From: a virus
Reading direction: 5' to 3' (one strand)
IMG/VR virus record: IMGVR_UViG_3300035698_017425
Coordinates: 1 to 29,217 of that record
DNA: 29,217 bases
In this document: one piece after another, positions 1 to 29,217 of the stretch
Layout: the number at the start of each line of letters is the position of its first letter
Numbering within the stretch: the stretch's first letter is position 1
The notes under the pieces: model-generated
Databases searched by the model: none
What the model saw: the letters and a program-made list of their open reading frames with translations, nothing else
What the model was told of the DNA's origin: nothing
Translations under genes and position numbers: made by a program

Positions 1-26
1 AACCAAGCGGCGATACGCAGGTTTCT

Positions 27-1436
27 ATGAAGATCACAACTCAGGAACAAGCTCTAGCTGTCCTAGCTCAGCTGCAAAAGCTCAAACAAGAAGATCCCGC
101 ATCTTTCTACGACAACGCCTTTCTAAATCAAAAGGCCTTTATCCTAGACGATTCCCCGAGGGTATCAGCTCTTTGCACAAGACGGGCTGGAAAGTCCATG
201 GGCGCAGGATACAAGATGTTTCGTGCGGGGTATGCCGAGCCAGAATGTTCGGTAATCTACCTCGGGTTGACGAGAACTACGGCCAAAAACGCTATTTGGA
301 AGGATGTTTTAAAACCAATAGATCGTAAGTTGAAGCTTGGAGCTCGGTTTCACGAGACTGAGCTATCGGTCACGTTGGCTAACGGCTCGGTTCTTAGGCT
401 AGCCGGTGCCGATGGTATTAACGAGTTGGAAAAACAGCTAGGTGGTAAGCTCAAGCTTGCGATCATCGACGAAGCGGGTTCGTTTCGAATCGATCTTCGG
501 TCTTTATGTTACGAGATGATCGAGCCAGCCCTTGCCGACTACGACGGTACGCTGGCTATGATTGGTACGCCTACTCCCTTGCTAGATTCTTTGTTTCACC
601 AGGTAACGTCGGGCAGAGAACCCGGATGGTCGAGCCATGAGTGGTCGACATTTGACAACCCTCACATGGTGGATGTTTGGACAAAGCGTCTTGCGATGTT
701 GAAGGAAACGAATCCTGATATCGAGAAAACCCCGGCATATCGAAGGATGTATCTCAAAGAGTGGGTTACGGATCTAAGCTCACTCGTTTACAAGTTTGAG
801 CCTAACGTGAACCTATGCAAGTCGTTACCTGCTGGCGAATATACCTATGTTTTGGGGGTAGATTTAGGTTTCGAGGATCCGTCGGCTTTTGTGGTGTGTG
901 CTTTCTCCCACCAGGACCGCACGTTGTACATTGTTGAGACTTACAAAAGCTCGAAAATGATAATCAGTGACGTAGCAGAACGCATCAACTATTATACTGG
1001 AAAATATGTTATTTACCGCTCCGTGATCGACAACGCTTCGAAGCAAGCTGTTGAGGAGTTGAAGCAACGCTACAATCTAAGCTTGGTAGCTGCAGACAAG
1101 ACGGGCAAAGCGGAATTTATCGAAATCATGAACTCAGAGATCATCCAAGGACGGATTAAGGTTATTGACTCGGCGGAAACCGAACCTCTCAGGGACGAGT
1201 GGGGATCTCTTATTTGGGACGAGCGTTCCAAGAAGAGGGTAGAGCATCCAGCGTGTGAGAACCATCTAAGTGATGCAGGTCTGTATGCCTGGCGAGAGTG
1301 CTACCAGTACTTATCGGTTGTCCCGAAAGTCGATAACCGCACGCCAGACGAGGTTATGGACGATCACGAAGATCTATTGTCAGAGAAAATGCAGAAAGAA
1401 TTGGAGATGCCGTTTTGGGAGAGAGACTGGGGTTAG
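27..1436 (+). CDS. terL: Terminase large subunit (packaging ATPase-nuclease)
   Basis: The 469-residue product is the motor that drives DNA into the prohead and cuts it. The N-terminal ATPase half shows a Walker A motif TRRAGKS at residues 51-57, Walker B LAIIDEA with D148 and E149, and a coupling motif near MIGTPTP (178-183). The C-terminal half has the RNase H-like nuclease signature: D279 in VLGVDLG, D335 in VIDNAS and D416 in HLSDAG, the usual three acidic positions. Length is normal for the family. ATG at 27 has a weak AGG upstream. The gene is first in a rightward head operon (linker gene, portal, scaffold) and its end overlaps the next gene. If the map is circular, the small-terminase candidate at 27694 lies upstream. 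Family assignment is firm; the packaging type (headful or cohesive end) cannot be read from it. Confidence 0.96.
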   Translation: MKITTQEQALAVLAQLQKLKQEDPASFYDNAFLNQKAFILDDSPRVSALCTRRAGKSMGAGYKMFRAGYAEPECSVIYLGLTRTTAKNAIWKDVLKPIDRKLKLGARFHETELSVTLANGSVLRLAGADGINELEKQLGGKLKLAIIDEAGSFRIDLRSLCYEMIEPALADYDGTLAMIGTPTPLLDSLFHQVTSGREPGWSSHEWSTFDNPHMVDVWTKRLAMLKETNPDIEKTPAYRRMYLKEWVTDLSSLVYKFEPNVNLCKSLPAGEYTYVLGVDLGFEDPSAFVVCAFSHQDRTLYIVETYKSSKMIISDVAERINYYTGKYVIYRSVIDNASKQAVEELKQRYNLSLVAADKTGKAEFIEIMNSEIIQGRIKVIDSAETEPLRDEWGSLIWDERSKKRVEHPACENHLSDAGLYAWRECYQYLSVVPKVDNRTPDEVMDDHEDLLSEKMQKELEMPFWERDWG

Positions 1437-1657
1437 GCGAGCTCAAAGAGTTGATTGAGTTGTGCAAAACCGAGCGAATTAGCAAGATAAGTTTCCATGA
1501 GGTTTCGTTTGAGATCGAGCTGCCCGAGTCCGACGACATGAAGGCTCGAACAGCGGAACTTGATGATATGCTTAAAAAAGCCCAGGCTGTATCCGATGAC
1601 GAGATACTATTCAACCCCTACGCTGGCATAGAGGACTTACGCAATGCCGATAACTAG
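1415..1657 (+). CDS. Small protein between terminase and portal, function unknown
   Basis: An 80-residue acidic product beginning with an amphipathic helix (ELKELIELCK) followed by a short strand pattern (SFHEVSFEIELPE) and an acidic C-terminal half. I chose TTG at 1415 because GGAG lies 8 bases upstream inside the terminase gene; no ATG occurs near the 5' end. It overlaps the terminase end by 22 bases and the portal start by 14, so translation is probably coupled. Small proteins of this shape are common between terL and portal in podovirus-like phages, but I know of no established function. The gene is likely real from codon pattern and tight packing; the role is open. Confidence 0.75.
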   Translation: MGERLGLGELKELIELCKTERISKISFHEVSFEIELPESDDMKARTAELDDMLKKAQAVSDDEILFNPYAGIEDLRNADN

Positions 1658-3566
1658 TACAAAGAACGTTCCGGTGTTGACTTACAAGTCTACTTCCGAC
1701 TTAGAGATGAAGAATATGAAGTCGAAGTGGTGGGGTGCGCCTGAACGCGAGATGCATGCTCACGTCTGGGCTACGATTGAGAACATTCGAAGGAATCAAA
1801 AGTACCGAGATTTGAGCTATCTTCGTTACGGTCGTTTGTATTCCAACATGGAGATAAGCAGTCTAACAGGCGGTCGTTTCGACCGGGTAGCTAACGACCA
1901 GGGTATTAACCAGGTAAGGGCTACCTACAACGTTGTGAAGTCTTGTATCGACACGGCTGCGTCAAAAATTGGATCTAAAAAGCCTAGACCGTACTTTCTG
2001 ACCGACACTGGCGATACGTCGTACGACCTTCAGCAGAGGGCAAAGAACCTCACAAAGTTTTTTCAAGGTCAGTTTGAGCGTATGGGTATGGGCTCGGGCG
2101 AAGACCGCACGTTTTGGGGTATAGGCCGTCAGGGGTTTACGGATGCCTGTATTTTTGGGACAGCCCCGGTAAAGTTGATTCGAGACGGTGATGAGGTTAA
2201 GGCTGAAAGGCTATTTGTTGGCGAGGTTTTAGTAGACGATGCGGAGGGACGCTACCGGGATCCTCGTCAGATGCATCAGGTCAAGTTAGTACACCGTGAG
2301 GTTCTTTACGACCTTTATCCGGGTGCAGACAACCATAAGATCATAGAGGCCGCGCCTTCTGGTTTGGATGCGAGCTCGTCTGCGCATACGGTTGCCGATA
2401 TGGTCGAGGTTGCCGAGTCGTGGCATTTACCTTCAGGTGCTGAGGCGACCGACGGGGTTGTGTGCCATTCTTTATCGAATGGTACGTTGCACGTGAAACA
2501 ATATAATAAGCAGTATTTTCCGATACTTTTTCAAAGGTGGTCTCTCCAGCCTTTGGGGTTTTATGGGCGAGGTCTAGCCGACGAGTTGGTTGGTATTCAG
2601 CTCGGGATCAACAAGATCCTTAGGAACATCCAGATTGCGCAACACCTTACGGCTGTTCCTCAGGTGTGGATGGATGTGATGAGCAAGGTCCCTGGGAAAA
2701 AACTGAATAACGAGATTGGCGGGGTTAGATATTACCGTGGTACTCCGCCTATTTTCATGACTCCGGGTGCGATGAACGCCGAGGTGTACAACCACTTAGA
2801 GACTTTGTACGCGAGAGCTTTCGAGTTAACGGGCGTATCGATGTTGTCGGCTACGTCGCGTAAACCTGACGGACTAGATTCTGGTCGTGCTTTGCGAGAG
2901 TACAAGGACATTCAAACGGAGCGTTTTGCTTTGGTTGAGAACATGTACGAGGATTTTTATATTGAATCGACTTACGTGATTTTGGACATGTTACGCGATC
3001 TAGTGAAAGAGGGTAAAGACCCGGTTGTGCGTGCTGCTAGCTCGTCGTATTCCGAGCCTCTTTCTTTTTCCGAGGTAGACATTCCAGATGACAAATTATC
3101 GGTTCGGGCATATCCCACAAACTTCTTACCGTCGACACCTGCAGGTAAGTTTCAGTCAGCGCAAGAGATGGTTCAAGCGGGCTTTTACACGCAAGAAGAA
3201 GCTTTGGAGCTTATGGATTTTCCTGATCTTGCTAGGCTCAACCGTCTCAAGCTCGGACCTAGAGACGCTATCCTTAAGACCATTGAGTTCAATATTAAAC
3301 ATGCTGGTTCGAAGTACATTTCCCCGGACCCTCGCATGAATTTGCAGTTAGCCGAGGAGCAGGTTCAAGTTTATTTGATGCGAGGTCTAGCCGACGGCAT
3401 GCCCGAGGACAAGCTAGATGTTTTGCGCGCGTTTCAAGATCAAATACAAGACCTAAGAAAGTCTGCGGAAGCTGCGATGGCACCGGCTATGCCGCCTGCC
3501 GCACCGGTCCAGCAGGCGGTACCGCAAGCTCCGCCCGTATCCGATCTTTTACCAACGTCAGCATAG
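1644..3566 (+). CDS. Portal (head-to-tail connector) protein
   Basis: The 640-residue product is the expected size for a podovirus portal, the dodecameric ring at the capsid vertex through which DNA enters and leaves. Supporting features are its position directly between terminase and scaffold, an N-terminal alpha/beta region, a central segment with the pattern YFPILFQRWSLQPLGFYGRG followed by LADELVGIQ that resembles portal proteins of this group, and a helical C-terminal part. The tail is rich in Pro, Ala and Gln (about residues 605-640) and ends LLPTSA; such low-complexity tails are often disordered. The ATG at 1644 has GAGG upstream and overlaps the preceding gene. No frameshift or truncation is seen. 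The call rests on order, length and remembered family patterns, not on a search. Confidence 0.9.
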   Translation: MPITSTKNVPVLTYKSTSDLEMKNMKSKWWGAPEREMHAHVWATIENIRRNQKYRDLSYLRYGRLYSNMEISSLTGGRFDRVANDQGINQVRATYNVVKSCIDTAASKIGSKKPRPYFLTDTGDTSYDLQQRAKNLTKFFQGQFERMGMGSGEDRTFWGIGRQGFTDACIFGTAPVKLIRDGDEVKAERLFVGEVLVDDAEGRYRDPRQMHQVKLVHREVLYDLYPGADNHKIIEAAPSGLDASSSAHTVADMVEVAESWHLPSGAEATDGVVCHSLSNGTLHVKQYNKQYFPILFQRWSLQPLGFYGRGLADELVGIQLGINKILRNIQIAQHLTAVPQVWMDVMSKVPGKKLNNEIGGVRYYRGTPPIFMTPGAMNAEVYNHLETLYARAFELTGVSMLSATSRKPDGLDSGRALREYKDIQTERFALVENMYEDFYIESTYVILDMLRDLVKEGKDPVVRAASSSYSEPLSFSEVDIPDDKLSVRAYPTNFLPSTPAGKFQSAQEMVQAGFYTQEEALELMDFPDLARLNRLKLGPRDAILKTIEFNIKHAGSKYISPDPRMNLQLAEEQVQVYLMRGLADGMPEDKLDVLRAFQDQIQDLRKSAEAAMAPAMPPAAPVQQAVPQAPPVSDLLPTSA

Positions 3567-3576
3567 GGAGTAAATC

Positions 3577-4497
3577 TTGGAAGCACGCGAAGTATATTAC
3601 GGAGAGCCCAGTGGTCCACCCGACGCGCCTGTGGGGGAGTCTTTAGATCATGACGAGCCCGAGCATACGGATGCTGGCGGAGGCAGCCCTGAGGTAGACT
3701 TTGCCAAGCGATTTGGCGCGCTAAGTCGTAGGGAAAAGAGCATTCGTGTTATGCAGGCCGAGGTGGCTCAAAAGGAAAAGGACTTACAAGAAAAGTTTGC
3801 CCGTGTGGAGTCCTTCGAGAAGGCTAAGGAAAATGCTAAGCTAGATCCTAAGGGGTTTTTGCAAAACGTTGGTTTGAGTTATCAAGAGTTAACAAACAAA
3901 ATTCTTGAAGACGACAGCCTTTCGACCGAAGAGAAAATCGAGAGAATCACTCAAGCTAAGATCGATGCTTATCACCAGCAGCAGGAATCTAAGCGAGAGC
4001 AGATGGAGTCGGAAGCTGAAGAGAAACGAAAACAAGAACATGACGACAAACTCATTGCGAGCTACAAAAAGGCGATATCCGAAACTGTATCGTCTGATGC
4101 CGATGCGTTTGAGCTTATCGGTAAGACGGGCGACGAGGCCCTTGATCTGGTTTTCCAGGTAGCTGAAGACTATTACGAGAAGACGGGCAAGATAGCCGAC
4201 CCGAAGCTTGCGGCTGAACATGTAGAGAAGTATTTGGAAAAAAGGTATAAAGAACTATTGACTGCTAAAAAGTTAGCTGGCTTGACGTCCAATGAGACAC
4301 AAACGGACGATGCGCTTGAAAAAGCGGCATTAGGCACAAGATACGAGAAGCCTATCGAGACGCTTACGAATCGGCGGACTCAGTCTGCGGGTACTCCCAT
4401 GGTAGCTGAAGCCTCTCGCTACTTATCGGTGGAGGAATCTAAGGCGCGGTCTGCTGAGAAGTTGAGGAAAGCGTTAGCCGAGCAGCGTTTGCGGTAG
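3577..4497 (+). CDS. Capsid scaffold protein
   Basis: The 306-residue product is highly charged and almost entirely predicted helix, with long Glu/Lys/Gln-rich coiled-coil stretches (about residues 50-95 and 120-165, for example KREQMESEAEEKRKQ). The N-terminus is acidic and Pro/Gly-rich. This composition, together with its place between portal and major capsid, fits an internal scaffold that shapes the prohead and then leaves. TTG at 3577 is chosen as start because GGAG sits just upstream (GGAGTAAATCTTG) and no ATG is nearby. The basic C-terminus (RKALAEQRLR) is where podovirus scaffolds usually contact the capsid. No protease gene is evident next to it, so it may exit intact. Confidence 0.88.
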   Translation: MEAREVYYGEPSGPPDAPVGESLDHDEPEHTDAGGGSPEVDFAKRFGALSRREKSIRVMQAEVAQKEKDLQEKFARVESFEKAKENAKLDPKGFLQNVGLSYQELTNKILEDDSLSTEEKIERITQAKIDAYHQQQESKREQMESEAEEKRKQEHDDKLIASYKKAISETVSSDADAFELIGKTGDEALDLVFQVAEDYYEKTGKIADPKLAAEHVEKYLEKRYKELLTAKKLAGLTSNETQTDDALEKAALGTRYEKPIETLTNRRTQSAGTPMVAEASRYLSVEESKARSAEKLRKALAEQRLR

Positions 4498-4501
4498 TCA
4501 G

Positions 4502-4520
4502 ACCACTTAAGAAGAGTGGT
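4502..4520 (+). other. Short hairpin after the scaffold gene
   Basis: A perfect 6-bp inverted repeat, ACCACT and AGTGGT, separated by 7 bases, begins 4 bases after the scaffold stop codon. It is followed by ATTTAAG, not a T-run, so it is not a convincing intrinsic terminator by itself. It may protect the 3' end of the upstream message or mark a processing site ahead of the capsid gene. Confidence 0.45.
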
Positions 4521-4541
4521 ATTTAAGAAACTCATAGGCTT

Positions 4542-4610
4542 CAAAGACACAATAAGCCGTTCGTAACAAAGTAACCGCATGGTGCGGTCTTTTGAACTTT
4601 ATTGTCTTTG
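4542..4610 (+). promoter_or_regulatory. Long folded leader immediately before the capsid ribosome site
   Basis: CAAAGAC at 4542-4548 pairs with GTCTTTG at 4604-4610, then after a two-base bulge AATAA (4551-4555) pairs with TTATT (4599-4603), GTTC (4559-4562) can pair with GAAC (4594-4597), and the ACCGCA/TGCGGT hairpin sits at the top. The outer 3' arm ends directly at the GGAG ribosome site (4610-4613). Folding could influence capsid translation or stabilise or process the message. The pairing is visible in the sequence; the role is inferred. Confidence 0.5.
4574..4593 (+). terminator. Possible intrinsic terminator or attenuator ahead of the capsid gene
   Basis: The perfect stem ACCGCA (4574-4579) and TGCGGT (4583-4588) has a 3-base loop and is followed by CTTTT. 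It resembles a small Rho-independent terminator but has a short stem and short T-run, so readthrough is likely. It forms the apex of the larger leader fold described separately. Confidence 0.45.
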
Positions 4611-4619
4611 GAGACTCTA

Positions 4620-5861
4620 ATGAGTTTAGACCTAACGGCGTACGATAGCGCCTTAAAAGAACATTATTCCTCTTGGCGTGTCGAGGATATGGTTTATAAA
4701 GATAACCCTTTCTTTGCTATGGTTCCTAAGTACGAGCAGTTTGGCGGTAAGTCTATGCCCCAACCTCTCATCTACGGAAACCCTCAAGGCCGATCGAAAA
4801 CTTTCACAAACGCTCAGACTCGTGGTGGTCTAACCAACACTTTGGTTACCGACTTCAATCTGACGCGAGCAAAAGACTATTCGATAGCTACAATCGATAA
4901 CGAAACTCTGGAAGCTTCTAAGGGCGATGCGAACGCGTTCATGGAAGCTGCCACTACCGAGATTGACGGAGCTATCAACAGCTTGACTCGGTCTTTGGCT
5001 ATCAACTTGTTCCGAGACACCTCCGGGTATGTTGGGCAAGTTCTAGCTGAACCATCTACCAACACATCTACTTTTGTTGTTTCTATGAAGGATCCGGAAG
5101 ATGTAACCAACTTTGAAGTTGGCCAAATCATTGTGATCTACTCGGCAAAAACTGGCGGTTCTGTTCGTACGTCTGACGGTTCGGACAACGAGTGGGAAGT
5201 GGCTGCTGTCGATCGTAACGACGGCAACATCACTTTGACTGGAACCTATGATGGTTCTGGCGATATCGCTGCAAACGACTTCATGTTTGTCGAAGGCGAC
5301 CGTGGTTTGGGTATGGCTGGCTTGGAAGCTTGGGTTCCAACAGCTGATCCTAGCGCTACAGCCTTTTTCGGCGTTGACCGTTCTGTCGACGTGACTCGTT
5401 TGGGTGGCCTTCGTTTAAACGCTACCTCTATGCCGATCGAGGAAGCTTTGATCGAAGCCGATTCGAAAGCATGTCGAGAAGGCGCTCGTTTGGATTACTT
5501 TTTCCTCGGATACAAGAAGTTTGGCGAGTTGAAAAAAGCATTGGGCTCTAAAGTTGAGTATATCGACTTGAAACCCAACAAAGATGCGACGTTCAGTTTC
5601 CGTGGTGTGCTTATGGACGGTTCGAAAGGACCGATCAAAGTCATCCCTGACCAGAATTGTCAAAACACTCAAGCTTACGGTTTGACCATGAGCACTTGGC
5701 GTTTGTGTTCTCTCGGGAAAGCTGTACGGGTTATCGACACTGACGGGCTGCAGATGCTTCGTCAAGCTACGGCTGACGGCGTAGAGGTTCGTTACGGTTC
5801 GTACTCTCAGTTGGGATGTTCTGCACCAGGTTGGAACATCAACGTTACGCTTAGCACCTAA
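4620..5861 (+). CDS. Major capsid protein
   Basis: The 413-residue product follows the scaffold gene and has the composition of an HK97-fold major capsid protein of podovirus-like phages: an N-terminal arm (MSLDLTAYDSALKEHYSSW), a central region containing ALIEADSKACREG and a C-terminal beta-rich part ending WNINVTLST. An upstream in-frame TTG at 4602 exists, but ATG at 4620 is preferred because GGAG lies 6 bases upstream of it. The gene stands alone: a structured leader precedes it and a strong intrinsic terminator follows, which suits a protein needed at several hundred copies per virion. Residues about 145-225 form a Gly/Asp/Thr-rich beta segment that could be an inserted surface domain; that is inference. 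Confidence 0.93.
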   Translation: MSLDLTAYDSALKEHYSSWRVEDMVYKDNPFFAMVPKYEQFGGKSMPQPLIYGNPQGRSKTFTNAQTRGGLTNTLVTDFNLTRAKDYSIATIDNETLEASKGDANAFMEAATTEIDGAINSLTRSLAINLFRDTSGYVGQVLAEPSTNTSTFVVSMKDPEDVTNFEVGQIIVIYSAKTGGSVRTSDGSDNEWEVAAVDRNDGNITLTGTYDGSGDIAANDFMFVEGDRGLGMAGLEAWVPTADPSATAFFGVDRSVDVTRLGGLRLNATSMPIEEALIEADSKACREGARLDYFFLGYKKFGELKKALGSKVEYIDLKPNKDATFSFRGVLMDGSKGPIKVIPDQNCQNTQAYGLTMSTWRLCSLGKAVRVIDTDGLQMLRQATADGVEVRYGSYSQLGCSAPGWNINVTLST

Positions 5862-5876
5862 TTTTTCATAACGGGA

Positions 5877-5911
5877 AGCGTGGGGGTCTATTTGGCCTCT
5901 GCGCTTTTTTT
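5877..5911 (+). terminator. Strong Rho-independent terminator after the capsid gene
   Basis: AGCGTGGGGGTC (5877-5888) pairs with GGCCTCTGCGCT (5894-5905) over 12 positions including several G-U pairs, with a 5-base loop, and is followed by an unbroken T-run to 5911. It begins 15 bases after the capsid stop. Transcription of later head and tail genes must read through it or start downstream, which would lower their level relative to the capsid. Confidence 0.85.
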
Positions 5912-5928
5912 GCAAAGGAATTTGAATT

Positions 5929-6315
5929 ATGGCGAACAGGAATTTTTATCCTTCTCGTGGCTCGCTAAGCAGAGAGATTGTCAAACTTTACGGCTCGGCT
6001 ACAATCGGATCTTCGGGTGCGATCAGTGCCAGCAGTGCCAAAGGTTTTTCGATTGCTAAGACAGCGGGAGAGACAGGACGTTACACTATCACCTTAGACG
6101 ACGTTTACACGGCGTTCCGTGGGGCGACAGTTACGATAACAGGTGTTACGGATGCTGCTCTTACCGTTCTTTACGCAGGCGTTCGGAACGTCGACGTAAC
6201 GAGTGCTAAGACTTTAGACATCCAGTGTGTCGGAGCTATCGGTACGGACACTGACCCTGCATCGGGTAACGTTTTGAATATCGAGTTAACCTTACAAAAC
6301 GGCTCGGACGTTTAG
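5929..6315 (+). CDS. Small beta-rich head protein, probable decoration or head-fibre type
   Basis: The 128-residue product opens with MANRNFYPSRGSLSREIV and continues as a Gly/Thr/Ser/Val-rich beta sequence with no helices of note. Proteins with this N-terminal pattern commonly follow the major capsid gene in podovirus-like phages and are usually left as hypothetical structural proteins. The start ATG has AAGGAA about 8 bases upstream, just after the capsid terminator. The position suggests a capsid-surface protein; I infer rather than see this. No catalytic motif is present. Confidence 0.75.
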   Translation: MANRNFYPSRGSLSREIVKLYGSATIGSSGAISASSAKGFSIAKTAGETGRYTITLDDVYTAFRGATVTITGVTDAALTVLYAGVRNVDVTSAKTLDIQCVGAIGTDTDPASGNVLNIELTLQNGSDV

Positions 6316-6324
6316 GGGGCTTAG

Positions 6325-6582
6325 ATGCTTTTACTACCCGGTCGCGACAAGAAAAAAGTAGCGTCTGTGATCGTAGCCGATATGACGCCTGACTACGTTG
6401 GGCGAGAGGACGGCGGTTACCATCCTGGTGCAGAGGACGAGGACGAGGACGAGGACGAAAGGGGCGAGCTGGACGGGGGCGTAATGTCCTGTTCTGAAGA
6501 GTGCATCCGTTGCATGAAGTCAGGGGATGCCAAGGGTTTTGCTTTGGCCATTTCGGATCTAGTCAACATGCTTGAGAGGTAG
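6325..6582 (+). CDS. Small acidic protein with an Asp-Glu tract
   Basis: An 85-residue product with a continuous acidic run encoded by four GAGGAC hexamers (6433-6456), flanked by a conserved-looking N-terminus (MLLLPGRDKKKVASVIV) and a helical C-terminus (SGDAKGFALAISDLVNML). It contains a CSEECIRC segment with three cysteines close together, which could bind a metal or form disulphides. It starts 9 bases after the previous stop and is part of the head operon. Small acidic proteins of this kind frequently sit behind the capsid gene in related phages; no function is established to my knowledge. Confidence 0.7.
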   Translation: MLLLPGRDKKKVASVIVADMTPDYVGREDGGYHPGAEDEDEDEDERGELDGGVMSCSEECIRCMKSGDAKGFALAISDLVNMLER

Positions 6583-6588
6583 ATTGAT

Positions 6589-7074
6589 ATGGCAACCCTA
6601 GCCGATTTACGGACCCGTGTTCGGGAACGTGCGGACATGGAAAATAACCAATTCGTATCCGATTCGGAGGTCACGGGTTATATCAATCGCAGCTACCTGG
6701 AATTGTATGACCTTATCGTCTCGTCTTTTGAGGATTATTTCGTGGGGGACCCAACGTCGTTTACGGTGGCGTCGGGTTCTGCCACGTCTGATCTTCCTAG
6801 TGATTTTTATAAGCTGGTGGGTTTGGATCGTCTTCTTAGTGGGAGCGACTATTATCCTTTAAGGCCATTCAGTTTCATCGATCGCAATCAAGGGAAGCTT
6901 CGTGGGTTGTATCCATCGGTGCGGTACCGGGTAATGGGTTCTAAAATCCGTTTGGTTCCTGAGGATCAAGCTGAGGGATCCTACCGTATGTGGTACGTGC
7001 CAACAGCCACGGTGTTATCGGGCGACACCGACACCGTTCCAACTTTGGTTACGAACCAAGGCTGGGAAGAGTAA
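6589..7074 (+). CDS. Head-tail adaptor, N-terminal part, ended by an in-frame TAA
   Basis: The 161 residues match the familiar adaptor/head-completion pattern: MATLADLRTRVRERADMEN, then a helix YINRSYLELYDLIV, LPSDFYKLVGLD, and a strand RMWYVP. Such proteins form the ring below the portal in podoviruses. The frame stops at TAA (7072-7074) right after GWEE, where the family as I remember it continues GWEEYVVxDAAIKC. The next codons in the same frame (GTC GTG ATC GAT GCT) supply exactly that continuation, so a tyrosine codon appears to have become TAA. This part should be read together with the entry at 7078. Whether the cause is mutation, sequencing error, readthrough or reinitiation is open. 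ATG at 6589 has GAGGTAG about 8 bases upstream. Confidence 0.85.
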   Translation: MATLADLRTRVRERADMENNQFVSDSEVTGYINRSYLELYDLIVSSFEDYFVGDPTSFTVASGSATSDLPSDFYKLVGLDRLLSGSDYYPLRPFSFIDRNQGKLRGLYPSVRYRVMGSKIRLVPEDQAEGSYRMWYVPTATVLSGDTDTVPTLVTNQGWEE

Positions 7075-7077
7075 GTC

Positions 7078-7260
7078 GTGATCGATGCTGCGATCAAATG
7101 CATGCAAAAAGAAGAGTCTGACGTATCGGTTTTGTTTGCGCAAAAGATGGCGATCAAAGAAAGAATCGAGGTCATGGCTCAAAATAGAGACATCGGAGAC
7201 TGCGACCGTATTACGGATATTACGAGTGCAGGATTTGATGACCCTTACTTCTACAGGTAG
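7078..7260 (+). CDS. Head-tail adaptor, C-terminal part (same frame as upstream part)
   Basis: Sixty residues beginning at GTG 7078 continue the adaptor in the same reading frame after a single TAA and one codon. IDAAIKCMQKEESD, an amphipathic helix ending RIEVMAQNRDIGD and the final ITDITSAGFDD are the normal C-terminal helices of the adaptor. GTG 7078 could serve as a reinitiation start because GGAAGAG lies about 7 bases upstream, so two separate polypeptides could assemble. If the TAA is an error, the true gene is 6589-7260 and 223 residues long. Confidence 0.7.
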   Translation: MIDAAIKCMQKEESDVSVLFAQKMAIKERIEVMAQNRDIGDCDRITDITSAGFDDPYFYR

Positions 7261-7264
7261 GTAA

Positions 7265-7564
7265 ATGATCGTACCGTTTCGCAGGACTCAAACTCCGGAA
7301 AAACCTGTTCGTCTTTTGCAGGACGCTGTCGAGGCGACTTTACGCTCGATCGTATCTCGTTCGATTTTAGACGGACTTCTTTTGACGGATGTCGTTCTTA
7401 TTTCTGGCGACACAACGGTAGATCATAAGCTAGACCGCACGTTGCGTGGATATATTGTCGTCAAAAGAAGTGCAGCTTGCGACATTTACAACAAAGCTAT
7501 CGGTGAAAAAACCATCGTGCTCAACTCGTCGGCGGGTGTAACCGTGACGTTGTGGGTTTTTTGA
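7265..7564 (+). CDS. Small conserved-looking tail/head completion protein, function unknown
   Basis: A 99-residue product with the pattern RTQTPEKPVRLLQDAVEATL, then ILDG and a beta-rich end closing LNSSAGVTVTLWVF. I recall similarly built short proteins placed between adaptor and tail hub in many podovirus-like phages; their role is not settled, though location suggests a virion component at the head-tail junction. ATG at 7265 has AGGTAGG directly upstream. It begins 4 bases after the adaptor end and 10 bases before the next gene, so it belongs to the same transcript. Confidence 0.75.
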   Translation: MIVPFRRTQTPEKPVRLLQDAVEATLRSIVSRSILDGLLLTDVVLISGDTTVDHKLDRTLRGYIVVKRSAACDIYNKAIGEKTIVLNSSAGVTVTLWVF

Positions 7565-7574
7565 GAGGTTCTCT

Positions 7575-8219
7575 ATGACTACTACTAGCAACATGGGCAT
7601 CATTCTCCCCGTGGTATCGACAACGCTGGGTCCAGAATGGGCTGAGACGTTGAACACTGGCCTTGGCACAGTAGACGAGCACGATCATAGCGATGGCAAG
7701 GGCGTGAAAATTACGCCATCTGGTATAGACATCAACGCCGAGTTAGACTTTCAAAACCAAAAGGCTACTAACATCAAAACAGCTTCTATGGAAGCTCTCT
7801 CAGCTGCCGACACGGCAACGGTGGGTTCTCTCCAGCGTGTGGGTGCCAACCTGTTTTGGATTTCTGGAGCTGGCGCTTCGGTTCAAATAACGTCGGGTTC
7901 TTCGGTGATTAGTGCTGGTGCGGGCGAGCTTACGACGGACGCTCCGGCATCGTATCCGTATACGATCACGACTAGTGATTCCGAGGTAGTTCTTTTGATA
8001 GACACCTCTACGGCTCGGACGTGTACGTTGCCAGCTGCTACGAACACGATGACTGTGCTTATAAAAGACGCTGCAGGCTCGGCAAAAACGAACGTCATTA
8101 CGATCACTCCGGACGGCACGGACACGATCGACGGTGCGAACTCGGACTATACTTTAAATTGGGCTTACGGAACGGTGCGGTTAATATCCGACGGCGTTTC
8201 AGCGTGGTACATTATCTGA
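7575..8219 (+). CDS. Tail protein with fibre-like C-terminal domain
   Basis: A 214-residue product. The N-terminus (LPVVSTTLGPEWAETLNTGLG, then DEHDHSDGKGVKI) is the attachment-type segment seen in small phage tail proteins. Residues about 130-214 form a beta-rich domain with the pattern IDTSTARTCTLPAA, IKDAAGSA, ISDGVSAWYI. The same domain closes the larger fibre gene at 18080, so the two proteins share a module. It probably trimerises; that is inference from fibre domains. GAGG precedes ATG 7575. The stop TGA overlaps the next ATG at 8219. Confidence 0.78.
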   Translation: MTTTSNMGIILPVVSTTLGPEWAETLNTGLGTVDEHDHSDGKGVKITPSGIDINAELDFQNQKATNIKTASMEALSAADTATVGSLQRVGANLFWISGAGASVQITSGSSVISAGAGELTTDAPASYPYTITTSDSEVVLLIDTSTARTCTLPAATNTMTVLIKDAAGSAKTNVITITPDGTDTIDGANSDYTLNWAYGTVRLISDGVSAWYII

Positions 8220-11203
8220 TGGCTTTAATTAAGGAAAAAGTGTCGGTCAATCTTGGCCAAGGTATCGATACCAAGACTGATGCGAAGCATGTCGTAGCGG
8301 GTAAGTTTACGAAGCTTCGCAACGCTGTTTTGCGGAAAACTGGCAGACTTGATAAACGCTCAGGCCACGTAGCTTTGCCGAACATTGAGATTGTTACGGG
8401 AGATGAGTTAGACGACACGGATTCTTTGGCGACGTATCGTAACGAGCTTTTGCAGTACAGGTCTCAAAATCTTTATAGTTACTCACCGGGATCGCAGTCG
8501 TGGTCGGACAAAGGTGGGATTGTTTCTTTGATCGCCCAAACCGACCAGGTAATTAATAACACGGCATCGCAATCCGAGTGCAGTAGTGCGGTGAGTGCGA
8601 GTGGTGAAATAGGGATTTACTGTTGGCTTGATTCGCGAAACGGGATTCGTGGATCGATCATAGACCGCACGTCGGGCATGCCCATTGTCACGGACACGAG
8701 CTTAGATGCTGCTGGTTCTGTGGTGCGTTGCCTTGCATTTAAAAACTATTTGTATGCATTTTTTTATAAATCGGGATCGTTGTTTTGTCGACGTGTCAAC
8801 GCCGTTAGGCCTGTAGGTTTTGAGACTGCCGTTGAGCTAACGACAGCGGTCAACACGACAAGTCCGACCTACGACATTTACAACTACCGGAACCTTCGAA
8901 TGGTGGTGGCTTACAACGTTCAGGGTGCTGCCGAAGTAGAAGTCGAAGCTTTCAATGAAGACTTGGATGCTGCTGCTGGGTTTACAGGCGCTACCATTAG
9001 CGAAGCTGGTACTGATTCTATCGGTATTGTGGGGTCGTCGTCGGAAAAAATATCGGTATTTTATTACAATTCTACCAACAAGTTGCGTGGTGTCGTTCTA
9101 AACAATAAGGGAGTGATCCTTGTCTCGTCAACAACAATCGATTCCGTATCTGACACTGTGCTCAACATCACAGGATTCGCAACCTCAACTGGAACCACAG
9201 CCATCTACGAGGTTGACCAGACAGCCGACTACAACCACTACGTCAAGTCGAATACGTTTACAGAGGCTGGTACCGCTGGCTCAGCTACGGTTTTTAAGAG
9301 GTCTGTGGGGCTCGCTACAAAGGCCTTTACGTACACCGACAGTACCGGAGCTTCTCAGAGTTTTGTTGGGCTGACTCACGATAGCGCCCTTCAGGCTACG
9401 TATTTTGTGGCAAGATCGGACGGGTTGCTAGCTGCCAAACTTTTGTACACGGTCGCAGGCGGGCTGCGTTCGAGCTTAGCAGATGTTTCAGCTATTTCGA
9501 ACGGCTTTGAGTTTACGGTTTTGCGCAAAAACAAGTTGGTATCTGAAAACGGCGGAGTGTTCACTCCCCTGGGTGTGTCGCGTACGGTCTTAGACTTCAG
9601 TGCCGTAGATTCTTTTACCGCATCCGAGCTAGGCGATACGTTGTACGTGGTGGGCGGGTTCTTGTCGATGTACGACGGCGAGTCTGTGGTCGAGCACGGG
9701 TTTCATCTTTACCCGGAGAACGCATCGGTAGGCTCGACGGCTACGACGGGTGGTAGCTTAGCGGCAGGCGACTACACGTCGGTATTTATTTACGAGTGGA
9801 CTGACAACAACGGTACGGTACACAGGTCGGCTCCGTCCCTAGCTGTCACGGGCAACGTAGCATCGGGCACAGCGGGTGTGGTTACGTATTCTGTTCCTAC
9901 GTTAAGGCTTACAAGAAAGGACGGCACCTTACGCACGGGTGTTCGAGTTGTGGGCTACCTGCTATCGGGGGCTACGTACTATAGGTTCACGTCCGTATCG
10001 GCATCTCCTAATAACGACGTTACAACGGATGCGGTCGACATTGCGTTGACGAGCTCGGCTGTGACTTCGAACGAGATTCTGTACACAACGGGTGGTGTGT
10101 TAGAAAACTTCGCCCCACCGGCCTGTGCGACTATCGAAATTTTCCGCAACCGGATCTGGCTTGGGGGTTTAGAAGAGCCTGGGCAGGTAGTGTACTCGAA
10201 AGCTTATCAGAAGGGCTTAGCGGTAAACTTTACCGATACGTTTGCCCTAGCCGTGGAGGCCAAAGGCGGTCGAGACACGGCTTATGGGATATTAGACGAT
10301 AAGCTTTTGCTTTTTAAAAAGGACAGGTTCTATCTCACATTCGGGGAGGGTCCTAACGATCTAGGTTTTGACGGATCGTTTTCCGAGTTTCAATTTGTAA
10401 CAGCCGATGTCGGCACGACCAACGGTAATTCGATTGTGGTGACGCCTCGCGGTTTGATGTTCAAGAGTTTGAAAGGCATCTATTCTGTGGGCTCGGATCT
10501 GTCCATAGGTTATGTGGGGGCAGAGGTCGAGGATTTTAACAGCTACACCGTTACCTCGGCGGTTTTGGTCCAGAATGAGAACCAGGTGCGGTTTACGACC
10601 TCTGCAGGCCCGATATTAGTTTACGATTATTTCTTTGGGCAGTGGTCGACATTTTCTCCGCTAGCTTCGAAGCGTGCGGTAATTTGGCAGGGCACTTACG
10701 TTCTTGTCAAATCAGACGGGATTATTCTGCAGTCTGATCCGACAGTATTTACGGACAACTCGGCTAGCTATAGTTTCTTTGCGGAGACGGGTTGGTTTGC
10801 TTTCGACGGTATCGGAGGCTACCAACGTTGTTACGAGATGCAACTTCGTGGGACGTACTATTCCGCTCACAAGCTGAAGGTTCGGGTAGCTTACGACGAC
10901 TGCGTTGCCTACGGTGGCGAGAAGGTTATAGACCCTCAAGCCATTCTCGAAGCCGCTACTTATGGCCAAAGATCACCTTACGGCGAAACCGATTCTGTTT
11001 TTGGTGGTGTAAGTACATCTTATCGTTTTTCGTTCGCTCTGCAAGAGCAAAAGTGCGAGATGGTTCGTTTTGAGATTGCGGAGCTACCTGCAGTGACGGG
11101 TACTCAGAAGGCTTTTTCGCTATCGGACATGGTATTTAGAATTGGCAGAAAAAACACAACATCGAAGCTCCGTAGGGCGTTAACATCAGGGATAAGTTCA
11201 TGA
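8219..11203 (+). CDS. Tail hub/nozzle-like (stabilisation) protein
   Basis: A 994-residue beta-rich protein, the largest product of the window. The opening (VNLGQGIDTKTDAKHVVAGKF, then LRNAVLRKTGRLDKRSG) is the pattern of podovirus tail tube/nozzle proteins that bind below the adaptor. The body shows repeated blades ending in Gly/Asp turns, as in beta-propeller nozzles, and a segment IEIFRNRIWLGG with LLFKKDRFYLTFGEG typical of the family. The reading frame is open back to 8021, but ATG 8219 overlapping the previous stop (TGATG) is the sensible start. It ends with ATGA overlapping the acetyltransferase gene. Family call from pattern, size and position. Confidence 0.82.
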   Translation: MALIKEKVSVNLGQGIDTKTDAKHVVAGKFTKLRNAVLRKTGRLDKRSGHVALPNIEIVTGDELDDTDSLATYRNELLQYRSQNLYSYSPGSQSWSDKGGIVSLIAQTDQVINNTASQSECSSAVSASGEIGIYCWLDSRNGIRGSIIDRTSGMPIVTDTSLDAAGSVVRCLAFKNYLYAFFYKSGSLFCRRVNAVRPVGFETAVELTTAVNTTSPTYDIYNYRNLRMVVAYNVQGAAEVEVEAFNEDLDAAAGFTGATISEAGTDSIGIVGSSSEKISVFYYNSTNKLRGVVLNNKGVILVSSTTIDSVSDTVLNITGFATSTGTTAIYEVDQTADYNHYVKSNTFTEAGTAGSATVFKRSVGLATKAFTYTDSTGASQSFVGLTHDSALQATYFVARSDGLLAAKLLYTVAGGLRSSLADVSAISNGFEFTVLRKNKLVSENGGVFTPLGVSRTVLDFSAVDSFTASELGDTLYVVGGFLSMYDGESVVEHGFHLYPENASVGSTATTGGSLAAGDYTSVFIYEWTDNNGTVHRSAPSLAVTGNVASGTAGVVTYSVPTLRLTRKDGTLRTGVRVVGYLLSGATYYRFTSVSASPNNDVTTDAVDIALTSSAVTSNEILYTTGGVLENFAPPACATIEIFRNRIWLGGLEEPGQVVYSKAYQKGLAVNFTDTFALAVEAKGGRDTAYGILDDKLLLFKKDRFYLTFGEGPNDLGFDGSFSEFQFVTADVGTTNGNSIVVTPRGLMFKSLKGIYSVGSDLSIGYVGAEVEDFNSYTVTSAVLVQNENQVRFTTSAGPILVYDYFFGQWSTFSPLASKRAVIWQGTYVLVKSDGIILQSDPTVFTDNSASYSFFAETGWFAFDGIGGYQRCYEMQLRGTYYSAHKLKVRVAYDDCVAYGGEKVIDPQAILEAATYGQRSPYGETDSVFGGVSTSYRFSFALQEQKCEMVRFEIAELPAVTGTQKAFSLSDMVFRIGRKNTTSKLRRALTSGISS

Positions 11204-11529
11204 GTTTGTATGCAGACTACGTTTTCGAGAGACAGGGCAAGGCTACGGTCGAGTTTGAGCATGGTTTTGCCACGTACGGTATCAACGGTAAGGAAGTATA
11301 TATCGAGGATATTTACGTTCACCCTGAACATCGAAAAACCGGGTTAGCTGCAAAGTTAGCTGACGAGATAGCTCGTCTTGCTAAGATTAACGGGTGTGTG
11401 ACCATGGTGGGGACGGTCGACCCAAAAGCGCGCGGGGGGACGACGAGCTTGCGAGTGTTACTTGGCTACGGCATGACGCTGCACTCTGTCCAAAACGGGT
11501 TAATATACTTTGTGAAGGAGATCCCGTAA
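11200..11529 (+). CDS. GNAT-family N-acetyltransferase-like protein
   Basis: A 109-residue protein with the core of a GNAT fold: the strand-turn EDIYVHPEHRKTGLAAKL matches motif A, where R/K-x-x-G-x-A/G binds the acetyl-CoA pyrophosphate, followed by a helix (ADEIARLAKINGC) and strands. It is short for the family, with a reduced N-terminal arm. It is translationally coupled to the tail hub (ATGA) and to the next internal protein (TAATG). GNAT-like genes are recurrent inside podovirus virion operons; whether they modify a host target or a virion protein is unknown. A second GNAT-like gene lies at 28251. Confidence 0.82.
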   Translation: MSLYADYVFERQGKATVEFEHGFATYGINGKEVYIEDIYVHPEHRKTGLAAKLADEIARLAKINGCVTMVGTVDPKARGGTTSLRVLLGYGMTLHSVQNGLIYFVKEIP

Positions 11530-13112
11530 TGGGTAAGAAATTAAAGGTAGGCGGTACTCTAGGAGACATGGCTAATAGGGCTAAAAAAGATCCCCTAGGA
11601 ACCGTGCTGACGGGTGGACTAAACGTGGCTGTCGGAAGTCTAACGGGTATGGATGTACCTAACTTCACAGATGCTGTGAGCGGCGTTGCTAGCGATGCTG
11701 GCGATGCTATGTGGGGTGAAACTCCGGTAGGATCTGCTTACGAATACAACGCCGAAGCGTTCACGAACCCGTGGCTCAACGATAGAAACACCGAAGCTAA
11801 CATGCGAGAAGGCAGGCTGGCGAGTGCCAATCCTTTCTTAGCCGAGCAGACTCAAATAGACCGCTCAGGAGATCGGGAAACTCGGGGCCAGCAGATGAGT
11901 TTTGTGAACGCTTTGCAGGAGCAGGCTAGGGGGCGTGGTCCAAGCCTTGCCGAGTCTCAGCTTCAAACAGCTACGGATGCTAACATTGCGCAGGCCATGG
12001 CACTCGGTGCTAGCCAGCGCGGGGGCTTAGCCGGTCAAAACCAAAGACAGATCAATCAAGCTATTCAATCGGCACAACAGCAGGCTGGTCGAGATAGTGC
12101 AGAGCTACGTATCCAAGAACAGATGGGTGCGTACAACCAGCTGGGCGGTGCGTTAAGTGGGCTTCGTGGTCAAGACCAGAGCATAGCCGGTGCTCAAGCT
12201 AGTTTACAGCAGGCTACCAACTTAGCTAACCAAGCCGAACAGCGTCAAAACAGGCAGTTTGGCGAGCAGATGAGTAAGTCTTACTTCGATTCGAGGCGTG
12301 CTGCCGAGGAGGCTCAGACGGCCAACAACATGGAGCTAGAGTCGGCTCGAGGGCAGCAGGTTATGGCTCAGAACAGTGCTAAGTTTGGCGCCTCGGAAGC
12401 TGCGAAGGATCGCAGAGCAGGCACTACTTCTGGTATTGCGGGGGGGCTGGGTGCGTTGCTTTCTGACGAAGATCAAAAGAAAAACATTACGAAGGCGAAA
12501 CCAAATATTTTAAGTGATCTATTTGGCCAAGACGAAGACTCCGAGTCGAACATGAGCATGAACTCTTTAAGCCCTATCGAGCGTGAGTTAAGTGGCAAAG
12601 GACCTCAGATGAGTCTTGCTTCGGACGATCAGTTTTACGACGAGTCCGAAGGGGGTTCTAGAAACTATTCCGAGCTGGGTGATCGTTTAAAGAAATTTGC
12701 TAAAGGCTTTAGCTCGGACAAAGACGAGCCGTCGTCGTACTCGGCGGCAAAGAACCTGGTTGGTTTGGGTGGAGCGTTGGCTTCGCTTTCTGACGAAGAC
12801 GAGAAAAAGGATATCGAAGTGCCATCCGAGGACAAGCTAACAAAGTTTATCGATGCTTTGAAAGCTTATGAGTACGAATACAAAAATCCTGATTTACCTG
12901 GAGCTGGTGAAGGTCCTCAGCTTTCTCCAATGGCACAAGACTTAGAGAAATCCGAAATAGGCGAACAGATGGTCGAAGACACTCCAAACGGCAAGATGGT
13001 GAACTACGGCAAAGCTGGCGGAGTGATGTTGGCTACCGCTGCGATGCTGAACGACCGAATGGGTGAGCTAGAGTCTGCGTTTGCTAACATGGCCAAAAGG
13101 AAGAAATCGTAA
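11529..13112 (+). CDS. Internal virion protein with two S74-like chaperone motifs
   Basis: A 527-residue protein, Ala/Gln/Ser-rich and helical, starting at the TAATG junction. Residues about 110-300 are Gln/Ala-rich helices typical of ejected internal proteins. The C-terminal part resembles an S74 intramolecular chaperone: LSDEDEKKDI at 420-429, YEYEYKNP, PMAQDLEK (467-474), MVNYGKA and a last helix LNDRMGELE. In S74 domains a Ser and a Lys five residues apart act in self-cleavage; S421 and K426 have that spacing. An earlier partial copy, LSDEDQKKNI, lies at 311-320 (S312, K317). In fibres this domain trimerises and cuts itself off; what it does in an internal protein is uncertain. Confidence 0.75.
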   Translation: MGKKLKVGGTLGDMANRAKKDPLGTVLTGGLNVAVGSLTGMDVPNFTDAVSGVASDAGDAMWGETPVGSAYEYNAEAFTNPWLNDRNTEANMREGRLASANPFLAEQTQIDRSGDRETRGQQMSFVNALQEQARGRGPSLAESQLQTATDANIAQAMALGASQRGGLAGQNQRQINQAIQSAQQQAGRDSAELRIQEQMGAYNQLGGALSGLRGQDQSIAGAQASLQQATNLANQAEQRQNRQFGEQMSKSYFDSRRAAEEAQTANNMELESARGQQVMAQNSAKFGASEAAKDRRAGTTSGIAGGLGALLSDEDQKKNITKAKPNILSDLFGQDEDSESNMSMNSLSPIERELSGKGPQMSLASDDQFYDESEGGSRNYSELGDRLKKFAKGFSSDKDEPSSYSAAKNLVGLGGALASLSDEDEKKDIEVPSEDKLTKFIDALKAYEYEYKNPDLPGAGEGPQLSPMAQDLEKSEIGEQMVEDTPNGKMVNYGKAGGVMLATAAMLNDRMGELESAFANMAKRKKS

Positions 13113-14746
13113 TGCCTGTACTTACTCCAGAACAAGCAAGGAAGCTGCGAGACCGTGGCGAAATAGACGAAGAGACGGCTGCGAAGTTTATGGGGCCTGA
13201 CCCGGCTCAAGATCAATACACGCAATCGTTTTTCCAGGGCGTTGAAAAAGACAGAGCCTATCGTCAAGCCGAGAACATCGAGAGTCTTAAGGCGGGCTTA
13301 GATGCGAAAAAAGAAGGCTTAAAAGACCGAATCGAAGTCGACGCTGCTCCGGGTAGGATGTTACTATCGTCTTCGCTTTTTCCGGAGAGACAAGAGATAG
13401 CGAAGACCGAGCCAAAATCAGACCAGCAGTTGATGCAAAAGTATTCTCCTGAGATCAGAGATCTTCAGGCTCAAGAGGAAGCTTTGCAAGCTAGTTATGC
13501 TGGTACGGTTCAAGAAGCCTTAGATCCCGAGGTGGATCTAGTCGACTACAACCCGCAAGCTAACATGCAACCTGAGATGGCTTACGCAGCGCCAGTGAAT
13601 CCTGTACTTGCGGCCTACGATCAGCAGATGGCCAACATTCAAGAAGGCGCTCGTTTGGGAGAAAGGCGTGCTACCGAGGAGGCTAGCTTCCGTAATACCA
13701 ACCAGGAACTTTACGCCAAGCAACAACAAGAGATCATGGCTGGCATAGCCGAGCAGAAACAAAAGTTACAGGATCTATACGACGGGGAAGTGGAGTTACA
13801 AGACGACACCATAGAGGGCGACTACTGGGCTGGAAAAGGTACCGGAGAAAAAGTACTAGCTGGCATAGCCTTGTTTTTGGGCGCAGCGGGAGCGTCGGCA
13901 GCTGGAGGTCGGAACTTAGCGGCAGAAGCTATCGATAAGGCTATCAACAAAGATATCGAGTTACAGAAAACTCAGTTAGCAGAAAAAAGAAGTTCAGTAG
14001 ACCGTAAAAAGAATCTCGTGTCGGCAGCTTTGAACACGTTCGGAGACATGCAACAAGCTGTTACGGCTGCGAGGGCGTCTGCGTACCGCAACACGGAGCA
14101 GCAGATCGCATCGATTGCGGCAAAGTACAAGGGCGAAGAGATTCAACTTAAGGCTCAAGAGCTTCTTGGCAACATTGGGATGAAGCGGGCTGAAGCCGAA
14201 AACAGCTTGTTAAGAATGGCGGGGCTTCAAGCAGCCGTGCGTGGGGGCAAGGTAAACGAGATGAGTTTACCCAAGGAAATGAGAGAGCTCTACGTACCGG
14301 GTAAGGGTTTTACTAGGACGACAAAGGAAGCTCAAGATCTTCGTAACGCTCAGGCTCAAAACAATACGATCAGAAAACAGCTTGGAGACCTTCTTGAAAT
14401 AGCCAGGTCTTCGTTCAAAAGCATGAGTCCCGAGCAGAGGCAGCGAGCGTTCTCGATTGCGACGATGCTCCGTGGCGTGGCGAGAGAGCCTGTCCTAGGT
14501 CCAGGAACGGTTCAAGCTGCTGAGTACGAGCGGTTAAGCCAGTTGATCCCTGATCCTTCCAACATTACACGGTTAGACGTTCAGACGATTGCAGCTTTAA
14601 AGGAGTTTGCAAACTCAATCGATACGAAAATGGAAAACGACTATGCAGCCAAGATCATGGACTACAACCCACAGGCTAGTGGTGCCCCTAGGCGTATAGA
14701 TCCGAAACAAGCTGACGGTATGATCAAAGCCTCTCAAAGGAAATAA
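13112..14746 (+). CDS. Internal virion (ejection) protein, helical
   Basis: A 544-residue protein, strongly helical and charged, with long Glu/Gln/Lys coiled-coil stretches and one Gly/Ala-rich apolar segment around residues 247-268 (VLAGIALFLGAAGASAAGG) that could enter a membrane. These traits and the position between two other internal proteins fit a core protein that leaves the capsid with the DNA and helps cross the cell envelope. Starts at TAATG overlap with the previous gene; ends 2 bases before the next start. No enzymatic motif is recognised. It is a family-level inference; no lytic transglycosylase signature was found. Confidence 0.72.
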   Translation: MPVLTPEQARKLRDRGEIDEETAAKFMGPDPAQDQYTQSFFQGVEKDRAYRQAENIESLKAGLDAKKEGLKDRIEVDAAPGRMLLSSSLFPERQEIAKTEPKSDQQLMQKYSPEIRDLQAQEEALQASYAGTVQEALDPEVDLVDYNPQANMQPEMAYAAPVNPVLAAYDQQMANIQEGARLGERRATEEASFRNTNQELYAKQQQEIMAGIAEQKQKLQDLYDGEVELQDDTIEGDYWAGKGTGEKVLAGIALFLGAAGASAAGGRNLAAEAIDKAINKDIELQKTQLAEKRSSVDRKKNLVSAALNTFGDMQQAVTAARASAYRNTEQQIASIAAKYKGEEIQLKAQELLGNIGMKRAEAENSLLRMAGLQAAVRGGKVNEMSLPKEMRELYVPGKGFTRTTKEAQDLRNAQAQNNTIRKQLGDLLEIARSSFKSMSPEQRQRAFSIATMLRGVAREPVLGPGTVQAAEYERLSQLIPDPSNITRLDVQTIAALKEFANSIDTKMENDYAAKIMDYNPQASGAPRRIDPKQADGMIKASQRK

Positions 14747-14748
14747 CC

Positions 14749-17667
14749 TTGGCCGATCTTTACAACAAACAGACTGGTCAAAAAGAGAACCTGCCTAAAG
14801 ACCAGATCCAGCAGGCCATCACTTCGGGCACGCATTCGTACCAGAAGGGTGCGGCTGTTTACGTTCAAGACGACCTTGGCGAAAAATTTCACATACCCGC
14901 CGAGGACGTTCCGCTGGCGGTTAGCAAAGGCTACCAGTTTCTTGATAAGACCACCGAGCTTACCGACGAGTATGTTCGAGAGAACGATTCGCTTGCAGGG
15001 GGCGCCAAAGTCTTTTTCGGTCAGATGGCCGACGAGCTTGGAATGGGTATACCCGAGCTTATCTACGACAAGACCAGATCGCCTTTAGATGTCGCCAAGA
15101 AGGAAGCTCTAAAAAAGCACTTTGGCGCTTTGAATACGGCTGGGGGCTTGGGGGGCTTTGGCGGTACTTTGTTGTTTGGCGGCCCTGTTTTTAAGGGAGC
15201 TCAGGCTGCTGGCGTGGTGTCGGCCAAGGCTGTGACGAAGGCCTTGAGCGCTCGAGCGGGCGGCGAGGTGTCTAAGGGTGCTCTGGCCAAAGCTGCTGGT
15301 AAGGTTGTCGGCACGGGCTTAGAAGGCGGGTTGATCGCAGCCCCGTATGCTTTTACGGAAGCCGTACTTGGAGATCCGGAAGCGGCAGCCGAGACGCTAA
15401 TGGTCGGTGGGGGGCTGGGTGCGTTGTTTGGCGGAGCTGGCGAGTTGACTCGAGGGCTAAGTCAGATCGTTAGAAACACGGCAGAGAGAAACAAAACATC
15501 GACAGCCGAAGCTGCTAAGAAGTTAACCCGAGTGTTTACGGGTGTGCCAGAAGACGACATAGCTCGTGCTGTTGAGTTGGCTAGGAAAAACGAAATCAAG
15601 AACGTTAGGTCTTTAGACGAGATCAATAACGACCTAGATTTTCACGTAATGAAATATCAAGACGAGCTACGCACAACTGAGGAGTCTTTACGCGCTGCCG
15701 AGACAAGGTTATCGGATACGACAAGAGAGGGCATGGCGGATCTGCGTGCTGCCAGGGCTCCGGAGTCTTTAGCTGGTGATCTGATGGGCGCTATGGAAAA
15801 CGAGAAAGCCATACTTGGCTCGATGAAACAGACAGCGCTAAACTTTTTGGATAGCTCGGACGGATTCCTCCGCAAAGCTGATTTAAAAAATCATCTCGAC
15901 GAGACTCTTAAGGCTTGGGAGGTTCGAGGTAAGTCGGGCAAAGGTGTCATCTTAGGCGATACCTACAAGAGTGCGGTAGATAAATTAAAAATCCTTAAAT
16001 CAGATATCGACCTTTTACCAAACAAAATACCTTTGACGTCGGCAAAAGGAATTCTCACTCAAATCGATCCCGACATAAACTGGACTTACGGTGCGGGTGA
16101 GTTCAACTCTATTTTAGATAAGGCGAAAAAGTCCTTTAGGAAAAACGTTTCTGACAAAATTAAGGGACAATCAAAAGACTACAAAAAAGCTATGGACGAG
16201 ATGTCGGCAAGGTCTCGAGCGCTTGATGCTGTTCGAGAAAAATTCGGCACAAGAGAAAAAGCTATTGGCTCTTTGAACTCTATTTTGAGCCCCAAGGGTG
16301 TTGTAACCGACGATGCTTTGCGAGAGTTTTCGGAAGTGACGGGCTACAACTACCTTGCCGACTTAAATGATTTTAAATCGAAAAAAGGGTTACTGGAAAA
16401 ATCCAAGCGTGGTGACATCCGAAGCGAGTTAGCTCCGGAGGCTTATGCAGAAAAAATGAGACTTCAAACCGAGCTTGACGAAAAAAGAAGGCTTTACGAA
16501 CCGATCAAGCGTCTGACGGTAAACCGCACGCAGGCCATCATAAGGAACCAGGGGTTTCGTAACGCTTCGAGACAAGACAAGCTCGCCCTCCAATCCTTAA
16601 AGGATCTATCGGGTAACGACTGGCTAGAAGAGATTGCGAACCGCAACGCACTTGAGTCTTTTGGCAAAGAGCGGACTCAGGGAACAAGACGGTCGTTTAC
16701 GGGTGCGGTCTTAGGCTCGCTGTTTGGGGGCGTGTTTGGCGGGGGTCCTTTGGGTGCTGCGATCGGTGCAGCTGGGGGAGCGTCGGCAGATATTTACGGT
16801 GGCAAAGCTTTGAAGTGGTTCATAGAGGGTAAGCCCGACATGGCTGCCCTGTTGTACACCGAACAGGCGATGAAAAAGCAAGCTGAAAAATTAGACATGA
16901 TTCCTGAGATTTTAAAAAGAATGAGCCTTGGCACGAAGCTCCCAAAGGCGACGGGTACGGCAGCAGGCGTTCAGTCTTTGAACAGGCTTTTTCAGAGTTC
17001 TAAAGAATACGATAGCAATGTCAAACCCAAGGAGTTGTCGTCGGCGGAGAAGGCCAAGGTCATAGAGAAAGTCCGTAACGATCTTAACATTTGGGCATCG
17101 AATTACGACCAGTCCTCGTCTCGCTTAGCGAACTTGGTTCAGCCTTTTGAACAGGAGGGTGCGCCTGTGATCGGATCCGAGCTCAACAAGAAGCTGTCCA
17201 TAGCTGTGAACTACCTTAACCAGGCTGTTCCAAAACCTGTTGGCGAGACCAGTTTGTTTTCTAAGAAAGCTCCTTATCAGCCACCGGATTACGACATGAA
17301 CGCTTTTTTTCAGAAAGTTCAGGTTGTCGAAGATCCTTTCAGTGTTTTGGATGCTTTGGAAGCTGGCACGTTGACGGGTGCTCATATGGACGCCCTAGAA
17401 AACGTCTACCCCAAGATGTACGAGTACATGGTCAAGAAGGTTACCGACGTCGCCATGTCGGAAGACATCGTGGTACCGTATCAGGACAGGCTAAGACTTT
17501 CACTTTTGATGAATGCACCGATTGATCAGAGTGTTTCACCTGAGAAGATATTGAGCTACCAGGCTATCTATGCTCAACCGAGTATGGACTTACCTGGTCT
17601 AGAGCAGATCGAGATAACGGGCGACAAAGGTCAGACGATGGCCACGGACGCGCAAAGATTAGCCTGA
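14749..17667 (+). CDS. Large internal virion (ejection) protein
   Basis: A 972-residue protein, helical with two Gly/Ala-rich apolar stretches: one near residues 125-220 (GGLGGFGGTLLFGG and following) and another near 655-685 (LGSLFGGVFGGGPLGAAIG). These resemble membrane-active segments of large ejection proteins that build a channel during DNA delivery. TTG at 14749 is taken as start since GGAAATAACC precedes it and no ATG is close. The protein is the last of three internal proteins, and a 36-base gap with strong SD signals separates it from the fibre block. I see no peptidoglycan hydrolase motif; the assignment rests on size, composition and place. Confidence 0.72.
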   Translation: MADLYNKQTGQKENLPKDQIQQAITSGTHSYQKGAAVYVQDDLGEKFHIPAEDVPLAVSKGYQFLDKTTELTDEYVRENDSLAGGAKVFFGQMADELGMGIPELIYDKTRSPLDVAKKEALKKHFGALNTAGGLGGFGGTLLFGGPVFKGAQAAGVVSAKAVTKALSARAGGEVSKGALAKAAGKVVGTGLEGGLIAAPYAFTEAVLGDPEAAAETLMVGGGLGALFGGAGELTRGLSQIVRNTAERNKTSTAEAAKKLTRVFTGVPEDDIARAVELARKNEIKNVRSLDEINNDLDFHVMKYQDELRTTEESLRAAETRLSDTTREGMADLRAARAPESLAGDLMGAMENEKAILGSMKQTALNFLDSSDGFLRKADLKNHLDETLKAWEVRGKSGKGVILGDTYKSAVDKLKILKSDIDLLPNKIPLTSAKGILTQIDPDINWTYGAGEFNSILDKAKKSFRKNVSDKIKGQSKDYKKAMDEMSARSRALDAVREKFGTREKAIGSLNSILSPKGVVTDDALREFSEVTGYNYLADLNDFKSKKGLLEKSKRGDIRSELAPEAYAEKMRLQTELDEKRRLYEPIKRLTVNRTQAIIRNQGFRNASRQDKLALQSLKDLSGNDWLEEIANRNALESFGKERTQGTRRSFTGAVLGSLFGGVFGGGPLGAAIGAAGGASADIYGGKALKWFIEGKPDMAALLYTEQAMKKQAEKLDMIPEILKRMSLGTKLPKATGTAAGVQSLNRLFQSSKEYDSNVKPKELSSAEKAKVIEKVRNDLNIWASNYDQSSSRLANLVQPFEQEGAPVIGSELNKKLSIAVNYLNQAVPKPVGETSLFSKKAPYQPPDYDMNAFFQKVQVVEDPFSVLDALEAGTLTGAHMDALENVYPKMYEYMVKKVTDVAMSEDIVVPYQDRLRLSLLMNAPIDQSVSPEKILSYQAIYAQPSMDLPGLEQIEITGDKGQTMATDAQRLA

Positions 17668-17703
17668 TCCCACAAGGATCTAACTCACGAGGAGGCTGTT
17701 TAG

Positions 17704-18078
17704 ATGGCCAAAAAGGAAGTAGTTACTTATTTCGAAGTGGAAACGAACAAAAGCTTAGCAACAAGCTTTGCGACAGCCAACATATTTACGGTAAAAAGCG
17801 TCGATAATGTCGCAGTCAATATTGCAACATCGTCGGTTACCGACAATACGGGAACGTTCTATGTTCAGCACAGGCTTTATAAAGACGTAAACAACGCTTC
17901 GGCTTGGGCTACGCTTACATTTTCAACAACTCCCCAGCTTGCCGACGATAACAATACGTTTCTTTTGAACATCAATCAGATACCTCCAGGTCAGCTACGT
18001 GTCGGGTTTACAGCGGCAGGTGGAACGCCAGACGGTACGGCTACGATCGTCATCTCGGCTACGTCGGTGGGGGGTTGA
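17704..18078 (+). CDS. Small beta-rich fibre-block protein
   Basis: A 124-residue product, Thr/Ser/Val/Asn-rich and predicted to be all beta, without cysteine. GAGGAGG lies 8 bases upstream of ATG 17704, the strongest ribosome site in the region. It starts a block of tail-fibre genes and its stop is separated by one base from the next ATG. Its general build (strand-rich, YVQHRLYKDVNNASAWATL) recalls the product of 20294, which has LQASLDGTNWVDV at the same place; both may be small jelly-roll-like surface proteins. Function unknown. Confidence 0.7.
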   Translation: MAKKEVVTYFEVETNKSLATSFATANIFTVKSVDNVAVNIATSSVTDNTGTFYVQHRLYKDVNNASAWATLTFSTTPQLADDNNTFLLNINQIPPGQLRVGFTAAGGTPDGTATIVISATSVGG

Positions 18079-18079
18079 T

Positions 18080-19186
18080 ATGAGTTCACACAACTGGCCT
18101 CCTTCAGGTAGCGGTTCTTCTGGAGATGTTGTAGGACCAGCGGGCGGCTCAACTAACAATGCTGTAGTAAGATTCGACGGGACTTCAGGCTTAGCTATTC
18201 AAGACTCTGGCGTTATCGTAGACGATAGCGACAACGTCACAGGTGTTAACGATCTTACGGTAGATGGTGATCTTACCGTCAACGGTACAACTGTAACGGT
18301 CAACGTGACGAACCTCGATGTCGAGGATCCCAACATCACGGTCAACAACGGTGGGAATCAGGCTACAGCGAACACGGCAGTGGGGGGGTTTACCGTATCG
18401 ATGTCGGATGCGACGAACGCTGTTCTCGGCTACGACTCCAGTTTGGCCTCTAAGTTCAAGCTTGGGGAGACGGGTACTCTTCGCGAAGTGGCCGACGTAT
18501 CGAGTTCTCAAACATTTACAAGTAAAACTCTCACCTCGCCTGTGCTGAACACGGGTGTATCGGGAACGGCTGTACTAGACGAAGATAATATGGCCTCCGA
18601 CAGTGCCACGCAGTTGGCTACGCAGCAGTCTATCAAGGCTTACGTCGACCAGGCAGAGACCGACGCCAACTCTTTTGCGACCAGTGCGGTAGGTACACAT
18701 GCTGCTCTTACGACGTCTCACGGGGTGACGGGCGATATCGTGGGGACCAGTGGAGATCAAACCTTAGCTTCTAAAACGTTGACCTCGCCTGTGCTGAACA
18801 CGGGTGTATCGGGAACGGCTGTACTAGACGAAGATAACATGGCGTCTAATAGCGATACGCAGTTGGCTACGCAGCAGTCTATCAAGGCTTACGTGGATAG
18901 CGTACGTGCGGTTTCTGGCAACGTGGCTGTGTCCTCAAATGTCACACTGACAGACCGAAGGCTTCACTTTGTCGACACCTCGGCGGCTAGATCGTTAACA
19001 TTACCTGCTGCCAGTGCAACTTTATATCTCGTGGTCAAAGACTCGGTGGGAAGTGCTCAAACCAACAACATAACACTTACAACTCCCGGTGCCGAAACTA
19101 TCGAAGGCTCGTCCACCTATACGGTCGAGACGGACTTAGGTTCTGTCGTGGTTGTTAGCGACGGAACCAACTATTTTGTAATCTAG
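18080..19186 (+). CDS. Tail fibre protein with an internal duplication
   Basis: A 368-residue beta-rich product. The N-terminal part has the fibre pattern PAGGSTNNAVVRFDG, then DLTVDGDLTVNGTTVTVN repeats. Two near-identical 47-codon units (QTFTSKTLTSPVLNTG... to QSIKAYVD) are separated by 83 codons start to start, typical of repeating fibre shaft units. The last ~85 residues (VDTSAARSLTLPAA, VKDSVGSA, VSDGTNYFVI) are the same domain that ends the protein at 7575. ATG at 18080 is used; the frame is open further upstream but overlaps the previous gene. Likely trimeric and host-facing or connecting; the receptor is unknown. Confidence 0.82.
   Translation: MSSHNWPPSGSGSSGDVVGPAGGSTNNAVVRFDGTSGLAIQDSGVIVDDSDNVTGVNDLTVDGDLTVNGTTVTVNVTNLDVEDPNITVNNGGNQATANTAVGGFTVSMSDATNAVLGYDSSLASKFKLGETGTLREVADVSSSQTFTSKTLTSPVLNTGVSGTAVLDEDNMASDSATQLATQQSIKAYVDQAETDANSFATSAVGTHAALTTSHGVTGDIVGTSGDQTLASKTLTSPVLNTGVSGTAVLDEDNMASNSDTQLATQQSIKAYVDSVRAVSGNVAVSSNVTLTDRRLHFVDTSAARSLTLPAASATLYLVVKDSVGSAQTNNITLTTPGAETIEGSSTYTVETDLGSVVVVSDGTNYFVI
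18509..18649 (+). repeat. Fibre repeat unit, copy 1
   Basis: This 141-base segment matches 18758-18898 at an offset of 249 bases (83 codons). The central part from about 18533 to 18590 is almost base-identical to copy 2, and the last third again matches closely. The two copies code QTFTSKTLTSPVLNTG... and QTLASKTLTSPVLNTG..., each ending QSIKAYVD. Confidence 0.92.
18758..18898 (+). repeat. Fibre repeat unit, copy 2
   Basis: Second copy of the 141-base unit at 18509, in frame. Near identity at third codon positions implies recent duplication or gene conversion, and makes loss or gain of one 249-base unit by recombination possible. Confidence 0.92.
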
Positions 19187-19223
19187 CCACATGCCGAAAT
19201 CGGCACATAGAAGGAAAATCTAC

Positions 19224-20087
19224 ATGGCTTATCACAGTAAGAACCCGGTGTTTACTCAAGTTACTTGCACGCAAGCTTCCGCTTCTGGACATATAGAGCT
19301 CATCCGAACGGGTTCGAACTCTGGAACAGCCTACATACGGGGCTTTGGGTCGGGTTTTAAGTTTGGAACTACGGCGGGCGGTGGCGAATATGCCGAGTTT
19401 ATTTCGACGGGAGCGATATTTTTCAACCAGCCTGTTGGCATCAAAGAAACCACGCCAGCGGCTCGGTTGCATGTGGTGGGGCCTGATGGGGCTGGTACCA
19501 CGCCAAGTTTGAACGCTGATACGGTAGCTATTTTTGAAAACTCCAATGCTACGGGTGATAGCAGTATCGTAAGTATTTTATCTGGCGCCACAGGGACTAG
19601 CGCGGTTTTCTTTGGCGACACGGCATCTGCTTCACCTGGTGCAATTCAGTATGTTAACTCATCTAACTCTATGATTTTTAATTCTGGCGGAATCGCTGTT
19701 CTAACTCTTACAGAAAACGGCGAGTTGGTTGCGCCTAACTTGCAGACTAATGCCACAGACGGTACACAACTTCGGTTGGGTGGTCCTTACGCAGCGGGAA
19801 CAATCTACAAGTATTCTTCTTCCGCCAAGTACAAAGACAACATCAGGCCACTAGATTTCAACAGCGACGTTATCTACCGGTTCAACGCACGGTCTTACGA
19901 ACCAAAAGAGTCGGACAAGACAACATTTGGGTTTATTGCAGAAGACATTATTCAGCTAGTACCAGACCTAGTGCCTATGTTTGAGGACGAGCCAGCAGGT
20001 GTTAACTACGAGCGCATCACCGTTTTGCTTGTAGAAGAGATGAAAAAGCTGAAAGATCGTCTCGACAAGTTAGAAGGTGTTTTGTGA
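19224..20087 (+). CDS. Tail fibre/spike with C-terminal S74 intramolecular chaperone
   Basis: A 287-residue protein with a beta-rich Gly/Ser/Thr body and a clear C-terminal S74 (endosialidase-type) chaperone from about residue 195: SSSAKYKDNIRPL with S199 and K204 five residues apart as in the known Ser-Lys cleavage pair, then RFNARSYEP, FGFIAEDI.QLVPDLV and a closing helix EEMKKLKDRLDKLEG. In this family the domain guides trimer folding and is then released by self-cleavage. The frame is open from ATG 19191, but ATG 19224 is preferred because AAGGA lies 8 bases upstream. GTGA overlap couples it to the next gene. Likely receptor-binding. Confidence 0.85.
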   Translation: MAYHSKNPVFTQVTCTQASASGHIELIRTGSNSGTAYIRGFGSGFKFGTTAGGGEYAEFISTGAIFFNQPVGIKETTPAARLHVVGPDGAGTTPSLNADTVAIFENSNATGDSSIVSILSGATGTSAVFFGDTASASPGAIQYVNSSNSMIFNSGGIAVLTLTENGELVAPNLQTNATDGTQLRLGGPYAAGTIYKYSSSAKYKDNIRPLDFNSDVIYRFNARSYEPKESDKTTFGFIAEDIIQLVPDLVPMFEDEPAGVNYERITVLLVEEMKKLKDRLDKLEGVL

Positions 20088-20284
20088 ACGATGACGTAAC
20101 GTCGGCGGCTATTCATTATTTCAGTCATCTTTTGTTGGCGGCTGCCGAAGTTGTGGCATTGTTTGATCAGGGAAAGCTCTCGGTGGAAACGGCTCGAGGA
20201 TCTTTAGTTAACGTTCTAGAGGAGCAAACAAGGGTTTTGAAGTTGGTTGAATGCCAAGCCGAAGCTCAAACTTTCTTACAGTAG
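20084..20284 (+). CDS. Small helical protein after the fibre gene
   Basis: A 66-residue product starting at GTG 20084 inside the previous stop (GTGA). The sequence is helical with one moderately apolar helix (FSHLLLAAAEVVALF) and an acidic/leucine-rich second helix (LVNVLEEQTRVLKLV). Not a convincing membrane protein. Its coupling to the fibre suggests a fibre-related or late role, but nothing is recognised. Confidence 0.6.
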   Translation: MNDDVTSAAIHYFSHLLLAAAEVVALFDQGKLSVETARGSLVNVLEEQTRVLKLVECQAEAQTFLQ

Positions 20285-20293
20285 GGTAACGTA

Positions 20294-20623
20294 ATGCGAG
20301 TAGCACAAGATATTTTATTTGACGCCGAAGCAGTCAACAACGAGACAACGGTTTCGGAAACGGTTTCGTTAGATCACCTCTATGCTTACTCGGTATGGGC
20401 TAGCTGGGCGGGATCTACTATTGCAGGATCAATCAAACTCCAGGCATCGTTAGACGGGACAAACTGGGTCGATGTGGCCTCGTCGGAACAGTCTATTTCG
20501 GCAGCGGGCACGTACCTGTGGAATATATTCGACGTGGCTTACCCAAACTTCCGTGTATCTGCAACCTCGGACGATGCTAACAACATCACAGTTACCGCCA
20601 AGTTTTACGCAAAAGGATTCTGA
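20294..20623 (+). CDS. Small beta-sandwich-like virion accessory protein
   Basis: A 109-residue beta-rich product with the segment IKLQASLDGTNWVDVASSEQ and a final YPNFRVSATSDDANN, a pattern I associate with small jelly-roll or discoidin-like proteins encoded beside phage fibres. ATG at 20294 has GGGTAACGTA upstream. It sits in the fibre block and is followed almost at once by a 60-residue gene. It may coat the fibre or the capsid surface; evidence is only compositional. Confidence 0.68.
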   Translation: MRVAQDILFDAEAVNNETTVSETVSLDHLYAYSVWASWAGSTIAGSIKLQASLDGTNWVDVASSEQSISAAGTYLWNIFDVAYPNFRVSATSDDANNITVTAKFYAKGF

Positions 20624-20624
20624 T

Positions 20625-20807
20625 TTGGTTCCTTTTATCAGTGTTAAGAATACGACCTACGCTCCCCTTGCAGGTGGCGCCACGTATACGGGGGTCTCGC
20701 AGTATCTTTCTGTTGTGGGTGTCACAGGGAATTTAAACGAGGTTCATAAGCTAACTAAGGACACCCCACGTTATTACAAATCCCAAAGGGTGAAGGGGGG
20801 AGGTTGA
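20625..20807 (+). CDS. Very small beta-rich protein, TTG start
   Basis: A 60-residue product read from TTG 20625, two bases after the preceding stop, with AAGGA 7 to 8 bases upstream. The sequence VPFISVKNTTYAPLAGGATYTGVSQYLSV has a strand-rich, polar pattern and a basic C-terminus (KSQRVKGGG). A longer open frame extends upstream inside the previous gene in another frame and is ignored. Probably a real gene by fit to the tight spacing; role unknown. Confidence 0.55.
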   Translation: MVPFISVKNTTYAPLAGGATYTGVSQYLSVVGVTGNLNEVHKLTKDTPRYYKSQRVKGGG

Positions 20808-20810
20808 GAT

Positions 20811-21014
20811 ATGAGCGAAATGGAATTAGCTCAAATAATATCGAACCTTACCTCAGCTTGGGTTATCTGGGTCTCAAGTGTTAGTTCGCTCGTTACGATA
20901 GGCGCTTGGAAGCAAAGGAAGTCCATGGACGCCTGCTTTGTCAAGATCCGTCGTATCGAATCCGAACTAGGACTGGAGAGCACATGGGAATCAAAGACAC
21001 CAAAGAAGTCATAA
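20811..21014 (+). CDS. Small membrane protein with one transmembrane helix, holin candidate
   Basis: A 67-residue product whose residues about 9-32 (IISNLTSAWVIWVSSVSSLV) form one apolar helix, followed by a positively charged helical tail (KQRKSMDACFVKIRRIESEL). The strong GGGGGGAGG ribosome site precedes ATG 20811. Short, one-helix, basic-tailed proteins are often holins or inner-membrane partners of lysis, and this lies at the end of the late operon. The endolysin, however, is at 22865, so the pairing is indirect. Other explanations include a fibre accessory or a membrane protein of unknown role. Confidence 0.6.
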   Translation: MSEMELAQIISNLTSAWVIWVSSVSSLVTIGAWKQRKSMDACFVKIRRIESELGLESTWESKTPKKS

Positions 21015-21265
21015 CGCTTGGTAGGGTTATCACTTGCGTCATCCTCACAGAAGCCTACAAAGACGGGTTTCAGTGGAAGGACCTCGGTAGCTTTCTGCAA
21101 TCTCCAGAGTTTGAAAAAGCCTTAAGACCAGCTGTCGAGGGGATCCAAAACGTTGGCCCGGAGCTTTTGGACTTAGATTTTTTCGAGACCATCGAACTAT
21201 CTAGACACGTTTATGGTGAGTCCATGGACGTTTTAGACCTTCTAAAGAAGTTAGCCCATAAATGA
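20984..21265 (+). CDS. Small soluble helical protein, function unknown
   Basis: A 94-residue product beginning at ATG 20984 with GGAG 6 bases upstream, 31 bases inside the previous gene. It is helical and acidic at its centre (VGPELLDLDFFETIEL), without membrane helices or catalytic motifs. A longer in-frame reading from 20906 exists but lacks a ribosome site. It ends in ATGA shared with the next short gene. Small proteins of similar pattern occur behind late genes in other phages; I can assign no role. Confidence 0.62.
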   Translation: MGIKDTKEVITLGRVITCVILTEAYKDGFQWKDLGSFLQSPEFEKALRPAVEGIQNVGPELLDLDFFETIELSRHVYGESMDVLDLLKKLAHK

Positions 21266-21396
21266 CCTCCTTCGAGAAAACCTGGAAACTGCCTACACCC
21301 AGGCGAATGGCCGCTTGGGTGTACTTTAAGCTCGACGTCTCCTCGAAGTTTGACCGGGTGAAGCGTGCGGTAGTTGGCCTGTCGGCCTGGTTCTAG
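21262..21396 (+). CDS. Short basic protein at the end of the late operon
   Basis: A 44-residue frame starting at ATG in the ATGA overlap with the preceding gene and ending with TAG at 21394-21396. The product is basic and aromatic (MTSFEKTWKLPTPRRMAAW, ending VVGLSAWF). Support is limited to coupling and position: it is the last rightward gene before the convergent recombination genes. It could be a genuine small gene or a chance frame. Confidence 0.4.
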   Translation: MTSFEKTWKLPTPRRMAAWVYFKLDVSSKFDRVKRAVVGLSAWF

Positions 21397-21426
21397 TAGA
21401 ATAGAGCTACCGGCTAGTTCTCGCCC

Positions 21427-21477
21427 CTCTTTACCAGCGCTTGCGTTTGACATCGTTAAATGTATCGAGGTAAAGAG
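21427..21477. repeat. Inverted repeat between converging operons
   Basis: CTCTTTACC (21427-21435) and GGTAAAGAG (21469-21477) are perfect 9-base complements separated by 33 bases, in the 98-base space between the end of the rightward late genes and the end of the leftward SSB gene. No T-run follows on either strand, so it is not a standard intrinsic terminator; it may still act as a bidirectional transcription barrier or a protein site. Confidence 0.55.
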
Positions 21478-21494
21478 AAATCCAGTACCCCTCC

Positions 21495-21854
21495 TTAGAA
21501 TGGGATTTCGACATCCGAAGCAAAGTTCTGAGTTTGTTGAGCAGCCTTCTCATGACGTTGTATCCTTCCTACGCTAAAAGCGACGATCGACGTATAGTAT
21601 TTGTCGTCTTTTTCTGACTTCTTGATAGAAAGCTTCCCTGTAACGATAACATTGTCGCCTTTACGAACCTCGGCTGCATCTTTGGCGGAATAACCAAATG
21701 CGATCACGTCGGCCCAAGTCGACTTGTCTTGTTTTCCATCCTTACCTTTTTCCGTGTGACAGATACTGAAACGAGTAAACGATCCTCCGCTATAGTCGAT
21801 GGTTTCGGCATCTCGCCCTGCAAACCCTGCAAACGTAATTTGATTGATATTCAT
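21495..21854 (-). CDS. ssb: Single-stranded DNA-binding protein
   Basis: A 119-residue protein with an OB-fold pattern: opening strand MNINQITFAGFAGRD, central FTRFSICHTE, STWADVIAFG, then GDNVIVTGKLSIKK and a strand YYTSIVAFSVG. The tail ends DVEIPF, the acidic tip through which bacterial-type SSB proteins contact partners. It coats single-stranded DNA in replication and annealing. It is the last gene of the leftward recombination operon, overlapping the small helical gene by ATGA, with AAAGGA upstream. The overall length is short relative to host SSB (usually 160-180 residues), as is normal for phage versions. Confidence 0.9.
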   Translation of the reverse strand: MNINQITFAGFAGRDAETIDYSGGSFTRFSICHTEKGKDGKQDKSTWADVIAFGYSAKDAAEVRKGDNVIVTGKLSIKKSEKDDKYYTSIVAFSVGRIQRHEKAAQQTQNFASDVEIPF

Positions 21855-22030
21855 TCCTTGTTTTCCTTTACGAGTTGAAGTTGTGCCTTATCGATTTTCA
21901 TGTCGAGTAAAGCCGTGTAGAAGTATAGAACTTTGCGCCACGCCTGCAGTTGGGCTAGCGTCAGGGTTTCGAGCGTCGTACGCACCTCGATTTCTAAGTG
22001 CTTCATATCGTCTTTGACATCGTGATGCAT
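21851..22030 (-). CDS. Small helical protein between ERF and SSB genes
   Basis: A 59-residue product from ATG 22030, which overlaps the ERF stop (TGATG) and has GAGG 7 bases upstream. The sequence is helical with a heptad-like Leu pattern (TLETLTLAQLQAWRKVLYFY, LLDMKIDKAQLQL) and probably dimerises. A TTG one codon upstream is a less likely start. It sits in an operon with annealing and SSB proteins, so a recombination or nuclease-modulating role is plausible, but no family is recognised. Confidence 0.62.
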   Translation of the reverse strand: MHHDVKDDMKHLEIEVRTTLETLTLAQLQAWRKVLYFYTALLDMKIDKAQLQLVKENKE

Positions 22031-22644
22031 CAAGTATCCTCACGGTTTGTTATGATTTCGGCAACCAGGTGCGGTATGTTTTTAAACGGCTCAAAGCACA
22101 GCCTTTTAGAGTGTCGCGATATCTCTTCGTGGGAACATCCTGCAGCCGACAATTTTTCTCGTATCTGTTCGTAGGCTTTGGGCTGTTCGATGTAAACGAG
22201 CTCAGGATCAGGCTTCGCTTTTTCGGATGCTGCGTTGCCGTCGTCATCTTTTTCCATGGCCGTTGTGATACCGAGGACAGCACATATCGAGTAGCGCTTT
22301 GCGTAGGTGATCGCCGAGCCGTAGACGTGGGCTTCGTTTCGTCCTGGGGGTACGGGCATCGACATAGTCGATAAGATCCACTGACCGTTGTGGGACAGGC
22401 GCGTAGTCAGGTAAAGAAAACCGGGCGGTGAAACCACCGGGTACTGGCTCAAAGCCAGCCCATGTTTGCCCAGCACTGGACGAGCCACAGCCCAGACGGC
22501 TTCGAGGTCGGCGTAGGTCGACTTGAACGCTGGGTTCGTCTTGTCGCGAAGAGCGCTCTGCATTTCGGCTTGAGCTTTTGCCAAGGCCTGGTCGAGCTCG
22601 GCTGTATCGGTGGACGTATGGACCAAAGACAGTGCGGAATCCAT
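22030..22644 (-). CDS. erf: ERF-family single-strand annealing recombinase
   Basis: A 204-residue protein with the ERF family hallmark segments: NPAFKSTYADLEAVWAVARP followed by GLALSQ, then GSAITYAKRYSICAVLGI and an acidic EKDDDGNAAS. ERF proteins form rings and anneal complementary single strands, typically in circularisation of permuted phage genomes and in replication-linked recombination. AGGAGG lies 8 bases upstream of the ATG, inside the end of the RHH gene. The C-terminal part (residues about 145-204) is helical and may bind DNA or SSB. Adjacent ssb supports the role. A long overlapping frame in another register is a shadow. Confidence 0.9.
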   Translation of the reverse strand: MDSALSLVHTSTDTAELDQALAKAQAEMQSALRDKTNPAFKSTYADLEAVWAVARPVLGKHGLALSQYPVVSPPGFLYLTTRLSHNGQWILSTMSMPVPPGRNEAHVYGSAITYAKRYSICAVLGITTAMEKDDDGNAASEKAKPDPELVYIEQPKAYEQIREKLSAAGCSHEEISRHSKRLCFEPFKNIPHLVAEIITNREDT

Positions 22645-22646
22645 AT

Positions 22647-22826
22647 TTAAAACCTCCTCGGTCGAGACGTGACGGGTTTAGTTTTGTGTTCTGATCTATT
22701 GGTTCTTGCAATCCAATCTCCTAAGATAGACCTAAGTACGTGGCTCAACGTCCAACTGTTTTGTTTGGCGTACGATTGAAGGTAGGCCTTCATTTCCTCG
22801 TCGCATTCCAATATGATTTTGACCAT
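22647..22826 (-). CDS. Small ribbon-helix-helix-type protein
   Basis: A 59-residue product read from ATG at 22826 to TAA at 22647-22649, whose last codons contain the AGGAGG ribosome site of the ERF gene. The N-terminus VKIILECDEEMKAYLQSYA followed by SWTLSHVLRSILGDWI fits the strand-helix-helix arrangement of RHH (Arc/CopG-like) DNA-binding proteins. The C-terminus is basic and polar. It is first in the leftward operon, just 38 bases from the divergent endolysin start, where it could bind as a dimer to control both directions. AGGA lies 10 bases upstream. It was found by reading the reverse strand; it is a short gene and the fold call is from pattern only. Confidence 0.65.
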   Translation of the reverse strand: MVKIILECDEEMKAYLQSYAKQNSWTLSHVLRSILGDWIARTNRSEHKTKPVTSRPRRF

Positions 22827-22846
22827 TATGTATATATCCTTATAAA
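22819..22846 (+). promoter_or_regulatory. Sigma-70-like promoter for the endolysin
   Basis: TTGACC at 22819-22824 and TATAAA at 22841-22846 have a 16-base spacer and precede the endolysin ATG (22865) by 18 bases from the -10 end, leaving a short leader with GGGG as the ribosome site. The match to the bacterial housekeeping consensus is good (5 of 6 at each box). It lies over the start of the divergent RHH gene. Confidence 0.62.
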
Positions 22847-22864
22847 CATTTACTTGGGGTCTTT

Positions 22865-23257
22865 ATGTACCGATTCTCAGAAAAAAGCAACTCCAAACTC
22901 CTCACCTGTGACGAGCGTTTGCAAACCATTTTCAGGAAGGTCCTTACCCTAGTAGACTGTACAATATTAGAGGGTTACAGAGACGAGTCAGCTCAAGAAG
23001 ACTACTTCCGCAGGGGGTTTTCCAAGCTCCGATATCCGGAATCCCGCCACAACGTAAGCCCGTCTCGTGCGGTCGACGCTGCCCCGTATCCTATCGATTG
23101 GGAAGACCACTCTAGGTTCTATTTTTTCGCTGGGGTTGTGCATTCCGTAGCGCTTGCCCAGGGCGTGCGGTTACGTTTCGGCGGAGACTGGGACCAGGAT
23201 GGCTCGACGAGAGATGAAACTTTTTTCGACCTAGTCCACTACGAACTAGTAGACTAG
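22865..23257 (+). CDS. Endolysin, M15-family L-Ala-D-Glu-type peptidase
   Basis: A 130-residue enzyme that should cut peptide bridges of peptidoglycan. It matches the M15C phage pattern: ILEGYRDESAQ, SRHNVSPSRAVDAAPYPIDW, RFYFFAGVV, GVRLRFGGDWDQDG and DLVHYEL. Predicted zinc ligands are H62, D71 and H125, with D122 the acidic residue three before the last His as in T5-type endolysins. There is no signal peptide or wall-binding domain, so a holin must release it. It is a lone rightward gene between two leftward operons, with its own promoter, and its stop codon overlaps that of the opposing gene at 23254 (CTAG). Confidence 0.9.
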   Translation: MYRFSEKSNSKLLTCDERLQTIFRKVLTLVDCTILEGYRDESAQEDYFRRGFSKLRYPESRHNVSPSRAVDAAPYPIDWEDHSRFYFFAGVVHSVALAQGVRLRFGGDWDQDGSTRDETFFDLVHYELVD

Positions 23258-23496
23258 TTAGGGTTGACACCCCTATCTGGAATTACGATACTGGGAGGCC
23301 TTTCGACTGTGGGGGGACCTTCCAGTATCCTTCTCAGTCTCATCATGAACTCGTTAATGGCCGACGTCATTTGAGGGCTTACCTTAGACTTCGACTGGTT
23401 CATGACGTTGTAGAAACCCGTAATGGCGTGCGCTAAGAATTGAGCCTCGTTTTCACTGACAGCTACCATGTAGTGTGTTAGGTTTTTCCCGCTCAC
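23254..23496 (-). CDS. Small helical protein, function unknown (operon end)
   Basis: An 80-residue product from GTG at 23496, with GGAGG 9 bases upstream, lying inside the end of the preceding gene in another frame. The first 60 residues are helical (AVSENEAQFLAHAITGFYNV, INEFMMRLRRILEG), the tail is Pro-rich (GPPTVERPPSIVIP). No membrane helix. It is the last of four overlapping leftward genes. An ATG nine codons on is possible but lacks a ribosome site. Role unknown. Confidence 0.6.
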   Translation of the reverse strand: MSGKNLTHYMVAVSENEAQFLAHAITGFYNVMNQSKSKVSPQMTSAINEFMMRLRRILEGPPTVERPPSIVIPDRGVNPN

Positions 23497-23644
23497 TCAA
23501 AAATCCCTCCATTAGCTCGTCGAGGCGTGCTCCGAGCTCGATTTGAAACAACCTGGCTTCGCGTAACGTTTGCGTTACCTGCTTTGAATGTTCGAAACAA
23601 AACTCTAGGAACCGGTAGATTTCGTCGACGTCCTTAGGACTCAA
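23453..23644 (-). CDS. Small helical protein, TTG start, function unknown
   Basis: A 63-residue product. The frame is open further upstream (to 23851), but that part overlaps the preceding gene and looks like a shadow; TTG at 23644 has AGGA 6 bases upstream and gives an 11-base overlap with the previous stop. The sequence SPKDVDEIYRFLEFCFEHS and LFQIELGARLDELMEGFLSE is amphipathic helical and acidic. It is likely a helical-bundle protein acting with its neighbours. No family is recognised. Confidence 0.58.
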   Translation of the reverse strand: MSPKDVDEIYRFLEFCFEHSKQVTQTLREARLFQIELGARLDELMEGFLSEREKPNTLHGSCQ

Positions 23645-24053
23645 GCTCTGTCCTTCGTTTTTCAATAGCACGCAAAACTGTCGACCGAGATTCGTGTGAG
23701 GCGAGGTAGGCCAAGGCCTCCAGGTCTTTGATCCCGGAAACAAACTCCGCTGCATCTTTTGCGCGGAGCGTGAGAACTTCTTGGAGTTCAAGCGTAGGCT
23801 CCTCAGGCAAAGTTGGCTCGGACGCCAAAGCGGAGCTGGCGAAAATACCAAACAAGGTGAGCATCACTTCTTTATGGTAGTCGGTTTCAGCACTATTAAA
23901 AACTTTGTCGTCCACTACCATACTCGTCAAACCGCCGATGTAGCTTAGTTGCAACAAGGTGTGCCCCGACTTCGAGCGCACGACGCTTAGCTTCGGCAAC
24001 ATGTCTTCGAGATGGGCAAGGTGGTGGCGTTCTCTCTGCGTTAGCTTCAGCAT
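23634..24053 (-). CDS. Unknown protein overlapping the RHH gene
   Basis: A 139-residue product from ATG 24053 with GAGG 9 bases upstream; it overlaps the RHH gene by 158 bases in another frame. The N-terminal third (LTQRERHHLAHLEDMLPKLS, then HTLLQLSYIGG) is helix-strand; the middle is Glu/Pro/Leu-rich (EPTLPEEPTLELQEVL); the end is helical (LEALAYLASHESRSTVLRAI). An internal ATG at 24002 would shorten the overlap but has no ribosome site. It could be an early protein against host defences or a regulator, but no domain is recognised. Confidence 0.6.
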   Translation of the reverse strand: MLKLTQRERHHLAHLEDMLPKLSVVRSKSGHTLLQLSYIGGLTSMVVDDKVFNSAETDYHKEVMLTLFGIFASSALASEPTLPEEPTLELQEVLTLRAKDAAEFVSGIKDLEALAYLASHESRSTVLRAIEKRRTELES

Positions 24054-24198
24054 CGTCTTGTCCCTCTAGGTGGTGATCTACCAAAATACGAACATACTGC
24101 GAGACATTCAAACCAAGCTTGATGGCTTCGCACTCCAAGATTGCGTCGACTTCTGGTGTAAACCGCACGTACCTAGGGTTACAAAGCTTTCGTCTCAT
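23896..24198 (-). CDS. Ribbon-helix-helix regulator candidate
   Basis: A 100-residue product whose first ~50 residues fit an RHH DNA-binding domain: strand RYVRFTPEVDAILECEAIKL then GLNVSQYVRILVDHHL, the usual strand-helix-turn-helix with N-S-Q at the second helix start. The remaining half (PPPCPSRRHVAEAKRRALEV onward) is basic and overlaps the next gene in another frame, so it may be less constrained. It is first in a leftward operon and diverges from the primase gene across 73 bases that contain a perfect 16-bp palindrome, the likely operator. It probably represses its own and the replication promoter. The ribosome site is weak (AAGG 13 bases upstream). Confidence 0.72.
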   Translation of the reverse strand: MRRKLCNPRYVRFTPEVDAILECEAIKLGLNVSQYVRILVDHHLEGQDDAEANAERTPPPCPSRRHVAEAKRRALEVGAHLVATKLHRRFDEYGSGRQSF

Positions 24199-24229
24199 AA
24201 GTAGTTGCTACCTTCTTGTTTACTCGGCA

Positions 24230-24245
24230 AATTGTCATGACAATT
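24230..24245. promoter_or_regulatory. 16-bp perfect palindrome, operator candidate
   Basis: AATTGTCATGACAATT reads identically on both strands. It lies 31 bases outside the RHH gene start and 26 bases before the primase start. It contains TTGTCA on both strands, a fair -35-like box, so a bound dimer pair would cover divergent promoters. A TATTTT at 24253-24258 is a possible rightward -10. Operator function is inferred from symmetry and place. Confidence 0.68.
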
Positions 24246-24271
24246 ATTACGATATTTTAGGGCTCCTAGCA

Positions 24272-25069
24272 ATGCTTAGTTATCATCCCAAACACTTTCG
24301 AGGTGCGGTTGCCAAAGACTTTACGTCGGAATTTGTTAGCGTTCCAGACGACCTCGATTTGTGGCGGGTGTCCAAATGCGTGCGAAGGTTCGTGTGGTCT
24401 CCCTGTGTTTGGAAAGGCGGTTACAGATCGCAAAAACATTTTATGGCAGCCAACCTTTGCGCTCTCGACTTTGACGACGGCAGGATGAGCCTCCAAGAAG
24501 CTATCCGGACATTCTGTGACCGGACGCACATTATCGGCACAACCAAATCTCATCAGCAGCCAAAATCAGACCAGCCCGCCTGCGACCGGTTTCGGGTTAT
24601 CCTAAAGTTCAATCAGCCCATTAAGGATCTTCGCACCTACCGCTACAACATGCTCAAGATGACCGCACGCTACCCCGTCGATAGGGCGTGCAAGGATGGG
24701 GCTCGGTTGTTTTTTCCTTGCCAGAAAATTGTTTCCGTATCCGACGAGCCAGGCGACTACCTTGAGGATGTTCTAGACCCCCCGGATTCGTTCGAATACC
24801 GAGATCCCGAGCGCATGAGGCAGTGGCGTGAGTTTGGCGGAATACCGAACAAGGTTAAGATCGTGCTAGCCTCGCCAGTACCGCCAGGAAGGCGTAACAC
24901 CACGGCTTACGGGGTGGCGAAGGATTTGCGTTTTGCCGGTTTTGATGGCAACAGGATTATCTCAATTATCACTGACTCGGGCGCGATAAGCCTGAGTCCT
25001 CGCGAACTACAGGCCACCGTAGCTAGTGCTGTGAAGGCCGCCGACCAGGAGATACCGCTAGATGACTGA
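24272..25069 (+). CDS. PrimPol-type primase (archaeo-eukaryotic primase superfamily)
   Basis: A 265-residue protein read from ATG 24272. The catalytic core of the archaeo-eukaryotic primase fold is visible: motif I LCALDFDDG with D66 and D68, motif II GTTKSHQ with S93 and H94, motif III CDRFRVILKF with D105, followed by ACKDGARLFFPC. It would lay RNA or DNA primers on single strands and may extend them. The last 60 residues are helical. The frame is open upstream to 24119 but ATG 24272 gives a sensible leader after the operator; its ribosome site is weak (AGGG). It overlaps the helicase gene by 8 bases, so the two are probably made as a pair replacing the single primase-helicase of other phages. 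Confidence 0.85.
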   Translation: MLSYHPKHFRGAVAKDFTSEFVSVPDDLDLWRVSKCVRRFVWSPCVWKGGYRSQKHFMAANLCALDFDDGRMSLQEAIRTFCDRTHIIGTTKSHQQPKSDQPACDRFRVILKFNQPIKDLRTYRYNMLKMTARYPVDRACKDGARLFFPCQKIVSVSDEPGDYLEDVLDPPDSFEYRDPERMRQWREFGGIPNKVKIVLASPVPPGRRNTTAYGVAKDLRFAGFDGNRIISIITDSGAISLSPRELQATVASAVKAADQEIPLDD

Positions 25070-26447
25070 TCCAAAGGAACCTAACGAGCCCGGCGACCCC
25101 GCCGACAAAGCATCGAAACCCGACAAAGATAAGGATAACGTCCGACAACTGCAAGAAAAAAAACATGAACTACGCACCCGTGATAAAAAACCTCCCTTAG
25201 TCGACGTCTACCGTTGGATGCAAGACGCCATCAACCAAGACAAGTACTCGTCATTGCCACCTTTAAAAGAACGCTTTGTCGTCTACCAAGACGACGCCGG
25301 ACACCGGTTTCTTGGCCAAGTCAGCCCCGACGAGGTCTGTAGGATCGTGCCGATCGAACGCCTGGCGACTGCCATCCACCAGTACATCCGAAAAACCGCT
25401 AAGACCTGCGAGTCGGATCTTTTTAAATGGGATACCCGCCAGGTCTTAAACTGCGCCAAGTTGTGGGTTGAGGAAGCCGATGCGGTAAAAGAACCTGCCC
25501 AAGTGCGGTTTCGCAACCAACCAGGTCTAACGTTTGCTCGCCTGCCGTGGGACTACGCACCGAATAAGCTTAAGCCATGTCCGACATTTGACGAGCTATT
25601 TGGGAGAATGACCAACGCACAAGCCGCCATGGATTGGATTGGGAGTTTGTTTGTACCGGATAGCTACCGCCAGCAGTATCTTTTTTTGCAAGGCGATGGC
25701 CAAGACGGCAAAGGTTCCTTGTGCCAGTTTCTTTACCGGTGCTTTGGCAACGCTGCAACTTACCTCGATAGCCCGGTCGACACAAAGGGCAGGCCGATCA
25801 GCACCCACTGGTCGTCTCATCTACTTGGTGTTCGACTTGGGATATTCGACGACCTGGGAGTTGCCAACTTGCCGAGTTCTGATTTTTTCAAGCGCATCTC
25901 CGGTGCTGAGCATATTACCGTAAACCCCAAATTCCAGAAGGCCTACACAGCCAGGTGCTTTGCAAAGTTTCTGATGACGTCAAACTTCCTGCCTCTGATC
26001 GACTCCTCGGTCGCTGATATGCGCAGGATCATCTTGTGCGAAATGGAACGACCGGAGAAGGTCTTGGACCCCCAGGGCTACCCGGCACGCCTGTGGGTTG
26101 AAGGCGGGGACTTCTTGTCTCGGTGCATCGAAAGCTACCGCAGCCTGTATCCCAATAACGAACCCGTAAAGGCAGATATGATGGACGTTACCGCACTAGC
26201 TGAGGAAAAAGATACGAAGTGGGAGATTTTGCTCGGTGAGCACTTTAAGCTAGAACGCGAGCTATCGATGCCTGCCCAGGAGTTTCTTGCTCAAATGACA
26301 CGCTGGGGGTATAGCGGCTTCGAGATTGGCGAGTTCAAGAGGTTTCTCAAACGAAGCTACGACATCAAATGCACTCGAAGGCGCGACGGTGGCCGCAAAA
26401 GATATTACGAAAACATCGCGCTACTAAGTCCAACTGACATGGTTTAG
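25062..26447 (+). CDS. D5-like superfamily 3 replicative helicase
   Basis: A 461-residue protein. A charged Lys/Asp/Pro-rich linker (residues 1-45) precedes a helical domain (about 45-180) and an SF3 ATPase: Walker A GDGQDGKGS at 211-219, Walker B LGIFDDLG with D263 and D264, sensor motif KFLMTSN (N308) and an arginine finger region ADMRRIIL (R321/R322). This is the P4/D5 type that forms a hexamer and unwinds at an origin. The C-terminal 80 residues (RRDGGRKRYYE near the end) look like a winged-helix DNA-binding domain. AGGAG lies 10 bases before ATG 25062. The adjacent repeat-rich gap at 26448 could be its origin. Confidence 0.88.
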   Translation: MTDPKEPNEPGDPADKASKPDKDKDNVRQLQEKKHELRTRDKKPPLVDVYRWMQDAINQDKYSSLPPLKERFVVYQDDAGHRFLGQVSPDEVCRIVPIERLATAIHQYIRKTAKTCESDLFKWDTRQVLNCAKLWVEEADAVKEPAQVRFRNQPGLTFARLPWDYAPNKLKPCPTFDELFGRMTNAQAAMDWIGSLFVPDSYRQQYLFLQGDGQDGKGSLCQFLYRCFGNAATYLDSPVDTKGRPISTHWSSHLLGVRLGIFDDLGVANLPSSDFFKRISGAEHITVNPKFQKAYTARCFAKFLMTSNFLPLIDSSVADMRRIILCEMERPEKVLDPQGYPARLWVEGGDFLSRCIESYRSLYPNNEPVKADMMDVTALAEEKDTKWEILLGEHFKLERELSMPAQEFLAQMTRWGYSGFEIGEFKRFLKRSYDIKCTRRRDGGRKRYYENIALLSPTDMV

Positions 26448-26469
26448 CAGCTCATAGGCTTGCTTTTGT

Positions 26470-26503
26470 CCCGGGGTGGGGCCCTGGGTGGACCCTGGGT
26501 GAA
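26470..26503 (+). repeat. Tandem CCC-GGGTG repeats
   Basis: CCCTGGGTGGA (26482-26492) is followed directly by CCCTGGGTGAA (26493-26503), and the preceding CCCGGGGTGGGG (26470-26481) is a diverged third unit; a CCC follows. Unit length is 11-12 bases, close to one helical turn. It begins 22 bases after the helicase stop. Iteron-like arrangement suggests a protein-binding array. Confidence 0.65.
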
Positions 26504-26551
26504 CCCACCTAAACTCCCCCTTGAGGGCACCCGCCACCACCGAAAAAGCAG

Positions 26552-26591
26552 ACCCCCCTGCCTATCTTTTGGGCACGCGGGGTTTTTTTTT
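26552..26591 (+). terminator. Rho-independent terminator after the replication genes
   Basis: ACCCC (26552-26556) pairs with GGGGT (26579-26583) and TGCC (26559-26562) with GGCA (26572-26575), separated by a small internal loop, followed by nine T residues ending at 26591. It lies about 105 bases beyond the helicase stop and should end the primase-helicase transcript. Confidence 0.78.
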
Positions 26592-26610
26592 GCCCGCAAA
26601 TAACGATGTA

Positions 26611-26640
26611 CCCCGGGTCATCCTAGGTCACCCCGGGACA
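26611..26640 (+). repeat. Three 10-bp repeats CCCCGGGTCA-type
   Basis: CCCCGGGTCA (26611-26620), TCCTAGGTCA (26621-26630) and CCCCGGGACA (26631-26640) follow head to tail with an exact 10-base period and palindromic cores CCCGGG and CCTAGG. An inverted CCGGGGT follows at 26645-26651. The one-turn spacing would put bound proteins on one face of the helix. Confidence 0.7.
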
Positions 26641-26936
26641 AGTACCGGGGTTCGAAAATTTATAACTCCCTAAAATCCTTTCACTTACATCTTCTGACCC
26701 TTACTGATCCACAGTGAATCAATATAAATAAGTAGAAAATAGAAATAAGAAAGAAGAAGAGAGATAGAGAACCTAAATATAAATATATAAAAAAAGAGGG
26801 GACCCCGGGCACCGTGGACCACTTCTCGAGACTCGTTACTCCGGTGGAGCAAGCGGGTTATTTATGTTTGCTTCTTTATCCGATGTGCGGTACTTTCATG
26901 GATTGACGTTTCCAGACACAATATGAGACGTTCTAA

Positions 26937-27461
26937 ATGCAAACTCCCTTTAGTATCTTCGGCATCGATCCAGGTGCAACCTCCGGCGCATGGTGCGAAC
27001 TCCAGTGCGACTCTGAATCTCAAGTCATCGATACCGACTGGGATACCATGCCTCAGGCTTTGGTCTTAGCTGACAGGCTCGAAGCTTCCAGAGATAGCGC
27101 TACTCGGATGCACGTATACGTCGAGAAGGCTCAAACGATGCCCAACCAAGGCGGAGTATCAACCTTCCGGTATGGAACGCACTACGGGGAGATCACGGGC
27201 ATCCTCGTGGCCCTCAGGATCCCATACACACTGGTACACCCATCTACCTGGACTAAGGTCATGCACACAGGGTGCCGCATCACGGGCAAAGGCCGAGAAA
27301 ACGCCAAGGCTCGGTCACTGGAAGCGGCCAGGCAGATGTTTCCAGACAGGGACCTCCGAGCTTCCGACCGGAGCAGGAAACCCCACGACGGCCTCATCGA
27401 TGCGATGCTCATAGCCGAGTACGGGCGCAGGCACTACTTCATGCACCGGAGAGAAGCGTGA
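26937..27461 (+). CDS. RuvC-like Holliday junction resolvase
   Basis: A 174-residue protein with an RNase H-like fold as in RuvC: first strand FSIFGIDPGATSGAW with D11, second acidic residue E63 in VYVEKAQ, helix-turn with PSTWTKVMH, and a final helix HDGLIDAMLIAEY with H150, D151 and D155. These are the usual metal-binding positions. It would cut branched DNA produced by recombination and replication before packaging. The ribosome site is weak (GACG). Its stop overlaps the next gene (GTGA). Length is normal for phage resolvases. Confidence 0.88.
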   Translation: MQTPFSIFGIDPGATSGAWCELQCDSESQVIDTDWDTMPQALVLADRLEASRDSATRMHVYVEKAQTMPNQGGVSTFRYGTHYGEITGILVALRIPYTLVHPSTWTKVMHTGCRITGKGRENAKARSLEAARQMFPDRDLRASDRSRKPHDGLIDAMLIAEYGRRHYFMHRREA

Positions 27462-27610
27462 TCTTGGACTACCTCGTACATGGATGCCTGGTGCTGTGGG
27501 TGGCCTACTGCTTGGCTACTTGTGAATCTAACTGGCATCAACCTCCGGAAGACTACGAATGGGAGGATGATATTGGGGAAGCGGGTGATTCCGACAAAAA
27601 TGGTAAGTGA
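27458..27610 (+). CDS. Short single-helix membrane protein
   Basis: A 50-residue product from GTG 27458 (GTGA overlap with the resolvase; GGAGA 6 bases upstream). The first 22 residues (LVHGCLVLWVAYCLATC) are an apolar, cysteine-containing helix; the tail is acidic (PPEDYEWEDDIGEAGDSD). The tail ends in the first unit of a 17-base tandem repeat. It is a small membrane protein of unknown role; lysis or early host takeover are possible. A longer frame upstream in this register overlaps the resolvase and is a shadow. Confidence 0.55.
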   Translation: MILDYLVHGCLVLWVAYCLATCESNWHQPPEDYEWEDDIGEAGDSDKNGK

Positions 27611-27627
27611 ACAAAAATGGTAAGTGA
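27594..27627 (+). repeat. 17-bp tandem duplication
   Basis: ACAAAAATGGTAAGTGA occurs twice head to tail (27594-27610 and 27611-27627). The first copy holds the last codons and TGA of the small membrane protein; the second is non-coding. Probably a recent slippage event. Confidence 0.93.
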
Positions 27628-27693
27628 ACAACTCTAACAATTATATAACTGCGTGTTTTACTTCAATAGTTTTAAAGGCGATTTTTAAGCGAT

Positions 27694-28116
27694 ATGGGTT
27701 ATGGCGTAAAAACTGGTGGTAGAGACTTTAAAAAAGGCCATGGTGGTAAAGGTCGACCTAAGGAAGATCCTGATCTAAGGGCTGCCAAGGCGATGACGAA
27801 GCTCGAGTTCGTGCGTCTGCTCGTTCAGTTTCTCGAGATGCCCTTATCCGAGCTTGAAGCGTTGCTTCACAAGGACACGGTGGGCGGTCGCAAGGTTCTA
27901 GAGGTGTGGGTGGGCAGGCTTTGTCTACTTGGGATCAAAGAGGGTGATTTTAAGAGGCTCGACTTCATGGCTGACCGTCTTTTTGGGAAGTCGAAGGGAT
28001 CGACTCCGCAAGTGGAGATGAACTTTACGGGTGTGCCACGCGACCAGATCATAGAGTTGTCTCGGCAGGCCATTGCATTTTTGGAGGAGGGCTCGAGCGA
28101 TGTGGTTGATGTTTGA
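27694..28116 (+). CDS. Terminase small subunit candidate
   Basis: A 140-residue protein. The N-terminal HGGKGRPKEDPDLRAA and helices KLEFVRLLVQFLEMPLSELE resemble phage small-terminase/DUF5681-like DNA-binding proteins, and RVCLLGIKEGD-like pattern here (RLCLLGIKEGDFKRLDFMADRLFG) is typical of their central helix before a flexible tail. The small subunit recognises the packaging site and feeds DNA to the large subunit. It precedes terL by about 1.1 kb if the map closes on itself. The start ATG has no strong ribosome site (AAGGCG too far), so it may use a different start. About 80 bases of A+T-rich non-coding DNA before it may hold a promoter. Confidence 0.68.
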   Translation: MGYGVKTGGRDFKKGHGGKGRPKEDPDLRAAKAMTKLEFVRLLVQFLEMPLSELEALLHKDTVGGRKVLEVWVGRLCLLGIKEGDFKRLDFMADRLFGKSKGSTPQVEMNFTGVPRDQIIELSRQAIAFLEEGSSDVVDV

Positions 28117-28261
28117 GGATGACTTGGTTTTGCAGCCTTGGTTCGAGCTCGTTCTGGTTTGCGGAGCTAGCGTAAATTTGATTCTGATTTTGGGTTTTGT
28201 TGTTTTGATGGCAGACCATTACCGCAACGTTCGAAGGGTGCGCAACCGTTTTGAGCCTTAA
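28100..28261 (+). CDS. Small single-helix membrane protein, second holin candidate
   Basis: A 53-residue product from ATG 28100 with GGAGGAGG about 9 bases upstream and a 17-base overlap with the terminase small-subunit candidate. One long apolar helix (ELVLVCGASVNLILILGFVV, about residues 16-37) is followed by a short basic tail (HYRNVRRVRNRF), the charge layout of a small inner-membrane protein with the tail inside. Alternatives are holin, antiholin or a membrane regulator. The next gene overlaps its end by 11 bases. Confidence 0.62.
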   Translation: MWLMFEDDLVLQPWFELVLVCGASVNLILILGFVVLMADHYRNVRRVRNRFEP

Positions 28262-28736
28262 CTATATACCAGCCGTTTGTCGCGGGTTCATGTCCGTAGA
28301 CGAGCCGTTTATTTACCATTCTTGGCTGAAGAGCTACCGAGGGACGTGGTCGGACGGTTCCAATCCGGTTCGGCACGTCGAGCGCGAGCTTTATTATAAG
28401 AACCAGGGCGCGCTTATTTCGGATCTTCTTGGACAGTCCGTGGTCCTTATGGCTGTGAACACAGAGGATACGGATCAGATATTCGGCTACATTTTGGGCT
28501 CGCCCATAGATAAGGGCGTGGCTATCCACTACCTGTTTGTCAAGCAGCCTTTCCGCAAGCTCGGCGTGGCGACCCTTCTCTACGGGGAGTTGCTTCGCGG
28601 TTTGAAGGCCGAGGGCTTGGACATTTACTCGACTCATTCGACCGGAATATTTCACGATGTTCTAGCTCCGAAGTTTGGGATAACCTACGACCCTTACATT
28701 CTGTGGAATCACAGGGAAGGTGTTGTTCGGGCATGA
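28251..28736 (+). CDS. GNAT-like acetyltransferase, larger form
   Basis: A 161-residue protein with GNAT features: N-terminal IPAVCRGFMSVDEPFIYHSW and LKSYRGTW, a central strand IFGYILGSPIDKGVAIHYLF, then motif A FVKQPFRKLGVATLL (R/K-x-L-G-V-A, the acetyl-CoA loop) and a helix. A closely similar layout (DEPFIYxSWLKSYR) recurs in phage GNAT proteins next to terminase genes. TTG at 28251 is taken as start because it keeps the N-terminal strand; ATG 28289 would cut into it. Stop overlaps the following ATG (ATGA). The substrate is unknown. Confidence 0.78.
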   Translation: MSLNYIPAVCRGFMSVDEPFIYHSWLKSYRGTWSDGSNPVRHVERELYYKNQGALISDLLGQSVVLMAVNTEDTDQIFGYILGSPIDKGVAIHYLFVKQPFRKLGVATLLYGELLRGLKAEGLDIYSTHSTGIFHDVLAPKFGITYDPYILWNHREGVVRA

Positions 28737-28969
28737 GCTTGGTTAAACTTAAAAATGTTCGTTTCGGCTATTCGGTCAAATGCGGCAACAAAGAAGACCG
28801 TTACTTTACCGAGACCGATGCCCGGTTGTTTTTGAACGTCCGTAGAATCGGCGTAGTCGACCAGGTGGTTGTCGAGATGTATGCCGAAAACGGCTCCTAC
28901 GTCGAAACGACCTTGGCCAACGTGATCAGTTACACGCCGTACATCGAAGCGTTGGAGGCTAGCGAATGA
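28733..28969 (+). CDS. Small basic beta-rich protein, function unknown
   Basis: A 78-residue product from ATG 28733, coupled by ATGA to the acetyltransferase and by ATGA to the next short frame. It begins with strands (LVKLKNVRFGYSVKCG) and ends with a helix (YTPYIEALEASE). No motif is recognised. It lies in the short-gene run between small- and large-terminase genes. Confidence 0.62.
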   Translation: MSLVKLKNVRFGYSVKCGNKEDRYFTETDARLFLNVRRIGVVDQVVVEMYAENGSYVETTLANVISYTPYIEALEASE

Positions 28970-28998
28970 AGGACCCGTTACTGGGAGAAGATGAATGA
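28966..28998 (+). CDS. Ten-residue micro-frame linking two genes
   Basis: The frame MKDPLLGEDE begins in the ATGA overlap with the previous gene and ends in the ATGA overlap with the next. It could be a translational relay rather than a working peptide. The GGGAG inside it is the ribosome site of the next gene. Confidence 0.25.
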   Translation: MKDPLLGEDE

Positions 28999-29217
28999 AG
29001 TTTACGCTTGAGTGTGACGACGAAAAGGAGTTTCTAGCCTTCTTGAACGGTCCAAATCTGCAAAGCGCTGTCTGGGATACGCTGCAGGAAATGAGAAAAG
29101 TGGCTAAATACTCTGAAGACGAGACAGAAGCTAACTATGCTGCTCGCTGGTGTCAATATGCTGTTCACTGGTGTCAAGTTCTATCGGAGAAACTTGAAGA
29201 CAGACCGGTGAATCTCT
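28995..29217 (+). CDS. Small acidic protein running off the window end
   Basis: Seventy-four codons from ATG 28995, GGGAG about 9 bases upstream, open to the last base. The final base T followed by bases 1-2 (AA) would give the stop TAA, so the gene is complete with 74 residues if the ends are joined. The product has a strand-turn start (MKFTLECDDEKEFLAFL) and two helices with NYAARWCQYAVHWCQ. No known function. In the circular map it ends just before terL. Confidence 0.62.
   Translation, partial: MKFTLECDDEKEFLAFLNGPNLQSAVWDTLQEMRKVAKYSEDETEANYAARWCQYAVHWCQVLSEKLEDRPVNL

Follow-up and report, generated by a model that had tools for sequence, protein, structure and literature searches.

A repeat-bearing non-coding gap behind an SF3 helicase gene is the probable replication origin of a tailed-phage-like virus

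The P4 origin, ori/crr, is iteron-based. The origin-binding domain of the P4 alpha protein is a winged helix that is grouped with RFX1 (PMC10516667). PICI origins lie immediately 3' of the rep gene and have two iteron sets flanking an AT-rich region (PMC6092414), and in both SaPI Rep and Cch2 it is the C-terminal domain that recognises sites just 3' of the helicase gene (PMC7581432, in which Ubeda et al. 2007 is cited for the SaPI Rep origin). For phage Sfi21, a 302-bp non-coding element has been reported to serve as an origin of replication (PMC6356513). By analogy, the site described here would work like the SaPI/PICI, P4, and Sfi21 origins, a plan that is already known and not new.

The window, by which we mean the whole 29,217-nucleotide stretch analysed (IMG/VR record IMGVR_UViG_3300035698_017425), is classed as a linear contig in IMG/VR and is tailed-phage-like, with terminase, head, and tail genes present. 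Its longest stretch free of open reading frames of at least 60 amino acids on either strand is a gap of 489 bp (26448-26936), compared to 104 bp for the next longest, which bears out the claim of an earlier, sequence-only reading that this is the sole long non-coding stretch. The gap opens at the base following the TAG stop codon of an SF3 helicase gene, directly behind it as had been claimed, and stops before the ATG of a RuvC gene; ERF, SSB, and terminase genes also lie near it. Rfam and tRNA searches gave no match. We estimate a probability of roughly 80% that this gap is the replication origin of the phage, bound by the SF3 helicase and primed by PrimPol.

The two genes ahead of the gap encode a primase and a helicase, both on the + strand. 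The small archaeo-eukaryotic-type primase (PrimPol, 24272-25069), whose gene overlaps the helicase start, matched a PHROG DNA primase with an E value of 8e-11 and has an invariant DxD (117/119) together with GTTKSHQ (SxH) and KD..R motifs in five relatives. As listed, the primase open reading frame opens at a TTG at 24119; since homology to the related viral contig L153 begins at the ATG at 24272, a start common to both (M-x-SYHP), the extra 51 residues (24119-24272) are probably not translated. The helicase (DUF5906/D5-type, 25062-26447), which is the presumed initiator, scored 45.2 bits against PF19263 (DUF5906), above the gathering cut-off of 27.6, and so belongs to this family, as do all five relatives. 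Against TIGR01613, the P4-family primase C-terminal domain, it scored 50.7 bits, under the cut-off of 108.7, and P4 alpha further differs in being one fused protein with iterons unlike those of the window. A profile of the five helicase relatives matched PDB 7ola (E 7e-11), labelled "DNA primase" in the match table and which we take to be SaPI5 Rep, and also 6k9e and 6k9c/6lrb, the last two presumably NrS-1-type primases.

AlphaFold2 confidence was good only in the C-terminal domain of the helicase (~residues 385-455, 26214-26426, + strand), with a pLDDT of about 80 at residues 390-455 and secondary structure in the order H-b-H-H-b-b. The top Foldseek matches of this domain were the DNA-binding domains of RFX5 and RFX1 (probabilities 1.00 and 0.94, E 0.1-0.2), while a separate model of just the helicase C-terminus was poorer (pLDDT 64.5) and yielded no useful fold match. 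The domain is thus a predicted winged helix and presumably the iteron-binding part of the protein, just as the SF3 helicase of P4 alpha has a C-terminal winged-helix origin-binding domain (PMC10516667).

Within the gap, seven ACCCNGGGT sites with at most one mismatch were found compared to 0.14 expected; these sites are near-palindromic and fall mostly in two arrays. Array 1 (26469-26506, + strand), placed between the helicase stop codon and a terminator, comprises, at a spacing of 11-12 bp, TCCCGGGGT, GCCCTGGGT, and ACCCTGGGT plus ACCCACCT as a fourth, degenerate unit, with its ACCCNGGGT-like 9-mers starting at 26469, 26481, and 26492 and centred at 26473, 26485, and 26496 (spacing of 12 and 11 bp). 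Array 2 (26610-26652, - strand) is inverted relative to array 1 and comprises ACCCCGGGT, ATCCTAGGT, ACCCCGGGA, and TACCGGGGT, 10-13 bp apart; its 9-mers start at 26610, 26620, 26630, and 26643 and are centred at 26614, 26624, 26634, and 26647 (spacing of 10, 10, and 13 bp). Two arrays with repeats about one helical turn apart, as originally described, are therefore present, the centre spacing being 10-13 bp. The repeat cluster is far above chance and unique in the contig: its densest 200 bp contain six ACCCNGGGT sites, whereas the maximum in 100 whole-window shuffles was two, and the best 8-mer, CCCGGGGT, has eight copies versus 4.3 expected (0 of 100 shuffles). A DnaA box with one mismatch was detected at 26705, but the contig total was below chance (7 versus 17), and DnaA boxes were discarded as candidates.

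Isolated extra copies had also been claimed on the far side of the A+T-rich stretch. Only one copy there is clear (ACCCCGGGC, 26802-26810), so the count was overstated. The "odd palindromes" of the same reading are mostly the iterons themselves, in addition to one perfect 13-bp inverted repeat that ties array 1 to array 2, with its left arm (TTGTCCCGGGGTG, 26466-26478) and right arm (CACCCCGGGACAA, 26629-26641) separated by 150 nt. Because only one copy makes up the far-side set, the window gave no significant inverted repeats across its A+T core (p 0.19), and it realises only in part the arrangement of an AT core between two sets of iterons.

The terminator, which was absent from the sequence-only reading, is a strong intrinsic (rho-independent) one that ends the PrimPol-helicase operon and is flanked by arrays 1 and 2 (26552-26591, + strand). 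It consists of the stem ACCCCCC.TGCC/GGGCA.GCGGGG followed by T9, with a fold of -20.2 kcal/mol (z -2.8), and one of the seven ACCCNGGGT sites, at 26575, falls within it. Since the terminator behind the replication gene of pRN1 is dispensable (PMC4234260), the one in the window is likely dispensable as well. pRN1 and phage BIP-1 resemble the window in combining PrimPol, SF3, and winged-helix domains and in having a terminator and then a cis element behind the replication gene; in them, the required or proposed element is a large stem-loop of ~100 nt, the proposed origin, without iterons (PMC4234260). If the PrimPol/SF3 system of the window likewise recognised a long stem-loop instead of iterons, the 13-bp inverted repeat could close the large loop. 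However, the fold predicted for 213 nt (z -2.98), in which the terminator hairpin reappears, is dominated by that hairpin and local hairpins, the arrays folded alone showed no gain in stability over shuffles or a slight one (z 0.35 and -1.8), and helically phased iterons recur in relatives of the phage. We consider a pRN1-like origin highly improbable.

In the iteron-based origin that we favour, the candidate unwinding element is the A+T-rich DNA at 26654-26798; among all 145-bp stretches of the window, it is the least stable (z 5.2). The gap also holds the least stable 60- and 100-bp DNA of the contig, with 26733-26792 being the least stable 60-mer among 29,157. The element was correctly described as A+T-rich (73%), but the purine bias attributed to all of its 145 bp, 60% of which are purines, is confined to 26713-26802 (80% purine on the + strand).

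As in SaPI/PICI elements, the probable origin in the window directly follows an SF3/D5-type rep gene on its 3' side, and its short iterons keep helical phase next to A+T-rich DNA. The initiators of both have a C-terminal DNA-binding domain (a predicted winged helix in the window), and in both a primase adjoins the helicase. In contrast with SaPI/PICI elements, which are satellites without capsid or tail genes, the contig itself encodes capsid, tail, and terminase proteins, and its primase and helicase are separate genes. Slightly unusual traits of the locus are its near-palindromic iterons, which differ from those of SaPI/PICI elements, the placement of the arrays around a terminator, and the single clear copy past the AT core, both arrays lying on the helicase side of that core, unlike in PICI origins.

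Loading of SF3 helicases at sites that combine iterons with AT-rich DNA, as the sequence-only reading had supposed, has been established directly 3' of the gene for SaPI/PICI Rep (PMC7581432, PMC6092414). In the window, the C-terminal winged helix of the SF3 helicase would bind the ACCCNGGGT iterons, helicase rings would assemble on the arrays in the manner of a self-loading SF3 initiator, the adjoining A+T-rich element would melt, and the PrimPol of the same operon would prime the opened strands, with the terminator between the arrays presumably stopping transcription of the replication operon. We directly observed the repeats, the melting minimum, the terminator, the homology of the helicase and the primase, and the recurrence of the plan behind homologous helicases; binding of the iterons by the helicase, ring assembly, the place where melting starts, fork direction, and origin activity are inferred. 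Since the arrays bracket the terminator of the initiator operon, array 1 would be transcribed as 3' UTR and array 2 would not. In a one-sided variant of the PICI type, helicase sitting on array 1 could halt transcription through the origin or set its timing, which would couple expression of the initiator to firing; near-palindromic iterons would suit a dimeric initiator. Such a variant is unlikely.

Palindromic 9-mers would also fit a dimer of a different kind, namely a phage regulator (for example, the ribbon-helix-helix-like ORF at 23896-24198, - strand), if the gap were a regulatory region that combines the terminator of the replication operon with an operator and promoter for the RuvC-terminase genes. 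There is a real terminator between the arrays, the downstream gene requires a promoter, and regulatory and origin roles are compatible. Nevertheless, a scan of the gap gave no sigma-70-type promoter, at least 285 bp, including the AT core, separate both arrays from the RuvC ATG further downstream, and the repeats of relatives follow the helicase gene, whereas the next gene downstream differs. A regulatory region is accordingly an unlikely explanation of the repeats.

Evidence for a replication origin also came from relatives. As a DNA-level search found no relatives of the window, we used alignments of proteins and degenerate patterns for motifs instead. Scanning proteins directly with the helicase and RuvC of the window gave no match, loci found in genome contigs with a Walker-A DNA pattern were rejected for having no tblastn match to the replication genes of the window, and the array pattern CCCNGGGTNNACCCNGGGTNNACCC had three matches in viral contigs, all in one unrelated coding sequence. 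Three viral contigs (L153, L008, and L025), with helicases 24-34% identical, and Sfi21 share the plan, with iterons that are all different. L153 has 33.6% identity to the window in the helicase and 36.6% in PrimPol; helicase identity was 26% for L008, 27% for L025, and 25% for a further contig, L152. Behind its helicase stop codon, L153 carries GGGACGGG units spaced at 11 bp, followed by a set in inverted orientation, an AT core, and more copies. GGTGAC sets are inverted about an AT core behind the SF3 gene of L008, and the same place in L025 carries GGGGACA units spaced 11 bp apart, a core rich in GA, and copies in inverted orientation. Sfi21 (AF004379), like the window, is a phage in which a related SF3 primase/helicase gene is directly followed by a non-coding element; its GTAAC units, unlike ACCCNGGGT, are inverted about an AT core, and its base composition is very different.

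Inverted repeats across the core were significant (p<0.004) in L153, L008, L025, and Sfi21 as well as in the chromosomal SF3 loci L165, L166, L169, and L171, while no such signal was observed inside any of these SF3 genes. Nothing significant was found behind the SF3 gene of L152 or of two other SF3 phages, L003 and Enterococcus phage Ef6.1, so position alone is not decisive, and inverted iterons spotted by eye in L170, L174, and L177 were not significant. The iteron sequence of the window was conserved in no relative; thus, the expected conservation held for the plan behind the SF3 gene but not for the sequence.

These relatives also bear on whether the gap could be a packaging (pac/cos) site for the terminase. 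Repeats are present at some pac/cos sites, and a candidate small-terminase gene starts at 27694, less than 0.8 kb from the gap. Yet searches for RuvC and TerL gave no match in the L153 and L008 contigs, where the helicase and gap nonetheless recur, the plan is also found behind SF3 genes in bacterial genomes, and packaging needs no melting element. We assign very little probability to a packaging site, in contrast with a replication origin.

GC skew across the 5-kb flanks of the gap changes from -0.01 to +0.11, and the detrended cumulative GC-skew minimum lies at 27447, 0.5 kb beyond the gap. This change is not due to a nearby switch in gene strand, since all genes from 24.1 kb onward are on the + strand. 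In L008 the minimum (33453) is about 0.25 kb from its gap, but because the minima are off by 2.4 kb in L025 and 4-5 kb in L153, the skew evidence is moderate, being supportive but not decisive. Third-codon GC skew in the window was noisy and had no clean break. Of the three outcomes named beforehand as speaking against an origin, two, no skew change and no recurrence in relatives, did not occur.

For this one phage, the result is expected and unsurprising. The presence of repeats behind SF3 genes in unrelated environmental phages, Sfi21, and chromosomal elements suggests that they are a general property of SF3-initiator replicons, with an iteron sequence that varies by lineage. This would provide a practical rule for locating origins in uncultured phages, and the natural helicase/iteron pairs could be used to study how winged helices choose their sites.

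Several further arrangements were seen in the genomes searched. AAACCCTTGA and its inverse, TCAAGGGTTT, lie across the AT core in L008 (6254-6418), L025 (1739-1927, reverse complement), and Sfi21 (L145:4113-4278), exact or with one mismatch in the first two and looser in Sfi21, although the iterons of the three differ. In the tested set, the frequency of this pair behind SF3 genes was about three times that inside the genes; the pair is missing from the window at up to two mismatches and so was not used as evidence. In the Manatee Spring phage (MW202458, L002:12009-12330), GTAGCAGC/GGTAACAGCA iterons are inverted about an AT core but sit upstream of the SF3 helicase gene, not behind it. In some genomes of one searched group (L175:2425-2535, L174, and L173), an alternating purine-pyrimidine core (ACGCGCGCGTGCGCGC) replaces the A+T-rich DNA and is flanked by inverted GGTGACGG/GTCAT/GTCC units.

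Elsewhere in the window, a 17-bp tandem repeat (ACAAAAATGGTAAGTGA x2, 27597-27632) is located just ahead of the candidate small-terminase gene, and the second-weakest duplex stretch of the contig comes after it. At 18508-18897, a tail-fibre-like gene contains a 141-bp unit in two direct copies, which are 249 bp apart and 87% identical.
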